This document shows, piece by piece, positions 1 through 64,000 of a stretch of DNA of 64,000 nt. A program made the position numbers and the translations under genes. Source of the stretch: Rhodovulum visakhapatnamense (GTDB lineage: Bacteria; Pseudomonadota; Alphaproteobacteria; Rhodobacterales; Rhodobacteraceae). The first letter of the stretch is position 1. Each line of letters starts with the position of its first letter. The notes under the pieces are model-generated. The model had not been told where the DNA came from. It did no database searches and saw only the letters and a list, made by a program, of their open reading frames with translations. The DNA lies in NCBI RefSeq assembly GCF_004365965.1, contig NZ_SOEB01000005.1, positions 62,001 to 126,000 on the forward strand. The letters are read 5' to 3'.

Positions 1-2538
<2,538 letters not shown>

Positions 2539-2653
2539 CTGTGGTCTCGCCTTTCGTCTGTCGCGGGCGCATCCACCGTCGGGCCCCGGTGGCGCGCCGC
2601 TCGCGATGAGGGGGATAAGGTTCCATTCCTGCGGTCCGTCCCACCGGCCGCTC

Positions 2654-2717
2654 CCGAACCTCGAACCGCACCTTGGAAAGGGCTTTAGAAAGCAAGCCCT
2701 TTCCAAGACAGGTTCGG
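2654..2717 (-). promoter_or_regulatory. rplL-rpoB intercistronic hairpin
   Basis: A 14-base perfect inverted repeat (2672-2685 with 2694-2707, 8-base loop) is flanked by a second pair of 8-base arms (2654-2661 with 2710-2717), making one extended bulged stem. No run of T follows in the direction of transcription, so it does not look like a strong intrinsic terminator. In E. coli the same gap between rplL and rpoB carries an attenuator and an RNase III processing site. By position and shape this hairpin is a candidate for the same role, lowering or separating rpoB expression from the ribosomal genes. The structure is seen; the function is inferred. Confidence 0.6.
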
Positions 2718-2787
2718 CTGGGCCCGGACAAACCGCCGGACCCAGCCAACATCTTTCAGGTCACGGGCGCTCGGCCCGCGATCCCGA

Positions 2788-3168
2788 TCACTTGAGCTCG
2801 ACTTCGGCGCCAGCCGCTTCGAGTTTGCCTTTGATGTCCTCGGCTTCGGCTTTGGAGACTTGCTCCTTGACGGCCTTGCCGCCGGCTTCGACCAGGTCCT
2901 TGGCTTCTTTCAGGCCAAGACCGGTGATCGCGCGGACTTCCTTGATGACGTTGATCTTGTTCGCGCCAGCCGATTTCAGGATGACGTCGAATTCGGTCTG
3001 CTCTTCGGCAGCGGCGGCTTCGCCACCGGCAGCCGGGCCGGCCATCATGACGGCGCCGCCGGCGGCGGGCTCGATGCCGTACTCGTCTTTCAGGATGGTT
3101 TTCAGTTCCTGGGCCTCGAGAAGCGTGAGGTTCACGATCTCTTCGGCAAGTTTCTTCAGATCAGCCAT
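2788..3168 (-). CDS. rplL: 50S ribosomal protein L7/L12
   Basis: Stalk protein of the large ribosomal subunit, present as dimers on L10 and recruiting translation GTPases. The 126-residue product has the family layout: an N-terminal dimerisation helix ([19 protein letters not shown]), an Ala/Gly/Pro-rich hinge at about residues 35-56, and a C-terminal factor-binding domain with the conserved stretch [20 protein letters not shown]. Length matches the family (120-127). It lies 72 bases downstream of rplJ on the same strand and precedes rpoB, the standard rplKAJL-rpoBC order. An overlapping frame on the other strand is a shadow. Confidence 0.98.
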
Positions 3169-3240
3169 GTTCTGTTCCGTTCTTTCACATTGTCTGTTCC
3201 AACGCGAGGCATCTGCCCTTCACGCGGGATCACAAGTTGC

Positions 3241-3759
3241 TCAAGCGGCTTCCGCACGCTCCTCGATGGTCGAGAGGATGCTCGCGATGTTGGAAGCGGG
3301 CGCGCCAATCGCACCGGCGATGTTCGCGGCGGGTGCACCGATGCAGCCGACGATCGAGGCGATAAGCTCCTCGCGCGACGGCATTTCGGACACTGCCTTG
3401 ACACCGGCCCGGTCCAGGGCCGTCTCGCCCATGGCACCGCCGAGGATCTCGAATTTCGAGTTGTCCTTGGCGAAGCCTTCCGCGACCTTGGCAGCAGCCA
3501 CCGGGTCCTCGGAATAGGCAAGAACGGTCATGCCCGTCAGAAGAGTGGCCATGCTGGCGCAGGGCTTTCCTTCCAGGGCGATCTTGGCGAGCCTGTTCTT
3601 GGCGACGCGAACGGACCCACCCGCTTCGCGCATGCGTGCGCGCAGGTCCTGCATCTCGGCAACCGTGAGACCCGCGTAGTGGGCAACCACCACGACGCCA
3701 GAGCTTTCGAAGATCTGGCCGAGTTCGTCGACCACTTTCTCTTTCTGGGCTCTATCCAC
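3241..3759 (-). CDS. rplJ: 50S ribosomal protein L10
   Basis: Base of the ribosomal stalk, binding 23S rRNA with its N-terminal domain and L7/L12 dimers with its C-terminal helix. The 172-residue product starts [17 protein letters not shown] and has the L10 signature [21 protein letters not shown] and KNRLAKIAL. The C-terminal Ala-rich stretch ending [14 protein letters not shown] fits the L7/L12-binding helix. In many bacteria the L10-(L7/L12) complex represses its own mRNA through the leader upstream of rplJ. Here that leader is 266 bases long and rich in hairpins, so autogenous control is plausible. Confidence 0.97.
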
Positions 3760-3948
3760 AGTTTCACTCCAATTTGGGGGTTTCCCCCCGGCTCTAGGTT
3801 TGCCGGCCTGACTGCCGGCTTTCGGGTCCGTATGGGTCCCGAGGCCAGGATCGCCCGAGGGTTTCCCCGCGGAAATCTGTCTCGTTTCCCCATCTCGGGA
3901 AGGACATTAAGCGAGGCTTGCGCCCTGCACCCTCCGTCTCGGACAGGA

Positions 3949-4022
3949 CGGGGCGTTTCCGCCCCGCCATTCCCGGGCACGAGTCCCGGGAATTCTCGCG
4001 AAGATAGGAGTTAACCTATCTT
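3949..4022 (-). promoter_or_regulatory. Hairpin-rich rplJ leader
   Basis: Within the 266-base gap between rplA and rplJ three perfect hairpins follow one another. In transcription order they are: arms 4015-4022/4001-4008 (8 bp, 6-base loop), starting 3 bases after the rplA stop; arms 3985-3993/3969-3977 (9 bp, 7-base loop); and arms 3960-3966/3949-3955 (7 bp, 4-base loop). None is followed by a clear T run. This region separates the L11/L1 cistrons from the L10/L12-RNA polymerase cistrons, where bacteria usually have the L10 autoregulatory leader, a processing site or an internal promoter. The hairpins are seen directly; which function they serve cannot be decided from sequence alone. Confidence 0.5.
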
Positions 4023-4025
4023 AAA

Positions 4026-4724
4026 TCAATTCCCGGTTGCCGAAGTCACGTCGACCGACACGCCCGGGCCCATGGTCGAACTGAGGCTGACCTTCTTCAT
4101 GTAGGTGCCCTTGGCGCCGGCCGGCTTGGCCTTGACCACGGCATCGACGAAGGCGCGCACGTTCTCGGCCAGCTTGCCGGCGTCGAACGAGGTCTTGCCG
4201 ATGCCGGCATGGATCACGCCCGCCTTCTCGACCCGGAACTGGACCTCACCGCCCTTGGCGGCCTGAACCGCCGTGGCAACGTCCATCGTCACGGTGCCGA
4301 CCTTGGGGTTCGGCATCAGGTTGCGCGGGCCCAGGATCTTGCCGAGACGGCCGACGATCGGCATCATGTCCGGCGTGGCGATGCAGCGATCGAATTCGAT
4401 CGTGCCGCCCTGGATGGTTTCCATCAGATCCTCGGCGCCGACGATATCGGCGCCCGCCGCCTTGGCTTCATCGGCCTTGGCGCCGCGGGCGAAGACCGCC
4501 ACGCGCACGGTCTTGCCGGTGCCGTTCGGCAGGGTGACGACGCCACGGACCATCTGGTCGGCGTGACGCGGATCGACGCCGAGGTTCAGCGCGATTTCCA
4601 GCGTCTCGTCGAACTTGGCCGAGGCATTGTCCTTGACGAGGCTCACCGCCTCTTCGACCGACAGGTTGTCCTTGCCAGCGAAGGCTTCCCGCGCGGCGCG
4701 GACACGTTTCCCATGTTTCGCCAT
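4026..4724 (-). CDS. rplA: 50S ribosomal protein L1
   Basis: Ribosomal L1-stalk protein, binding helices 76-78 of 23S rRNA and helping release of E-site tRNA; often also a translational repressor of rplKA. The 232-residue product begins [17 protein letters not shown] and contains L1 signatures such as [15 protein letters not shown] and [20 protein letters not shown]. Length matches the family (about 230). It starts 5 bases after the rplK stop, so the two are translated as a tight pair. Confidence 0.98.
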
Positions 4725-4729
4725 CGCGC

Positions 4730-5182
4730 TTACCCCTTCACCTCGATGCCCATCGAGCGGGCCGACCCCAGGATGATCTGCATCGCGCCCTCGACATCGC
4801 TGGCGTTCAGATCCTTCATCTTCGCCTCGGCGATCTCGCGCACCTGGGCCACGGTCACAGAGCCCGCGACCTCACGGCCGGGCTTTTCCGACCCTTTCGG
4901 ACGGTTGCGCTTGCCGACCGGCTTTAGGCCCGCCGCCTTCTTGAGGAAGTAGGACGCCGGGGGCGTCTTGATGTCCATCGAGAAGGACTTGTCCTGGTAG
5001 TAGGTGATGACCGTCGGGCACGGGGCGCCGGGCTCCATGTCCTGGGTCTTGGCGTTGAACGCCTTGCAGAATTCCATGATGTTGATGCCGCGCTGACCGA
5101 GCGCGGGACCGACGGGCGGCGACGGGTTCGCCTGACCCGCCTTCACCTGAAGCTTGAGCTTCCCGATTACCTTCTTGGCCAT
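4730..5182 (-). CDS. rplK: 50S ribosomal protein L11
   Basis: Component of the GTPase-associated centre, the site of thiostrepton action and of RelA sensing. The 150-residue product starts [20 protein letters not shown] with the rRNA-contacting [20 protein letters not shown] region. It is a little longer than the E. coli protein because of an insertion (about residues 86-99, [18 protein letters not shown]) that I recall from Rhodobacteraceae L11. An SD-like GAAGGAGATGG lies directly upstream of the ATG. It follows nusG after about 100 bases that contain a 14-base GC palindrome at 5253-5266, and precedes rplA by 5 bases. Confidence 0.98.
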
Positions 5183-5286
5183 CCGGCCATCTCCTTCTTG
5201 TCACCGCGCCGGTCCCTCGCGAGGGCGGCGCTTCGGTTTAGTGGTGCGGTCCGCGGGCGCGCCCGCTCGCCTCCCACAGATTCACG

Positions 5287-5823
5287 TCAGAGCTGCCCCT
5301 TGGACACCTGCGTGAATTCCAGCTCGACCGGGGTGGCCCGACCGAAGATCGACACCGTCACCTTGAGGCGCTGGTTGTCGTCGTCCACTTCCTCGACCAT
5401 GCCCGAGAAGCCCTCGAACGGCCCGTCGGTCACACTTACGTTTTCGCCGATCTCGTAGGTGATCAGCGACCGCGGCTGGGCCTCGCCTTCTTCGACGCGG
5501 TTGAGGATCTGGTTCACCTCTTCGTCGCGCATCGGCATCGGCTTGCCCTGCGGCCCGAGGAACCCGGTCACCCGGTTGATCTGCGTCACCAGGTGATAGC
5601 CGCGGTCGGTCATCTCCATGCGCACCAGCACATAGCCGGGCATGAAGCGCCGCTCGGTCGTCACCTTCTTGCCGCGCCGGACCTCGATCACCTCTTCGGT
5701 CGGCACCAGGACTTCCTCGATCTCTTCCTCGAGACCGGCATCCGCCACGGCTTGCTTGATCTGTTCGGCAACCTTCTTCTCGAAGTTCGAGAGAACGCTC
5801 ACCGAATACCACCGCTTCGCCAT
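5287..5823 (-). CDS. nusG: Transcription termination/antitermination factor NusG
   Basis: Elongation factor that binds RNA polymerase through its NGN domain and links it to Rho or ribosomal S10 through its KOW domain. The 178-residue product starts [20 protein letters not shown] (NGN domain, to about residue 115, with the conserved [14 protein letters not shown]). It ends with a KOW domain ([19 protein letters not shown] to the C-terminus). SD-like AAGGGGC precedes the ATG. It lies between secE and rplK, the usual order. The 173-base gap from secE contains no gene. Confidence 0.98.
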
Positions 5824-5996
5824 GTTGCCCCTTACCTCGTGTCCGACGGCCGTTCAGGCCGCGATGATCTTGCGTTGTCCGGAACAAAAAACAGCGCGCA
5901 ACCCGAATCGATGCACGCCGGAGCCCAGAAAAGTAGCGATGCCCTACCGTTCCCACCGCCGGAATTCAAGCCCCGGGGAGATCGCGGCGCCGCATC

Positions 5997-6188
5997 TCAG
6001 CCGAAAAACCCAAGCAGAAGCTGCAATCCGCTTCGGATCAGCCAGTCGACAAAGAAGAAGAAGACCGCCGTCAGAGAGGCCATCACGAAGACCATGATGG
6101 TGGTCAGGAACACCTCGCGCCGGGTCGGCCAGACCACCTTCGAGATTTCCGAGCGGGTCTGCTGAATGAACTGGAGGGGGTTCGCCAT
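5997..6188 (-). CDS. secE: Preprotein translocase subunit SecE
   Basis: Small essential subunit of the SecYEG translocon in the inner membrane. The 63-residue product has a short amphipathic N-terminal helix with the family signature SEISKVVWPTRREVFLTT and one hydrophobic segment (about residues 31-59). I chose the ATG at 6188 because MANPLQFIQQTRSEISK is the usual start. The same frame runs upstream to 6323, but that extension is Arg/Ala-rich and unlike SecE. A good SD is not evident. A tRNA-Trp gene often precedes secE, but none was recognised upstream here. Confidence 0.95.
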   Translation of the reverse strand: MANPLQFIQQTRSEISKVVWPTRREVFLTTIMVFVMASLTAVFFFFVDWLIRSGLQLLLGFFG

Positions 6189-6452
6189 GGGCCTGCGGGG
6201 TCCGTTCTGCCTGTCAACCGCGCCGAGATACGCGCTTGGGCGCCGCTTTGCAAGGGCAGCGCCCGCCGCGACCGCTGCCTGCCGCTTCCGCCTCTCCTGA
6301 TCCCGGCCGCGGCGACCCGGCACACGGATCGAGGGCCGCGCCTTTCCTGGATCGGCAATCGCGTCGAGTTTTAGCCACTGCCTGTCCCGGGGTTCACCGG
6401 TTGTTCAGACACCGGGCGCAATGAACGGTTGAGATCACAAGGGGTCGGATTG

Positions 6453-8666
6453 GTGGAACATCCTTTCAGAACAGTATCCGGAAAGCTTCTTCTCGCGACT
6501 GGTGCGGCGGTGTCGGTGATTGTCGCCGGCTTTTCGGTCTACAGCGGCTGGCAATCCTCTCAGAGGGTCGACCGCGAGGTGATGGAGCTGGCCTCGGAAA
6601 AAGCCGCGCTCGTTGCCCAGAAGGTCGCCGTTCAGGTGACCGAGGCCACCTCGGCCGGCGCGGCGCTGGGCGGCGGGCTCGCGGGGTATCTGGGCACAGG
6701 CCATGCCGACCGGTCCGACATCATCGCGATGATCGAGGGCATTCCGGCCCAGTACGACAATATCTTCGGCGCCTGGATGGCCGGCATTCCCGGCGGCGGC
6801 ACGAACGATCTGCTGACCGGCGAGGGCGGCATGAACGAGGACGGGGTGTTCGCGCCCTGGTGGCACAAGGGCGCGGATGGCGGGCTCGAATTCGCCACCT
6901 TCAACGTCGGTGCCGACGATGGATGGTTCAAGGTGCCGACCACGACCGGCAAGCCCAGCATCACCGAACCCTACATGGGCGAAGGCAACTTCATGATGAC
7001 CAGCGTCGCGCTGCCCATCCGGGTCGGGGACGAGATCGTCGGCATCGCCGGTGTCGATATCGGGCTGGGCGATCTGACCGCGATGCTCGACGACCTGTCC
7101 GCGTTCGAGGGCGGGAAGAGCCTGCTGGTCAGCCAGGGCGGCAACTGGCTGACCGCCAGCGACCCGTCCAGGCTGAACAAGCCCTATGACGACACGGGCG
7201 CCGACGTCGTTTCAGCCGCACTTGCGGACGGCCGGATGCGCGTGATCCGCGACATGCCGGACCGGGCCACGCGGCTGGTCTATCCGTTCACGGCGCCAGG
7301 GATGAACACGACCTGGGCGGCGCTGGTCGACGTGCCGGCCGAAGTCTTCGCGGCCCCGGTGCGGGCCGAGATCGCCCGGACGATGGTCAGCGGCGCCCTG
7401 ATCCTGGCGATGGCGCTGGGCACCATCTACCTTGCCTCGATGGCGATGGTGCGCCGCCCGCTGGCCCGGATGCTGGCGGCGGTCGACGAACTGGCCTCGG
7501 GCGATTATGCCAAACCCGTCCCGGGACGCGAGCGGGGCGACGAGATCGGCGCGATGGCGCGATCGGTCGAAGCGCTTCGCCAAGGGTTGCTGGACAAGGA
7601 TGCGCTTGAAAAGGGCCAGGAACGGTCGAGGGCTGAACAGGCCAGCGTGGTCCAGAGCCTCGCGGCGGGGCTGAAAAGCCTGTCCGAAGGCGACCTGACG
7701 CGCTCGATCGAAGAGACCTTCGGGGCCGAATACGAACAGCTTCGTCAGGACTTCAACGCCACCATCGACACGCTGAACGCGCTGATGGGCGAGATCGTCG
7801 AGAACTCGACCGAGATCACCACCCGCGCCGAGGAAATCAGCGGCGCCTCGGACGACCTGTCCCGGCGGACCGAGAACCAGGCCGCCACCCTGGAAGAGAC
7901 CGCCGCCGCCATGGACGAGATGACCGCCAGCGTGCGCGCCGCGGCCGATGGCGCGGCCCAGGTCGAGAACGTGGTGCGCGAGGCGCGCGGCAATGCCGAA
8001 CAGTCGGGTCTGGTGGTCAAGGAAGCCATCGGCGCGATGTCCGAGATCAAGAAATCCTCCGACGGCATCAACCAGATCATCGGGGTGATCGACGACATCG
8101 CCTTCCAGACCAACCTTCTGGCGCTGAACGCGGGCGTCGAGGCGGCGCGGGCGGGCGAGGCGGGCCGGGGCTTTGCCGTTGTGGCCTCCGAGGTGCGGGC
8201 ACTGGCCCAGCGGTCCTCCGAGGCCGCGAAAGAGATCAAGACGCTGATTTCGTCCAGTTCCGATCAGGTCGAATCCGGCGTGGCGCTGGTGAACCGGACC
8301 GGCGAGGCGCTGACCGACATCGTCGAGCGCGTCAGCAACATCGCTGAACTGATCGGCGACATCGCGACCGGCGCTCAGGAACAGTCGGTGGGCTTGGGCG
8401 AGATCAATGTCGGCATCAACGAGCTGGACAAGGTCACCCAGCAGAACGCCGCCATGGTCGAGGAGGCGAACGCCGCCGCGGTGACGATGAAGCAGGAGGC
8501 GGGCAATCTGCAAAGCCTCGTCGCCCGGTTCCGTCTGAAGGGCAGCGCCCCCGCCGTCGCTCGCCCGCGTAGCCCGTCGCCATCCGCCTATGCGGAAGCT
8601 GCGTCATCCGGCACGGGGAGCCAGCCGAAACGGGCCGTGAACGACGCTGGCTGGACGGACTTCTAG
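6453..8666 (+). CDS. Methyl-accepting chemotaxis protein
   Basis: Membrane chemoreceptor of about 737 residues that signals to CheA/CheW. Order of parts: TM1 (about residues 8-30), a periplasmic sensor of about 275 residues that looks like a Cache/PDC domain, TM2 (about 308-332), HAMP (about 333-385), a second HAMP-like stretch (about 405-455), and the cytoplasmic coiled coil. The conserved tip [20 protein letters not shown] is followed by [20 protein letters not shown]. The protein ends GWTDF, an xWxxF tail like those that dock CheR/CheB. I chose GTG at 6453 because AAGGGG lies 8 bases upstream; TTG at 6450 or 6429 in the same frame are alternatives. No other che gene is in the window, and the ligand is unknown. 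Confidence 0.93.
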
Positions 8667-8788
8667 GCCGCCCTCCGCGACGCCCGGACAGAGGACCCAT
8701 CGGCGGGCCCGGTGTCGCCGGAGCCGCCATCGCGTCCACTCCGCGCCCGGCCGCACGAGGACAGGCTTCGGTCCCTTCGCCGCGACGA

Positions 8789-10255
8789 TCAGGCCGCCGC
8801 CGCCTGCCCCAGATAGGCCGTCAGGGTGGCACGGGTTCCCTCGGCCCAGAGGCGGCGCAGCCAGTCCGAAAAGGCCGGGGCTCGGGCGAGGCCCCCGTAG
8901 ATCCGGGCCTGAGCCAGCCAGACGGCCGGGTCCTGCCGCGCGGCCAGCGCGGCCTCGGACAGGGACGGCCAGTGGGGGTCGTTGGGCCCGATGGCGCTGT
9001 CATCCTCGCGGGTTCCCGCGCACATCCGGGTCCAGAGCGCCTCGGTCAGGGCAAGCCCCTGCACCGAGCGACCCGCCGCCAGCCGTTCGCGCAACACCGG
9101 CAGCACGAAACCCGGATGCCGCGAAGACCCGTCGAAGGCGACGCGCCGGGTGGTGTCGTGGATCGCGGCATTGCCGAAGCGCCGCGCGATGAGGTCGAGA
9201 CAGGCGGCCGGGGTCCTGCCGGGGACCGGCGCGACATGGGCCACGATTTCCTCGCTTTCGACCTTGCGAAAGAAGCCCGACAGGTCGGGGTCCTGCATGC
9301 AGGCGGCGATGGTCGGCAGGCTCAGCAATTCGCCCGCATTGGCCAGCACCCGATGGCCCGCATTCAGGATGCGGATCTTCGTCCGCTCATAGGCATGCAC
9401 GTCGTCGGTCAGCGTGGCCCCCGCCTCTTCCCAAGGCGGCCGCCCGGCGCGGAAGCTGTCCTCGATCACCCATTGGCGGAAATTCTCATGCCTGACCGGG
9501 GTGCGATTCCCGATGCCGCGCGAGCAGACCAGGTCCAGTTCGCGCGGGCCGGTCGCGGGCACTAGGCAATCGACCATCGCATTGGGAAATGCTGATCTTT
9601 CGGTCGATCCAGTCCGCAAGATCCGGGTCCGACGGCCGGGCAAGCCCGACGACGGTCTGGCGCAGCATCGCGCCATTGTTCTGCAGGTTGTCGCAGCATT
9701 GCCCGGTGAAGGGCCCCTGCCCCGCCGCGCGGCGCACGCGGAGCGCCGCCACCATCGCGCCGAAAGCCGTCGCGGGACGGTCGGGATGGGCGGGATCGAG
9801 CCTGCCGCCCGCATCGGAGTAATAGCCGCCCTCGGTCACGGTCAGCGAGACGATGCGGATCGCGGCGTCGGACATGGCACGGATGAGAGCCCCATGGTCC
9901 TCCTCGACCGGCAGGAAATAGATCATCGCGCCCGTCACCTCGGCCAAGACGCCGTTCGGATCGAGATCTATCAAGGTCGTCAGACAGTCCTGCGCCAATA
10001 GCCGGTCGCGCATGTCCGCATCCTGCGGGCGCACCCCGCCCCGAGGATCGCCCAGTCGAGGGCCAGCCCTTGCTGCATCAGCCGGTGCAGATACCAGGCC
10101 TGATGCGCCCGGTGGAAATTGCCAAGGCCGATCTGCACGATGCCAGGGCGCAGCCGGGCGCGGTCATAGCGCGGCCGGGCGATCGCCTCGCGCAGATCGG
10201 AGAGGGAGCGCACGCTCAGCCGGATCGGGGACGTTTCGCCGGGAGCGTCGGCCAT
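8789..10255 (-). pseudogene. mtlK: Mannitol 2-dehydrogenase, two frameshifts
   Basis: Remnant of a long-chain polyol dehydrogenase (mannitol to fructose, NAD-dependent). The start MADAPGETSPIRLSVRSL and GIVQIGLGNFHRAHQAWYL are in frame from 10255. The frame breaks near 10022-10032 after DWAILGAG, where one G appears lost from a G run. It continues in a second frame (RPQDADMRDRLLAQDCLTT to DLADWIDRKI) and breaks again near 9588-9595, where an extra A precedes the codons for AFPNAMVDCLVPATGP. The third frame then runs to the stop at 8789, with the polyol dehydrogenase segment TKIRILNAGHRVLAN. Overall length matches the intact family (about 480-490 residues). ATG overlaps the smoS stop (TGATG). 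Either a real pseudogene or sequence errors; decay of all neighbours favours the former. Confidence 0.85.
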
Positions 10256-11027
10256 CAGCCCATCCAGTTCCCGCCATCGACATTACGGGTCTGGGCGACG
10301 ATGTAGCCGGCCTCGCTGAAGGCCAGAGACACTGCCATTCCGGTCAGTTCCTCGGCCCGGCCCATGCGCCCGTAAGGCACCGCCGCGCCGACCTCGGCCT
10401 TCTTCTGGCCGGGCGCCTTGCCCTCGTGGCGCGCGAAGACGGCGTCGACCCCGTCCCAATGTTCGCCATCGACCACACCGGAGGCGATCGCGTTCACGTT
10501 GATGCCATGCCGGATCAGGTTCAGCCCGGCCGACTGGGTCAGGCTGATGACAGCGGCCTTGCTGGCGCAATAGACCGCGACCAGCGGTTCGCCGCGCCGT
10601 CCGGCCTGACTGGCCATGTCGATGATCCGGCCCCTGATCCCCGCCTCGATCATGTGGCGCGCGACCGCCTGCAGGGTGAAGAGCGTGCCCGCCACATTGA
10701 CTGCAAAGGCCCGGGCGTAATCCCCGCGCGAGATCTCGGCGATGGGGGCGGCGGTGAAGAGGGCTTGCGTTGTTGATCAGGATGTCGATCCGGCCCAGCG
10801 CGGCCGCGGTTTTGGCGACGCCCGCCTCGATGCTGTCCTGCCGGGTCACGTCCATCCCCACGGCGATGGCGCCCTCGCTTAGTTGGGCGGCGGCGGCGCG
10901 GGCTCGACCGATGTCGAGATCGGCCAGCGCGACGCGCGTCCTCGCGCAGACAGGCACGGGCGAAGGCCGACCCGATGCCCCGCCCGGCGACGGTGATCAG
11001 CGCGGTCTTTCGCTCAAGCCGCCTCAT
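10255..11027 (-). pseudogene. smoS: Sorbitol dehydrogenase (SDR), two frameshifts
   Basis: Remnant of a short-chain dehydrogenase resembling Rhodobacter SmoS (sorbitol to fructose). It starts [19 protein letters not shown] at 11027. A base seems lost near 10945-10955 (after LREDAR), so the sequence continues in another frame as ALADLDIGRARAAAAQLSEG and IDILINNA. An extra A near 10764-10770 shifts it again, and the rest (catalytic YCASKAAVISLTQSAGLNLI and the C-terminus AQTRNVDGGNWMG) is in a third frame ending at 10255. The active-site YxxxK is preserved, but no frame encodes a whole protein. It overlaps the smoK stop by 4 bases (ATGA), which shows the original operon arrangement. Confidence 0.87.
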
Positions 11028-11966
11028 CCGGTCCGAAGCCCCGCCGCGTCGAAGCGGTGCATCGCATCGGGCCGGGGCGTCATGTGGATACGGTCACCAT
11101 GGTTGAAGCCGCCCTCGCCATCGGCGCGCACGGTAAAGGTTTCCGCCAGCCCGGTGCCATGGACATCGAACATGGTGTCCGAGCCCAGATGCTCCGACAC
11201 GCCGACCGCGCCCGACCACTCGCCCCCGGATGTGGAAACAGCGATATGTTCGGGACGGACGCCCAGCGTCCGGGCCCCGACCCGGCGAGCCGCCTCGCCC
11301 TCGATGAAATTCATCCGCGGCGCGCCGATGAAGCCCGCGACGAAGAGGTTCCGCGGCGTGCGGTACAGTTCGAGCGGTCTGCCCACCTGTTCGATATGAC
11401 CCGCGCGCAGCACCACGATCCTGTCGGCCTTGGTCATCGCATCGACCTGATCATGAGTCACGTAAACCTTCGTCGTGGTCAGCCTCTCGTGCAAGTCGCT
11501 GATCTCAAGGCGCTTGCCGACCCGCAGCGCCGCATCGAGATCGGATAACGGTGCGTCGAAGAAAAACGCCGCCGGTTCGCGCACGATGGCCCGGCCGATG
11601 GCGACGCGCTGGCGCTGACCGCCCGACAGTTGCCCCGGACGGCGGTCGAGAAAATGGGTGAGGTTCAGCACCGAGGCCGCAGCCTCGACCCGCCGCTCGA
11701 TCTCGGCCCGGTTCATCTTCGCCATGCGCAGCGGAAAGGCGATTTTCTCGCGCACGCTCATATGCGGGTAAAGCGCATAGGACTGGAACACCATGGCAAG
11801 GCCGCGCCTGGCGGGCGGCACGTCGGTCGCGTCCTTGCTGTCGATGCGGATCTGGCCGCTGCTGACATCCTCGAGCCCCGCGATCAGGCGCAGCAATGTG
11901 GACTTGCCCCAGCCCGAAGGCCCGACGAAGACCGTGAACTCGCCATCCTCGATGGTCAGGTCCAGA
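11024..11966 (-). pseudogene. smoK: Polyol ABC transporter ATPase, 5' deleted
   Basis: Remnant of the ATP-binding subunit of a sorbitol/mannitol importer. The first ~20 codons are gone; the reading begins at about [18 protein letters not shown] and runs in one frame to 11024. Walker A reads GPSGWGKST (usual C is W), the signature [14 protein letters not shown] is intact, but Walker B reads FFFDAPLSD, with alanine in place of the catalytic glutamate (GCA for GAA). The C-terminal TOBE-like domain is present. Upstream the frame stays open into out-of-frame smoE sequence without a recognised start. Loss of the start and of the catalytic residue makes this a non-functional gene. The smoF and smoG permease genes, normally between smoE and smoK, are absent. 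Confidence 0.85.
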
Positions 11967-12853
11967 CCCAGTTGCCGCGCTTGCCCTTGCCCTCGCCGGG
12001 CGCAAGCGCAAAGTCCACATGATCGGCCACGGTCGACTCCGCAGGGTTCGTCACGAAAGAGGCCGCGACGGTCGCGTCGACCCACATCGCGCATTTGCCC
12101 CGCTTGAACAGCGACAGGTTCTCGTTGAAGCCGTTATTCGACGCACCCGGAGGCCCGGCCTCGTTCATCAGGTCCAGATAAAAGCTCAGCGTCTCCTTCC
12201 AGGCGCCGCTGTCGAACTGCGCCTTCCAGTCCTCGTCGAACCTGCGGGCGCCGAAGGAATTGCCTGTCGCCGTCAGAAGGGCCACGTTCTCGCCCCAGCC
12301 CGCCTTGCCGCGCAGGCAGATGCCGTAGACCTCGTTGTCCTTGTCGGTCGGCTGCAGCGCGGCCTCGGCCACGAAATCCCAGGGCGGCGCCTCGGGCATC
12401 GTCAGTCCGGCCTGCTCGAACAGGGCGGTGCGGTACATGATCATCAAGCTTTCGCCGTAGAAGGGCGCATAAAGTGTGCCGTCGTGCGAAAGCCCGTCGC
12501 GCATCGCGGGCAGGATGTCGTCGGCATCACAGGCGGCCGGCAGGTCGTCCAGCGGTACCAGCCAGCCATTCGCGCCCCCAGATCGGGGTTTCGTACATGC
12601 CGATGGTCATGATGTCGAACTGGCCGCCCTTTGCGGAGATGTCGGTCGTCACCCGCTGGCGCAGCACGTTTTCCTCAAGCGTCATCCATTCGATCTGATG
12701 GCCGGTCTTTTCGGCGAAGTCGCCGGTGAGCCCCTGCATGCGGATCATGTCGCCGTTATTGACGGTGGCGATCGTGATGACATCCGCCTGCGCGATGCCC
12801 GCTGCCGTCAGGTAACAGGCCATCCCCGCACGAAATGCGTGTTTCGCGTACAT
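11967..12853 (-). pseudogene. smoE: Polyol-binding protein, frameshifted and 3' deleted
   Basis: Remnant of a periplasmic solute-binding protein for sorbitol/mannitol. ATG at 12853 follows a strong SD (GGGAGGAGACGG). A signal peptide (to about AQA) and the mature start DVITIATVNNGDMIRMQG are in frame. One extra C near 12573-12580 (after MYETPIWG) shifts the frame. The continuation (PAMRDGLSHDGTLYAPFYGE to [17 protein letters not shown], where the visible text is [17 protein letters not shown]) runs to a stop at 11956, where sequence changes to smoK. About the last third of the protein is missing. The junction at roughly 11960-11975 is a deletion joining smoE to smoK; the exact point is uncertain. 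Confidence 0.85.
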
Positions 12854-12875
12854 CCGTCTCCTCCCTGAATCTGGA

Positions 12876-12895
12876 TGTGACGCAATAACGCTACA
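12876..12895. promoter_or_regulatory. Possible LacI-type operator before smoE
   Basis: An imperfect 20-base dyad (pattern TGTNNCGNNA then its mirror, 12 of 20 positions symmetric) lies 23 bases upstream of the smoE start. It is in the 93-base gap after the LacI-family gene, where that regulator would be expected to act. A nearby GCGGCAGTGCCGC palindrome (12897-12909 region) is a second candidate. Both are inferences from position and symmetry only. Confidence 0.3.
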
Positions 12896-12946
12896 GGCGG
12901 CACTGCCGCTGCGCAGGTTTTTTTACGCGCGACTGGTTTTGGGATC

Positions 12947-13972
12947 TCAGGCCGAGTCCCGCATGACCAGCCGTCCCTCGAAAAGCGTCGCCTGCCCGGC
13001 CGACGCATCGCTTGCGATCCCGCGAAACAGCGTTTCGACCGCCAGCCTGGAAATCGCCTCGCAATCCTGCGCTACGGTGGTCAGCGGCGGGCAGGCATGG
13101 CGCAAGAACGGATGATCGTCCTGCCCCGCAACGCGCAGCGCGCAGCCGTCGCCATGCCCGACCCTCAGCCCCGCCTCGTAGCAGGCGGTCAGAAACCCGA
13201 TGGCCAGCCGGTCGTTGCTGCAAAGAACGGTATCGGTCCGGACCCGCCCCTCGGCCAGCGCCCGCGCCCCGCCGTGCCGCCCGATTTCCTCGAAGTTCCA
13301 GCCCTCGCCCTTGACCCGGATGACATGGGGCGTCTGGCCGAGCCGCTCGATCGCCTGGAGGTAGCCCAGCCGCCGCTTGCAGGCATTGGGGTTCGAGGGG
13401 GTCTTCATCTCGAAAAGGCAGGGCGGCTCGCCGGTGCGGCACAGGTAGTTGACGATCAGCGTCGCGAATTGCGGGTTGTCCGACCCGACGAAGGTCAGAC
13501 CCGCCACATCGACCATGCTGTCGAACAGCACCGTCGGGACATCGGCACAGAATTTCTCGATCGCGCGCAGGTTCGAGACCCGGCCCAGCGGCGCCAGCAG
13601 GACGCCCGCCGGCTTCAGCGCCCGCAGGCTGTCGAGGATGTCGTTTTCCAGCGCCGGATCATCATGGGCACCGTACAGCGCCGGCCGGTATCCGGCAGCA
13701 ATGCAGCGCTGTTCAAGATCGCGCGCGATCTCGGCGAAGAAGGGATCGGCCAGACAGGGCACCACGATACCGAGATTCTTGGTCAGCTTGCGGTTCTGGT
13801 TCATCGCGAAGATGTTCGGGCGATAGTCATCCTTTTCCAGCGCGCCCTCGATCCGCACCCGGGTCGGGGGGCGCACGCTGGCCGGGTCATGAAAAAACTT
13901 CGAGACGGTGGGCCGCGACAGTCCGCTGGCCGCCGCGAATTCCTCCATGTTCCTGATCTTTCCGTCGCTCAT
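12947..13972 (-). CDS. LacI-family transcriptional regulator
   Basis: DNA-binding sugar-responsive regulator of 341 residues. The N-terminal HTH reads MEEFAAASGLSRPTVSKFFH (residues 9-28), followed by the hinge and a periplasmic-binding-protein-like effector domain (KNLGIVVPCLADPFFAEIAR onwards). The frame is intact throughout. I chose ATG at 13972 (MSDGKIRNMEEF) because LacI proteins start close to the HTH; the frame extends upstream to 14089 in a Gly/Arg-rich stretch. It is transcribed toward the smo genes and sits 93 bases before smoE, so it was probably the polyol operon regulator. Every gene it faces is now broken, leaving it an orphan unless it has other targets. Confidence 0.9.
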   Translation of the reverse strand: MSDGKIRNMEEFAAASGLSRPTVSKFFHDPASVRPPTRVRIEGALEKDDYRPNIFAMNQNRKLTKNLGIVVPCLADPFFAEIARDLEQRCIAAGYRPALYGAHDDPALENDILDSLRALKPAGVLLAPLGRVSNLRAIEKFCADVPTVLFDSMVDVAGLTFVGSDNPQFATLIVNYLCRTGEPPCLFEMKTPSNPNACKRRLGYLQAIERLGQTPHVIRVKGEGWNFEEIGRHGGARALAEGRVRTDTVLCSNDRLAIGFLTACYEAGLRVGHGDGCALRVAGQDDHPFLRHACPPLTTVAQDCEAISRLAVETLFRGIASDASAGQATLFEGRLVMRDSA

Positions 13973-14128
13973 CGGGCCCCGCAGCCGGAACGGACCCGCG
14001 CGACGCCCCCGGCCGCTGTCTTCCCAGATCGGTTTTTCTTGCCGCGCGGAAAGGTACAGGCCCATTCTGGCAGCACCGACAGACCCCACAGCGCCTATCT
14101 GTCGCCCGCCCCCCCTTTACGGGGACTC

Positions 14129-14159
14129 GCCGATCCGGTCTGTCAAAGCAGGATCCGGC
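14129..14159 (-). terminator. Imperfect hairpin after the CoA-transferase operon
   Basis: An imperfect stem (14129-14136 with 14151-14159, one bulge, 14-base loop) lies just after the stop of the last gene of the acyl-CoA operon. There is no T run, so an intrinsic terminator is doubtful. It is the only candidate end signal in the 190 bases before the LacI-type gene; otherwise this gap shows nothing notable. Confidence 0.3.
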
Positions 14160-14162
14160 CGG

Positions 14163-14816
14163 TCAGGCCAGGACCATTTCCGGCACCTCATCGGGCACGA
14201 TCAGCCGGGCCGCAGTTGCCGCAACGATATCCTCGACCGCAACGCCCGGCCCCCGCTCGCGCAGGACAAGACCCTCGTCGGTGGGCTCGATCACCGCCAT
14301 TTCGGTCACGATCAGGCTGACCCGGCGCAGCGCGGTCAGCGGCAGGGTGCATTCGGGCACGATCTTCGGATCGCCCTTGGCGGCATGGACCATCGCCACG
14401 ATCACCCGGCGGGCGCCGGTGACCAGATCCATCGCGCCGCCCATGCCCGGCACCATCTTGCCCGGAACCATCCAGTTGGCCAGATGGCCCTTTTCGTCCA
14501 CCTGCAGCCCGCCCAGCACGGTCATGTCCAGATGCCCGCCCCGGATCAGCCCGAAGCTCATCGCACTGTCGATCGAGGCGGCCCCCGGCACCGCGGTCAC
14601 GAAACCGCCGCCCGCATCTGTGAGGTCGCGGTCCTCCATCCCGTCCGGCGGCCGCTGGCCCAACCCGATCACCCCGTTCTCGGCCTGAAAGAAAACACGC
14701 ATGTCGTCGGGCACGAAATTCGCCACCATAGAGGGCAGGCCGATCCCCAGATTGACCAGCATCCCCTCGCGCACCTCCTGCGCCACGCGGCGGGCGATCA
14801 CTTCCTTGGCGTCCAT
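14163..14816 (-). CDS. 3-oxoacid/acyl CoA-transferase, subunit B
   Basis: Beta subunit of a family I CoA-transferase (AtoA/ScoB type), moving CoA between an acyl-CoA such as acetoacetyl-CoA and a free acid. The 217-residue product has the conserved start VREGMLVNLGIGLPSMVANF and the catalytic glutamate in FFQAENGVIGLG (Glu46), which forms the glutamyl-CoA thioester. Later conserved parts include GGHLDMTVLGGLQVDEKG. ATG overlaps the subunit A stop by one base (TGATG), so translation is coupled. It is the last gene of the six-gene operon. The acyl specificity cannot be read from sequence. Confidence 0.92.
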   Translation of the reverse strand: MDAKEVIARRVAQEVREGMLVNLGIGLPSMVANFVPDDMRVFFQAENGVIGLGQRPPDGMEDRDLTDAGGGFVTAVPGAASIDSAMSFGLIRGGHLDMTVLGGLQVDEKGHLANWMVPGKMVPGMGGAMDLVTGARRVIVAMVHAAKGDPKIVPECTLPLTALRRVSLIVTEMAVIEPTDEGLVLRERGPGVAVEDIVAATAARLIVPDEVPEMVLA

Positions 14817-15469
14817 CAGATCAACCTTTCCAGAATATGGTCGACCAGCACCCCGGGCGTCTTGACCGCATCGGGCGGGATCATCCCCACGGGCATGATG
14901 TGATGCGGCTCGGCGATCACCGTGTCGGCGGCCATCGCCATCACCGGATTGAAATTATGCGCGGTCAGCGTGTATTCGAGATTGCCGACGTAATCGCATT
15001 GCCGCGCCCCGATCAGCGCGAAATCGCCCCGGATCGGCTTTTCCAGCAGATAGGTCTTGCCGTCGACCTCGACCGTCGGCTTGCCCTCGGCGACGACGGT
15101 GCCAAGCCCCGTGGCGGTCAGCACGCCGCCAAGCCCGACGCCGCCCGCGCGGATGCGTTCGACCAGCGTGCCCTGCGGCACCAGCTCGACCTCGAGATCG
15201 CCCGCGATCATCTGGCGCTGGGTTTCGGGGTTCAGGCCGATATGGCTGACGATGCACTTCGCCACCAGCCGGGCATCGATCAGCTTGCCGATGTCCTTGC
15301 CCGGCCGCGCTGTGTCGTTGGCGATCACGGTGAACCCGCCTACCCCACGTTCGACCAGCGCGTCGATCAGCCGGTGCGGCGAGCCCACCCCCATGAAGCC
15401 GCCGATCAGCAGCACCGCGCCCTCGGGGATCATCTCGGCGGCCTCGGCCGGTTTCAGCGCGCGCTTCAT
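14816..15469 (-). CDS. 3-oxoacid/acyl CoA-transferase, subunit A
   Basis: Alpha subunit of the same family I CoA-transferase (AtoD/ScoA type). The 217-residue product starts MKRALKPAEAAEMIPEG and has the family loop LLIGGFMGVGSPHRLIDALV (about residues 20-39) and GDFALIGARQCDYVGNLEYT. I chose ATG at 15469 because it overlaps the ackA stop as ATGA and matches the family start; the upstream open frame is a shadow of ackA. With subunit B it would connect acetate or butyrate to acetoacetyl-CoA or other acyl-CoAs, next to the phosphotransacetylase and kinase genes. Confidence 0.92.
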   Translation of the reverse strand: MKRALKPAEAAEMIPEGAVLLIGGFMGVGSPHRLIDALVERGVGGFTVIANDTARPGKDIGKLIDARLVAKCIVSHIGLNPETQRQMIAGDLEVELVPQGTLVERIRAGGVGLGGVLTATGLGTVVAEGKPTVEVDGKTYLLEKPIRGDFALIGARQCDYVGNLEYTLTAHNFNPVMAMAADTVIAEPHHIMPVGMIPPDAVKTPGVLVDHILERLI

Positions 15470-16674
15470 GCCGCGGCCTCCGCGCGCCGGGCCAGCATGT
15501 CGCGGGCCGCGCGGGCGATGACGATTTCCTCGTCGGTGGGAATGATCAGAATGCGCACCCGGCTGAAATCGGTCGAGATGATCCGTTCGCCCCGCATGTT
15601 GCGGGTCTCGTCCAGTTCCATCCCGATCCAGCCCATGCCCGCACAGACCTTTTCGCGGATCAGGGCCGAGTTCTCGCCGATGCCGCCGCAGAACACCATG
15701 GTGCTGATCCCGCCCAGCGCCGCAACCAGCCCTCCCAGTTCGCGGCGGATGCGGAAGACAAAATAGTCGATGGCCTGGCGCGCCTCTTCGGTGCCTGCGG
15801 CTTCCAGCGTGCGCATGTCGTTCGACAGGCCCGACAGGCCCAGAAGCCCCGACTTGCGGTACAGCTCGTCCTCGATCTCGGCCGGGGTCATGCCCTCGTT
15901 CATCAGCATGTAAAGCAGCACGCCCGGATCGAGCTGGCCGCAACGGGTGCCCATCGGCAGCCCGTCGAGCGCCGAGAAGCCCATGGTCGAGGCGATCGAG
16001 CGCCCCCCCATCAGCCCGCACATCGAGGCGCCGTTGCCCAGATGCGCGACCACGGTCCGGCCCATATGCAGATGCGGCGCGATCTGGTGCAGCGTTTCCG
16101 AGATGTACTGATAACTGAGCCCGTGGAACCCGTAGCGCCGCACGCCCTGGTCGTAATATTTGCGCGGGATCGCGAAAGTATCGTTGACCCAGGGGTGGTT
16201 GCGGTGGAAGGCGGTGTCGAAGCAGGCCAGTTGCACCGCCTCGGGGAACAGCTTCAGCGCCGCGCGCGCGCCCGCCAGATTGTGCGGCTGGTGCAGCGGC
16301 GCCAGCGGCTCGAACTGGGCAAGGCGGTCCATCACCGCCTGGGTCAGCTCGACCGGCTCGTCATAGTCGGGCCCGCCATGCACCACCCGGTGACCGACGG
16401 CGTCAAGCTTGGCCTGAGGGCGTTGTTCCTTCAGGAACTCGACCGCCCGGGCCAGGGCCGTGTCGTGATCGGGCACATGGTTGCGGCCGAATTCCTGGTC
16501 GATCAGCACGAACCCGTCCTGCCGCTTGGCCTTGATATGGGCGCGCTCGCCCGCTCCGATCCGCTCGATCGAGCCGACGATGCGCGGGTCGGGGTCCTCG
16601 ACCGTGCCGTTCAGACGGAAAAAGCCGAATTTCAGCGAGGAGGACCCCGCATTCAGGGTCAGAACATGCGACAT
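15466..16674 (-). CDS. ackA: Acetate/propionate kinase
   Basis: Converts acyl-phosphate plus ADP to acid plus ATP, or the reverse; cytoplasmic. The 402-residue product begins MSHVLTLNAGSSSLKFGFF, the ASKHA-fold phosphate-1 motif of acetate kinases. It also has GHRVVHGGPDYDEPVELTQ, CFDTAFHRNHPW, YGFHGLSYQYIS and AHLGNGASMCGL. Length matches the family (about 400). It starts 4 bases after the phosphotransacetylase stop and overlaps the next gene (ATGA). Whether it prefers acetate, propionate or butyrate cannot be decided; the operon also carries genes for C4 acyl-CoA chemistry. Confidence 0.95.
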   Translation of the reverse strand: MSHVLTLNAGSSSLKFGFFRLNGTVEDPDPRIVGSIERIGAGERAHIKAKRQDGFVLIDQEFGRNHVPDHDTALARAVEFLKEQRPQAKLDAVGHRVVHGGPDYDEPVELTQAVMDRLAQFEPLAPLHQPHNLAGARAALKLFPEAVQLACFDTAFHRNHPWVNDTFAIPRKYYDQGVRRYGFHGLSYQYISETLHQIAPHLHMGRTVVAHLGNGASMCGLMGGRSIASTMGFSALDGLPMGTRCGQLDPGVLLYMLMNEGMTPAEIEDELYRKSGLLGLSGLSNDMRTLEAAGTEEARQAIDYFVFRIRRELGGLVAALGGISTMVFCGGIGENSALIREKVCAGMGWIGMELDETRNMRGERIISTDFSRVRILIIPTDEEIVIARAARDMLARRAEAAA

Positions 16675-16678
16675 GGGT

Positions 16679-18088
16679 CTACTCCGCTGCCCGCCGGGCC
16701 GGCATCAGCCCGTGCAGCCGGGCATTGTGCAGCGTCGCCACGGCACAGGAGGCCAGCCGCGCCTTGTCGTCGTCCGACCGCGAATTGAGGATGATCGGCA
16801 CGGTCGCCCCCATCACCACGCCCGCGCCCTCGGCGTGACTGATATAGGCCAGTTGCTTGGCCAGCATGTTGCCCGCATCGAGGTTCGGCACCACCAGCAC
16901 CTCGGCCCGCCCCGCCACCTGCGAGGTGATGCCCTTGGTGCGCGCGGCCGCCAGATCGACCGCGTTGTCCATCGCCAGCGGCCCGTCGACCATGCCGCCC
17001 TTGATCTGGCCGCGCTCGGCCATCTTCGACAGAAGCGCCGCATCGAGCGACGAGGGAATGTCGGGGTTCACCGTCTCGACTGCGGACAGCACGCCGACCT
17101 TCGGCACCTCGATCCCGATGGAAATGGCCAAGTCGATGGCGTTCTGTACGATGTCGACCTTGGTGCGCAGATCGGGCGCGATGTTGATCGCGGCGTCGGT
17201 CACCAGCAGCGGATGCGGCACCCCCGGCACGTCCATCACGAAAACATGGGTGAAGCGCCGCCCGGCGCGCAGACCGTTCTCTTTGCGCAGCGCGGCCTTC
17301 AGCAGCACGTCGGTATGCAGATGCCCCTTCATCAGCGCCGCGGCCCGGCCGCCCGCCACCAGATCGACCGCAAGATGCGCGGCGCGGTCGTGATCCGTCG
17401 CCTCGACGATCTCGATCCCGGCCAGCGAGGCGCCGATCTCGGCCGCGGCCGCCGCGATCTTCGCGGGATCGCCGATCAGGATCGGCGCGATGATCGTGTG
17501 TCGCGCCCCCAGAAGCGCCCCGCCCAGCGAGCGCGCCTCTTCGGGGCAGACCACCGCCGTCGGCAGCGGCGCCAGCGGTTCGGCCTGCGCGATCAGCGCG
17601 TCGAAATGCCGGTGGCGCTCGATCACCAGACCGGGAATCTCCAGATCGTTGAACACAAGCTTCTTAGGCGGCGCCTTGACCTCGGCCTCGCCGTCCAGCA
17701 CCAGCGCCCCGTCCGAACAGCGTTCGACCCGGGTTTCCAGAACGATCCGGTTCGGCGGGCGCTTCTCGACCACCCTCACCCGGGTCAGAAGCTCGTCCCC
17801 GGCATGAGCGCGTTCATGAAAGATCAGGCTCTGGCTCTGGTAAAGCGTTCCCGGACCGGGCAGGAGGTTGCCCAGCACCGCCGAGATCAGCGAGGCCTCC
17901 CACATCGCGGGCGCGACCGCCTCGGTCGCCCCGTCGCCGTCGCCATCGACCCGCCCCAGATGCATCGGGTTGTAGTTGCCAGAGGCGCTGGCGAAGACAT
18001 AGAAGTCGTCTTCCGTGCAGATCCGGACGATCTCGGCGCTGTCACCCACCGAAATCTCGTCATAGGTGCGGTTTTCCGTAATCTTCAT
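16679..18088 (-). CDS. MaoC-like enoyl-CoA hydratase/phosphate acyltransferase fusion
   Basis: Two-domain enzyme of 469 residues. The N-terminal ~140 residues ([39 protein letters not shown]) are a hot-dog-fold MaoC-type hydratase; the D-x(4-5)-H arrangement around [10 protein letters not shown] fits the active site. The C-terminal ~300 residues are a phosphate acetyl/butyryltransferase ([53 protein letters not shown]). Such proteins are annotated as bifunctional enoyl-CoA hydratase/phosphate acetyltransferase. ATG at 18088 overlaps the upstream stop as ATGA; a longer open frame upstream is a shadow. Beside ackA it would interconvert acyl-CoA and acyl-phosphate, and possibly make (R)-3-hydroxyacyl-CoA. 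Confidence 0.92.
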
Positions 18089-20619
18089 TCGGCCGTCTTT
18101 CCTTCTGCACCCGCCTTTGCCCGGCCCGAAGGCTTCGGGGTTTCGCTGACGCTGTCTTCGGGTCCGGGATGTTCGACCGCATCGCGGGTGGCCCGGGGGG
18201 CATCTGCGCCCGGAGGCGCCAGCGGGTCGTCGATGACATCGGCGGTCAGCGGCTTCAGGCCCAGCACAGACCGGAACCGTTGCAGCATTTCCAGCGTGTG
18301 CGGCGCCATCTCGTCGATGGGTCCCGGCACATATTGCACGACGCGCACCGCCAGCTCGCGTTCCTCGGGATCGCGCAGCAGCTTGGGCAGGGTTTCGATG
18401 GCGCCCTCGGGATCGTAGGTCGCGATCAGCGTCTGTTCGTGCAGGATGCGCGCCCGGCACTCGGCCGTCAGCGAGGCGAAGGGCTCGTCGCGGTTCAGCA
18501 CCCGGGCCGAGCGTTCCAGCCGGTCGCGCCGCACCGACCCGCGGCTTTCGGCCAGCAGGATCAGCATGCGGATCACCGCCTCGACGAAGCCGCCCTGATC
18601 GACATGCGACAGCACCGTCTGCACGATCGGCAGGGCGCGCAGCTCGGCCGTCGACTTGCGGGTGCGCCGCAGCGCCTCGGGGGCACCGAAGGCCCGCGCC
18701 CAGGGCGTGTTCCAGAGCGCGAAGAAGCTCATCTCGTACCAGGCGTCGCGCATGTCGCGGCCGAAATCGATCCATTGTTCGGTCAGATCGGCGGCAAAGC
18801 GTTCGGCCCAGAGGAAGGGATTGTCGATGGCCGCCGGGTTGCGGTCGTCGCGCACCTTCTCGGCCGCGGTCGAGATCGGCGCGATCCAGGGGTTCATCGA
18901 CGACATCATCGCCCGCTGCAGCCGCAGCGGATGCATCCGACGCGTGGCCTCGGCCGCCTGCGCGTTGACCGAGGCCCGGACGATCGGGCGGACCATCGCG
19001 TCATAGGCTTCGGACTGGATGTGACTCATCCGCGAGACCGCGGCAAAGGCCGCCTCTTCGTCGCGCCCGCCCGAGATCTTTTCCAGATCCGCGAAGGTCC
19101 GTTCGGCGAAGCTGACCAGGAACTTGCGGTTCTGACCCCGGCCTTCGGCGGCGTCGATCCTCATTTCGTAAAGACCGGGCGCCAGCGCCTCGATGGTCTT
19201 CAGCGTCGAGGACACCTCGGTATGTTCCTTCTTGGCGATCTTCGAGGACACGAAGATCCCCAGATGCCCGACCTCTTCATGCACCATATAGACGATGCGC
19301 TGGCCACGGATGCGGATCTCGTCGACCCCGGCATAGCCGTCGAGGATCCAGTTCAGCGCCTGCTGCGGCGGCGTGATGTTGTCGCCATGGCTGGTGAAGA
19401 CGATGATCGGCGCCTGGATCATCTTGAGGTCGACCGGCCGGCCGGGTTCCAGCATCGCGGTGTTCTTGGTCAGCCGGTTGCCGACAAAAAGCTGTTCGAC
19501 GACCCAGCGGATCTCGGGCTCGTTCAGCGTGAAGAAGCCGCCCCACCAGCGTTCGAATTCCAGAAAGCGCTGGCGCGCGCCGGGTTGGTCGATATCGCGG
19601 AAGATATCGTAATACTTGCGGAAATAGTTGCGGCTGGGGTTCAACAGCTCGAAATTCGTCACAAGGTTGGCGCCGTCGAAGCGGCCGCCCCCCAGATCGG
19701 ACCACAGCATCGGCTGCACGGTGCCGCCGAGGATGCCGCCATTATAGCGCATCGGGTGCCGACCGACCTCGCCCGACCAGGTCGCGACCGGGGTGCCGTT
19801 CAGCACGATCGGCCCGGTCAGGTCGGGATTGGTCGCCGCCAGCAGAAGCGTCGCCCAGCCGCCCTGACAGTTGCCCATGACCACGGGCTTGGCGGCCTCG
19901 GGATGAAGCCGCGTCACCTCGCGCACGAATTCCGCCTCGGCCCGGCAGACATCGGCGATCGTCTGGCCCGGCTTCGGATCGCGCCCGAAGGCCACGAAAT
20001 AGACCGGATGGCCCTCTTTCAGCGCCACACCGACCTGGCTGTCGGGCTTGAACCCGCCGATGCCGCCGCCATGGCCCGCGCGCGGGTCGATGATGATATA
20101 GGGCCGCTTGTCGTCCCACACCTCGATCCCGTCGCGCGGCAGGATCCGCAACAGCTGATAATTGCAGGGATGCGGCAGGTCGGCTCCGTCGATCACCACC
20201 TCGTAATCGTAGATCAGCACCGGCGGGCAGCCCGCCGCCTCGTGCTCGCGAAAGATGTCGCCGCGCTCGCGCAGCGTATCCATGGTCAGCACCCAGCGTT
20301 CGCCGGCATCGCGCAGATAGTCGCGATAAGAGGCGGCGAGGCTCGCGGGCGTCAGGTCGGTCCCCGAGCTTCGCGCCGCATCCATCAGCCGACGCATCTG
20401 CGCCAGCAGATCGCGCGCCCGGGTCGAATGGGTGTCGAGCATGCGGTTGCCGTGCCGCCCGGCCACCTCGCGCATCAGATCGGCGTTTTCCAGCGCGGCG
20501 CTGGCCACAGCCGTCATCAGCGCCAGCCGGTCCTGCGCCATCGCTCCCGAGCCCCCGATCAGGGCGTGCATCATCTCTGCGGCGTCGTCGGAGGAACTGC
20601 GTTCCACATGCATGTTCAT
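18085..20619 (-). CDS. DUF3141 protein, PhaC-like alpha/beta hydrolase
   Basis: Large protein of 844 residues with an alpha/beta-hydrolase core related to polyhydroxyalkanoate synthases. The nucleophile elbow is GNCQGGWA, with Cys251 in the G-x-C-x-G box used by PhaC rather than a serine. A plausible acid ([16 protein letters not shown]) and histidine (EEVGHLGIF) follow in the usual order. The C-terminal ~350 residues are helical and not assigned. I chose ATG at 20619 ([12 protein letters not shown]) because AAGGAG lies about 7 bases upstream. It starts 11 bases after the fabI-like stop. Family members are known beside phosphotransacetylase/acetate kinase genes, but I know of no settled function. 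Confidence 0.88.
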
Positions 20620-20630
20620 GGTCGTCTCCT

Positions 20631-21395
20631 TCAGCCGATGATCGAATAGCCGCCGTCGATGGCGTGAACGCCCCCCGTCACGTTGGACGCCTCGCGGCTG
20701 GCGAGAAACGCGCAATAGGCTCCGACATCCTCGATCGTGGCCAGGTGATGGGTCGGCGCCCGCTCGGCCGCCGCATCGAGCAGTTCGTCGAATTCCGCGA
20801 TCCCAGAGGCCGCGCGCGTCGCCAGCGGCCCGGGCGAGAGCGCATGCACAGAGATCCCCTTCGGCCCCAGTTCGGCGGCGGCATAGCGCACCGTCGATTC
20901 CAGCGCGGCCTTGACCGGCCCCATGACGTTATAGTGTTCGACCACGCGCGTCGCTCCGGCAAAGGACACGGTCATGCAGGTGCCCCCGGCGGGCATCAGC
21001 GCCTCCGCTCTCCGAATCATTCTAAGGAAAGAGTGTACCGAAATGTCCATCGCCAGCGAAAAGCCTTCGGCCGAACAGTCGACGACGCGGCCGTGCAGGT
21101 CATCGCGCGGGCAGAAGGCAATCGAATGCACCACCGTGTCGAGCCGCCCCCAGCGCGCCCCGATCTCGGCGAAGACGGCATCCATCTCGGCCTCGTTGCG
21201 CACATCGAGCGGCAGGAAAATCTCGGCGCCGATCTCCTCGGCCAGCGGCCGGACGAAAGGTTCTGCCTTCTCGTTAAGATAGGTGACCGCGATCCGGGCT
21301 CCCTGGGCGCGCAGCGCACGGGCGCAGCCCCAGGCGATGGACTTGTCGTTCGCGATCCCGACGATCAGTGCCGTCTGGCCTTCCAGTGAAAACAT
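20631..21395 (-). CDS. fabI: Enoyl-ACP(CoA) reductase, FabI type
   Basis: NAD(P)H-dependent reductase of the SDR superfamily, 254 residues. The atypical SDR nucleotide motif [16 protein letters not shown] and the FabI active site (YNVMGPVK, Tyr155 and Lys162) are clear; [12 protein letters not shown] also fits the family. SD GGGAG lies upstream of ATG. It is the first gene of a six-gene operon of acyl-CoA and acyl-phosphate enzymes rather than a fatty-acid synthesis cluster, so it may be a second FabI copy acting on short acyl chains; that is inference. The promoter region carries three copies of a CTTTGCACCTGCAGC-like repeat. Confidence 0.92.
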
Positions 21396-21425
21396 GCGTG
21401 CTCCCTAAACCGCTGCGGCCCTGCC

Positions 21426-21489
21426 CTTGCATCTGCAGCGTCTTTGCACCTGCAGCATAGCGCGCTTCGGATCTCTTTGCACCTGCAGC
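21426..21489. repeat. Three direct repeats upstream of the fabI-led operon
   Basis: CTTTGCACCTGCAGC occurs exactly twice (21442-21456 and 21475-21489), 33 bases apart, and a diverged copy CTTGCATCTGCAGC lies at 21426-21439. All are 31-94 bases upstream of the fabI ATG, in the promoter region. Each contains TTGCA-nn-TGCAG, giving local dyad symmetry. The CTTTGCA part resembles the TTTGCAAA half-sites of ScfR/RamB-type acyl-CoA regulators, and the TGCAG part recalls PhaR sites of PHA operons. Both links are inference; the repeats themselves are certain. Confidence 0.75.
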
Positions 21490-21570
21490 GTAAGCGGCGA
21501 CGATGACAAAGCTGTGGCAGGGGGCGGAAAAGGCGCGGGCCGCACTGCGGCCTTCGCGAGCCGGGCGCTT

Positions 21571-22056
21571 TCAGGCGGCGGAACCGCCGAGCGCGCGGAG
21601 CGCCCGAAGCTCGGGGCCGTCCTCGCCCTCGATCCCGTCCAGCACCAGATGCAGGGTCTCGACCAGACGGACCATATGCTGCACCTCGGCCGCGCCGAAC
21701 CGCCCCGACGCGCGCGAGAGCCCGGCCAGGCTGCGCGAGGTCGCGGGGCCGACCGAGACCGTCACGCCATTGGCCACGCCAAAGGACCGCGCGGCGGCGA
21801 ACACGCCGACCGGGTCGTCAAGCGCGGGATCGTCCCAGTGGATGGCGCCGGTAGTGCAGAACCCCCAGCGGACCGACGGGTCGCTGACCACCAGCCCGTT
21901 CAGGTCGTAGTGATCGCACCACGCCTGCGGATAGGTCCGGTACATTACCAGCGGCCGGGTAAAGCGGATATGCAGCGCCACCACGAAACCGGTATCGCAG
22001 CCTTGCCGCAGCGCTTCCAGCAGTTCGGCGACCTTGTTTACCCTGTTCATTGACAT
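21571..22056 (-). CDS. LuxR-type autoinducer-binding domain protein without HTH
   Basis: The 161-residue product resembles the N-terminal acyl-homoserine-lactone-binding domain of LuxR proteins: a W-x-x-x-Y-x-x-x-x-L arrangement in WCDHYDLNGLVVSDPSVRW, then WDDP and a FGVANGVTVSVGP core. It ends without the usual C-terminal helix-turn-helix; the stop at 21571 follows directly after the binding-domain part. Two starts are close together (22056 MSMNRV and 22050 MNRV). It is divergent from a full-length LuxR-type gene 95 bases away. Possible roles are a ligand sink or a heterodimer partner that blocks DNA binding; neither is shown. No luxI-type synthase is in the window. Confidence 0.75.
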   Translation of the reverse strand: MSMNRVNKVAELLEALRQGCDTGFVVALHIRFTRPLVMYRTYPQAWCDHYDLNGLVVSDPSVRWGFCTTGAIHWDDPALDDPVGVFAAARSFGVANGVTVSVGPATSRSLAGLSRASGRFGAAEVQHMVRLVETLHLVLDGIEGEDGPELRALRALGGSAA

Positions 22057-22151
22057 CCGCCGCGCCCCGCAAACGCCCATGGAAATCCGGTGCCGCTCCT
22101 GCTACCAAAGCGCCGCATAGTTCAAGCCCTTCCCGACCAGATGTATAGCCG

Positions 22152-22763
22152 ATGGATCTTCGCAAGAAACTGACCGACCGCCTCGCCACGCTTGCCCCTG
22201 CAGGGTTCTATGTCGGGCTGCGGCTCGGGTTCGCCTATCCCGCACAGGAAATCAACCGCCTGCCCGGAGACTGGACGGATCACTATGCGCGCAGCGGACT
22301 TATCGTGCAGGACCCCGTTTTTCGCTGGGTCTATGCGCGCACCGGCGTCGTGTCCTGGGCATCGCTGGCCCATGACGATCCTGCCGACGTCTTCGGGCAG
22401 GCGGCCGCCTTCGGACTGCGCTTTGGGGCCGTGGTCTCGGTGATGCGGCCGGGCGACTCGGGACGGCGCAGCTATGGCACCTTCGCCCGGTCGAATCGCG
22501 CCTTTGGCTCGACGGAAATGGCCGAACTTCTGGGCATCGTCACGCGCCTGCACGCGGCCGACTCCGGAGAACGGCCCCTGACCCGCGCCGAAACCGAGGC
22601 ACTTCGGCTCCAGGCCGATGGCCTGCGCCTGAAGGAGATCTCGGCCGAGCTCGACATCTCGATGAGCGCGGTGAAGGCGCGGCTGGCCAATGCCAAGCGC
22701 AAGCTCGGCGCCGCCACCACCTCGCAGGCGACATCTCTGGCGCGCTGCCGCGGCGTGATCTGA
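22152..22763 (+). CDS. LuxR-family regulator with autoinducer-binding domain
   Basis: The 203-residue product has an N-terminal autoinducer-binding-like domain (WTDHYARSGLIVQDPVFRW) and a C-terminal LuxR helix-turn-helix (PLTRAETEALRLQADGLRLK then EISAELDISMSAVKARLANA, about residues 137-182). The two domains keep the LuxR order and length. It is divergent from the HTH-less paralogue, whose binding domain it resembles in length and in the WxDHY and DP..RW positions, suggesting an old duplication. With no luxI nearby it is a solo LuxR in this window. Its targets are unknown; the operon starting at 21395 is the closest candidate. Confidence 0.87.
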   Translation: MDLRKKLTDRLATLAPAGFYVGLRLGFAYPAQEINRLPGDWTDHYARSGLIVQDPVFRWVYARTGVVSWASLAHDDPADVFGQAAAFGLRFGAVVSVMRPGDSGRRSYGTFARSNRAFGSTEMAELLGIVTRLHAADSGERPLTRAETEALRLQADGLRLKEISAELDISMSAVKARLANAKRKLGAATTSQATSLARCRGVI

Positions 22764-23234
22764 CGCCTGCGGCACGCCGCATTGTTCCGAATTTCGCAAT
22801 CTTCCGGCGCCCCGACCTTTCCGGGCCGAGGCGCGCCACAGGACGCGGTGCCCGGCGCCTGGCAAGCCCGGTTCACCCCCAGAGGCTTGCAGATTTGCAT
22901 CTGCGGCGCACCGGGCGCGTTCGTATTGCGGCCCGCTTTACTGAATTTCGCCCAACGACGGGCAGGAATGCGGAGGTCAATTCAATTCTTGCTGAGCGAG
23001 CCGGTTCCGCATGGTGGAACTTCGCATGTTCAATTAGTATATGTATCGCCGCAATCAATTTATTAATAGACGCCCGTGCACGAAAGCCCGCTTTTAAAGA
23101 CGCCGAAAGCATGGCGCCGCTTAAAATGCGCTCCGGCCGCCATTTCGCTCTTGGCAAAGACAATTTCTCGGTACAAAGTCCCGCCATTGCAGACGACTAA
23201 CAGTCGATCCCCACTCGATCGAAGGAAAACCGAG
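22764..23234. other. 471-base gap upstream of the H-NS-like gene
   Basis: No convincing gene lies here. The first ~200 bases are GC-rich like the rest of the window. From about 22975 to 23110 the sequence is markedly AT-rich for this genome, with stretches such as TTCAATTAGTATATGTATCG and CAATCAATTTATTAATAGAC. Open frames on both strands (22873-23187 minus, 22895-23200 plus) have no recognisable domain or SD. AT-rich, bendable DNA upstream of an H-NS-family gene is what autoregulation by the protein would need; this is inference. Confidence 0.6.
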
Positions 23235-23546
23235 ATGCCAAAAGACCTAGAAACCCTGACGCTGAAGGAGCTCAAGGAACTCCGCAAGGACGTCGATACC
23301 GCGATCTCTTCTTTTCACGAACGCGAGAAGGCAAAAGCCCGCGCAGTTCTTGAGGCAACCGCCAAGGAAATGGGTTTCTCTCTGGACGATATCCTGGGCA
23401 AGAAGGCGCGCCGGGTGAAACCCACGGCGAAATACCGCAATCCCGAAAATCCCGCCGAAACCTGGAGCGGTCGCGGACGCCGTCCGCGCTGGCTGGAAGA
23501 GGCTTTGTCGAACGGCGCAAGCCTCGAGGATTTCGCCATCGCCTGA
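23235..23546 (+). CDS. H-NS family nucleoid protein (HvrA-like)
   Basis: The 103-residue product has an N-terminal coiled-coil oligomerisation region (LETLTLKELKELRKDVDTAI to about residue 45) and a C-terminal H-NS DNA-binding domain. Its motif YRNPENPAETWSGRGRRPRW ends close to the C-terminus and has the GRGRRP AT-hook-like loop that enters the minor groove. Rhodobacter HvrA and Spb, regulators of photosynthesis and nitrogen-fixation genes, belong to this family and have the same length. I chose ATG at 23235 because GAAGGA lies about 9 bases upstream; the frame extends upstream without support. It is a single gene, followed by a possible terminator. Confidence 0.9.
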   Translation: MPKDLETLTLKELKELRKDVDTAISSFHEREKAKARAVLEATAKEMGFSLDDILGKKARRVKPTAKYRNPENPAETWSGRGRRPRWLEEALSNGASLEDFAIA

Positions 23547-23640
23547 CCCCTCTCCCGGGGCCGGGCGCCACAGGGGAGGCGCCACCCCGGGACGTTCCTG
23601 ATCTGCGCCTCCCGGGAACCGGTCCGGCGGGACGACCCCT

Positions 23641-23671
23641 GGCGGGCAAGACAAAACCCGCCCCCCCTTTT
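23641..23671 (+). terminator. Possible intrinsic terminator after the H-NS-like gene
   Basis: A 6-bp GC stem (23641-23646 GGCGGG with 23657-23662 CCCGCC, 10-base loop) is followed by C5 and TTTT. It lies about 95 bases after the stop and 59 before the next gene on the same strand. The stem is short, so efficiency is uncertain. Confidence 0.4.
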
Positions 23672-23729
23672 CCTTGCCCGTGCAGCGCTCTAGACAGGCG
23701 GCACAATCCTTGCACCGGGAAGGGCTCGC

Positions 23730-24740
23730 ATGACCCGCGTCTTCATCACCGGCACGGCCGGATTCATCGGGTTCCACCTCGCCGATCTTCTGCTGTCAGA
23801 GGGCATGACCGTCCATGGCTATGACGGCATGACCGACTATTACGACGTGTCGCTCAAGCGCCGCCGCCTGGCGCAACTCGACGGCCGCGAAGGTTTCGCG
23901 ATGACCGAGGCGATGCTCGAGGATGACGAGGCGCTGTCAAAGGCCGTCGACGGCTTTCGCCCCGACATCATCGTCCATCTCGCGGCCCAGGCCGGCGTCC
24001 GCTACAGCCTCGACAACCCGCGTGCCTATATCGATTCGAACCTCGTCGGCACCTTCAATGTGATGGAAGCCGCCCGGCGCCAGTCGGTCCGCCATCTGAT
24101 GATGGCCTCCACCTCGTCGGTCTATGGCGCCAATACCCAGATGCCCTTCGCGGAAACCCAGAAGGCCGACCTGCCGCTGACGATCTATGCAGCCACGAAG
24201 AAGGCGACCGAGGCGATGGGCCATGCCTATGCGCATCTGCACGATCTGCCGACCACGATGTTCCGCTTCTTCACGGTCTACGGGCCCTGGGGTCGCCCCG
24301 ACATGGCGCCGATCAAATTCGCCAGCCGCATCGTCCGGGGCGAGCCCATCGACATCTACAATCACGGCGACATGTATCGGGATTTCACCTATGTCACCGA
24401 CCTGGTGCGCGGCATCCGCCTGTTGATGGATGCCGTCCCCGAACGGCCCGCCGATGGCTGCGTGCCCGAAGGCGACAGCCTGAGCCCGGTCGCCCCGTTC
24501 CGGGTGGTCAATATCGGCAATTCCGAAAAGGTGCGGCTGCTCGACTTTATCGACGCGCTCGAATCGGAGCTCGGAACGCCTGCGATCCGCAACTACATGG
24601 ACATGCAGCCGGGGGACGTTCCGGCCACCTGGGCCGATGCCTCGCTGCTGCAACGCCTGACCGGGTATCGCCCGCAAACCCCCATGCCCGAGGGCGTCGC
24701 CCGGTTCGTTGCCTGGTTTCGGGCAAACGACGCCTCCTGA
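23730..24740 (+). CDS. NAD-dependent sugar epimerase, UDP-glucuronate 4-epimerase type
   Basis: Extended SDR of 336 residues. The nucleotide-binding motif TGTAGFIG is at residues 7-14, the active site has S-T-S-S-VYG and YAATK (Tyr153, Lys157), and MFRFFTVYGPWGRPDMAP is typical of UDP-glucuronate 4-epimerases (GAE/LspL type), which make UDP-galacturonate for capsule, LPS or exopolysaccharide. SD GGGAAGGG lies upstream of ATG. It precedes two exported-protein genes but is separated from them by 166 bases with a possible promoter, so it may be its own unit. Related 4,6-dehydratases and galactose epimerases are less likely. Confidence 0.88.
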   Translation: MTRVFITGTAGFIGFHLADLLLSEGMTVHGYDGMTDYYDVSLKRRRLAQLDGREGFAMTEAMLEDDEALSKAVDGFRPDIIVHLAAQAGVRYSLDNPRAYIDSNLVGTFNVMEAARRQSVRHLMMASTSSVYGANTQMPFAETQKADLPLTIYAATKKATEAMGHAYAHLHDLPTTMFRFFTVYGPWGRPDMAPIKFASRIVRGEPIDIYNHGDMYRDFTYVTDLVRGIRLLMDAVPERPADGCVPEGDSLSPVAPFRVVNIGNSEKVRLLDFIDALESELGTPAIRNYMDMQPGDVPATWADASLLQRLTGYRPQTPMPEGVARFVAWFRANDAS

Positions 24741-24846
24741 GGGACGCAATCCGCAGGAAAACAACGGAAAGCGGCACCGTCCCCGCCGTTGCCCCTTGCC
24801 GGGCGACGGCCTGCGTGGTTACGTGACAGGAGGAAGGGTTTCCTGC

Positions 24847-24876
24847 TTGGCGACAATCCCGTTTCGCGAATACTAT
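24847..24876 (+). promoter_or_regulatory. Possible promoter of the exported-protein pair
   Basis: TTGGCG (24847-24852) and TACTAT (24871-24876) are separated by 18 bases and lie 31 bases before the next start codon, in a locally AT-richer stretch. They resemble -35 and -10 elements. This is a motif match only. Confidence 0.35.
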
Positions 24877-24906
24877 TTGTTTAGAGCGGTTGCCTAAGAC
24901 GACATC

Positions 24907-26676
24907 ATGACCGCGTATTTTCAGATTGCTGCCCAGACGTTCCGCGCCCTTGCCTGCGCGGCCTTGGTGGCTGTTTCCCCGTCTGCAGTCTCGGGCCAGA
25001 CCATTCCGCATCCAGGCGCCGTCCGGCTGGCGATCCAGAATGCCGACGCCCATGCCCCACGCGCGAAATCGGTGGTCGATCTGCAGGGGCTTCGCGCCTC
25101 GCAATCCGCGCTGTCGCGCGATGGCACCCGGGTTCGGCTGACCTCGCTCAATCCTAATGCCAACGGCTGGTTCCTGCTGGAAATCGACCGCCCCGGCCAG
25201 CGGAGCGAGGCTTATCACCTCGAAAATCCAGACCCGCTGACCCGCGATGTCGCGCTCAGCGACGATCCGGTTCCGGCGATCCTGCTGACCGAGAGCCAGA
25301 CCCGGTACAAGTGCCGCCCCTGGACGGTGGCGACGCCCGAACTGTCCGACGCGCGCGCCTCGGGCCTGCCATTTGCGCCGATCTGCGACAGCCATCTTTA
25401 CCTGCGCAACCCGGTGTCGGGCGCGCGCACCAATCTTGAACGGACGGCCGAATTCCTGCGCGACAATGTCTGGTTCGGGGAATCCCTCGTCGGCTTCGTC
25501 AAGGATACGCTTTACAAGGACCGCTATCTCGCCAGCGGCGAGGTTTTGACCGGCGCCGATCCGGGCGAGGTGAACCGCCTGCTCGGCCGGGCCGACCTGC
25601 GCGATTTTCCGGTCATGTATACGACCATGACCTTCGATCTTGTCGGCGCCAGCCCCGAACGCATGGAGATGGGCGCCTGGTATGCCGTGCGCGGCGCCCC
25701 CGGCATCTATGCCTCTGCCATGCAGCCGCGCATGATCAGCCCCGAAATCCTCGGGCACCGGGGCGAGACCAACGCGCTCGACGGGGTCGAGTCGCGGGCC
25801 GATGTCTATCTCGTGGCCTTCGACATGACGAATTTCGACATCGGCTACGAAACCGGAACCGAACATCCCCGGCTCGAATGGTCCTCGCGCCCCTCGCGTG
25901 GGGGCCAAAGCTGGAACCTGCCCGGCCCGGACGGGTTCAACACCGCGCGCCCGCTGGCAACGATGGGCATGGTCAATCCCGAAGAGGCCCGCCGGATCGC
26001 GGCCACCTTTACGGGTGGGTTCAAGCGCGACCATGGCGCCTTCCGGTTCGGGCCGATGGCCGGGTTCAACAACGGCCACCATTACGGCTTTATCGTGCAC
26101 GGAACGGTGCTCAGCACGCTGCAGCCCGGGCTTTCGACGCTTTACGTGCTGGATGACGGCACCGTTCGCATGAAGACCTGGGCCGAGGCCGACGATGCGC
26201 TGCTGCCGCAGATCCGCTTTGCCCGGCAGAATGGCGTGCCGATCATCGAACGCGACCCCGCGACCGGAAACGGCATGGTCGGCCCGCTGGTCCGGCAATG
26301 GGGGGCGGGCAACTGGTCGGGCTCGGCCAATGCCGATCTCCGGACTCTTCGCGCCGGAGCCTGCATGAAGACCGCCGCAGGCCGCCAGTTCCTGATCTAT
26401 GGCTGGTTCTCGACCGCGACGCCCTCGGCCATGGCCCGCACCTTCCAGGCCTATGGCTGCGATTATGCCATGCTGCTGGACATGAATGCCATCGAACACA
26501 CCTATATGGCGCTTTACACGCCGGAAAAAGGTGGCGGCATCGACGCGCGCCATCTGGTCGCCGGCATGAGCCGGATCGACGAGAAAAGCCGCGACGGCCA
26601 TGTCATTCCGCGCTTCATCGGCTTCCCGGACAACCGCGACTTCTTTTATCTGATGCGCAAGGAGCCGTTGCCATGA
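24907..26676 (+). CDS. Exported protein with NAGPA/DUF2233-like features
   Basis: 589-residue protein with an N-terminal signal peptide (hydrophobic ALACAALVAVSPSAVSG, residues about 14-30). The C-terminal half has features that recall phosphodiester glycosidases of the NAGPA/DUF2233 family: ARRIAATFTGGFKRDHGAFR (compare the NGGFF-type motif) and LLDMNAIEHTYMALY where family members have an LDGGGS-type loop. The match is weak and I do not assign an activity. Cysteines are few. Its TGA overlaps the next start (ATGA), so the two exported proteins are translationally coupled and probably work together outside the cytoplasm. Confidence 0.7.
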   Translation: MTAYFQIAAQTFRALACAALVAVSPSAVSGQTIPHPGAVRLAIQNADAHAPRAKSVVDLQGLRASQSALSRDGTRVRLTSLNPNANGWFLLEIDRPGQRSEAYHLENPDPLTRDVALSDDPVPAILLTESQTRYKCRPWTVATPELSDARASGLPFAPICDSHLYLRNPVSGARTNLERTAEFLRDNVWFGESLVGFVKDTLYKDRYLASGEVLTGADPGEVNRLLGRADLRDFPVMYTTMTFDLVGASPERMEMGAWYAVRGAPGIYASAMQPRMISPEILGHRGETNALDGVESRADVYLVAFDMTNFDIGYETGTEHPRLEWSSRPSRGGQSWNLPGPDGFNTARPLATMGMVNPEEARRIAATFTGGFKRDHGAFRFGPMAGFNNGHHYGFIVHGTVLSTLQPGLSTLYVLDDGTVRMKTWAEADDALLPQIRFARQNGVPIIERDPATGNGMVGPLVRQWGAGNWSGSANADLRTLRAGACMKTAAGRQFLIYGWFSTATPSAMARTFQAYGCDYAMLLDMNAIEHTYMALYTPEKGGGIDARHLVAGMSRIDEKSRDGHVIPRFIGFPDNRDFFYLMRKEPLP

Positions 26677-27674
26677 CCCGCATTCTGGGCCTTCTCACGA
26701 TCTGGCTCGCCCTTGCCGCAACGCCCGGCACCGCGCAAAGCCTGGCCGAGTCGAACGCCCAGCTCTTTCGCGAACTGCAATCGGTGCGCGGCGTCGACGG
26801 CGCCGCGATCGAGAGGATCCAGCAAATCTTCGCACGCTCGCGGGTTCTGGGGCAGGGCAATCCGGCGATCACCCGCCACGCCATGACCCGCGAAGAGTGC
26901 AACGCCCGCGCCGGCGGCAATGCGCTGGCCGCCTATGCCGACAAGCGGTTCGAACGGATCTGCGGCGCCAAATACATGGCTCCGCTTTACGATCCGCGGA
27001 CCGAACGGCCCGAGGACGCGAAGGCCTGCATCGACCAGTTCGAATATCCCGATATTCCCTGCAGCTATCCGGTGGTCTGGGTGAAGGCCAAGGAAGCCGC
27101 CGAAATCTGCGCCGCCGAGGGCAAGCGACTGTGCGACGCGCATGAATGGGAAGGCGCCTGCGCCGGCGCGCTGGAGCCGCCGGACTACCGCTTCGACCTG
27201 GCGCGCGGCCAGTCGGACTCGGGGGCCGTCAACCGGATGCGCGCCGCGCATAACGCCAAATACCAAAGCTCCGCCAGCTGGAGCTATGGCCCTGCCTTCC
27301 GTACCGGGGTCTGTGCGCAGGACAGCGTGAAAAGCCCGACCTGCCCCGGCGGCGGGTTCGGCAATTGCGGGTCCAACACCTACCCGACCGGAAGCTTCAA
27401 GAGCTGCACCAGCCCGCTGAAGGTCTATGACATCAACGGCAACGCCGCCGAACACATGAACCTGCCGCTCGCCCCCGACCAGATGGCCAGCTCGGGCAGC
27501 ACGCGGCTTGGTGTGACAGAGATGAAAGGGTCCTGGTTCATCTGGGACAAGTATCGCGCCCATCCCGACTGGTGCCGCTGGCGCGCGCCCTTCTGGCACG
27601 GCGCGCGGGTGATGAGCCCGGCAAGCCACGAGAATTACCACCTCGGCTTCCGCTGCTGCAAGACACTGGACTGA
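26673..27674 (+). CDS. Exported SUMF1/FGE-like protein
   Basis: 333-residue protein with a signal peptide (MTRILGLLTIWLALAATPGT, cleavage near TAQS) and a SUMF1 (formylglycine-generating enzyme-like) fold: KEAAEICAAEGKRLCDAHEW, VYDINGNAAEHM and a C-terminal GSWFIWDKYRAHPDWCRWRA ending with HLGFRCC. True FGEs carry a cysteine pair in that last region (as in GSFLCHxSYC); here only the second position has Cys, so sulfatase activation is doubtful. There are about a dozen cysteines, suggesting disulfides and a periplasmic or extracellular location. ATG at 26673 overlaps the previous stop and GGAG lies 8 bases upstream; a longer frame upstream is a shadow. Role unknown. Confidence 0.8.
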   Translation: MTRILGLLTIWLALAATPGTAQSLAESNAQLFRELQSVRGVDGAAIERIQQIFARSRVLGQGNPAITRHAMTREECNARAGGNALAAYADKRFERICGAKYMAPLYDPRTERPEDAKACIDQFEYPDIPCSYPVVWVKAKEAAEICAAEGKRLCDAHEWEGACAGALEPPDYRFDLARGQSDSGAVNRMRAAHNAKYQSSASWSYGPAFRTGVCAQDSVKSPTCPGGGFGNCGSNTYPTGSFKSCTSPLKVYDINGNAAEHMNLPLAPDQMASSGSTRLGVTEMKGSWFIWDKYRAHPDWCRWRAPFWHGARVMSPASHENYHLGFRCCKTLD

Positions 27675-27962
27675 TCGCCCCCGGCGCCGGCGGCGCTTGG
27701 GCCGCCAACCGCGCGGCACGGGCGGACGGCACATGAGATCAGCATGATGCCCGGGTGCGATCCCCCCCTCTCATGCGCGGACAGAAGCCTGTGCCCCCTG
27801 ACTTCGGGATCTTGCCGCAAGGGTCTTGGTGCGCCCGACACTCCGGTCGCGCCGGTCGGCCTCCCCGCGAACCGTGCCGGAGACGCCTGCAGACCTGCGG
27901 ATTTTCCAGTGTGCCGAAGCGAGAGGCACCGGCGCTGGTGGCACCGGCGCTCCCGCGACGCA

Positions 27963-29405
27963 TCAGGGCCGCAGCACGAACATCACGTAGTCGGGGGCAA
28001 GGCGCTCGACGACTTGGGCCGCGCCAAAGATCTCGTTCAGCTCCGCAAAGGACGAGGACGAACAAATGCCCCGGATCGGCCGACCTGTCAGGGCGCGCAG
28101 CCTGGGCCCAAGGTCGTCCTTGTGAGCGAGATAAACGAACGGGCGTCCGTTCGAAGCATAGAATGACACGGCCCCTGGCGAGAAACGGGTCTTTCTGTCC
28201 CAGCCGCAGGCGACCAGTGTCTCGTCGTCCTGCAACTGCGCGCCCACGGTCGGCAGTACGGTCGATTGCGCGGCCTGGTCACGGGACGATTGCCCGGACA
28301 GCAGGATGGCGGGTTTCAGCGGCCCCAGCAGCAGCAGCGACATGATCCCGGTGACGATCCATTTCCGGCGCAAAGTGGCCTGCGACTGGAAGATCCAGAC
28401 CGCCACGACTGCGCAGAACAGCGGCACGAGGTTCAGGGTATAGCGCGGATAGACCGGGCCACCGGCCAGGACGATGCTGGCGACATATCCCACCACCACG
28501 GCCGTGAAGCCAAAAAGCCGCGGGTCGCGCAAGAGCCAGGGCAGGACGAAAAGCCCGGCGATGGCACCGAGCCTCAGGAAAGGTTCGTCGCGGATCACGA
28601 TCCCCCAGACATCCCCGAGACCGCGCATCCCGGAGGCGGCATCGGGGGAAAACCGGCCGATCAGTTCGTTGTCGACGGCCGATCGAATGGCCGCAGGGCC
28701 GTGCAACAGGATCTGCAAGAGCGGCCAGGCGGCCGCGAGGCACAGTGCCAGAAGACCCGCGGCCGGAAGGATCCGGGACCTCAGGCCGGGCAAGGCCACG
28801 CCCAGAAGCCGCGCGGCCAGCGCCGCCCCGGCGACGAAGACGGCCACGGCGGCAAGGGCGCCGGGCGATTTCTGCAAGGCACCAAGACCGACCGCCACCG
28901 CGGCCCACCACCAGTTCGACGGGCTCTGCACAGCGCGCCAGGCAAAAAGCAGGGCGAGCGTGACGAAGGCGGCCGACCCGGTCTCGAGCATGCCGGACAT
29001 GGCATGGGACCAGAACTCGGTCGAACTGGCCAGCAGGATCACGGCGGCGGGCGCGGCATGGGGATGCGCGGGCGCGATGCTGCGCGCCAGAGAGGCCGTC
29101 GCGATCAGACAGACGACCGAAAAGATCCAGGACGGGATCCGGATCGCGACGGTTTCGTCGACCCCCGCGCCCAGAAAGACCGCGCCCATCCAGTATTGCA
29201 AAGGCGGCTTCTGGAAATTCGGAAGGTTCGAGGAATAGACGGTCGTCCAGTCTCCGAAGCGCAGAAAACCGCTCGTCCGGTCGAGGGTGAGAAATTCGTC
29301 AAAGCGGTAGAGCTGGCCGACCGGCAGTTGCGTGAGGTAGAAAAGTGCCAGACCCGAGATCAGGATCAGGCCAAGCTTCTGCGGATCGCGGAGCCAGGAG
29401 TTCAT
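27963..29405 (-). CDS. Membrane glycosyltransferase, ArnT/PMT type
   Basis: 480-residue integral membrane protein with roughly 10-12 hydrophobic segments. The first periplasmic loop reads YRFDEFLTLD, matching the acidic DE site near the N-terminus of GT-C enzymes such as ArnT and protein mannosyltransferases, and is followed by NFQKPPLQYWMGAVFLGAG, also typical. The last ~100 residues form a soluble domain. Such enzymes move a sugar from an undecaprenyl/polyprenyl-phosphate donor to lipid A, protein or glycan. It is convergent with the exported pair and next to the mobile-element scar. Acceptor and sugar are unknown. Confidence 0.83.
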   Translation of the reverse strand: MNSWLRDPQKLGLILISGLALFYLTQLPVGQLYRFDEFLTLDRTSGFLRFGDWTTVYSSNLPNFQKPPLQYWMGAVFLGAGVDETVAIRIPSWIFSVVCLIATASLARSIAPAHPHAAPAAVILLASSTEFWSHAMSGMLETGSAAFVTLALLFAWRAVQSPSNWWWAAVAVGLGALQKSPGALAAVAVFVAGAALAARLLGVALPGLRSRILPAAGLLALCLAAAWPLLQILLHGPAAIRSAVDNELIGRFSPDAASGMRGLGDVWGIVIRDEPFLRLGAIAGLFVLPWLLRDPRLFGFTAVVVGYVASIVLAGGPVYPRYTLNLVPLFCAVVAVWIFQSQATLRRKWIVTGIMSLLLLGPLKPAILLSGQSSRDQAAQSTVLPTVGAQLQDDETLVACGWDRKTRFSPGAVSFYASNGRPFVYLAHKDDLGPRLRALTGRPIRGICSSSSFAELNEIFGAAQVVERLAPDYVMFVLRP

Positions 29406-29619
29406 GAAATCCTCTTCTCTTCGGCCAGGAACGGATCGGGCGATGGGAGTACGGACAAGGACGGGTAGGCTGCCCGCAACGGGTCATGCCGGGTGATGGC
29501 GGAAAAGTCCATTCCGCAGTGGAGAGAGGCGCCGTCTCACCCACGCTGCGGGATTACCCTCCGCCATGCGCCGAAATCCGCGACAAGCGAGAAAATTCGC
29601 CCCAGGGTCAGGATCCACC

Positions 29620-30005
29620 CCCGGTAACTGACGGTTGCCGCGAGAGCGATGGCCGGGAGGAGGACCTTTGGGCAGCGGTCATAGCGGGTCGCTACGCGTC
29701 TTCACTCCTTGAGCCTGCCGACCATGATCTCGATCCGGTTGCGGCGCGTGTATCGGCGCTTATCGTATTTGACCGGGGTCTTGCGTTGCTTCCGGCCAGG
29801 GATGCAAGCGCGTATCCCTTTGTCTTGCAAAGCTTCTTGGAACCAATCGGCATCATGGCCGCGATCCCCGAGCAGCCAGTCGATTTTTGGGAGGCTGTTG
29901 AGCAACGCCCTTGCGCCGATGTAGTCACCGACCTGACCGGTGGTGACGAACAGGTCGAGCGGGCGCCCCTGGCTGTCGCAGATGACATGCCGTTTGGTAT
30001 TCATG
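29620..30005 (-). mobile_element. IS5-family transposase fragment (C-terminal half)
   Basis: From about 30004 the minus strand reads MNTKRHVICDSQGRPLDLFV, then LLGDRGHDADWFQEALQDKG and the conserved YDKRRYTRRNRIEIMVGRLK. This is the catalytic second half of an IS5/IS427-type DDE transposase. A TGA at 29702-29704 stands where relatives have a tryptophan codon (GRLK-[D/E]-W-RR); reading through it, RRVATRYDRCPKVLLPAIAL continues in the same frame to about 29620. The N-terminal half is missing: homology stops just before the ATG, where an IS481-type element begins. Not functional. Confidence 0.85.
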
Positions 30006-30712
30006 TGTCCACTTAACCTTCTTTCCATGCTAATTTGGGAAAGGCGGACCCCGCGACGGATGGAACAGCGAAAGCGACGAAACCCAAGGCTCGCGACGCG
30101 AAGACCAAGATCGCGCAAACCCGCATGAGCGTTCTGGAACTGGCAAAAGAACTCGGCAACGTCGCCGAAGCCTGTCGCCAGCGCGGCATGGACACCACCA
30201 GCTTCTACGAGTGGAAACGTCGGTTTCAACGCGGTGGGTCGCCGTCGCGCATCTACCCGACACAGACCGCGGCCAACGCGCGGAGGTTCCAGCGCGACCT
30301 CGAGCGCGCGGCCCCGATGAAGATCACCCGCGTGCTGACCGATAACGGCAAGGCCTTCACCGACCGGCTGTTCGGCCTGCGCAAGCGCAGCCCCACCGGA
30401 CAGCACGAGTTCGACCGGCTAAGCGCGGACCTCGGCATCGAGCATCGTCTCGCGCCACCGATGCGGCCGCAGACCAACGGCAGGGTCGAGCGCTTCAACG
30501 GCCGGATCGAGGATGTCCTGCAGAGCCATCGCTTCCGGAGCGGCGAAGACCTGGAGCAGACCATCCTGCGCTACGTCCACCTCTACAACAGCCAGCTTCC
30601 ACAATCAGCCCTGAAGGGTCGAACGCCCATCGACACCCTCAAGGACTGGCAACGTCAAAGGCCCGAGATGTTCAGGAAGCGCGTCTGCAATCACGCGGGA
30701 TGTGACAGCTAA
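30006..30712 (+). mobile_element. Chimeric IS481-type transposase remnant
   Basis: An open frame (30035-30712, 225 residues) is made of two different IS481-type pieces. The first part (ends about 30228) holds the N-terminal HTH: MSVLELAKELGNVAEACRQR then GMDTTSFYEWKRRFQ. The rest is the C-terminal half of another subgroup: PMKITRVLTDNGKAFTDRLF, RPQTNGRVERFNGRIEDVLQ and the end VCNHAGCDS. The first catalytic Asp region is absent, so transposition is not expected. The right end TGTCACATCCCGCG (read from 30709 leftward) looks like a terminal inverted repeat; the left edge at about 30006 (TGTCCACTTAACC) interrupts the IS5 fragment. Nested insertion followed by deletion would explain the arrangement. 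Confidence 0.82.
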
Positions 30713-30800
30713 AGACAGTTGCGCCCTTGCGCTTGATGACAATCTGCGCCCTGTAACCTATGGTGCCGTCTTTCCGCGGCCGGGGGGTGATGGTGCCCAT
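30713..30800 (-). pseudogene. N-terminal fragment of a tyrosine integrase
   Basis: ATG at 30800 begins MGTITPRPRKDGTIGYRAQI followed by VIKRKGATV, the typical start (arm-type DNA-binding domain) of phage and island integrases of the tyrosine recombinase family. After about 29 codons it runs into the right end of the IS481-type remnant, so the catalytic domain is lost. It points away from dusA, whose start is 105 bases away. Integrases of this kind are known to target dusA, so this is probably the last trace of an island inserted there. Confidence 0.75.
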
Positions 30801-30904
30801 ACAACCAGTCCTGCAAGAGTCGATTTTAGTCCGGCATTGTAGGACCGATCTCTGCAAACCGGGAAAAATAGAGCGGAACGAGGCGAGACGAAGGCAAACG
30901 AGCG

Positions 30905-31951
30905 ATGGCGCAATACACAGAAAATAAAAGAAAATATAACGCTATCAACGCCGCCCGCCTTTCGGTCGCGCCGATGATGGACTGGACAGACCGACATTGC
31001 CGCTACTTCCACCGGCTGATGAGCCGCTCGGCCCTGCTTTATACCGAGATGGTGACGGCTCCCGCCCTGGTCCGGGGGGGCGCCCTGCATCTGCTGGACC
31101 ACGCGCCAGCGGAACACCCGGTTGCCGTTCAGCTGGGCGGCTCGGACCCCGCGGAACTTGCCCGGGCCACGCGGCTGTGCTGCGAGGCCGGTTATGACGA
31201 GGTGAACCTGAATGTCGGCTGCCCCTCGGACAAGGTGCAGTCGGGCGCGTTTGGCGCCGTCCTGATGAAGACCCCCAGCCTTGTCGCTGAATGCGTTGCC
31301 GCAATGCGGGCGGCGGCGACGGTCGAGGTCACCGTCAAGTGCCGGATCGGAGTCGACGATCAGGACCCGCAAGAGGTGTTGCCGGCCTTTCTTCAGACGA
31401 TCTCGGCCGCCGGAGCAACGCGGTTTACCATTCACGCGCGAAAGGCGTGGCTGCAGGGGCTCAGTCCGAAGGAAAACCGCGATGTGCCGCCACTTGACTA
31501 CGATCTGGTGCACGAGATGAAACAGGCCTTCCCGGAATTGCACCTGTCGGTCAATGGCGGGATCGGCACACTGACCGAGGCCAAGGGATTTCTGGAAGAC
31601 GGGCTCGACGGGGCGATGATCGGGCGCGCCGCCTATCACGATCCCGCCGGGATCCTGCTGGGCGCGGACGAAGAAATCTTTGGCCAGCCCGGACGCAAGA
31701 CCGCGCGACAGGTGGCCGAAGAGATGCGTCCCTATATCGCGCGCCACCTGGGGGCCGGAGGCCGGTTGCACGCCGTCACCCGCCACATGCTGGGGCTTTT
31801 CGCCGGACGCCCCGGGGCGCGAACCTGGCGGCGTCTGCTGTCCGAAGGCGCGGCCGGACCGGGGGCGGGTCTCGACGTATTCGATGCGGCGCTTGAGGCG
31901 ATGCCTCCGATGCCCGAGCCTCTGCCGGTGGATGCGGCACGGAACGCCTGA
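30905..31951 (+). CDS. dusA: tRNA-dihydrouridine(20/20a) synthase
   Basis: FMN-dependent enzyme reducing uridine at positions 20/20a in the D-loop of tRNA. The 348-residue product has the N-terminal SVAPMMDWTDRHCRYFHRLM, the FMN-barrel stretch VAVQLGGSDPAELARAT and the catalytic cysteine in NLNVGCPSDKVQSGAFGAVL (Cys106). Length matches DusA. SD GAAGG precedes ATG by about 10 bases. The first ~45 bases (codons for MAQYTENKRKYNAIN) are strongly AT-rich while the rest is GC-rich. The dusA 5' end is a known integration site for islands that bring their own 5' end, and an integrase fragment lies directly upstream. Confidence 0.96.
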   Translation: MAQYTENKRKYNAINAARLSVAPMMDWTDRHCRYFHRLMSRSALLYTEMVTAPALVRGGALHLLDHAPAEHPVAVQLGGSDPAELARATRLCCEAGYDEVNLNVGCPSDKVQSGAFGAVLMKTPSLVAECVAAMRAAATVEVTVKCRIGVDDQDPQEVLPAFLQTISAAGATRFTIHARKAWLQGLSPKENRDVPPLDYDLVHEMKQAFPELHLSVNGGIGTLTEAKGFLEDGLDGAMIGRAAYHDPAGILLGADEEIFGQPGRKTARQVAEEMRPYIARHLGAGGRLHAVTRHMLGLFAGRPGARTWRRLLSEGAAGPGAGLDVFDAALEAMPPMPEPLPVDAARNA

Positions 31952-32674
31952 CCGCTTGCTCGCCGGTCCTGGCTGTCGCAAGGCGCGCCGTCGGCGGTGC
32001 GGCGTACAGGGCTGACCGATGCCGACGCCGCCTCCGATGAGCGTCGTCTCTGTCACCCGCATCGCGCGCGAGCCGGAGCCAAGAAGCCTCTCGGGCCGCC
32101 CGCTGGACGTTTGCCCGTCTCTGTCAATGGGGAACGACCTTGTTACGGCCAACCCTATGGGGCGGCGTCAGCCGAGCCAGATCCTTCCGAAAGCCCCCCG
32201 CTCCGATGCCGAACCTTCATTGCCGGGCCAGAGGGCGCATGCGTCTCCGCTTTCTTTGAAGAGACCGACAAGCAAGCGGCGGGACAAGGGGCGCCCCGTC
32301 TCGACCATCCGGGTCGGCCAAGTCCGAAACTGAGGGCAAGATCGCATCGTTCCCGGCCCCCTCCCAAAGCAGCAGGATGCGCCCGGTTCCGCCGCGATCC
32401 AGCAGGTCCTGGAGCGTGGTAAAGGTTGCCCCTTTCCCGGAGCCGGGCCGTTTCCGGCGTCTGGCAATCCGCAGCCCGGGCCAGCTACCGCCGCCCCAGC
32501 CTGCGTGTATCGACCCGGCGGACTCTGCCTGGGTCTGGCCAATGCTCTGAATGCCTCGCCCAGCGTGGGGACCCTTCGCCGTCTGTCGCTTGATGCAGTC
32601 GTCCAACTGTACACCTTCGCCACGTTCTCCCGCGTGGCATAAGCAGGATTTCACCTCGCGTCGGGCCGAGGGCT
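31952..32674. other. 723-base gap without a recognisable gene
   Basis: Between dusA and the methyltransferase gene (convergent) no reading frame has a recognisable domain, a good SD or a believable composition. Several frames stay open only because of high GC. A minus-strand frame through 32217-32620 contains isolated phrases such as TTLQDLLDRGGTGRILLLWE that look protein-like but belong to no family I recognise; it could be a decayed gene. The gap adjoins the dusA integration site and may be the remains of lost accessory DNA. Confidence 0.6.
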
Positions 32675-33268
32675 TTAGGCGGGCCGCACCCCCCTGGCCC
32701 AAAGCGCAAACCGCCCGTCGGATTCGACCTGCACGTCGACGAAGCCCGCGCGCGTCATATGGGCACTGAGCGAGCCGATCGTGAACCCGGTCCGATGCGC
32801 CATGAAATCGTTCCCACCCTGGATCGAAGGCCTGTAGCCGTAAAGGATATCGATGGGCGAGATCGGCCCCGCAGCCGAGATATAGGCAGGCTCTTCGAGC
32901 AACCCCTGGGCCACCAGCATGGCGACGCGCTGCAGATCGGGCATCGTCATCAGCGCAAATCCGCCCGGCCGCAGCACCCGGCAGAACTCGGACAGCGCCA
33001 GCGGCACTTCATGGGCGCGCAAATGCTCGAGATTGTGGGACGACCAGACCGCGTCGACCGAGCCCTCGGCCAGCACCCGCATGTCAGTGATGCTGGCCAC
33101 AATGTCGGGCATCACCGAGGGATCGATGTCCAGCCGAAGCTCGCGCCAGCCATCGGCCGGAAAGGCATCGGCCGGAAGCTTGGCGGGGTCGGCCATGCCG
33201 CAACCCACATGAAGTACGGTCTTGAGAGTGGCAGTCACGTCTTCCGGGTCGAGGGTGAGGGTGTCCAT
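32675..33268 (-). CDS. Class I SAM-dependent methyltransferase
   Basis: 197-residue protein with a Rossmann methyltransferase core: motif I LHVGCGMADP (about residues 19-28), acidic end of strand 2 in LRLDIDP, SVDAVWSSHNLEHL (motif IV type), and CRVLRPGGFALMTMPDLQRV (motif V/VI). The substrate is not evident; related proteins act on glycans or lipids. It starts 15 bases after the HlyD-family stop, on the same strand as the type I secretion genes, and is probably co-transcribed with them. It might modify the exported protein or a surface sugar; that is inference. Confidence 0.87.
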   Translation of the reverse strand: MDTLTLDPEDVTATLKTVLHVGCGMADPAKLPADAFPADGWRELRLDIDPSVMPDIVASITDMRVLAEGSVDAVWSSHNLEHLRAHEVPLALSEFCRVLRPGGFALMTMPDLQRVAMLVAQGLLEEPAYISAAGPISPIDILYGYRPSIQGGNDFMAHRTGFTIGSLSAHMTRAGFVDVQVESDGRFALWARGVRPA

Positions 33269-33283
33269 GAAGGAGCTCCGGTT

Positions 33284-34582
33284 TCAGGATCGGGGTTCGC
33301 GCAGGCTTTCGCTCAACCCGTTGAGAACCGGATCGAGGAAATAGGTCAGGAGGGTCCGGTGACCGGTGGCGATGTCGCTGGTCAGCGTCATGCCGGGCAT
33401 CAGCCCGTCGGGCAAGGCGACGTCGCGGTCGAAGGCCACGCGCGCGGCATGGCGGGCCGGGCCGCCACCTGTCGGCACGCTGGAACTGGGCGCCACATCG
33501 GTCAGCCGCCCCGCGATCAGGCCATGGCGGCGCCAGGGAAAGGCATCCACCTTGATCCGCACCGGGTCACCGGGATGGACCAACCCCACATCACGGGACA
33601 GCAGCCCGATCTCGGCATGCATCGCACCGCTTGTGGGCGCGATCACCACCACCGGATCGGCGATGGTCATCAGCGAGCCCGGCCCCCCCTCGGCCACCGA
33701 CAGCACGACACCGGCCTGCGGCGCGCGCAGATCGTAAAGCCGCGCGCGGTCGGTCGCCTGCGACAACTGGCGGTCGATCACCGCCAGCCGCGGCCGGAGC
33801 CCGGCCAGTTCCTCGAGACGGCTCTGGCGCAGGTCGCTGTCGAAGGCGGCAAGGCGGGCAGCGGCGGTTTCGCGTTCCTGGCGCAGGGACAGCAGCTGGG
33901 CCATGTTGTCCCGGCTGCTGGTCTCGGCATCGAGCCGCAGCAGCCGGGCCTGGTTGACCGCCAGGCGGGTGCCGCTTTGCCGCGCCAGCAGGGTTTCGTG
34001 CATGGTCTCGATCTCGCGCGCCGTCGCGACCGCCTCGGCCAGGGCAGGAACGCTTTCCAGCGCCGCGTCGATCCCGCCGTCGATCTGGGCAAGCGCCGTG
34101 ACCAGCTGGTCGCGCTGGGCGGCCTCGGTTGCGGCGCGCTCGCTCTGGATCCGGGCCTGAAGGGCAAAGTCCTCGCCCTCACCCGTGACCGCGCGATTGT
34201 CGAGTTCGGCCTCGATCCGGGCGATCTGGGCCTCGATTGCCACGCGCTCGGCGGTCAGAACGGCAGCGTCGGTCGCAGGATCGCGCGCATCGAGCCGCGC
34301 CAGAAGCTGGCCCGGCTCGACCGCGTCGCCCGGGCGCACCAAAAGCCGGTCGAGCACCGCCGAGCCCAGAGGTTTCATCACCACAGGCGGATCGTCGGTC
34401 ACGATGCGTCCCTCGGCAGTGACCACGACGTCGATCGGAACGAAAGCCGCCAGCGTGACCAGCGCGACCAGAAGCACAGCGGATCCGAACGGCCAGAGCC
34501 GCAGCAGCCAGGGCAGAGGTTCCTCGCGGACCTGTACCAACGGCGGCTGGAACGGAAGCGCGTCGCGCGCGACTTTGCTCAT
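33284..34582 (-). CDS. HlyD-family type I secretion adaptor
   Basis: Periplasmic adaptor (membrane fusion protein) of 432 residues: a short cytoplasmic N-terminus, one TM segment (about residues 25-50, LWPFGSAVLLVALVTLAAFV), a lipoyl half-motif (GSAVLDRLLVRPGDAVEPGQ), a long coiled coil (about 110-260), the second lipoyl half (DLRAPQAGVVLSVAEGG) and a beta-barrel C-terminus. I chose ATG at 34582 (MSKVARDALPF), 10 bases after the ABC protein stop. It would bridge the ABC protein to a TolC-like outer-membrane channel, which is not in this window. Confidence 0.92.
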   Translation of the reverse strand: MSKVARDALPFQPPLVQVREEPLPWLLRLWPFGSAVLLVALVTLAAFVPIDVVVTAEGRIVTDDPPVVMKPLGSAVLDRLLVRPGDAVEPGQLLARLDARDPATDAAVLTAERVAIEAQIARIEAELDNRAVTGEGEDFALQARIQSERAATEAAQRDQLVTALAQIDGGIDAALESVPALAEAVATAREIETMHETLLARQSGTRLAVNQARLLRLDAETSSRDNMAQLLSLRQERETAAARLAAFDSDLRQSRLEELAGLRPRLAVIDRQLSQATDRARLYDLRAPQAGVVLSVAEGGPGSLMTIADPVVVIAPTSGAMHAEIGLLSRDVGLVHPGDPVRIKVDAFPWRRHGLIAGRLTDVAPSSSVPTGGGPARHAARVAFDRDVALPDGLMPGMTLTSDIATGHRTLLTYFLDPVLNGLSESLREPRS

Positions 34583-34592
34583 GGGCGGGCGC

Positions 34593-36767
34593 TCATGCCA
34601 TATGCTCGGTCTGCTGGCGCCAGAGCATCGCATAGGTTTCGCAGCGCGACAGAAGGGTCTCGTGCGGAGCCATGTCGAGCAGTCGGCCCTGATCGAGCAC
34701 TAGGATCTGATCTGCCCGGACCAGCGAGGACAGCCGGTGCGAGACCACGATCATGGTGCGGCCATGGGCGATGGCGGCGAGGTTGCGGTTGACCAATGCC
34801 TCGGATTCGGGGTCGAGCGCCGAGGTGGCCTCGTCCAGGATGAGGATACGCGGGTCGGCCAGCAGGGCGCGGGCGATGGCAATGCGCTGGCGCTGCCCGC
34901 CCGACAGGTTGGCGCCGCTTTCCTCGACCATGGTGTCGAAGCCCATCGGCAGGCGCCGGATGAATTCGTCGGCGCCCGCCAGCGTCGCCGCGCGCAGCAC
35001 GGCCTCGAGCGGGGCACCGGGCACCGCGACCGCGATATTGTCGCGGATCGAGCCGCGAAACAGCAGGTTGTCCTGCAGCACGATGCCGACCTGACGGCGC
35101 AGCGACGACAGAGCGATGTTGCGGATATCGATGCCGTCGAAAAGGATCAGGCCCTGTTGCGGCGTCTCGATCCCCTGGATCAGCCGCGTCAGCGTGGTCT
35201 TTCCCGAGCCCGAGCGCCCGACGATGCCCACGACCTGCCCCGGCGCAACCGAAAGACTGACCCGGTCGAGCGCCGGGGTCGCGGCGCCGGGATAGGCAAA
35301 GCCCACCTCGCGCAGTTCGAGCGCCCCCGACAGCATCGGCTGCGCCAGCTGGGCGTCATCCTGCCGTTCGGGTGGGTGATCCATGATTTTGCGCAGCATG
35401 CGGATCGACAGCGCGGCCTCCTGCCATTCGTTGATCAGGCCCACGATCTGCACCAGCGGCCCCGAGACGCGACCAGACAGCAGCAGGATCGCGACCAGCG
35501 TGCCGACCGTGATCGTGCCCTGAAGCGCCAGCCCGACGCCGACCGCGACCACCGTGACCTGCATCATCCGTTCCAGAAGCCCGGTCAGGGTGCCGGTCAG
35601 CGCCGAGATCCGGCCCAGATCCCATTGCTTGCGCACAGACTGGGCAAGGCTGTCTTCCCACAACCGCTGGCGCGCGGGTTCCACCGCCAGCGACTTGACC
35701 GCGCGCATGTTGTGCAGCGTTTCGACCAACAACGCCTGACGTTCGGCCTCGACCCCGTAAAGCGCGTTCAGCCGGCTCTGCAGGATCGGCAGCATCAGCC
35801 CGATGCAGCCCGCGATGGCGATGGCGTAAAGCGCGATGATCAGCGTCAGCGTGCCCGACAAAAGCGCCAGCGTGGTCAGCAGAAGCGGCAGCAGGGCCGC
35901 ATCCAGCATCGTCTGCAGAAGCCGCCCGGTCAGGAAATGGCGGATCTTGTCGGTCTGCTGGATGTTGCGGGTCATTACCCCGGCGGGCGTCGTCTCGAAC
36001 ACGGTCATCGGCAGGCGCAACAGATGGGCCACGCTTTGCGAGCCGATATCGGCATCGATCCGGCCGCCCGCGATCTGGCTGAGCCGCTGGCGCACATAGC
36101 CGAAGCCCGCATCGAAGAGTACCAGCAGCACATAGACCGCGGTCACCGACATCAGCGTGTACCAGGCCTGATGGGCGATCACCCGGTCGATCATCACCTG
36201 CAGCAGCAAGGGCAGCGAAAAGGCGATCAGGTTGCCGGTGACGACCGCCACGGCCACGCCGGCAAAAAGGCTGCGCTCGCGCCGAAGCGCGGGCAGGAAC
36301 CAGCGCAGGCCGAAGGCCCGGGCCGCGTCGGCCTTGCCATCCGTTCGCCCGATCAGGATCAGTCGGCCGGTCCAGCGCAGTTCGAATTCCTCCCAGGGAA
36401 CGCTGCGCACGCCATCGGCCTCGTGCCGTGGATCGAGCAGCGCCGCGGTGCGCGCCTTCTCGACCAGACCGGCATGGACCAGCACGATCCAGCGGCCCTG
36501 TTCGACCTCGGCCAGCACCGGCAGCCCCTGCCCCAGCCGCGAGGCCATGCGCCATCCGGCCTTGCCGATCAGGCGGCAGCGCAGGCCCTTGGCCGCGAAC
36601 AGCGCCATCAGACCGGGCGCGAGGTCGTCCTGTCCCAGATCGGGCAGCTCGTCAGGGCTGAGGATGATGCCGTTATGGGCGGCGATCAGGAACGCGCCGC
36701 GCAGCGTCGACAGCTGCGGCGTATCGAGCGCGAGGGTTTCGGACAGTTGGGAATCGTGGACCGACAT
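34593..36767 (-). CDS. Type I secretion ABC transporter with C39-like domain
   Basis: 724-residue protein in the HlyB/LktB layout: an N-terminal C39-like domain (residues about 1-130), six TM helices (about 155-430) and an ABC ATPase (Walker A GIVGRSGSGKTTLTR, signature [16 protein letters not shown], Walker B ILILDEATSALD, H-loop VVSHRL). The position of the C39 catalytic cysteine is filled by LRGAFLIAAHNG, so the domain is non-proteolytic; such CLDs hold unfolded RTX substrates. The catalytic Glu is present. No substrate gene or outer-membrane partner is adjacent. The start at 36767 has no strong SD but matches the family start. Confidence 0.93.
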   Translation of the reverse strand: MSVHDSQLSETLALDTPQLSTLRGAFLIAAHNGIILSPDELPDLGQDDLAPGLMALFAAKGLRCRLIGKAGWRMASRLGQGLPVLAEVEQGRWIVLVHAGLVEKARTAALLDPRHEADGVRSVPWEEFELRWTGRLILIGRTDGKADAARAFGLRWFLPALRRERSLFAGVAVAVVTGNLIAFSLPLLLQVMIDRVIAHQAWYTLMSVTAVYVLLVLFDAGFGYVRQRLSQIAGGRIDADIGSQSVAHLLRLPMTVFETTPAGVMTRNIQQTDKIRHFLTGRLLQTMLDAALLPLLLTTLALLSGTLTLIIALYAIAIAGCIGLMLPILQSRLNALYGVEAERQALLVETLHNMRAVKSLAVEPARQRLWEDSLAQSVRKQWDLGRISALTGTLTGLLERMMQVTVVAVGVGLALQGTITVGTLVAILLLSGRVSGPLVQIVGLINEWQEAALSIRMLRKIMDHPPERQDDAQLAQPMLSGALELREVGFAYPGAATPALDRVSLSVAPGQVVGIVGRSGSGKTTLTRLIQGIETPQQGLILFDGIDIRNIALSSLRRQVGIVLQDNLLFRGSIRDNIAVAVPGAPLEAVLRAATLAGADEFIRRLPMGFDTMVEESGANLSGGQRQRIAIARALLADPRILILDEATSALDPESEALVNRNLAAIAHGRTMIVVSHRLSSLVRADQILVLDQGRLLDMAPHETLLSRCETYAMLWRQQTEHMA

Positions 36768-36828
36768 GCGCCATGTGTACGCAAGCCACCATTAACGGGC
36801 GGTTGTCGGGAAACGGCGCGGGACAGAA

Positions 36829-36857
36829 CTCCCGGCGGGGGCGGACCCCGCCGGGAG
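36829..36857 (-). terminator. Intrinsic-type terminator after the AGCS gene
   Basis: A perfect 12-bp GC-rich stem (36829-36840 with 36846-36857, 5-base loop) begins 7 bases after the symporter stop. In the direction of transcription it is followed by TTCTGTCC, a weak T-rich tail. It separates the symporter from the secretion genes downstream. Confidence 0.75.
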
Positions 36858-36864
36858 CGACGGA

Positions 36865-38208
36865 TCAGCCCGCCCGGTTGGCGCGCCAGTAGGCGCGGGA
36901 CACGGCGAAGACGGTGCCGCTGAGCGCGATCAGCGCGATCAGGTTGGGAATGGCCATCAGGGCGTTCATGATGTCGGCCACGATCCAGATCACGCCCAGA
37001 TTGGCGACCGCTCCGACGACCACGCCGGCCACCCAAAGCAGGCGGAACGGCAGGATCACCTTCGACCCGAACAGGTATTCGGCCGCCCGTTCGCCGTAAT
37101 AGCTCCAGCCGAGGATGGTGGTGAAGGCGAAGACGATCAGCCCGAGGCTGACGATCAGTTCACCGCCCGGCAACCCGGTCTGGAAGGCCAGCGCCGACAG
37201 CGCGGCCCCGGTCTCGCCGCTGGTCCAGACCCCGGTGGTGATGATGACCAGAGCGGTCATCGAGCAGACAAGGATCGTGTCGATGAACGTGCCCAGCATC
37301 GCGACGTTGCCCTGGCGCACCGGATCGTCGGTCAGCGCCGCGGCATGGGCGATGGGCGCGGACCCGAGCCCCGCCTCGTTCGAGAAGACGCCGCGCGCCA
37401 CCCCGAAGCGGATCGCGGCCATCACCGCCGCCCCGGCAAAGCCGCCGGTCGCTGCGGTGCCGGTGAAGGCATCCTCGAAGATCAGCGCCAGCGCGCCCGG
37501 CACGGCCTGGTAGTTGACGGCAAGAATGACCAGCGCGCCAAGGATGTACAGAACCGCCATCAGCGGCACCAGCCATTCGGCGACAGCCCCGATCCGCCGG
37601 ACCCCGCCCACGATCACCACGAAGGTGACAACGGCCAGCGCGATCCCGGTCCACAGATGCGGGATGCCGAAGGTCGACTGGACCGCATCGGCCACCGAGT
37701 TGGCCTGCACCGTGTTGCCGATCCCGAAGGCGGCGATGGTGGCGAAGAAGGCGAAGATCCAGGCCAGCCAGGCAAAGCGCGGACCGAGCCCGTTCTTGAT
37801 GTAATACATCGGCCCGCCGACATAGCGGCCATTGGCATCGACCTCGCGGTAATGCACGGCCAGCACCGCTTCGGCATATTTGGTGGCCATGCCGACCAGC
37901 GCGGTCAGCCACATCCAGAACACGGCGCCCGGACCGCCCAGGAAGATCGCGGTCGCAACGCCCGCGATGTTGCCGGTGCCGATCGTCGCCGAAAGCGCGG
38001 TGGTCAGCGCCTGAAACGGCGTGATCTCGCCTTCATGGCCTGCACCGCCCTTCTTGCGGCCCTCCAGCATCATCTTGAAGCCGTAGCCCAGCTTGCGCTG
38101 CGGCAGGAAACGAAGTCCCACGCACAGATAAAGCCCGGTGCCCAGCAGCAGCACCAGAACCGGCGGCCCCCAGACGAAAGAGTCGATCGAGTTGAGTATC
38201 TCCAACAT
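36865..38208 (-). CDS. Alanine/glycine:cation symporter (AGCS family)
   Basis: 447-residue inner-membrane sodium:amino-acid symporter with about 11 hydrophobic helices. Family marks are the N-terminal DSFVWGPPVLVLLLGTGLYL, FQALTTALSATIGTGNIAGV with the substrate-binding GTGNI, GGPGAVFWMWLTALVGMATK and SNEAGLGSAPIAHAAA. It probably imports D/L-alanine or glycine with Na+. Single gene with its own terminator. The upstream 330 bases contain no recognised regulatory motif. Confidence 0.95.
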   Translation of the reverse strand: MLEILNSIDSFVWGPPVLVLLLGTGLYLCVGLRFLPQRKLGYGFKMMLEGRKKGGAGHEGEITPFQALTTALSATIGTGNIAGVATAIFLGGPGAVFWMWLTALVGMATKYAEAVLAVHYREVDANGRYVGGPMYYIKNGLGPRFAWLAWIFAFFATIAAFGIGNTVQANSVADAVQSTFGIPHLWTGIALAVVTFVVIVGGVRRIGAVAEWLVPLMAVLYILGALVILAVNYQAVPGALALIFEDAFTGTAATGGFAGAAVMAAIRFGVARGVFSNEAGLGSAPIAHAAALTDDPVRQGNVAMLGTFIDTILVCSMTALVIITTGVWTSGETGAALSALAFQTGLPGGELIVSLGLIVFAFTTILGWSYYGERAAEYLFGSKVILPFRLLWVAGVVVGAVANLGVIWIVADIMNALMAIPNLIALIALSGTVFAVSRAYWRANRAG

Positions 38209-38537
38209 TTACTTTTCCCTGTTAGTTGTCGGATGGTCCGCCACGGCCGGAACGGAGAGCGGGAATAGGGTCGGCCCCGGCGCGCTGACGCGGCCGGGGG
38301 ACCGATCCGCAGGCGGCCGGCCGATCCGGTCGGCGAAAGGCACAAGACGCGGCGCGAAGCGGAAAAAGGGCGACCTCTGTCGGGCCCCGAGGCGGAGCCG
38401 GACAGCGGGACCGTCGCGACGACACGAACAGCCCCGCGGAGCGCAGGGCCATGACACGCGGCGCGGAAGGCGCTGGCGGGACAGAGGATAGCGTGGCAGA
38501 GCGCAGACCTGCGCTCCGCCGTCCGATCGTCATCGGC
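38209..38537. other. 329-base gap between ubiV and the AGCS gene
   Basis: No gene is visible. The only structure noticed is a GC hairpin with arms 38499-38506 and 38509-38516, about 20 bases after the ubiV stop, without a T run; it may help end the ubiTUV transcript. The remainder is GC-rich sequence without clear promoter motifs. Confidence 0.6.
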
Positions 38538-39461
38538 TCACGCCAGCTCGGCTGCCGCCCGGTCCGACCAGGTGTGGCCCGAGCGTCCGTGGTAGAAGCC
38601 GTTCACGAAGGGTGCCTCGATGCCAAGCTCGCGCAGTTTGGCATCGCCTTCGGCCGGGGCCATCCGGCCCTGCAGCACGTCGTCGAACAGGCGCGTCACC
38701 GCGATCATGTCGCAGGTATGGGGCATCACCCGGAAATGGGTCACGCCAATCGACTTCAGATCCTCGATATCCGGCATCAGATCGAGATAGCCATAGCTGA
38801 GCGTCTGGATGCCGTTGACCGTCAGGAAGGGCTTTTCGTCCATCGTCTTCAGCGTCATGCCGTCGAGATCCTCGCCGCAGACGAACTGGCAGTTGTCCTT
38901 GGTCCGGGCATGCGCCCGGGCATGGTAGCAGCGTGCCGACAGCGCCAGCGAGGCCCGGCCGAAGACCTGCACCTCAAGCCCGACGCCCAGCTCGGCCGCC
39001 TTCTCGCCCAGCTTGGCAACCGCGGCCCGCGGCAGCTCGGGCAGAAGCGCGAAATGGTTGGCGCCCTGCTCGTGCAGATAGGCCATCGTGTCTTCGTTAT
39101 AGACGTTCAGCAGCGCGCCGATCCGGTGCGGCTTGTTCTTGAGGTACAGAAGTGCTGCGGTGTTGTTGACCTCGAGGTCGCGGCCCTCCTGCTCGGCCCA
39201 TTCGCGCAGCAGGTTGCGTTCGCGCTTGATCACCACTTCCGAGAACGAGCAGAACACGACCTTCTTGCCCGCGCGTTCCAGCCGGTCGGCGACCTTGTCC
39301 AGATGGTGGTCGTCGAAGAACGGCGTCCGCTTGGAACAGATCACCTCGCCCAGATAGACGGTCGAGACCGGGCTTTCGTCGGCGATCCGGTTGTAGAAGT
39401 CGAGCTTCATCTCGGCGGGCCAGTGGAACAGGTTCGGGCCCAGCGTCAGTTCGGCAGCCAT
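38538..39461 (-). CDS. ubiV: O2-independent ubiquinone hydroxylation protein UbiV
   Basis: Peptidase-U32-family protein of 307 residues that forms a heterodimer with UbiU and hydroxylates ubiquinone precursors without oxygen, using prephenate as the oxygen donor in E. coli. The 4Fe-4S cysteines fit the family: Cys42 (EVICSKRTPFF) and the cluster C-x12-C-x3-C in ARCYHARAHARTKDNCQFVC. I chose ATG at 39461 because GGAGG lies 8 bases upstream. It starts 5 bases after the ubiU stop and ends the ubiTUV operon. Confidence 0.94.
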   Translation of the reverse strand: MAAELTLGPNLFHWPAEMKLDFYNRIADESPVSTVYLGEVICSKRTPFFDDHHLDKVADRLERAGKKVVFCSFSEVVIKRERNLLREWAEQEGRDLEVNNTAALLYLKNKPHRIGALLNVYNEDTMAYLHEQGANHFALLPELPRAAVAKLGEKAAELGVGLEVQVFGRASLALSARCYHARAHARTKDNCQFVCGEDLDGMTLKTMDEKPFLTVNGIQTLSYGYLDLMPDIEDLKSIGVTHFRVMPHTCDMIAVTRLFDDVLQGRMAPAEGDAKLRELGIEAPFVNGFYHGRSGHTWSDRAAAELA

Positions 39462-39466
39462 CGGGC

Positions 39467-40465
39467 TTACCTCCATTTCTTGGTCTTGAGCGCACCCTCG
39501 GTGTGTTTCTGACCCTCGGTCAGCGCCACCAGATCGGCCAGCTTGGGTTCCTGCCCCGCCATGATCGAATCGACGGCCTCGCGGAAGGCGGCGACCACTT
39601 TCTTGACATAGGCGCGGCTCCGCTGGCGGCCCTCGATCTTGAAGGCATGCACACCCGCATTGATCAGATCGGGCAGCATGGTCGAGGCGTTCAGGCTGAT
39701 CGGCTCCTCGAAGGCATAATAGCCGTCATCGCGGGCATCGCATTTGTAGCGGCCCTTGCAGATCGTCGGATAGCCCGCGGTCTCGTCCGGCTTGAACCGG
39801 TCGATCATGTAATCGCCGAGGATCGTCGACATGCTGCCATCCTCGGCGCGTTCGTATTTCACGCAGGAGGCGGGCGAGCAGGCCCCGTCCATGTTGGTCG
39901 ACTGGCCGGTGACGTAATTGGTCAGCGAGCAGCGGCCCTCGACCATCAGGCCATGGTTGCCGAAGATGAAGGTCTCGACCTCGCAGGGGATCTCTTCGAC
40001 CAGGCCCTTGATCTCGGACACGGTCATGATCCGGGGCAGCACGATCCGCTTCACCCCGAATTCCTGCACGTAATACCGGATCGCCTCGGGGGACGAGGCC
40101 GCCGCCTGCACCGACAGGTGGATGCGCATCTGCGGATGGGTCTTCTGGATATAGGCCGCAACCGCGATATCGGCGACGATGCAGGCATCCGCGCCCAGCT
40201 TGGCCGACAGGTCGGCCGCGTCCTTCCACAGCTGCACATTGCCCGCGGGCGGGAAGGTGTTCAGCGTGATCAGCACCTTGGTGCCGCCGTCATGGGCGTA
40301 TTTGATGGATTTCTCCATCTCTTCGGGGGTGAAGTTCAGCCCCACGAAGTTCCGCGCATTGGTGGCGTTCTGATAGCCGCAATAGACCGCATCGGCCCCG
40401 GCATCGACAGCCGAGCGCAGGGCGGCGGGCGTGCCCGCCGGGCAGATCAGTTCGGGTTTGATCAT
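39467..40465 (-). CDS. ubiU: O2-independent ubiquinone hydroxylation protein UbiU
   Basis: U32-family partner of UbiV, 332 residues, starting MIKPELICPAGTPAALRSAV with the family DAGADAVYCGYQNATNARNF. The conserved cysteines of the 4Fe-4S site are seen in GRCSLTNYV, DGACSPASCVKYE and ICKGRYKCD. ATG at 40465 overlaps the ubiT stop as ATGA; the longer frame upstream is out of context. Together with UbiT and UbiV it would let the cell make ubiquinone under anoxia, useful for anaerobic respiration or photosynthetic growth. Confidence 0.95.
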   Translation of the reverse strand: MIKPELICPAGTPAALRSAVDAGADAVYCGYQNATNARNFVGLNFTPEEMEKSIKYAHDGGTKVLITLNTFPPAGNVQLWKDAADLSAKLGADACIVADIAVAAYIQKTHPQMRIHLSVQAAASSPEAIRYYVQEFGVKRIVLPRIMTVSEIKGLVEEIPCEVETFIFGNHGLMVEGRCSLTNYVTGQSTNMDGACSPASCVKYERAEDGSMSTILGDYMIDRFKPDETAGYPTICKGRYKCDARDDGYYAFEEPISLNASTMLPDLINAGVHAFKIEGRQRSRAYVKKVVAAFREAVDSIMAGQEPKLADLVALTEGQKHTEGALKTKKWR

Positions 40466-41001
40466 GAGTGCGACCCTTTCCGTTTCTGGGCGTTCTCGGC
40501 CGCCCGGCGCAGCATGTTCAGCGCCCCCCGGCCCGGCGCGCCGAACATGTCGGCCACGCTTTCGGCAATCGGATCTTCCACGTCGTCCAGCGCGTTCCGG
40601 AGGCAGACCACGGCCTCGGTGTCGCCGGTCACGATCAGATCGCGCGAGAAGAACAGCGCGTCGCCGTCCTGTTCGGTATCCATCAGCGTCAGCAGGTCGA
40701 GGAACTTGCCCGAGATCCGCGCGCAATGGGGCGGCAGGACGCGGCGCCGGTTCAGCGCCTTGAAGTCCAGCGCGTCCGGATCGGGCCGCAGGTACAGCAT
40801 GAACGGCATGTCGACCGGGTCGATCAGGAAATAGGCGTGGCGGTGATGGCCCAGCCGGTCGAACATGTCCGGATTGTCGGCCGCGATCTTGGTGACGATA
40901 CGCTTGAGGACCGGCTGCAGAAGAAATAGCGGCAGCGGCGGCAGGAAGGGAAACCCTCCGGGCGCGCCGGGCAGGCGTGGAGTTTGGGGTGCGGTTGTCA
41001 T
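40462..41001 (-). CDS. ubiT: SCP2-domain ubiquinone accessory factor UbiT
   Basis: 179-residue protein with a short proline-rich N-terminus and an SCP2 lipid-binding domain (about residues 35-150; FDRLGHHRHAYFLIDPVDMP, ISGKFLDLLTLMDTEQDGDA). UbiT is the anaerobic counterpart of UbiJ, holding the hydrophobic quinone intermediates. First gene of ubiT-ubiU-ubiV, with ATGA overlap to ubiU. A perfect FNR-type box lies 35-48 bases upstream. If that box works at the usual -41.5 position, transcription would begin at the A of this ATG, and the mRNA would be leaderless; no clear SD is seen. Confidence 0.92.
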   Translation of the reverse strand: MTTAPQTPRLPGAPGGFPFLPPLPLFLLQPVLKRIVTKIAADNPDMFDRLGHHRHAYFLIDPVDMPFMLYLRPDPDALDFKALNRRRVLPPHCARISGKFLDLLTLMDTEQDGDALFFSRDLIVTGDTEAVVCLRNALDDVEDPIAESVADMFGAPGRGALNMLRRAAENAQKRKGSHS

Positions 41002-41035
41002 GGCTGGTCGATACCCGGATGTGGGAGAATCCGGA

Positions 41036-41049
41036 TTGACTTAGGTCAA
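41036..41049. promoter_or_regulatory. FNR/FnrL-type operator upstream of ubiT
   Basis: TTGACTTAGGTCAA is a perfect dyad of the form TTGAC-N4-GTCAA, matching the FNR consensus TTGAT-N4-ATCAA at 8 of 10 fixed positions with full symmetry. Its centre is 41.5 bases before the first base of the ubiT start codon. A -10-like TATCGA lies about 22 bases downstream of the box (41010-41015). This fits activation of oxygen-independent ubiquinone synthesis under low oxygen by an FnrL-type regulator. Confidence 0.8.
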
Positions 41050-41200
41050 ACCTGTCGCACTGTCCGGGGCACCAATTGCCGCAGGGATCGCGCGAACGCC
41101 TGTGCTGCAAGGCAAAGCGCCCGCCGGACCCGGCGGTTTCCGCTCTCACAACTGCGTGAAACGCACGGTTCGGACGGGGACATGCCCCTGCCCTGCGCGC

Positions 41201-41650
41201 TCAGTCCGGCACGTCGATCGGCGGGCGGCAGACCATATCGGCGTGGATCGTGCTGAAATTGGTTCCCACCTTGCGCACCCCCAGAAGCATCTGGCTGGAC
41301 ATGGCGTCGCCCCGTGCCTGAAGCTCGGGGCTGGGCATCACGGTGAAGACCGCCGAGGTCCGGCCGGGCCGGGTGGCGCTGGGACCGCGCGGGGTCACCA
41401 GATAGATCCGCCGGTCGGGGCTGGCGCGAAGCTGACTTTGCGCGAATTCGCCGGCCGCGCACCAGAGCTGGGCCCCGCCGTCGCCGGGCCTCGCCAGCAC
41501 CTCGAATTCGCCGGGAGTGCCCGTCGGATCGACCCGGTTGCCATGGTCGGTCAGAATCGCGTGCGGCGCGCGGGTCGGTCCGCCTTGCGGAACGCAGGCA
41601 GCCAGGCTGGAGGCGGCGGCAAGAATGGCAAGGCAGGGCAGAAGGCGCAT
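41201..41650 (-). CDS. Predicted lipoprotein
   Basis: 149-residue exported protein with a lipobox (MRLLPCLAILAAASSLAAC, Cys19 the lipidated residue). The mature part has no domain I recognise; it contains two further cysteines (LWCAAGE and MVCRPP) that could pair. I chose ATG at 41650 because GGAG lies 9 bases upstream; a second ATG at 41659 abuts the GGAG and is less likely. It is on the same strand as the mug-like gene, about 90 bases downstream of it. Function unknown. Confidence 0.8.
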   Translation of the reverse strand: MRLLPCLAILAAASSLAACVPQGGPTRAPHAILTDHGNRVDPTGTPGEFEVLARPGDGGAQLWCAAGEFAQSQLRASPDRRIYLVTPRGPSATRPGRTSAVFTVMPSPELQARGDAMSSQMLLGVRKVGTNFSTIHADMVCRPPIDVPD

Positions 41651-41742
41651 GGGGGTCATCTCCGTCCGGGCCGCGAAACTGGCATGCGGACCCGTTCTCC
41701 CTTGGATAGAACCGCGGCCCGGCCCCGGCAAGGGGGGTGCGA

Positions 41743-42291
41743 TCACGGCTTCGGCACGGCTGCCATACCTGCGCCCCGGCCAGGCTGGCTATCAGGGTCC
41801 GCCCCCAGCGCCGCCCCGAAGTCCCGCCAGACGGCTTCGTCCCAGTATCGCGATGCAGCACCCGAGGTCGACGGCAGCACCCAGACCGGCAGCCCGTCAT
41901 GATCGAACTGGCCATAGCCCAGCCGCTTGACCCCCAGAAAGACCTGCGCGGCGCGCTTGCCGTTGAAAGCCAGGCTGCGGGGCCGCCAGATCTCGACGAA
42001 GCGGGCCAGGCGGTCGGGGTCGTGGGCGGTGGCCGGGACGGCCGCGTCCATGCCCCAGGCGCCCTTGGCCAGATCGGTCAGCCCGATGCCCAGCGCCAGC
42101 AGCCGCGCCTCGCAGCCGACGGCCAGCGGTTCGGGCACCAGCCCCGCCCGGTAAAGCACGGGCCAGAAGCGGTTCCCCCGCCCGGCATAGTAAAGGCCCA
42201 GCTCTGCCGAGCGGGGCCCCGCGGCCATGCCGCAAAAGACGGTACGCAGATCGGGCGCGACATAATCGGGAAGGATGTCCTCCGATCCCAT
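41743..42291 (-). CDS. mug: Mismatch-specific (G:U/T) DNA glycosylase, Mug type
   Basis: 182-residue member of the uracil-DNA glycosylase superfamily. It starts MGSEDILPDYVAPDLRTVFC with the motif FCGMAAGPRSAELGLYYAG (compare GINPG..S of Mug) and has ARFVEIWRPRSLAFNGKRAA and the second active-site loop LPSTSGAASRYWD. It removes uracil or thymine from mismatches or alkylated bases. The start is 24 bases after the rpoD stop, on the same strand, so it may be co-transcribed with rpoD. Confidence 0.87.
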   Translation of the reverse strand: MGSEDILPDYVAPDLRTVFCGMAAGPRSAELGLYYAGRGNRFWPVLYRAGLVPEPLAVGCEARLLALGIGLTDLAKGAWGMDAAVPATAHDPDRLARFVEIWRPRSLAFNGKRAAQVFLGVKRLGYGQFDHDGLPVWVLPSTSGAASRYWDEAVWRDFGAALGADPDSQPGRGAGMAAVPKP

Positions 42292-42315
42292 GGCCGCGCC
42301 CTCCCGGGGCGTCCG

Positions 42316-44304
<1,989 letters not shown>

Positions 44305-44410
44305 GAAGGTCTCCTTGCAGGATGGCTGATTCGTCCACCGGGTCAAACCGACTCAATAGCGCGAATCAACGGGAAGAACACCTGTGTACCCCCGATTCGT
44401 TGATAAAATC

Positions 44411-46384
44411 TCAACTTTCCGGGGCATTGCGGCGTGACGTTCTTCCTTTGCCATAGTCGATTCGGTCCAGAAGTTCGGCGAAGGCATCGCGTTCGTCCCG
44501 GTCCACATGCGCCCCGTTCGGGGCAAGCTCGAAGTCGGCCTCGTCCTCCTCCTCGGAGAGGCCGGCGCCGTGCCGCGCCCGGGCCGCCTGGCTCAGGCGC
44601 CAGGTCACCCCCTCGTCGGCAAAGCCTTCCAGGTCGCGCATGCCCTCCTCGATATCCCGTTCTGCCCCGCGAAGCCGGATCAGACGGTTGAACTCGTGCG
44701 AGATGCAAAGTGCGGCCTTTTCGGTGTCGCCCGGGGCATGAACCGGCGGCGCAATGCGCACATGGCTGAGCGAGAAGAGCTTTTCAAGGGGTTCGGGTCC
44801 GATGCGCCGTTCGACCGCGGCCAGCATGGCCTCGCGGTCGTCCTGCGGCGGCAGGCTCAGCAGCGCCTGTTGCAGCGCCGCATGGTCGGGCGCGGCGCAG
44901 ACCAGCGCCTCGAGCTCGCCCGCGAATTGCGCGATCAACTCGGGATGGGTGATCAGCGCGGCCAGAATCACCGCCTCGCGCAGCTCTTCCTCGAAGCGCG
45001 GGATCGCCTGCACCAGCTCGGAACTTTTGGTGCTGGCAACAGGCCTTAGGCGCGGCTCGCGCGGCCAGCCGCCCTTGCGGAACCCGCCGCCGCTGCGCGC
45101 CGGACGGAACAGTTCCCAGCGCAGGCGCTTCAGATCTTCGGCGTAATGATGGCGCAGGGTCTGGTCGGGGATCCTGCCGATGGCGGCGGTAAGATCGCGT
45201 TCCAGCGCGGCGCGGCGTTCGGGGCTGTCGAAGACCCGGCCCTCGGTCGCCCGGTCCCAGAGGATCTGAACCATCGGCCGGGCCTCGTCGAGGATCTTGC
45301 GCATCGCCCCGGCGCCGCCCGCCCGGATCACCTCGTCGGGGTCCTGACCGGGCGGCAGGATCGCAAAGCGCAGCGCCTGCCCGGCCTCAAGCAGCGGCAG
45401 CGCCAGATCCATCACCCGCCGCGCCGCGCCGATCCCGGCCTTGTCGCCGTCGAGCGCGATCACCGGCTCGGGATGAATGCGCCACAACAGCCGCAGCTGA
45501 TGCTCTGTGACGGCGGTGCCCAAAGGCGCCACGGCCGCACCGAACCCCGCCTCGGACAGCGCGATCACGTCCATATACCCCTCGGCCACGACCAGCGGCT
45601 GGCCCTTGCCCGCCGCCTCGCGCGCCCGGTCGAGGTTGAACAGCGTATGCCCCTTGTCGAAAAGCTCGGTCTGGGGCGAGTTCAGATATTTCGCATTGTC
45701 GTTCGGGTCCATCGCCCGGCCGCCGAAGGCGATGACCCGGCCGCGCCCGTCGCGGATTGGAAAGAGGATCCGGTTGCGGAAGACGTCATAGGGCTGACGC
45801 CCCTTGTCCGAGGGCCGCGCCAGACCGGCCGCGAGAATCAGGTCCGGGTCGAGCCCGCGCCCGGTCAGATGCGCCCACAGCCCCTGCCAGCCGGGTGGCG
45901 CAAAGCCGATCTCCCAGCGCGCCTGCGCCTCGGGACTCAGCCCGCGCCGCGCGAGATAAGCCCGCGCCTCGGCGCCCGCGCCGGTCTGCAACTGCATCCG
46001 GTAATGCCGCTGGGCAACCTCCATCACCTCCAGCAGGCGGGTCTGGCGGTCTGCCCTGACCTTGTCGGCGGGATCGCGCACCGGCATCGGCATCCCGGCC
46101 TCGCGGGCGAGGATCTCGACCGCCTCCATGAAGCCGACATTTTCGGTTTCCTGCACGAATTTGACCGCGTCGCCCTTCGCCTGGCAGCCGAAGCAGTAAT
46201 AATAGCCCTTACGGTCGTCGACATGGAAACTGGCGGTCTTTTCCTGATGGAACGGGCACGGCGCCCAGAGATCGCCCTTGCCCTGGTTCGACTTCCGCGC
46301 GTCCCACATCACCTTGCGCCCCACCACCTGGGCGATGGAGGTCCGCGTCCGCAACTCGTCGAGGAATCCGGGGGGCAAGCTCAT
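44411..46384 (-). CDS. dnaG: DNA primase
   Basis: Synthesises RNA primers at the replication fork. The 657-residue product has the N-terminal CHC2 zinc domain (CPFHQEKTASFHVDDRKGYY then CFGC), the catalytic core and TOPRIM domain (LVVAEGYMDVIALSEAGFGA; PVIALDGDKAGIGAARR) and a C-terminal helicase-binding region. I chose ATG at 46384 (MSLPPGFLDELRTRT) because that is the usual Rhodobacteraceae start; 46420 in the same frame is possible. Neither has a clear SD. Confidence 0.96.
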   Translation of the reverse strand: MSLPPGFLDELRTRTSIAQVVGRKVMWDARKSNQGKGDLWAPCPFHQEKTASFHVDDRKGYYYCFGCQAKGDAVKFVQETENVGFMEAVEILAREAGMPMPVRDPADKVRADRQTRLLEVMEVAQRHYRMQLQTGAGAEARAYLARRGLSPEAQARWEIGFAPPGWQGLWAHLTGRGLDPDLILAAGLARPSDKGRQPYDVFRNRILFPIRDGRGRVIAFGGRAMDPNDNAKYLNSPQTELFDKGHTLFNLDRAREAAGKGQPLVVAEGYMDVIALSEAGFGAAVAPLGTAVTEHQLRLLWRIHPEPVIALDGDKAGIGAARRVMDLALPLLEAGQALRFAILPPGQDPDEVIRAGGAGAMRKILDEARPMVQILWDRATEGRVFDSPERRAALERDLTAAIGRIPDQTLRHHYAEDLKRLRWELFRPARSGGGFRKGGWPREPRLRPVASTKSSELVQAIPRFEEELREAVILAALITHPELIAQFAGELEALVCAAPDHAALQQALLSLPPQDDREAMLAAVERRIGPEPLEKLFSLSHVRIAPPVHAPGDTEKAALCISHEFNRLIRLRGAERDIEEGMRDLEGFADEGVTWRLSQAARARHGAGLSEEEDEADFELAPNGAHVDRDERDAFAELLDRIDYGKGRTSRRNAPES

Positions 46385-46483
46385 GCCGAACAATATCGGG
46401 CGCGGGGGGCGGCTGTCCATATCGGCCGGGCCTGCGGGCGGCAGCGAGTCGCCGCCAGACGCGGGACGGCGGCCGGTTTCGGC

Positions 46484-46963
46484 TCAGCCCCGCCCGGCCT
46501 TTTCCTGCAAAAGCGCGGTCAGGATCTCGGCCATCGCCTTGGCCTCGCCCGCCGAGGTCACGCCGCCCACGCCCACCCGGCGACCGAACCGCCACCAGAC
46601 CCCCGGCGCCCAGGCGCGCGGCAGGGCCTCGGTCAGGCTCAGCGAAAACCCGTTCGAGGGCTTGAAGGCCAGCATGCCCCGGTCGAGCCCGGAAATCCGC
46701 TCGATCCGCGCCAGCTCGCGCCCGCGGTCGTCGAAAAGACCCTCGCGCGTCAGCACCAGCCGACGCGCCGTCGCCCGGCGCATCGCCTCGGCCAAAGCCA
46801 GCGCCCCCGCTCCCATCGCCAGCAGGAACGCACGGTATCCGATGCCAGCGGGCGGATGCACAAGCGCGATCTGCAACAGCAGCCCCGCCAGTGCCAGCAG
46901 CACGCCCAGACCGATCACCCGGCGCACGGCCGACACCCTGAGCGTTGCCAGTTCTTCCGTCAT
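46484..46963 (-). CDS. Small membrane protein, possibly PH-like
   Basis: 159-residue protein with two hydrophobic segments near the N-terminus (VIGLGVLLALAGLLLQIALV and YRAFLLAMGAGALALAEAM) followed by a beta-rich cytoplasmic part (LVLTREGLFDDRGRELARIE...; ALPRAWAPGVWWRFGRRVGV). This layout resembles small bacterial membrane proteins with a PH-like fold. I chose ATG at 46963 because AAGGGG lies upstream. It precedes dnaG on the same strand (99 bases) and is divergent from the repeat-protein gene. Function unknown. Confidence 0.82.
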   Translation of the reverse strand: MTEELATLRVSAVRRVIGLGVLLALAGLLLQIALVHPPAGIGYRAFLLAMGAGALALAEAMRRATARRLVLTREGLFDDRGRELARIERISGLDRGMLAFKPSNGFSLSLTEALPRAWAPGVWWRFGRRVGVGGVTSAGEAKAMAEILTALLQEKAGRG

Positions 46964-47202
46964 TTCCGCCCCTTTCGCCCCGCGCCAGACGCGGCCCGCA
47001 TGAAATTCGTGCAGACGCGGCGATGCTGCCCTGTGATTCCGGCAGAGTATCGCGTAGGCTCGCCTCTTGTTGGGCGAGAGGGTCGGCGTCAACCCGCGAC
47101 CGGACAGACGCGGCGAAAAAGCACCTTGCCCGAGGCGACGAAGTCGCCATCTTTGGGGGGAAGCCAATTCATTTTGGTGGACAGGATCAACACAGGTGGA
47201 TC

Positions 47203-47562
47203 ATGACTGACAAAACTTCGGAAAAGCCCGCGCAACTCCTGGAAGACCCGACTCCGTTCTCGAATCGGATGAACTGGCCTCTGCTCAGCGCGTCCAACTC
47301 GAAAACCGAGCTGAAAACGGACGATCCGACGCCGTTCTCCAGCCAGTTCAAGTGGCCGCTGCTGTCGGGCCGCAAGTCCCAGGTCGAGCTGACCACCGGG
47401 ACGACCCCGCTTTCCGACATGATGAAATGGCCGCTGCTCAGCGACAAGGCGACCATGTTCGACACCGAGCTTCCCTCGGCCGAAGGTGGCAGCAAGGCCA
47501 CCGGCGACAGCCCGGTCAGCAAGTTCATTCGCGGCATCATGACCGGCGAACCGCAGAAGTAA
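47203..47562 (+). CDS. Small protein with three WPLLS repeats
   Basis: 119-residue soluble protein without signal peptide or TM helix. It consists mainly of three tandem repeats of about 25 residues: PTPFSNRMNWPLLS (16-29), PTPFSSQFKWPLLS (42-55) and TTPLSDMMKWPLLS (67-80), the tryptophans 26 and 25 residues apart. Each is followed by a polar stretch ending in T/V-E-L. A fourth, diverged copy (SPVSKFIRGIM, 103-113) near the C-terminus keeps the P-x-S pattern but not the Trp. AGGTGG lies just upstream of the ATG and a strong terminator follows, so it looks like a real, separately expressed gene. I do not recognise the family. Confidence 0.8.
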   Translation: MTDKTSEKPAQLLEDPTPFSNRMNWPLLSASNSKTELKTDDPTPFSSQFKWPLLSGRKSQVELTTGTTPLSDMMKWPLLSDKATMFDTELPSAEGGSKATGDSPVSKFIRGIMTGEPQK

Positions 47563-47592
47563 GCGGACCGGCCAAAGCCGTTTTTGGCGCGG

Positions 47593-47618
47593 AACCCGCC
47601 GGGATCTCCCGGCGGGTT
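47593..47618 (+). terminator. Intrinsic terminator after the WPLLS-repeat gene
   Basis: A perfect 11-bp stem (47593-47603 AACCCGCCGGG with 47608-47618, 4-base loop ATCT) lies 31 bases after the stop codon and is followed by TCGCGTTTT. It is the clearest terminator structure in the window and sits between two convergent genes, so it may also stop the TetR-family gene transcript from the other side. Confidence 0.85.
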
Positions 47619-47672
47619 TCGCGTTTTCGGCATTTGGGACGTTGGACGCCGCCGCACCGGACGGTCCGCGCG

Positions 47673-48260
47673 TCAGGCCGAGACGGCCTTCCGCACCATG
47701 CTCCAGTAAAGATCCTCGACCTCGGCGCGACTCAGCCGCCCCTCGTCGCGGTACCAGGTGGTGACCCCGGTCAGCATCGCGATCACCGCGAAGGCCGCAT
47801 GCTTGCTGTCGGCCACATCGAACGCCCCCTCGGCCGCGCCCTGGCGCAGGATGTCCTCCAGCACGGTCTCGTAGCGGCGGCGAAGCGCCTCGATCGCCCG
47901 GAAATTCGCGGGATCGAGGTTCCGCAGTTCCATATAGGCGATGAAGACCGCATCGGGCCGGTCGAGGTGAAAGCGCACGTGAAAACGGGTGAAGGCCTCC
48001 AGCGCGTCGCGCGCGCCGACCCCCTTGGGCAGCGTCTCCCAGGCGGCCAGAAGCTCGTCGAGATGGCTTTTCATCAGCTCGAACAACAGCCCCTGCTTGT
48101 CGGGGATGTAGTTGTAAAGCGCGCCCGCCTGCACGCCCACCTCGGCCGCGATCCGGCGCATCGACACCGCGGCGTAGCCATGCCGGGCAAACAGCGCCTG
48201 CGCCGCCGCCCGCAACCGCGGGCCGGTGATTTCGGAATGGGACCCGGAGGTGCGTGCCAT
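47673..48260 (-). CDS. TetR-family transcriptional regulator
   Basis: 195-residue regulator with the TetR N-terminal HTH (about residues 12-57: LRAAAQALFARHGYAAVSMR, VGVQAGALYNYIPDKQGLLF) and a helical ligand domain. I chose ATG at 48260; a GTG one codon earlier (48263) is possible. A perfect 16-base palindrome CTGAACGCGCGTTCAG is 14 bases upstream of the start, so it probably represses its own transcription. No divergent partner with an obvious metabolic role is adjacent; the next gene on the other strand is a small lipoprotein. Ligand unknown. Confidence 0.92.
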   Translation of the reverse strand: MARTSGSHSEITGPRLRAAAQALFARHGYAAVSMRRIAAEVGVQAGALYNYIPDKQGLLFELMKSHLDELLAAWETLPKGVGARDALEAFTRFHVRFHLDRPDAVFIAYMELRNLDPANFRAIEALRRRYETVLEDILRQGAAEGAFDVADSKHAAFAVIAMLTGVTTWYRDEGRLSRAEVEDLYWSMVRKAVSA

Positions 48261-48273
48261 CACCCCAGAGTAT

Positions 48274-48289
48274 CTGAACGCGCGTTCAG
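48274..48289. promoter_or_regulatory. Palindromic TetR operator
   Basis: CTGAACGCGCGTTCAG is a perfect 16-base palindrome located between the TetR-family start (48260) and the divergent lipoprotein start (48377). Palindromes of the form TGAACGnnCGTTCA are common operators of self-regulating TetR proteins. Position just before the start would let bound repressor block transcription. Confidence 0.75.
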
Positions 48290-48376
48290 TTCAATCCCTG
48301 CCCCATCCGCGTCCTGCGCCGTCTTGCCGTCGCCCGGCCGCCCCGTCTATGGTGCGCGCGGTCAACGGAGGAGCCC

Positions 48377-48628
48377 ATGGCGCGCCTGCCCCTATGCCTT
48401 GCCGCAGCGCTGCTGCCCGCGCTTGCCGCCTGCACCGATTTCCCCGAGATCGACGCGGCCGAACGCGCCGTGACGGGGCCGACCCTCGCCCCCGAAATCG
48501 CCCCGATCGACCCGCTTCTGGACCGGGCGCAGGCGGTTCGGGACCAGGCGCCGCCCGAACCCTCGCTGGAAGGCCGGGCCGCAGCGCTGAAGGCCCGCGC
48601 GGCCCGGCTGCGCGCCCGCGAGATCTGA
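48377..48628 (+). CDS. Small predicted lipoprotein
   Basis: 83-residue exported protein. The signal MARLPLCLAAALLPALAAC has a lipobox with Cys19. The mature part is only 64 residues, acidic at first (TDFPEIDAAERAV), then proline-rich, then a helical Ala/Arg C-terminus (AALKARAARLRAREI). GGAGGAG lies upstream of the ATG. It precedes hom by 94 bases on the same strand. No known domain. Confidence 0.8.
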   Translation: MARLPLCLAAALLPALAACTDFPEIDAAERAVTGPTLAPEIAPIDPLLDRAQAVRDQAPPEPSLEGRAAALKARAARLRAREI

Positions 48629-48722
48629 GCCGACCCCGGGCGCGCCCCGGTCGCGTTGCATGCCCGGCGGCTTCGCGCTAACAACCCGCGAACCCTCAGC
48701 CTGTGATCCGGGAGCCGCCTTC

Positions 48723-50009
48723 ATGACTACCCCCTTGCGTCTTGGCATCGCCGGTCTCGGCACGGTCGGAGCCGGCGTCCTCAAGATCGTCCAGTCCCGC
48801 GCCAATCTGCTGGCCCAGCGCGGCGGGCGGCCGGTGGTCGTCACGGCGGTTTCGGCCCGCAGCCGCGGCAAGGACCGCGGCGTCGATCTGTCGGGCTATG
48901 CCTGGGAGGACGATCCGGTGGCGCTGGCCCGGCGCGACGATGTCGATGTGCTGGTCGAGCTGATGGGCGGCTCGGATGGCCCCGCCAAGGCCGCGACCGA
49001 GGCCGCGCTGGCCGCGGGCAAGGACGTGGTGACCGCGAACAAGGCGATGCTGGCGATCCATGGCCAGACCCTGGCCGAGACCGCCGAGGCGGCGGGTCGG
49101 GTGATCCGGTTCGAGGCGGCCGTCGCGGGCGGCATCCCGGTCGTCAAGGCACTGACCGAGGGGCTTGCCGGCAACCAGATCGCCCGGATCATGGGGGTGA
49201 TGAACGGCACCTGCAACTACATCCTGACCCGGATGGAACGCGAGGGCCTGCCCTATGAGACTGTCTTCGACGAGGCGCAGGCACTCGGCTATCTCGAGGC
49301 CGACCCGACGCTCGATGTGGGCGGCATCGATGCGGGTCACAAGCTGTCTCTGCTGACCGCCATCGCCTTCGGCACCCGGGTCGATTTCGACGCGGTCGAG
49401 CTGGAGGGGATCGAACGGATTTCCATCGTCGATATCCGCCACGCCGCCGATATGGGCTTCCGGATCAAGCTTCTGGGCGTCGCGCAGATGACCGGGCGCG
49501 GGCTCGAACAACGGATGTCGCCCTGCCTGGTGCCGGCGCAATCGCCGCTGGGTCAGCTTGAGGGCGCGACCAACATGGTGGTGCTGGAAGGCGATGCGGT
49601 CGGCCAGATCGTGCTGCGCGGCGCGGGCGCGGGCGAGGGTCCGACCGCCAGCGCGGTGATGTCGGACGTGATCGACATTGCCCGCGGCTACCGGGTCGCG
49701 ACCTTCGGCCAGCCCGCCGCCGGGCTCGAAAGCGCCCGCCCGGCCCGGGCCACGGTCGCGGCGCCCTACTATCTGCGGATGGAACTGCAGGACAAGCCCG
49801 GCGCGCTTGCCAAGGTGGCGGCGGTGCTGGGCGAGGCCGGGGTCTCGATCAACCGCATGCGCCAGACCCGCCACAGCGAAACCACCGCCCCGGTTCTGGT
49901 CGTCACCCACAAGACCACCCGCGACGCGCTGGATCAGGCGCTGAAGGGCTTCGCCGCGACCGGCGTGGTGGTGGGCGACCCGGTCGCGATCCGGATCGAG
50001 GACGTCTGA
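48723..50009 (+). CDS. hom: Homoserine dehydrogenase
   Basis: Reduces aspartate semialdehyde to homoserine on the way to threonine and methionine. The 428-residue product has the nucleotide motif GIAGLGTVGAGVLK (residues 8-21), the catalytic region GVMNGTCNYILTRMEREG and GYLEADPTLDVGGIDAGHKL, and a C-terminal ACT domain (about 350-428, YLRMELQDKPGALAKVAAVL) for allosteric control, as in the monofunctional alphaproteobacterial enzymes. ATG at 48723 follows an SD-like GGGAGC. A single gene here; the next gene begins 183 bases on. Confidence 0.97.
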   Translation: MTTPLRLGIAGLGTVGAGVLKIVQSRANLLAQRGGRPVVVTAVSARSRGKDRGVDLSGYAWEDDPVALARRDDVDVLVELMGGSDGPAKAATEAALAAGKDVVTANKAMLAIHGQTLAETAEAAGRVIRFEAAVAGGIPVVKALTEGLAGNQIARIMGVMNGTCNYILTRMEREGLPYETVFDEAQALGYLEADPTLDVGGIDAGHKLSLLTAIAFGTRVDFDAVELEGIERISIVDIRHAADMGFRIKLLGVAQMTGRGLEQRMSPCLVPAQSPLGQLEGATNMVVLEGDAVGQIVLRGAGAGEGPTASAVMSDVIDIARGYRVATFGQPAAGLESARPARATVAAPYYLRMELQDKPGALAKVAAVLGEAGVSINRMRQTRHSETTAPVLVVTHKTTRDALDQALKGFAATGVVVGDPVAIRIEDV

Positions 50010-50110
50010 TCCGCCGGATCGTCTCGCCCGAAGCCGAGTCGCAGGGTCACACCCATTCGCTCGGTGCCGGGCGTGCGGGATGGTCACGAATTGTTTCCAT
50101 CCACCCAAAA

Positions 50111-50125
50111 GTGACGTTGCGTCAC
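50111..50125. promoter_or_regulatory. GTGACG dyad upstream of the MshEN glycosyltransferase
   Basis: GTGACG-TTG-CGTCAC is a perfect inverted repeat with 6-base arms, 24 bases before the CtrA-like site and about 68 before the glycosyltransferase ATG. Its symmetry suggests a dimeric regulator; the family cannot be named from this alone. Confidence 0.4.
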
Positions 50126-50148
50126 CGGCAATTTACCGCCGATTAACC

Positions 50149-50163
50149 TTAACAGGGCATTAA
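50149..50163. promoter_or_regulatory. CtrA-like binding site
   Basis: TTAA-CAGGGCA-TTAA has the exact TTAA-N7-TTAA spacing of a CtrA full site; a further TTAA at 50143-50146 overlaps the region. TTAA is rare in such GC-rich DNA, so two correctly spaced copies within 30-45 bases of a start codon are notable. It suggests control of the downstream glycosyltransferase gene by CtrA. Confidence 0.55.
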
Positions 50164-50192
50164 GGCAGGGTTTCTCTCCAAACGGGAGCCCC

Positions 50193-52166
50193 ATGCCGCA
50201 GGTCATTTCCCTGGCGTCGGCGCGCAGCCGCCGCGCGCCCACTCCCGAGTCCGTCGCCCCCGCCCGCCCGAGCGACCTGCGGCTGGGCGAGTTGCTGCTG
50301 GCCTCGGGCGCGCTGTCGCCCGAGGCGCTTGGCGGCGCGCTGGCCGGGCGGGCCCGGATGGAGATCCGGCTGGCCGATCTGCTGCTGGCCGAAGGTCTGG
50401 TACCGCCCGACGAGATCGACGCGACGCTGTGTCGGCTGCATGGCACCGGGCGCGCCGATTTTCAGTCCTGCCCGCCCGACCCCCGGCTGATCGACAGTCT
50501 CGGCCCGGCCCGCTGCCTGCGCGACGGGCTGCTGCCCTGGCGCCGGGTTGGCGGCGCCACGCTGATCGCCACCGCCCGGCCCGAACGGTTCGAGGATCAC
50601 CGCGCCGACCTGCCCGCCGATCTGCAGCCCGCGGTGATGGTGATCTGCCGCGAGGGCGAATTGCAGGAGGCGCTGGCCGCGCGGCGCGCACCCGCTCTGG
50701 CGCGGGCGGCGGAAACCCGGGTCGGCGCCTGGGACAGCTGCCGGTTCTGGTATCGCGCAGGTCCGCGCGCCAGCGTGGTCCTGGGCCTCTCGGGCCTCGG
50801 GCTTGCAGCACTCATCTCGCCGCGGGCGGTGCTGACGCTGCTGACCCTCTGGACCGTGCTCTGGATGGTTCTGGGCACAGCGCTGAAGGCCGCGGCCGCG
50901 ATCGCGCAGATCCGCGCCCTGCTGCGCGCCCGGCGCCATCCGCCGCCCCCCGAGCCGACCATCGCCCGGCTGCCCGCGGTGTCGATCCTGGTGCCGCTGT
51001 TTCGGGAAACCGAACTGGCGCCCAGGCTGATCGCCAGGCTCGCGCGGCTCGACTATCCCCGCGCGTTGCTCGACATCTGTCTTGTGACCGAGGCCGATGA
51101 CAGTGCCACGCGCGGCATGCTCGACCGTACCCGCCTGCCGCCCTGGATGCGCTGCCTGACCGTGCCCAAGGGGCAGCTGAAAACCAAGCCGCGCGCGCTG
51201 AACTATGCGCTGGAATTCTGCCGCGGGTCGATCATCGGGGTCTACGACGCCGAGGACGCCCCCGCCCCCGACCAGATCCGCAGGATGGTCGCGCATTTCC
51301 ACAGCCGCGGCCCCGAGGTCGCCTGCCTGCAAGGCGTGCTCGATTTCTACAACGCCCGGGCCAACTGGCTGGCGCGCTGTTTCACCGCCGAATATGCCGC
51401 CTGGTTCCGGGTGATTCTGCCCGGGCTTGCGCGGATGGGCGTACCGGTGCCGCTGGGCGGCACGACGCTGTTCTTCCGGCGCCCCGCGCTTGAAGCGCTG
51501 GGCGGCTGGGACGCCCATAACGTCACCGAGGATGCCGATCTGGGTATCCGTCTGGCCCGCCACGGCTACCGCACCGAATTTCTCGACAGCGTCACCGAGG
51601 AAGAGGCCAATTGCAGCGCCTGGCCCTGGGTGCGGCAACGGTCGCGCTGGCTCAAGGGCTATGCCATGACTTGGACGACCCACAGCCGCCGCCCCGGCCA
51701 GTTGCTGCGCCAGCTCGGCCCCTGGGGCACCTTCGGGATGCAGGTGATGTTCCTGGGCACACTCACGCAATTCGTCTTTGCGCCGCTCCTGTGGTCGTTC
51801 TGGCTGGTGCCGCTGGGGCTGCCGCATCCGCTGGCCGCGACGCTGACGCCGACCGGTCTTGCGGTCCTGTTCGCGCTTTTCATCGCCGCCGAGGTCATCA
51901 ACCTGGCCATCGGTGCGCTGGGGCTGGCGCGGGCGGGCAAGCCCGGGCTCATCCCCTGGCTGCCGACGCTGCATCTTTACTTTCCGCTGGCCTCGATCGG
52001 GTCCTACAAGGCGCTCTGGGAAATGGCCGTGCGGCCGTTCTACTGGGACAAGACCCGGCATGGGCTGCATGAGGGCGAGACCCGCCGCGCCCCCGAAATC
52101 ATCGCCGAGGCCCGGCCGCACAGCCCCGAGGATCAGCCCTCGGCCAGCATAGCATCGGCGTCGTGA
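50193..52166 (+). CDS. GT2 glycosyltransferase with N-terminal MshEN domain
   Basis: 657-residue membrane glycosyltransferase. The N-terminus has two MshEN motifs: residues 30-53 (RLGELLLASGALSPEALGGA...) and 59-82 (RLADLLLAEGLVPPDEIDAT...), each 24 residues and 5 apart, exactly the spacing of the c-di-GMP-binding MshEN domain. The final Gln of each motif is replaced (R and L) and one Gly is Ala. Then come one or two TM segments (about 190-250) and a processive GT2 core: AVSILVPLFRE, DAEDAP, VTEDADLGIRL and QRSRW (Q-x-x-R-W), then more TM helices. This resembles XagB/NfrB-type enzymes. GGGAG lies 5 bases before the ATG. The polymer is unknown. Confidence 0.9.
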   Translation: MPQVISLASARSRRAPTPESVAPARPSDLRLGELLLASGALSPEALGGALAGRARMEIRLADLLLAEGLVPPDEIDATLCRLHGTGRADFQSCPPDPRLIDSLGPARCLRDGLLPWRRVGGATLIATARPERFEDHRADLPADLQPAVMVICREGELQEALAARRAPALARAAETRVGAWDSCRFWYRAGPRASVVLGLSGLGLAALISPRAVLTLLTLWTVLWMVLGTALKAAAAIAQIRALLRARRHPPPPEPTIARLPAVSILVPLFRETELAPRLIARLARLDYPRALLDICLVTEADDSATRGMLDRTRLPPWMRCLTVPKGQLKTKPRALNYALEFCRGSIIGVYDAEDAPAPDQIRRMVAHFHSRGPEVACLQGVLDFYNARANWLARCFTAEYAAWFRVILPGLARMGVPVPLGGTTLFFRRPALEALGGWDAHNVTEDADLGIRLARHGYRTEFLDSVTEEEANCSAWPWVRQRSRWLKGYAMTWTTHSRRPGQLLRQLGPWGTFGMQVMFLGTLTQFVFAPLLWSFWLVPLGLPHPLAATLTPTGLAVLFALFIAAEVINLAIGALGLARAGKPGLIPWLPTLHLYFPLASIGSYKALWEMAVRPFYWDKTRHGLHEGETRRAPEIIAEARPHSPEDQPSASIASAS

Positions 52167-52786
52167 CGCAGCCGCGTTTCGAACGCGATCGAGATATGCC
52201 GCTTGAGCGCATCATAGGCGCCATCGCCGTCGCCCGCCTCGATGGCGCCGACGATGGCGTCATGCTCGGCCAGCGCATCGCGCCCCCGCCCCTCGACCGC
52301 CAGCGACGTCGTCGCCATCAGCGCCATGGTCCGATGCACCAGATCGAGCTGCTGCACCAGATAGCGGTTATGCGAGGCCAGATGGATCTGCTTGTGAAAC
52401 CGCCGGTTCGCCCGTGCCAGCGCGGCGGGGTCGTTCAGAAGCTTGAAATCGTCCTCGACCATGCCGCGCAGCACCCGGGTTTCCTCGGCGGTGGCATGCC
52501 GCGCCGCCAGCCGCGCCGCCAGCCCCTCGAGTTCGGCCCGCACCACGTAAAGCTCGGCCATCTGATCATGGGTCAGCGAGGCCACGATCAGGCTGCGCCC
52601 GTCGCGCGACAGCAGCGACTGGGTCTCGAGCCGCTGCAGCGCCTCGCGGATCGGCGTGCGCGACACGCCGAAGCGTTCGGCAAGCTCGCTCTCGACAAGC
52701 CGGTCCCCGGGACGATAGACACCGACGTCGATCGCCTCGAGAATCAACTCGTAGGCATCCTTTTGTGCGGGTCTGACGTCCTTCAT
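52133..52786 (-). CDS. GntR-family regulator (FadR/FCD subgroup)
   Basis: 217-residue regulator with an N-terminal winged HTH (DAYELILEAIDVGVYRPGDR, LAERFGVSRTPIREALQRLE) and a C-terminal all-helical FCD ligand domain (HDQMAELYVVRAELEGLAAR; HKQIHLASHNRYL with likely metal-binding His/Asp residues). I chose ATG at 52786 because AGGAG lies 9 bases upstream; 52792 and 52804 are alternative starts in frame. Its 3' end overlaps the convergent glycosyltransferase by 34 bases. Target genes are not evident; it is divergent from a HAD-family nucleotidase. Confidence 0.9.
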   Translation of the reverse strand: MKDVRPAQKDAYELILEAIDVGVYRPGDRLVESELAERFGVSRTPIREALQRLETQSLLSRDGRSLIVASLTHDQMAELYVVRAELEGLAARLAARHATAEETRVLRGMVEDDFKLLNDPAALARANRRFHKQIHLASHNRYLVQQLDLVHRTMALMATTSLAVEGRGRDALAEHDAIVGAIEAGDGDGAYDALKRHISIAFETRLRHDADAMLAEG

Positions 52787-52893
52787 AACCATGGGCTCCT
52801 GCATACGATGGTAGACAATAGGACTCCGAGGCCTCGCAAATCAAGTCCTCCTCCTTGTGCCGATTGCCGCAGAGCCCTATCCAAAGGCGCATG

Positions 52894-53541
52894 ATGCCTA
52901 AAGATTTCTCGAACCTGAGCGGCTGGGTCTTCGATCTGGACAACACATTGTATCCGCCCGAAGTCCGGTTGTTCGACCAGATCGAGGTCCGGATGACCGC
53001 CTTCGTCATGGAGACGCTGGGCGTGGCCGAGCCCGAGGCCAACCGTCTGCGCAAAAGCTACTGGGCCGAATTCGGGACGACTCTGGCCGGACTGATGGCG
53101 CTGCACGGGGTCGAGCCCGGCCCCTACATGACCCGCGTCCACGACATCTCGCTGGACCAGCTCACGCCCGACGCGGACCTGCGCGCGGGCATCGCCGCCC
53201 TGCCCGGGCGCAAGATCGTGCATACCAACGGCTCGGCCCCCTATGCCGAACGGGTCCTGGCGGCGCGCGGGCTCGATGGCGTCTTCGATGCGGTTTTCGG
53301 GGTCGAACATGCGGGCTATATTCCCAAACCCCGGCGCGAGGCCTTCGAAATCGTCGCGGCGCTTGGCGGCATCCTCCCGGGCGAGGCCGCGATTTTCGAG
53401 GACGACGCCCGCAACCTGGCCGAACCCTGCGCCATGGGCATGCGCACCGTGCATGTGGCCCCGGTCCGCGAGGACGCGGCCCATATCCACCACCATACCG
53501 ACGACCTGACGGCCTTTCTCGGGCGCCTGTGCCGCCTTTAG
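52894..53541 (+). CDS. HAD-family pyrimidine 5'-nucleotidase
   Basis: 215-residue HAD phosphatase. Motif I is GWVFDLDNTLYPPE (DxD at about residues 14-16), a small helical cap follows, motif II is VHTNGS, and motif III/IV are KPRREAF and FEDDARNL. The DNTLYP signature is that of the pyrimidine 5'-nucleotidase (SDT1/YjjG-like) subgroup that dephosphorylates UMP/CMP or non-canonical nucleotides. ATG at 52894 or 52891 may be used; AAAGG is just upstream. Divergent from the GntR gene. Confidence 0.88.
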   Translation: MPKDFSNLSGWVFDLDNTLYPPEVRLFDQIEVRMTAFVMETLGVAEPEANRLRKSYWAEFGTTLAGLMALHGVEPGPYMTRVHDISLDQLTPDADLRAGIAALPGRKIVHTNGSAPYAERVLAARGLDGVFDAVFGVEHAGYIPKPRREAFEIVAALGGILPGEAAIFEDDARNLAEPCAMGMRTVHVAPVREDAAHIHHHTDDLTAFLGRLCRL

Positions 53542-53635
53542 TCGGCCTTGCCTTGAACACCGTTGTATGCGACGGGATGCCGCGTGGGGCGCCAGAGCGA
53601 GGCTCCCATATCGGGAGCATCAAAGGGAGAATCGC

Positions 53636-53890
53636 ATGACTTCGGAAACGACCACCGAGCCCACGGAAACCCCGCGCTGGCTGCGCAGTTTCTATGCCAT
53701 TCCGGTGATCGGCTGGATCGCCCGCGACTTGAACGAGGGCGACGAGGACAACGTCTGGTATCTGGTCGGCGGCGCGCTGTGCCTGTGGGTCCTCGCGATC
53801 CTGCAATGGGGCGTGCTGGGGCTGTATCTGCCCGCGGTCGTTGCCACCTGGGTGTGCCTCGGGATGCTGATCTGGATCAGCCGCGGCTGA
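53636..53890 (+). CDS. Small two-helix membrane protein
   Basis: 84-residue protein with a polar, Thr/Glu-rich N-terminus, a short amphipathic stretch (WLRSFYAIPVIGWIARDLNE), and two hydrophobic segments (VWYLVGGALCLWVLAILQWG and LGLYLPAVVATWVCLGMLIW). AAGGGAGA lies upstream of the ATG. It is on the same strand as, and about 94 bases after, the HAD gene, and precedes the UbiH-family gene. I know no function for it. Confidence 0.78.
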   Translation: MTSETTTEPTETPRWLRSFYAIPVIGWIARDLNEGDEDNVWYLVGGALCLWVLAILQWGVLGLYLPAVVATWVCLGMLIWISRG

Positions 53891-53963
53891 GCCACGATCT
53901 CTTGGACCCCACCTCTTGGACCCCGGAGGCCGGCAGGCTATCTGAGGATCAGGAGGCACCCAG

Positions 53964-55166
53964 ATGACGCGCATTTCCACCGATATCCTGATTTCCGGCG
54001 GCGGCGTCGCCGGACTGACCGCCGCGGCGCTGTTCGGCACCGAGGGCTATTCCGTGATCTGCGTGGACCCCGCGCCGCCGGTCACCGAGGAAACCGCCGA
54101 GGGCGCCGACCTGCGCAGCACGGCCTTCCTGCAACCCTCGCTTGCCGTGCTGAAGGCAGCCGGGCTCTGGGACCGGCTGGCCCCCTTCGCGACCGACCTG
54201 CAGGTGATGCGGATCGTCGATGCGGGTGGCAAGATCCCCTCGCCGCGCATCACCCGCGATTTCAACGCGACCGACGTGTCGGACCTGCCCTTCGGCTGGA
54301 ACCTGCCGAACTGGCTCTTGCGGCGCGAGATGGTGCGGCGGCTCGAAGACCTGCCCAATGTCGATTTCCGCCCCGGCACCGCCACCACCGGGGTGCTGAC
54401 CCGCGACGCGGAGGCGCTGGTCGATCTCAGCGACGGCACGAAGGTCTCGGCCCGGCTGCTGATCGGCGCCGACGGGCGCAATTCGCCCGTCCGCGAGGCG
54501 CTGGGGATCGGCGTGCGCACCATGCGCTATGGCCAGAAGGCGCTGGCCTTCGCCGTCACCCATTCCGAGCCCCATAGCAATGTCTCGACCGAGATCCACC
54601 GCTCGGGCGGACCGTTCACGCTGGTGCCGCTGCCCGATCGCGACGGCCGCCCCTGTTCGGCCATCGTCTGGATGGAACGCGGCCCCGAGGCGCTGCGCCT
54701 GGCCGCCCTGCCCGAGGCCGAGTTCAATGCCGAGATGACCGCGCGCTCGGGCGCGATCTACGGGCCGCTCCGGCTGGAAACCCGCCGCACCGTCTGGCCG
54801 ATCATCAGCCAGGTCGCGCACCGCATGTCGGGCGAGCGGACCGCGCTGATCGCCGAGGCCGCCCATGTGATGCCGCCCATCGGCGCGCAGGGGCTGAACA
54901 TGAGCCTCGCCGATCTGCGCGTGCTGCTGGATCTGTGCCGCGCCGCGCCGAACCGGATCGGCGAAGACCCGATGCTCGATCTCTATCACCGCCGCCGTCA
55001 CCCCGAGGTGCTGGCCCGCGTGACCGGCATCGACCTGTTGAACCGCGCCTCGATGCAGTCCGCGCAACCGCTCCGCGACCTGCGCGCGGCGGGGGTGGCA
55101 AGCCTTTACGCGCTGAAACCGGTGCGCAGGACACTGATGCGGCTGGGCATGGGCGCGCGCGGCTGA
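53964..55166 (+). CDS. UbiH/COQ6-family FAD monooxygenase
   Basis: 400-residue flavoprotein hydroxylase of the ubiquinone-synthesis type. The FAD-binding motif ILISGGGVAGLTAAALFG is at residues 9-26, the DG motif LLIGADGRNSPVREALGI in the middle, and the second FAD motif (GERTALIAEAAHVMPPIGAQ then GLNMSLADLR) near residue 290-315; here the usual GD is replaced by AE in IAEAAH. It would hydroxylate the quinone ring with O2, the aerobic counterpart of the UbiTUV route. AGGAGG lies upstream of the ATG. UbiH, UbiF or UbiL cannot be told apart by eye. Confidence 0.88.
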   Translation: MTRISTDILISGGGVAGLTAAALFGTEGYSVICVDPAPPVTEETAEGADLRSTAFLQPSLAVLKAAGLWDRLAPFATDLQVMRIVDAGGKIPSPRITRDFNATDVSDLPFGWNLPNWLLRREMVRRLEDLPNVDFRPGTATTGVLTRDAEALVDLSDGTKVSARLLIGADGRNSPVREALGIGVRTMRYGQKALAFAVTHSEPHSNVSTEIHRSGGPFTLVPLPDRDGRPCSAIVWMERGPEALRLAALPEAEFNAEMTARSGAIYGPLRLETRRTVWPIISQVAHRMSGERTALIAEAAHVMPPIGAQGLNMSLADLRVLLDLCRAAPNRIGEDPMLDLYHRRRHPEVLARVTGIDLLNRASMQSAQPLRDLRAAGVASLYALKPVRRTLMRLGMGARG

Positions 55167-55179
55167 GCGGCGAGCGCGC

Positions 55180-55638
55180 CTAGCCCAGCGGCCCGGGCAG
55201 GCGTTCCTCGCTGAGAATCACGTTGGCCTCGACATTTCCGACGCCGGGCAGGGTCATGATCCGGCGCCGCAGCACGCGCTCGAAATCGGGCAGGTCGCGG
55301 GCCACCACCTTCAGCCGGTAGTCGAACAGCCCCAGCACATGCTGCACCGTCTGCACTTCGGGGATCGCGGTCACCGCGCGTTCGAACTGTTCCAGCCCGA
55401 CCCGCCCCTTGGTGGCCAGCTTGACGCCCAGAAACACGCTGACCGAAAAGCCCAGCGCCTCGGCATCCAGCACCGCCCGGCGCCCGGCGATGACACCCGA
55501 CTCTTCCAGCCGCCGGATCCGCCGCCAGCAGGCCGGCTGGCTCAGCCCGAAGCGCCGCCCCAGCGCGCCCGCGCTTTGCGTCGCATCCTCGGCCAGCGCG
55601 CGCAGGATCTTGCGGTCGATCTCGTCCAGCTCGATCAC
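55180..55638 (-). CDS. Lrp/AsnC-family regulator (second of a pair)
   Basis: 152-residue regulator: N-terminal winged HTH (LDEIDRKILRALAEDATQSA; GLSQPACWRRIRRLEESGVI) and a C-terminal RAM/ACT-like ligand and oligomerisation domain (KGRVGLEQFERAVTAIPEVQ to the end). ATG at 55638 overlaps the stop of the first Lrp gene (ATGA), so both are made from one message. The pair is divergent from ilvC. Confidence 0.92.
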   Translation of the reverse strand: MIELDEIDRKILRALAEDATQSAGALGRRFGLSQPACWRRIRRLEESGVIAGRRAVLDAEALGFSVSVFLGVKLATKGRVGLEQFERAVTAIPEVQTVQHVLGLFDYRLKVVARDLPDFERVLRRRIMTLPGVGNVEANVILSEERLPGPLG

Positions 55639-56099
55639 AGCGGCAAAGCCTCGGCGCGCTTGATATCGGCCACATGCATCAGCGCCTCGATATCGGCGAT
55701 ATGCGGCAGGGTCAGGATGCGGGTGCGGTAGAGTTCCTGATAATGCGCCATGTCGCGCGCGAGGATGTTCAGCCGCACATCGACCCGGCCCAGAAAGGTC
55801 TGGATCTCGCGCACCTCGGGCACCTCGCGCGCCGCCGCGACGAATTCGTCGAAGGCGCGGGGATTGGTCTTGTCGAGCGAAAAGCGCAGGCTGACCTCGA
55901 CCGAATAGCCCAGCGCCCGCCAGTCGATCACCGCCTGGATGGCCTTCAATGCCCCCTTGGCGCGCAGCTTTTCCAGCCGCCGCCAGCAGGTCGCGGTGGT
56001 CAGCCCGGCCCGATCCGCCAGATCGGCGGTCGAGAGTCCCGGCTCGGCCTGCAGATAGCGCAGCAGGCGGCGATCGGCATCGTCCAGTTGAATGATCAT
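55635..56099 (-). CDS. Lrp/AsnC-family regulator (first of a pair)
   Basis: 154-residue regulator with the same architecture: HTH (LDDADRRLLRYLQAEPGLST; AGLTTATCWRRLEKLRAKGA) and C-terminal RAM domain. It resembles its neighbour at the position of the ATCWRR/PACWRR recognition helix, suggesting tandem duplication. Divergent from ilvC with 126 bases between the starts, so control of branched-chain amino-acid synthesis is a reasonable guess. Two distinct but coupled Lrp subunits might form hetero-oligomers; that is inference. Confidence 0.92.
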   Translation of the reverse strand: MIIQLDDADRRLLRYLQAEPGLSTADLADRAGLTTATCWRRLEKLRAKGALKAIQAVIDWRALGYSVEVSLRFSLDKTNPRAFDEFVAAAREVPEVREIQTFLGRVDVRLNILARDMAHYQELYRTRILTLPHIADIEALMHVADIKRAEALPL

Positions 56100-56213
56100 T
56101 GCGACTCTGCCAGGTCAGACGAATGCATTTTTCCGTTTCTGGCGAATTTCTTCAAGTAATGAAACCCGTCCCGTTCGGGATGCGCCTAAATTCGCGCCAA
56201 CCGACCCTCATGA

Positions 56214-57248
<1,035 letters not shown>

Positions 57249-57273
57249 GCCCGTCCCTCTCGGATACGGCAAG

Positions 57274-57301
57274 AAGGGCCCCGGATTTCTCCGGGGCCCT
57301 T
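57274..57301 (+). terminator. Intrinsic terminator after ilvC
   Basis: A perfect 12-bp stem (57274-57285 with 57290-57301, 4-base loop TTTC) starts 26 bases after the ilvC stop; the tail CGCGTTTCC is only weakly T-rich. It lies between convergent genes. Confidence 0.8.
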
Positions 57302-57332
57302 CGCGTTTCCCTGTCCCGACAGGCAGCCGGGG

Positions 57333-57524
57333 TCACGGCGCGCCCTTGCCGTCGCTCCGGGTGCTCGGCGCGTCCGCGGCCAGGGTGCTCTTGGGGGCAT
57401 CCGGGTCGGCCTTGCGCGCCTCGGTCCGGCGCTTGCTGACCCAGGCGAAGACCACAACGGCGCACAGTGTACCGAGAGCGAGAGTTGCGATCAGGGACGT
57501 GGCGTCCATGGATGAAGCGTCCAT
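57333..57524 (-). CDS. Small single-TM membrane protein
   Basis: 63-residue protein with one N-terminal hydrophobic helix (ATSLIATLALGTLCAVVVFAWV) and a charged, Lys/Asp/Ala-rich tail. I chose ATG at 57524 because GAGGAG lies 9 bases upstream; 57509 is a weaker alternative and the longer frame to 57554 lacks support. It is 119 bases downstream of glmM on the same strand. The good SD and N-in/C-tail layout make it believable, but no function is known to me. Confidence 0.65.
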   Translation of the reverse strand: MDASSMDATSLIATLALGTLCAVVVFAWVSKRRTEARKADPDAPKSTLAADAPSTRSDGKGAP

Positions 57525-57643
57525 ACGGGCTCTCCTCGAAAACTGCGGGCGCATCTGATTGCGCCCACTTCCGAAGACCCAACGGTTCGGGGCTGAACGC
57601 GTTCCCTGCCGCTTTCTCCCTGGCGAACGGCCGCGCGGAAGGA

Positions 57644-59017
57644 TCAGACCCCGGCCAGTCCCGCCGCGCCTTTCGCGGTCACCGCCTCGACCGCGTGCAC
57701 CACTTCCTCGACAACGTCCGTCAGGAGCGTGTCATCCTCGCATTCGGCCATGACCCGGATCAGCGGCTCGGTCCCCGACTTGCGGATCAGAAGCCGCCCA
57801 TGTCCGTTCAGCCGGTGCTCGGCCTCGGCGATGGCGGCCTTGACCGGCGCCGTGCCCAGCGGGTCGGCCCCGGCGGCATAGCGGACGTTCTTCAGCAATT
57901 GCGGCACCCGGTCGAAACGGCGCGCAAGATCCGAGGCCGGACGCCCGGTCTCGACCATCGCCGCGAGAAATTGCAGCCCCGCCAGCAGCCCGTCGCCGGT
58001 GGTGCAATAATCGGTCATCACGATGTGGCCCGACTGTTCGCCGCCAAGGTTCCAGCCGCCCTTGCGCATCGCCTCGACCACATAGCGATCGCCGACCGCA
58101 GTGCGTTCAAGCCGAAGCCCCTGCCCCGCCAGATGCCGCTCGAGCCCCAGATTGGACATCACCGTCGCGACCAGCGTGCCATCGCGCAGCCGCCCCTGCG
58201 CCGCCCAGCGTTCGGCGAACAACGCCATGATCTGGTCGCCGTCGGCGACGGCGCCGGTCTCGTCGATGATCATCACCCGGTCGGCATCGCCGTCGAGGCA
58301 GATCCCCAGATCGGCGCCATGGGCCACGACCGCAGCGGCCGCGGTATCGGGATGGGTCGAGCCGCATTTCTGGTTGATGTTGAACCCGTTCGGCTCGGTC
58401 CCCACGGGCACCACCTCGGCGCCCAGTTCCCACAGCACGGTCGGCGCCACCCGATAGGCCGCCCCGTTGGCGCAATCGACGACGACCTTCAGCCCGTCAA
58501 GCCGCAGCCCGCGCGGGAAGGTCGTCTTGAGAAATTCCGCATAGCGCCAGAGCCCGTCATCGATGCGCTTGGCGCTGCCGATATTGGCGGGCTGGCTCAG
58601 CGCGATCTCGCCTTGCAGGATCGCCTCGATATCGGCTTCGGCCTCGTCCGACAGCTTGAAACCCGAGGGGCCGAAGAACTTGATGCCGTTGTCTTCATGC
58701 GGGTTGTGGCTGGCCGAGATCATGATGCCCAGATCGGCCCGCATCGACTGGGTCAGAAAGCCCACGGCCGGCGTCGGCACCGGCCCCAGCAGCAGCACGT
58801 TCATGCCGGTCGAGGTCAGCCCGGCGGTCAGCGCGGTTTCCAGCATGTAGCCCGACCGGCGCGTGTCCTTGCCGATCACCACGCGGTGCCGGTTGAGCCC
58901 GTCGGTCCGGAAATAGCGCCCGGCCGCCTGGCCCAGCCGCAGCGCCATGTCGGGCGTCATCGGATGGCTGTTGGCGCGGCCGCGCACGCCGTCGGTGCCG
59001 AAGATCTGTCTACTCAT
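57644..59017 (-). CDS. glmM: Phosphoglucosamine mutase
   Basis: Converts glucosamine-6-phosphate to glucosamine-1-phosphate for UDP-GlcNAc, and so for peptidoglycan and LPS. The 457-residue product starts [20 protein letters not shown]. The phosphoserine loop is [20 protein letters not shown] (Ser103), the metal loop [13 protein letters not shown], and the C-terminal phosphate-binding [14 protein letters not shown]. It overlaps folP by 8 bases, the folP-glmM order seen in many bacteria. Confidence 0.98.
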
Positions 59018-60029
59018 GTCCCAGCTCCATGCCCTTGACCGCCGCGTCGAGCCGCATCGCCTGCCGCGTCTCGGCCGCGTCGTGCACCCGGAGGATCTGC
59101 ACCCCCTGCCCGATGGCGGCCAGCGCCACCGCGACCGAGCCGGGTCCCCGCGCGGCCGCCAGCTCGGCGCCGCCGATGGTGCCGATGAACCGCTTGCGCG
59201 AGGCGCCCAGCAGCACCGGGCAGCCCAGTCCGTGAAAGAGGCTCAGCCCCCGCAGCAGCGCCAGATTATGGGCCAGCGTCTTGCCGAAGCCGATGCCGGG
59301 ATCGACGACGATGCGCGAGGGCGGAATACCCGCCGCCAGCGCCGCCCGCACCCGCTCGACCAGAAAGTCGTAAACGTCGAGCAGCACGTGATCGTAATGC
59401 GGGTCCTTCTGCATGGTCGCAGGGTCGCCCTGGGCATGCATCAGGCAGACCGCCGCGCCCGCCCGCGCCGTCACCCCCGCCAGATCCGGATCGAAGCCCA
59501 GCGCCGCAACATCATTGACCATGTCGGCGCCTGCCGCCAGCGCCGCTTCGGCCACCGCGGCCTTGCGGGTGTCGATCGAGACCGGTCGCGCGACCCCGGC
59601 TGCGCGCAGGGCCGCGATGACGGGTGCGGTCCGCTCGATTTCCTCGGCGACCGGCACATCGGCCGCACCGGGCCGGGTCGACTCGCCGCCGATATCGAGA
59701 ATGTCAGAATGTTCGGCCAGCGCGCGGCCATGGGCCAGTGCCGTCTCGGGCCGGTCGTGCTGCCCGCCATCGGAAAAGCTGTCAGGCGTGACATTGAGAA
59801 TGCCCATCAGCCGCGGACGGTCCATGGTCAGCCCGGCGATGGCCGGGCGCGGCGCTGTCAGGGCGATGCGCCATTCCTCGGGGATTGCGCGCGCGGGCAC
59901 CAGCCGCGGCGGCTCGGACCGGTCCAGAACCTCGGCCATCGCGAACCAGCCCCAGCCACCCGCCAGGGTCAGGGCGTCGGCGGGGCGGGCAGGATCGGTC
60001 TGGACGATAGGGCGAAAATAGCGTGTCAT
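59010..60029 (-). CDS. folP: Dihydropteroate synthase
   Basis: Condenses p-aminobenzoate with the dihydropterin diphosphate in folate synthesis; the sulfonamide target. The 339-residue product has the two signatures [15 protein letters not shown] and [14 protein letters not shown], plus [13 protein letters not shown] near the C-terminus. About 75 residues precede the catalytic barrel, which I recall from other Rhodobacteraceae. I chose ATG at 60029; a TTG at 60047 is the alternative. It begins 39 bases after folB and overlaps glmM. Confidence 0.96.
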
Positions 60030-60068
60030 GGGCCGTTGATCTGCCAACGGGCGTCGCTTGGCAAGCCG

Positions 60069-61019
60069 TCAGATCCCGGTCGCGACCGCCGCGGGCGGGA
60101 CATAGCGCACGTCAAGCCCGCGCGGGTCGTGTTCAGGCACATCCTCGCCGATCACCAGCATCTGTTCGGCATGAAGCCCCTCGGCAAACCACAAGGCCAG
60201 CGCCAGCGCGTCGCGCGGACTGGCCGAGGGGCTTTCGACCGCGTCGAGCACAATCTTCGAGGGCGCCCAGACGCTGATCTGGCGATGCTTCATTGCCCAG
60301 TCGATCTCGGTCCGGCTGCCGCGCACCACACAGCGCGGATCGCGCCCGGCCAGCACCCAGGCGTTCTGTTCGATGGCCAGCAGGTCGATCCGGCGTTGCG
60401 CAAGCGCCACCCCTGCGCGCGGCGCGGGCGCCTCGGCCGCGCCCACGCAAAGCACAAGCGGCCGTGGCCCAGCCTGCCAGCGGTCGAGCCAAAGGGGCAG
60501 ATCGGGCGCGGCCAGCGCCTCATTGGTCAGATAGACGACCAGCGGCACCAGGGCCAGTTCCGGCTCGGGCGCAACGGGGACCGGACGCGGTTGATCGGGC
60601 GCGCGGTCGCGCACGATCTCGACGCCCAGCGCGCCCGGCCCGCGGTCGAGCTTTTCGATCCGCACGAAGGCCCGCATCGCCTGTGGCGCGGCAAGAATGC
60701 GCTCGGCGATCCGCCCGGCCAGCGTCTCAAGCAGGTTCAGCCGTTCCGAGGACAGCTCGGCCGCGATGGCATCGGCGATCAGGTCATAGGACAGCACCCG
60801 GTCGACGTCGTCCTCCAGCGGCGCGGGATTGGGCCGCACCTCGACCACGACGTTGAAGCGCACCCGCTGGGTCGAGCCGCGTTCGGCCTGAAAGGCGCCG
60901 ATCTCGACCGCGACCACATGATCTCGCAGCGAGATCCGGTCGCGCGGCGGGCGCGCGGGGTCCATCGCTTCGGCCCGCGCGGACGGGTGGGCGAAGGCAA
61001 GGCGGATCTCATCGGTCAT
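60069..61019 (-). CDS. folB: Dihydroneopterin aldolase with C-terminal extension
   Basis: 316-residue protein. Residues about 25-145 are a dihydroneopterin aldolase domain (ISLRDHVVAVEIGAFQAERG; RVLSYDLIADAIAAELSSER; LNLLETLAGRIAERILA), the step that makes 6-hydroxymethyl-dihydropterin. The remaining ~165 residues (from about APEPELALVPLVVYL) form a separate region with no domain I recognise; FolB alone is usually 120 residues. ATG at 61019 is preceded by GGAGAG. It leads folB-folP-glmM, linking folate and cell-wall precursor synthesis in one transcript. Confidence 0.9.
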   Translation of the reverse strand: MTDEIRLAFAHPSARAEAMDPARPPRDRISLRDHVVAVEIGAFQAERGSTQRVRFNVVVEVRPNPAPLEDDVDRVLSYDLIADAIAAELSSERLNLLETLAGRIAERILAAPQAMRAFVRIEKLDRGPGALGVEIVRDRAPDQPRPVPVAPEPELALVPLVVYLTNEALAAPDLPLWLDRWQAGPRPLVLCVGAAEAPAPRAGVALAQRRIDLLAIEQNAWVLAGRDPRCVVRGSRTEIDWAMKHRQISVWAPSKIVLDAVESPSASPRDALALALWFAEGLHAEQMLVIGEDVPEHDPRGLDVRYVPPAAVATGI

Positions 61020-61117
61020 CGGGCTCTCCGGCAGGCTGCCCCTCGTCATAGGCGGAAACGGAGGGCTCGAACACCCCGGGGGCGTCTTCCTGCCAGACGG
61101 ATGCGACGGCTCGGCGC

Positions 61118-61798
61118 TCAGTTCGCCGCAAGCGCGCCGGGCTGGCGATAGAACACATGCTGCCCGATCGAGGCCGTGCGGGCAAAGCGCCGCGCCCAGT
61201 TCGGATCGACGCTGTGATTGTGATAATGGGTCGCGCCGCCGGTCAGCACCCGCGGGCTGCCATCCAGCATCAGCCGCGCGACCTTGCCAAGCCGGGCATA
61301 CAGCCGCTGGTCGGACACATGTTCGGCACGACCGTCGCAGGTATAGGAAAACTGGCAGCGGTTGCGCTGACCGGTGCCCTGATTGACCACGGCACAGACG
61401 TTGTCGGGATAAAGCGGCGAGGCCACGCGGTTCAGGATCACCTCGGCCACGGCGAACTGCCCCTTGACCGTCTCGCCCCGCGCCTCGAAGTAGAGCGCCT
61501 CGGTCAGGCATTTCCAAGGCGCAGCGCCATGGGCCTGCGGCAACGCGTCCAGCCATTTCGGGTCGTAGCGCACCGCCTCCCGGGCCTTCGAGGGCGCGGC
61601 CAGCCGCTTGATCCGGCGCTGGCCGACCCGCTGCAGACCGGCGCGTTCGGCCCCGAGAAGCCGGGCGAGATTGTCTCCCAAAACCGCCGTCGGATCGTTC
61701 GACTGCGATCCGGTCATCTCTGCCAGGACAGCCGACCCGGCCAATGTGAAAGCTGCGGCCGCCGCGAGACCCGCGACCCGAACGCTTACCCGACCCAT
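61118..61798 (-). CDS. SleB-type cell wall hydrolase (Hydrolase_2)
   Basis: 226-residue exported protein with a signal peptide (residues 1-26, VAGLAAAAAFTLAGSAVLAE) and a C-terminal SleB/CwlJ-type domain: LTEALYFEARGETVKGQFAV (catalytic Glu region), VILNRVASPLYPDNVCAVVN, CQFSYTCDGRAEHV and ATHYHNHSVDPNWARR. In Gram-negative bacteria such proteins are peptidoglycan lytic enzymes rather than spore hydrolases. Two cysteines flanking QFSYT may form a disulfide. It is 98 bases upstream of folB on the same strand. Confidence 0.9.
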   Translation of the reverse strand: MGRVSVRVAGLAAAAAFTLAGSAVLAEMTGSQSNDPTAVLGDNLARLLGAERAGLQRVGQRRIKRLAAPSKAREAVRYDPKWLDALPQAHGAAPWKCLTEALYFEARGETVKGQFAVAEVILNRVASPLYPDNVCAVVNQGTGQRNRCQFSYTCDGRAEHVSDQRLYARLGKVARLMLDGSPRVLTGGATHYHNHSVDPNWARRFARTASIGQHVFYRQPGALAAN

Positions 61799-61983
61799 TT
61801 GCCCCTCACCGCTGACCTACAGAACGCAGGACCTTGGTCGGCCCTGAGGCGGCCGTTTAAGTCAAAATGGCTCAAATGTCTATCAGGGGGGCTATTTTGC
61901 AACCCAGGGAAGATCGAATTTCGGCAGATACTTGCGCATGACACCTCGCCTGAAACCCGAAGAATGCCCCCTAACCCATTGAT

Positions 61984-64000
61984 TCAATAACGCCCATGTT
62001 TTGGGCGGCGGGCTGCCCCCAAAGCCAGCTGCGCGGCGGCCAGTCGCGCAACCGGCACCCGGAACGGCGAGCACGAAACATAGTCGAATCCGGCGGTCCG
62101 GCAGAAGGCAATCGAATCTGCGTTGCCGCCATGTTCGCCGCAGATCGACAGCACGATTCCGGGCCGGGCCTTCCGGCCGCGTTCGGCGCCGATGCTCAGC
62201 AATTCGCCGACCCCTTCGGTATCGAGCACGTGGAACGGGTCCTCGGCAAACACGCCCTGCTTGACATAGGACCCCATGAAGCGCCCGGCATCGTCGCGCG
62301 ACAGCCCATAGGTCATCTGCGTCAGATCGTTGGTGCCGAAGCTGAGGAAGGCCGCATGCTGGGCGATGTCGCCCGCCCGAAGCGCGGCCCTCGGCGTCTC
62401 GACCATCACGCCAAGACGAAAGGCGAAATCCACCCCCCGTTCGGTACGCACTGCGGCGGCCAGCGAGTCGATGCGGGTCTTGACCAGTTCGACCTCGCGC
62501 ATCGCCGAAACCAGCGGGATCATGATCTCGGGCACGATGGACTGGCCCTTGCGCCGGGCCTCGATCGTGGCCTCGAAGATCGCCCTGGCCTGCATATCGT
62601 AGATCTCCGGCACGGCGATCCCAAGCCTGACCCCCCGCATCCCCAGCATCGGGTTGAATTCGGACAAGGCCTGAACCCGCCGGGTCACGTCGGACAGCGG
62701 CAGGTCCAGCGCTTCGGCCAGTTCCCGGATGCCCTCGCGCGATTGCGGCAAAAACTCGTGCAACGGCGGGTCGAACAGCCGGATGCAGACCGGAAGCCCC
62801 TGCATGATCTCGAAAAGCCGGATGAAATCGCTGCGCTGCATCGGCAGCAGGCGCTCCAGCACGGTGCCCCGGTCCTCAGGTCCGGCGGCAAAGATCATCT
62901 CATGCATGACCGTCAGTCGGTCATGTTCGAAAAACATATGTTCGGTGCGGCAAAGCCCGATCCCGTCCGCCCCGAACCGGCGCGCGGTCTCGGCATCGGC
63001 GGGGGTGTCGGCATTGGCACGGACGCCGATGTCGCAGGCCGCTTCGGCCCAGCCCATCAGCGCATGGAACGCATCGTCAAGCGCGGGCGGCAGCATCTTG
63101 GCCTCCCCCAGCAGCGCCTGCCCGTTGGTGCCGTCAAGCGTGACGACATCGCCCTCATGCAGCTTGCGCCCGTCCGAGGTGATCAGCACGCCGTCACGGC
63201 GGTTCAGCCGCATATCCGACACGCCGACGACGCAGGGAACACCCAGCCCGCGCGCGATCACCGCCGCGTGGCTGGTCATGCCGCCCCGTTCGGTCATCAC
63301 GCCCGCCGCCACATGCATGCCGCGAATGTCTTCGGGCGTGGTCTCGCGCCGCACCAGAATGCAGGCCTCGCCCCGCGCCGCGCTGGCCTGCGCCGCGGCC
63401 GACCCGAACACAAGCCGTCCCACCGCCGCGCCGGGGCTGGCGGCGATGCCCTGCGCGATCACCGGCCGCCGCCCGGTCGGATCGACCTGGCTGTGCAGAA
63501 GTTCGCTGACCGCGCGCGGCTCGATCCGGGCCAGCGCCTCTTCACGGGCGATGATCCCCTCATCGGCCAGCATCACCGCGATCCGCACCGCGCTGCGGGC
63601 ACTGCGCTGCACCCGCACCGCGTCCAGAACCCAGAGCCGCCCGGCCTCGATGGTGAATTCGATCTGCATCTCTTCGCGGAGATTGATCCGGCAGGTCTCG
63701 CCGAACCGTTTGAGCCGCGCGAAAAGATCGGGGCAGCGATCCTCCAGCGCCGGACCGCGCGGATCGCGGGTCAGAAACAGCGCCTGTTTCTGGCGGCTGA
63801 CCGCATCGCGGCCCTGGCTTTGGCCCAGATACCGCCCGGTGATGCGCCGCTGTCCGGTGGTCCCGTCGACGAACTGGATCACCCCCGAGCCGCTTTCCTC
63901 GGGTCCGAGGCCCAGCGCCATCTGCTGCACCACAAGCCCCAGCCCGGCCTCGGCCGGTGCGCCCTTGGCCTGCCGCAAAAGCCGCGCCGTGGTCCCCTCC
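61984..64000 (-). CDS. ppdK: Pyruvate, phosphate dikinase (5' end beyond window)
   Basis: Interconverts pyruvate + ATP + Pi and PEP + AMP + PPi. The window holds the C-terminal ~671 codons of a protein usually about 880-900 long; the frame runs off the right edge without a start. Visible parts: end of the ATP-grasp domain (GDAVSRQ...; EMQIEFTIEAGRLWVLDA), the swivelling His domain (ERGGMTSHAAVIARGLGVPC, catalytic His) and the PEP/pyruvate barrel (GIGLCRTEHMFFE; EFNPMLGMRGVRLGI; LSFGTNDLTQMTYGLSRDDA; ICGEHGGN with catalytic Cys). It ends at 61984, with 185 bases of non-coding sequence before the hydrolase gene. Confidence 0.97.
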   Translation of the reverse strand, partial: EGTTARLLRQAKGAPAEAGLGLVVQQMALGLGPEESGSGVIQFVDGTTGQRRITGRYLGQSQGRDAVSRQKQALFLTRDPRGPALEDRCPDLFARLKRFGETCRINLREEMQIEFTIEAGRLWVLDAVRVQRSARSAVRIAVMLADEGIIAREEALARIEPRAVSELLHSQVDPTGRRPVIAQGIAASPGAAVGRLVFGSAAAQASAARGEACILVRRETTPEDIRGMHVAAGVMTERGGMTSHAAVIARGLGVPCVVGVSDMRLNRRDGVLITSDGRKLHEGDVVTLDGTNGQALLGEAKMLPPALDDAFHALMGWAEAACDIGVRANADTPADAETARRFGADGIGLCRTEHMFFEHDRLTVMHEMIFAAGPEDRGTVLERLLPMQRSDFIRLFEIMQGLPVCIRLFDPPLHEFLPQSREGIRELAEALDLPLSDVTRRVQALSEFNPMLGMRGVRLGIAVPEIYDMQARAIFEATIEARRKGQSIVPEIMIPLVSAMREVELVKTRIDSLAAAVRTERGVDFAFRLGVMVETPRAALRAGDIAQHAAFLSFGTNDLTQMTYGLSRDDAGRFMGSYVKQGVFAEDPFHVLDTEGVGELLSIGAERGRKARPGIVLSICGEHGGNADSIAFCRTAGFDYVSCSPFRVPVARLAAAQLALGAARRPKHGRY

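Follow-up and report, generated by a model that had tools for sequence, protein, structure and literature searches.

A WPLLS-repeat protein family of Rhodovulum and its genetic linkage to the LH2 antenna

A small gene of Rhodovulum visakhapatnamense encodes a protein of tandem WPLLS repeats whose family is linked genetically to LH2. The linkage rests on two independent lines: one class of the family lies beside pucB, and the repeat motif is shared with the tails of a protein encoded after pucC in other genera. The gene, which lies in a 64,000-nucleotide stretch of DNA that we call the window, is real, for within Rhodovulum it is both conserved and syntenic and evolves under purifying selection. 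In our best reading, the WPLLS protein is an antenna-associated, multi-motif extended polypeptide that acts either in the manner of the LH2 gamma polypeptide or as a tether, a role that we infer for the window copy. As far as Pfam, NCBIfam, PHROGs, the PDB and the searchable literature reach, neither the WPLLS family nor the post-pucC protein has been described.

The window gene and its control region

The open reading frame at 47203-47562 on the forward strand translates to MTDKTSEKPAQLLEDPTPFSNRMNWPLLSASNSKTELKTDDPTPFSSQFKWPLLSGRKSQVELTTGTTPLSDMMKWPLLSDKATMFDTELPSAEGGSKATGDSPVSKFIRGIMTGEPQK. Its parts and surroundings are as follows.

47125..47152, + strand: putative RpoH-type promoter, CTTGCC - N16 - CCATCT, proposed from conserved boxes in the sequence
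47160..47202, + strand: conserved 5' leader, GAAGCCAA-TTC-TTTTGGTGGA-CAGGATCA, seen when 13 class A upstream regions are aligned
47194-47199, + strand: SD-like AGGTGG, just 5' of the ATG
47203..47562, + strand: class A WPLLS repeat protein, 119 aa (GC3 0.83; dN/dS 0.12-0.68)
47251..47289, + strand: repeat core 1, TPFSNRMNWPLLS (residues 17-29)
47329..47367, + strand: repeat core 2, TPFSSQFKWPLLS (residues 43-55)
47404..47442, + strand: repeat core 3, TPLSDMMKWPLLS (residues 68-80)
47512..47544, + strand: C-terminal helix predicted by AlphaFold2 (residues 104-114)
47586..47625, + strand: terminator hairpin (-46 kcal/mol, z = -4.6)

A first, sequence-only reading had described three tandem repeats of about 25 residues and a fourth, diverged copy. 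The three are present: units of 25-26 residues share the core TP[FL]SxxxxWPLLS, with WPLLS at residues 25, 51 and 76 (spacing 26 and 25), and a chance origin can be rejected, since two or more copies of WPLLS never arose when the protein sequence was shuffled 200,000 times. The supposed fourth copy is a distinct conserved C-terminal segment (residues ~85-119, ..SxFxRxIMTGExQK) that is not repeated and that, by alignment, is common to classes A and B of the family described below; the predicted helix sits in this conserved tail, ..SKFIRGIMTGEPQK. At the DNA level the cores are alike but not identical, as had been observed: identity is 64-74%, with 3-5 synonymous codon differences over 9 identical residues, and the repeats are therefore not products of recent slippage. 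Each unit of ~25 residues joins a hydrophobic apex (TP[FL]SxxMxWPLLS) to a charged spacer (xRKSxVELKTDD); a Fourier analysis of hydropathy found no clean 25-residue period in the window protein. The protein probably lacks a fold and is intrinsically disordered, to judge from a low-confidence AlphaFold2 model based on 6 sequences (pLDDT 50, pTM 0.16), in which helix 104-114 is the only element.

Upstream of class A genes, boxes resembling CTTG(C/T)C and CCAT(C/G)(T/C)T stand at near-constant spacing ahead of a leader of ~40 nt, an arrangement kept in most of Rhodovulum; both boxes are retained in the divergent locus L014, whose remaining upstream sequence is unconserved. RpoHI and RpoHII promoters of R. 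sphaeroides carry TTG at -35, A-12 and T-9 (PMC3441632), and the class A boxes, which agree at all three, resemble them closely enough for a putative assignment. Folding of the 5' leader RNA was in no way unusual (z +0.5). The AGGTGG immediately before the ATG bears out the SD-like start that had been noted, and the "textbook terminator" of the same reading is a strong hairpin, which a simple consensus terminator scan did not list, the T-run being interrupted.

The gene is flanked by dnaG and a TetR gene, not by photosynthesis genes, and between dnaG and the repeat gene lies another small protein gene (46484-46963, reverse strand) with no Pfam match. In another genus, locus L172 (G291:C20, + strand, 1540-6568) holds a second pucBA operon, whose PucA has a long repetitive extension and which adjoins rpoD, at the end of an rpoD-dnaG pair; the same pair flanks the window gene in Rhodovulum. 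This arrangement may be a coincidence or the trace of a former puc locus.

The family and its two lines of linkage to LH2

A single-sequence search recovered the window protein and its paralogues in 16 Rhodovulum genomes, with 2-6 loci per genome, which were read and sorted into four classes.

Class A: the window type; 2-3 repeats; end ..SKFxRxIMTGExQK
Class B: mostly 4-5 repeats; same end as class A
Class C: ~107 aa; N-terminus M(K/T)xY(I/F)WDDWxPKL; 3 repeats
Class D: ~90 aa; basic; 2 repeats

The class A gene is syntenic across Rhodovulum. Its dN/dS values, together with a repeat number that varies among homologues, from 2 to 5 within Rhodovulum to about 9 in its relatives, support the earlier suggestion of selection for the motif. 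Conservation of the motif core is equal in classes A and C, and the Ser of P[FL]S occurs in 106 of 106 family units, a count partly biased because the pattern used to pick units demanded S, T or F at that position. The protein had been called unrecognised, and it has stayed so: it has homologues in the 16 genomes, and searches of Pfam, NCBIfam, PHROGs and PDB sequences with the family returned nothing above cut-off. A full-protein profile found no full-length relative outside Rhodovulum among 393 Rhodobacteraceae genera, and plasmid searches with the window protein and with two post-pucC proteins found no homologue; proteins of ~480-530 aa in many genera gave weak repeat-profile matches that we put down to chance. 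In class A proteins of three Rhodovulum species (L013, L016 and L029) several short tandem units, approximately K-T-F/Y/M-T-N-P-Q-V-E-T, stand in place of the first repeat, so that a second kind of repeat occurs within one protein.

Class C lies divergent from pucB, the gene for LH2 beta, in 15 of the 16 Rhodovulum genomes (eleven loci read directly, plus G013, G004, G015 and G006); in the exception, G009, class C and puc are on separate contigs. All 11 of the class C-pucB intergenic regions checked (388-633 bp) contain a TGTN12ACA palindrome, the form of the PpsR/CrtJ site. Adjacency to pucB alone is weak evidence, because class A too is syntenic genus-wide, and synteny conserved inside a single genus is a weak guide to function.

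The second line comes from other genera. A repeat-only Rhodovulum profile gave weak matches there, four of which sat ~2.5 kb downstream of the pucB gene of their own genome, and at those loci an undescribed gene lies directly 3' of pucC in LH2 operons. The gene starts ~2.0 kb past pucB in ~40 loci, and its product, of 200-350 aa, opens with a domain of ~115 aa (starting MTTIITRLY, with a weak likeness to YflT) that is followed by a repeat tail; tail units read, for example, RHARMANWPIPLISRRKPYTGSIF or GGRFMSRAFWPMPLLSKKPRSNSVI, the tail often ends in FSxxLGWPTxxRR, and in a long-tailed class about nine motifs follow one another at a period of 25. With genera as non-independent samples, the N-terminal domain profile matches 48 of 394 genomes and pucB is present in 55, both occurring in 46 and neither in 337 (Fisher 2e-48); among 144 reaction-centre genomes, 39 have both, 2 the post-pucC protein only, 6 pucB only and 97 neither (2e-26). 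The post-pucC protein therefore tracks LH2, not phototrophy in general. Lineages with PucB of the "LILGTRVFGG" type (Cereibacter-like) are without the gene, and at L182 (G165:C3), in a genome where pucB was not found, the post-pucC repeat gene survives as fragments behind a pucC fragment; the puc operon there is decayed. Genera with the post-pucC gene may also carry dispersed paralogues far from puc (L183, L184 and L185, in G416, G016 and G224), which can hold as many as a dozen units of the kind KFPFAHLVPGHKFMA, in parallel with the dispersed paralogues of Rhodovulum.

Profile comparisons in both directions give statistical support to a relationship between the Rhodovulum repeats and the post-pucC tails. 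When a profile of 106 Rhodovulum units was run against 7,471 ORF segments of other genera, most of them from loci retrieved around puc genes, post-pucC proteins took ranks 1-14 (best E 2.6e-10); shuffled tails scored at most 11.8 bits and real tails up to 38, with 30 of 41 real tails outscoring all 100 of their own shuffles. Conversely, a profile made from tails only and run against eight whole Rhodovulum genomes returned WPLLS proteins in rows 1-26 and as best match in 8/8, and hhalign aligned the repeats with the tails at a probability of 96.9 (E 1.8e-10, 17 columns). Both groups have tandem units of ~25 residues, a WP(x)PL[LI]SxRK core and linkage to LH2. They differ in that the MTTIITRLY domain belongs to the post-pucC proteins only (its profile had no match in two Rhodovulum genomes searched), in that the tails have a conserved His that the Rhodovulum repeats are without, and in that the post-pucC gene follows pucC, whereas the window gene has its place between dnaG and the TetR gene and class C is divergent from pucB. 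The common core is approximately xS-x(3-5)-WP-x(0-2)-L[LI]SxRK, so short that descent from a common ancestor is not fully separable from convergence on one partner.

Ribbon, tether or another partner

The sequence-only reading had proposed that the regularly spaced motif binds a repeated partner, a membrane surface or pigment. This group of ideas is now favoured on account of the genetic linkage to LH2 that both the family and its relatives show. The nearest characterised analogue is the LH2 gamma polypeptide of Rhodopseudomonas palustris (97 aa; PDB 7ZCU, 7ZDI, 7ZE3, 7ZE8), a non-helical repeat ribbon subunit reported in 2022, only in Rhodopseudomonas (PMC9618040). Close to the cytoplasmic side it runs as an extended ribbon, whose six repeats pass around six of the nine alpha/beta units; the Ser of each repeat ligates bacteriochlorophyll, and charged groups lie between the apices (PMC9618040). 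Like gamma, the WPLLS protein is small, is built of short tandem repeats with a Ser in every one and alternates hydrophobic parts (Ser/Pro-Leu-Ile in gamma) with charged spacers. Gamma, which has no regular secondary structure, is tied to LH2 physically, the WPLLS family by gene linkage, and the gamma repeat, [YF]SGxPLILKQEGEYKG, spans 15-16 residues and has no Trp, against 25-26 residues in the WPLLS repeat. Direct homology is unsupported: hhalign scored gamma against WPLLS at 8.3, a value equalled or bettered in 14 of 100 column-permuted controls, and a PDB sequence search with WPLLS profiles did not recover the gamma chain. With no sequence homology to gamma detected, we do not file the WPLLS family as a member of the gamma family; the common build, the LH2 linkage and the invariant Ser nevertheless make a gamma-like action the leading mechanism.

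We posit, tentatively and at somewhat less than even confidence, that the window protein represents class A of a disordered, multi-motif Rhodovulum family that acts on the antenna by such a ribbon mechanism. The chain would lie along the LH2 ring as an extended ribbon, with successive apices docking on successive alpha/beta subunits at the cytoplasmic membrane face, and would thereby stabilise or organise LH2; the invariant Ser might bind extra bacteriochlorophyll, as the repeat Ser does in the gamma polypeptide. Class A, with its RpoH-like promoter and its position away from puc, would act on the antenna as class C would, an extrapolation from the other classes and the relatives. Several points speak against the ribbon reading: the position of the window gene away from photosynthesis genes, the want of significant profile similarity to gamma and the difference in repeat period from it, the conserved His and the N-terminal domain that set the post-pucC proteins apart, the G009 exception, the weakness of synteny within one genus as a guide to function, and the bias in the Ser count.

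Next in rank, as a possibility that we take seriously while thinking it the less probable, comes an antenna assembly factor or tether: a multivalent chain that joins several LH2 rings to one another, or LH2 to either PucC or RC-LH1, acting during membrane assembly in the manner of EPYC1 or CsoS2 and being neither a ring subunit nor a pigment binder. It draws on the same LH2 linkage as the ribbon, and it would suit the position of the post-pucC gene behind pucC, an LH2 assembly factor, as well as the free variation in repeat number (2 to 9) and the predicted disorder; but tethering by itself explains neither the invariant Ser nor why the long-tailed class keeps so nearly to about nine motifs. 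EPYC1 and the N-terminal repeats of CsoS2 are disordered Rubisco linkers with evenly spaced short binding motifs. The WPLLS protein resembles them in architecture only, partner and sequence being different, and the single hint of a closer tie to Rubisco linkers is the location of class D. In several genomes class D (L040, L052, L053, L055, L122 and L124) is near a Rubisco form II/Calvin-cycle cluster (cbbA, cbbM, epimerase) or adjoins the phosphoglycolate-phosphatase-like end of that cluster; this proximity is inconsistent, being absent in G002.

The conserved RpoH-like promoter of class A, the distance of its gene from puc and its class-specific C-terminal helix would also fit a protein that has departed from the antenna, so that only class C serves LH2 and class A is a stress-induced disordered protein whose motif binds another partner or a membrane. 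We regard this as unlikely: the motif core is conserved equally in the two classes, and the promoter is compatible with an antenna role. In the related phototroph R. sphaeroides, RpoH regulons respond to heat and to singlet oxygen, a by-product of photosynthesis (PMC3441632), and an RpoH-type promoter is therefore no argument against action on the antenna. Less probable still is that repeats and tails are alike because both converged on a short membrane-surface motif rich in Trp and Pro, without a partner in common. The similarity per copy covers no more than 10-17 residues and the two groups share no folded domain, but reciprocal best matches across whole genomes, an equal period and puc linkage on both sides are jointly unlikely by chance. 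A spurious ORF or a multi-copy peptide precursor (the latter floated earlier), with nothing beyond the repeat pattern in its favour, we reject as scarcely credible in view of conservation in 16 genomes, purifying selection, promoter-like boxes, SD and terminator, conserved spacers and termini, and no evident leader or signal peptide, protease site or export gene.

Implications for antenna ribbons

On a broader view, which we offer as doubtful but worth stating, many LH2-bearing Rhodobacteraceae may possess a second, convergent antenna ribbon. Its motifs, nine at most, would each match one alpha/beta unit of a nonameric LH2, and the ribbon would run right round the ring, adding pigment or fixing ring packing; Rhodovulum would have turned it into a small family of interchangeable short ribbons, the window gene being one stress-regulated member. 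The idea can be put to a direct test, since 46 of the 53 LH2-bearing genomes examined outside Rhodovulum carry the puc-operon gene. LH2 serves as a model antenna. If the WPLLS proteins and the post-pucC tails bind it, accessory subunits of the ribbon kind would be common in marine phototrophs and would have evolved more than once, and the family would offer a natural experiment in matching repeat number to ring size.
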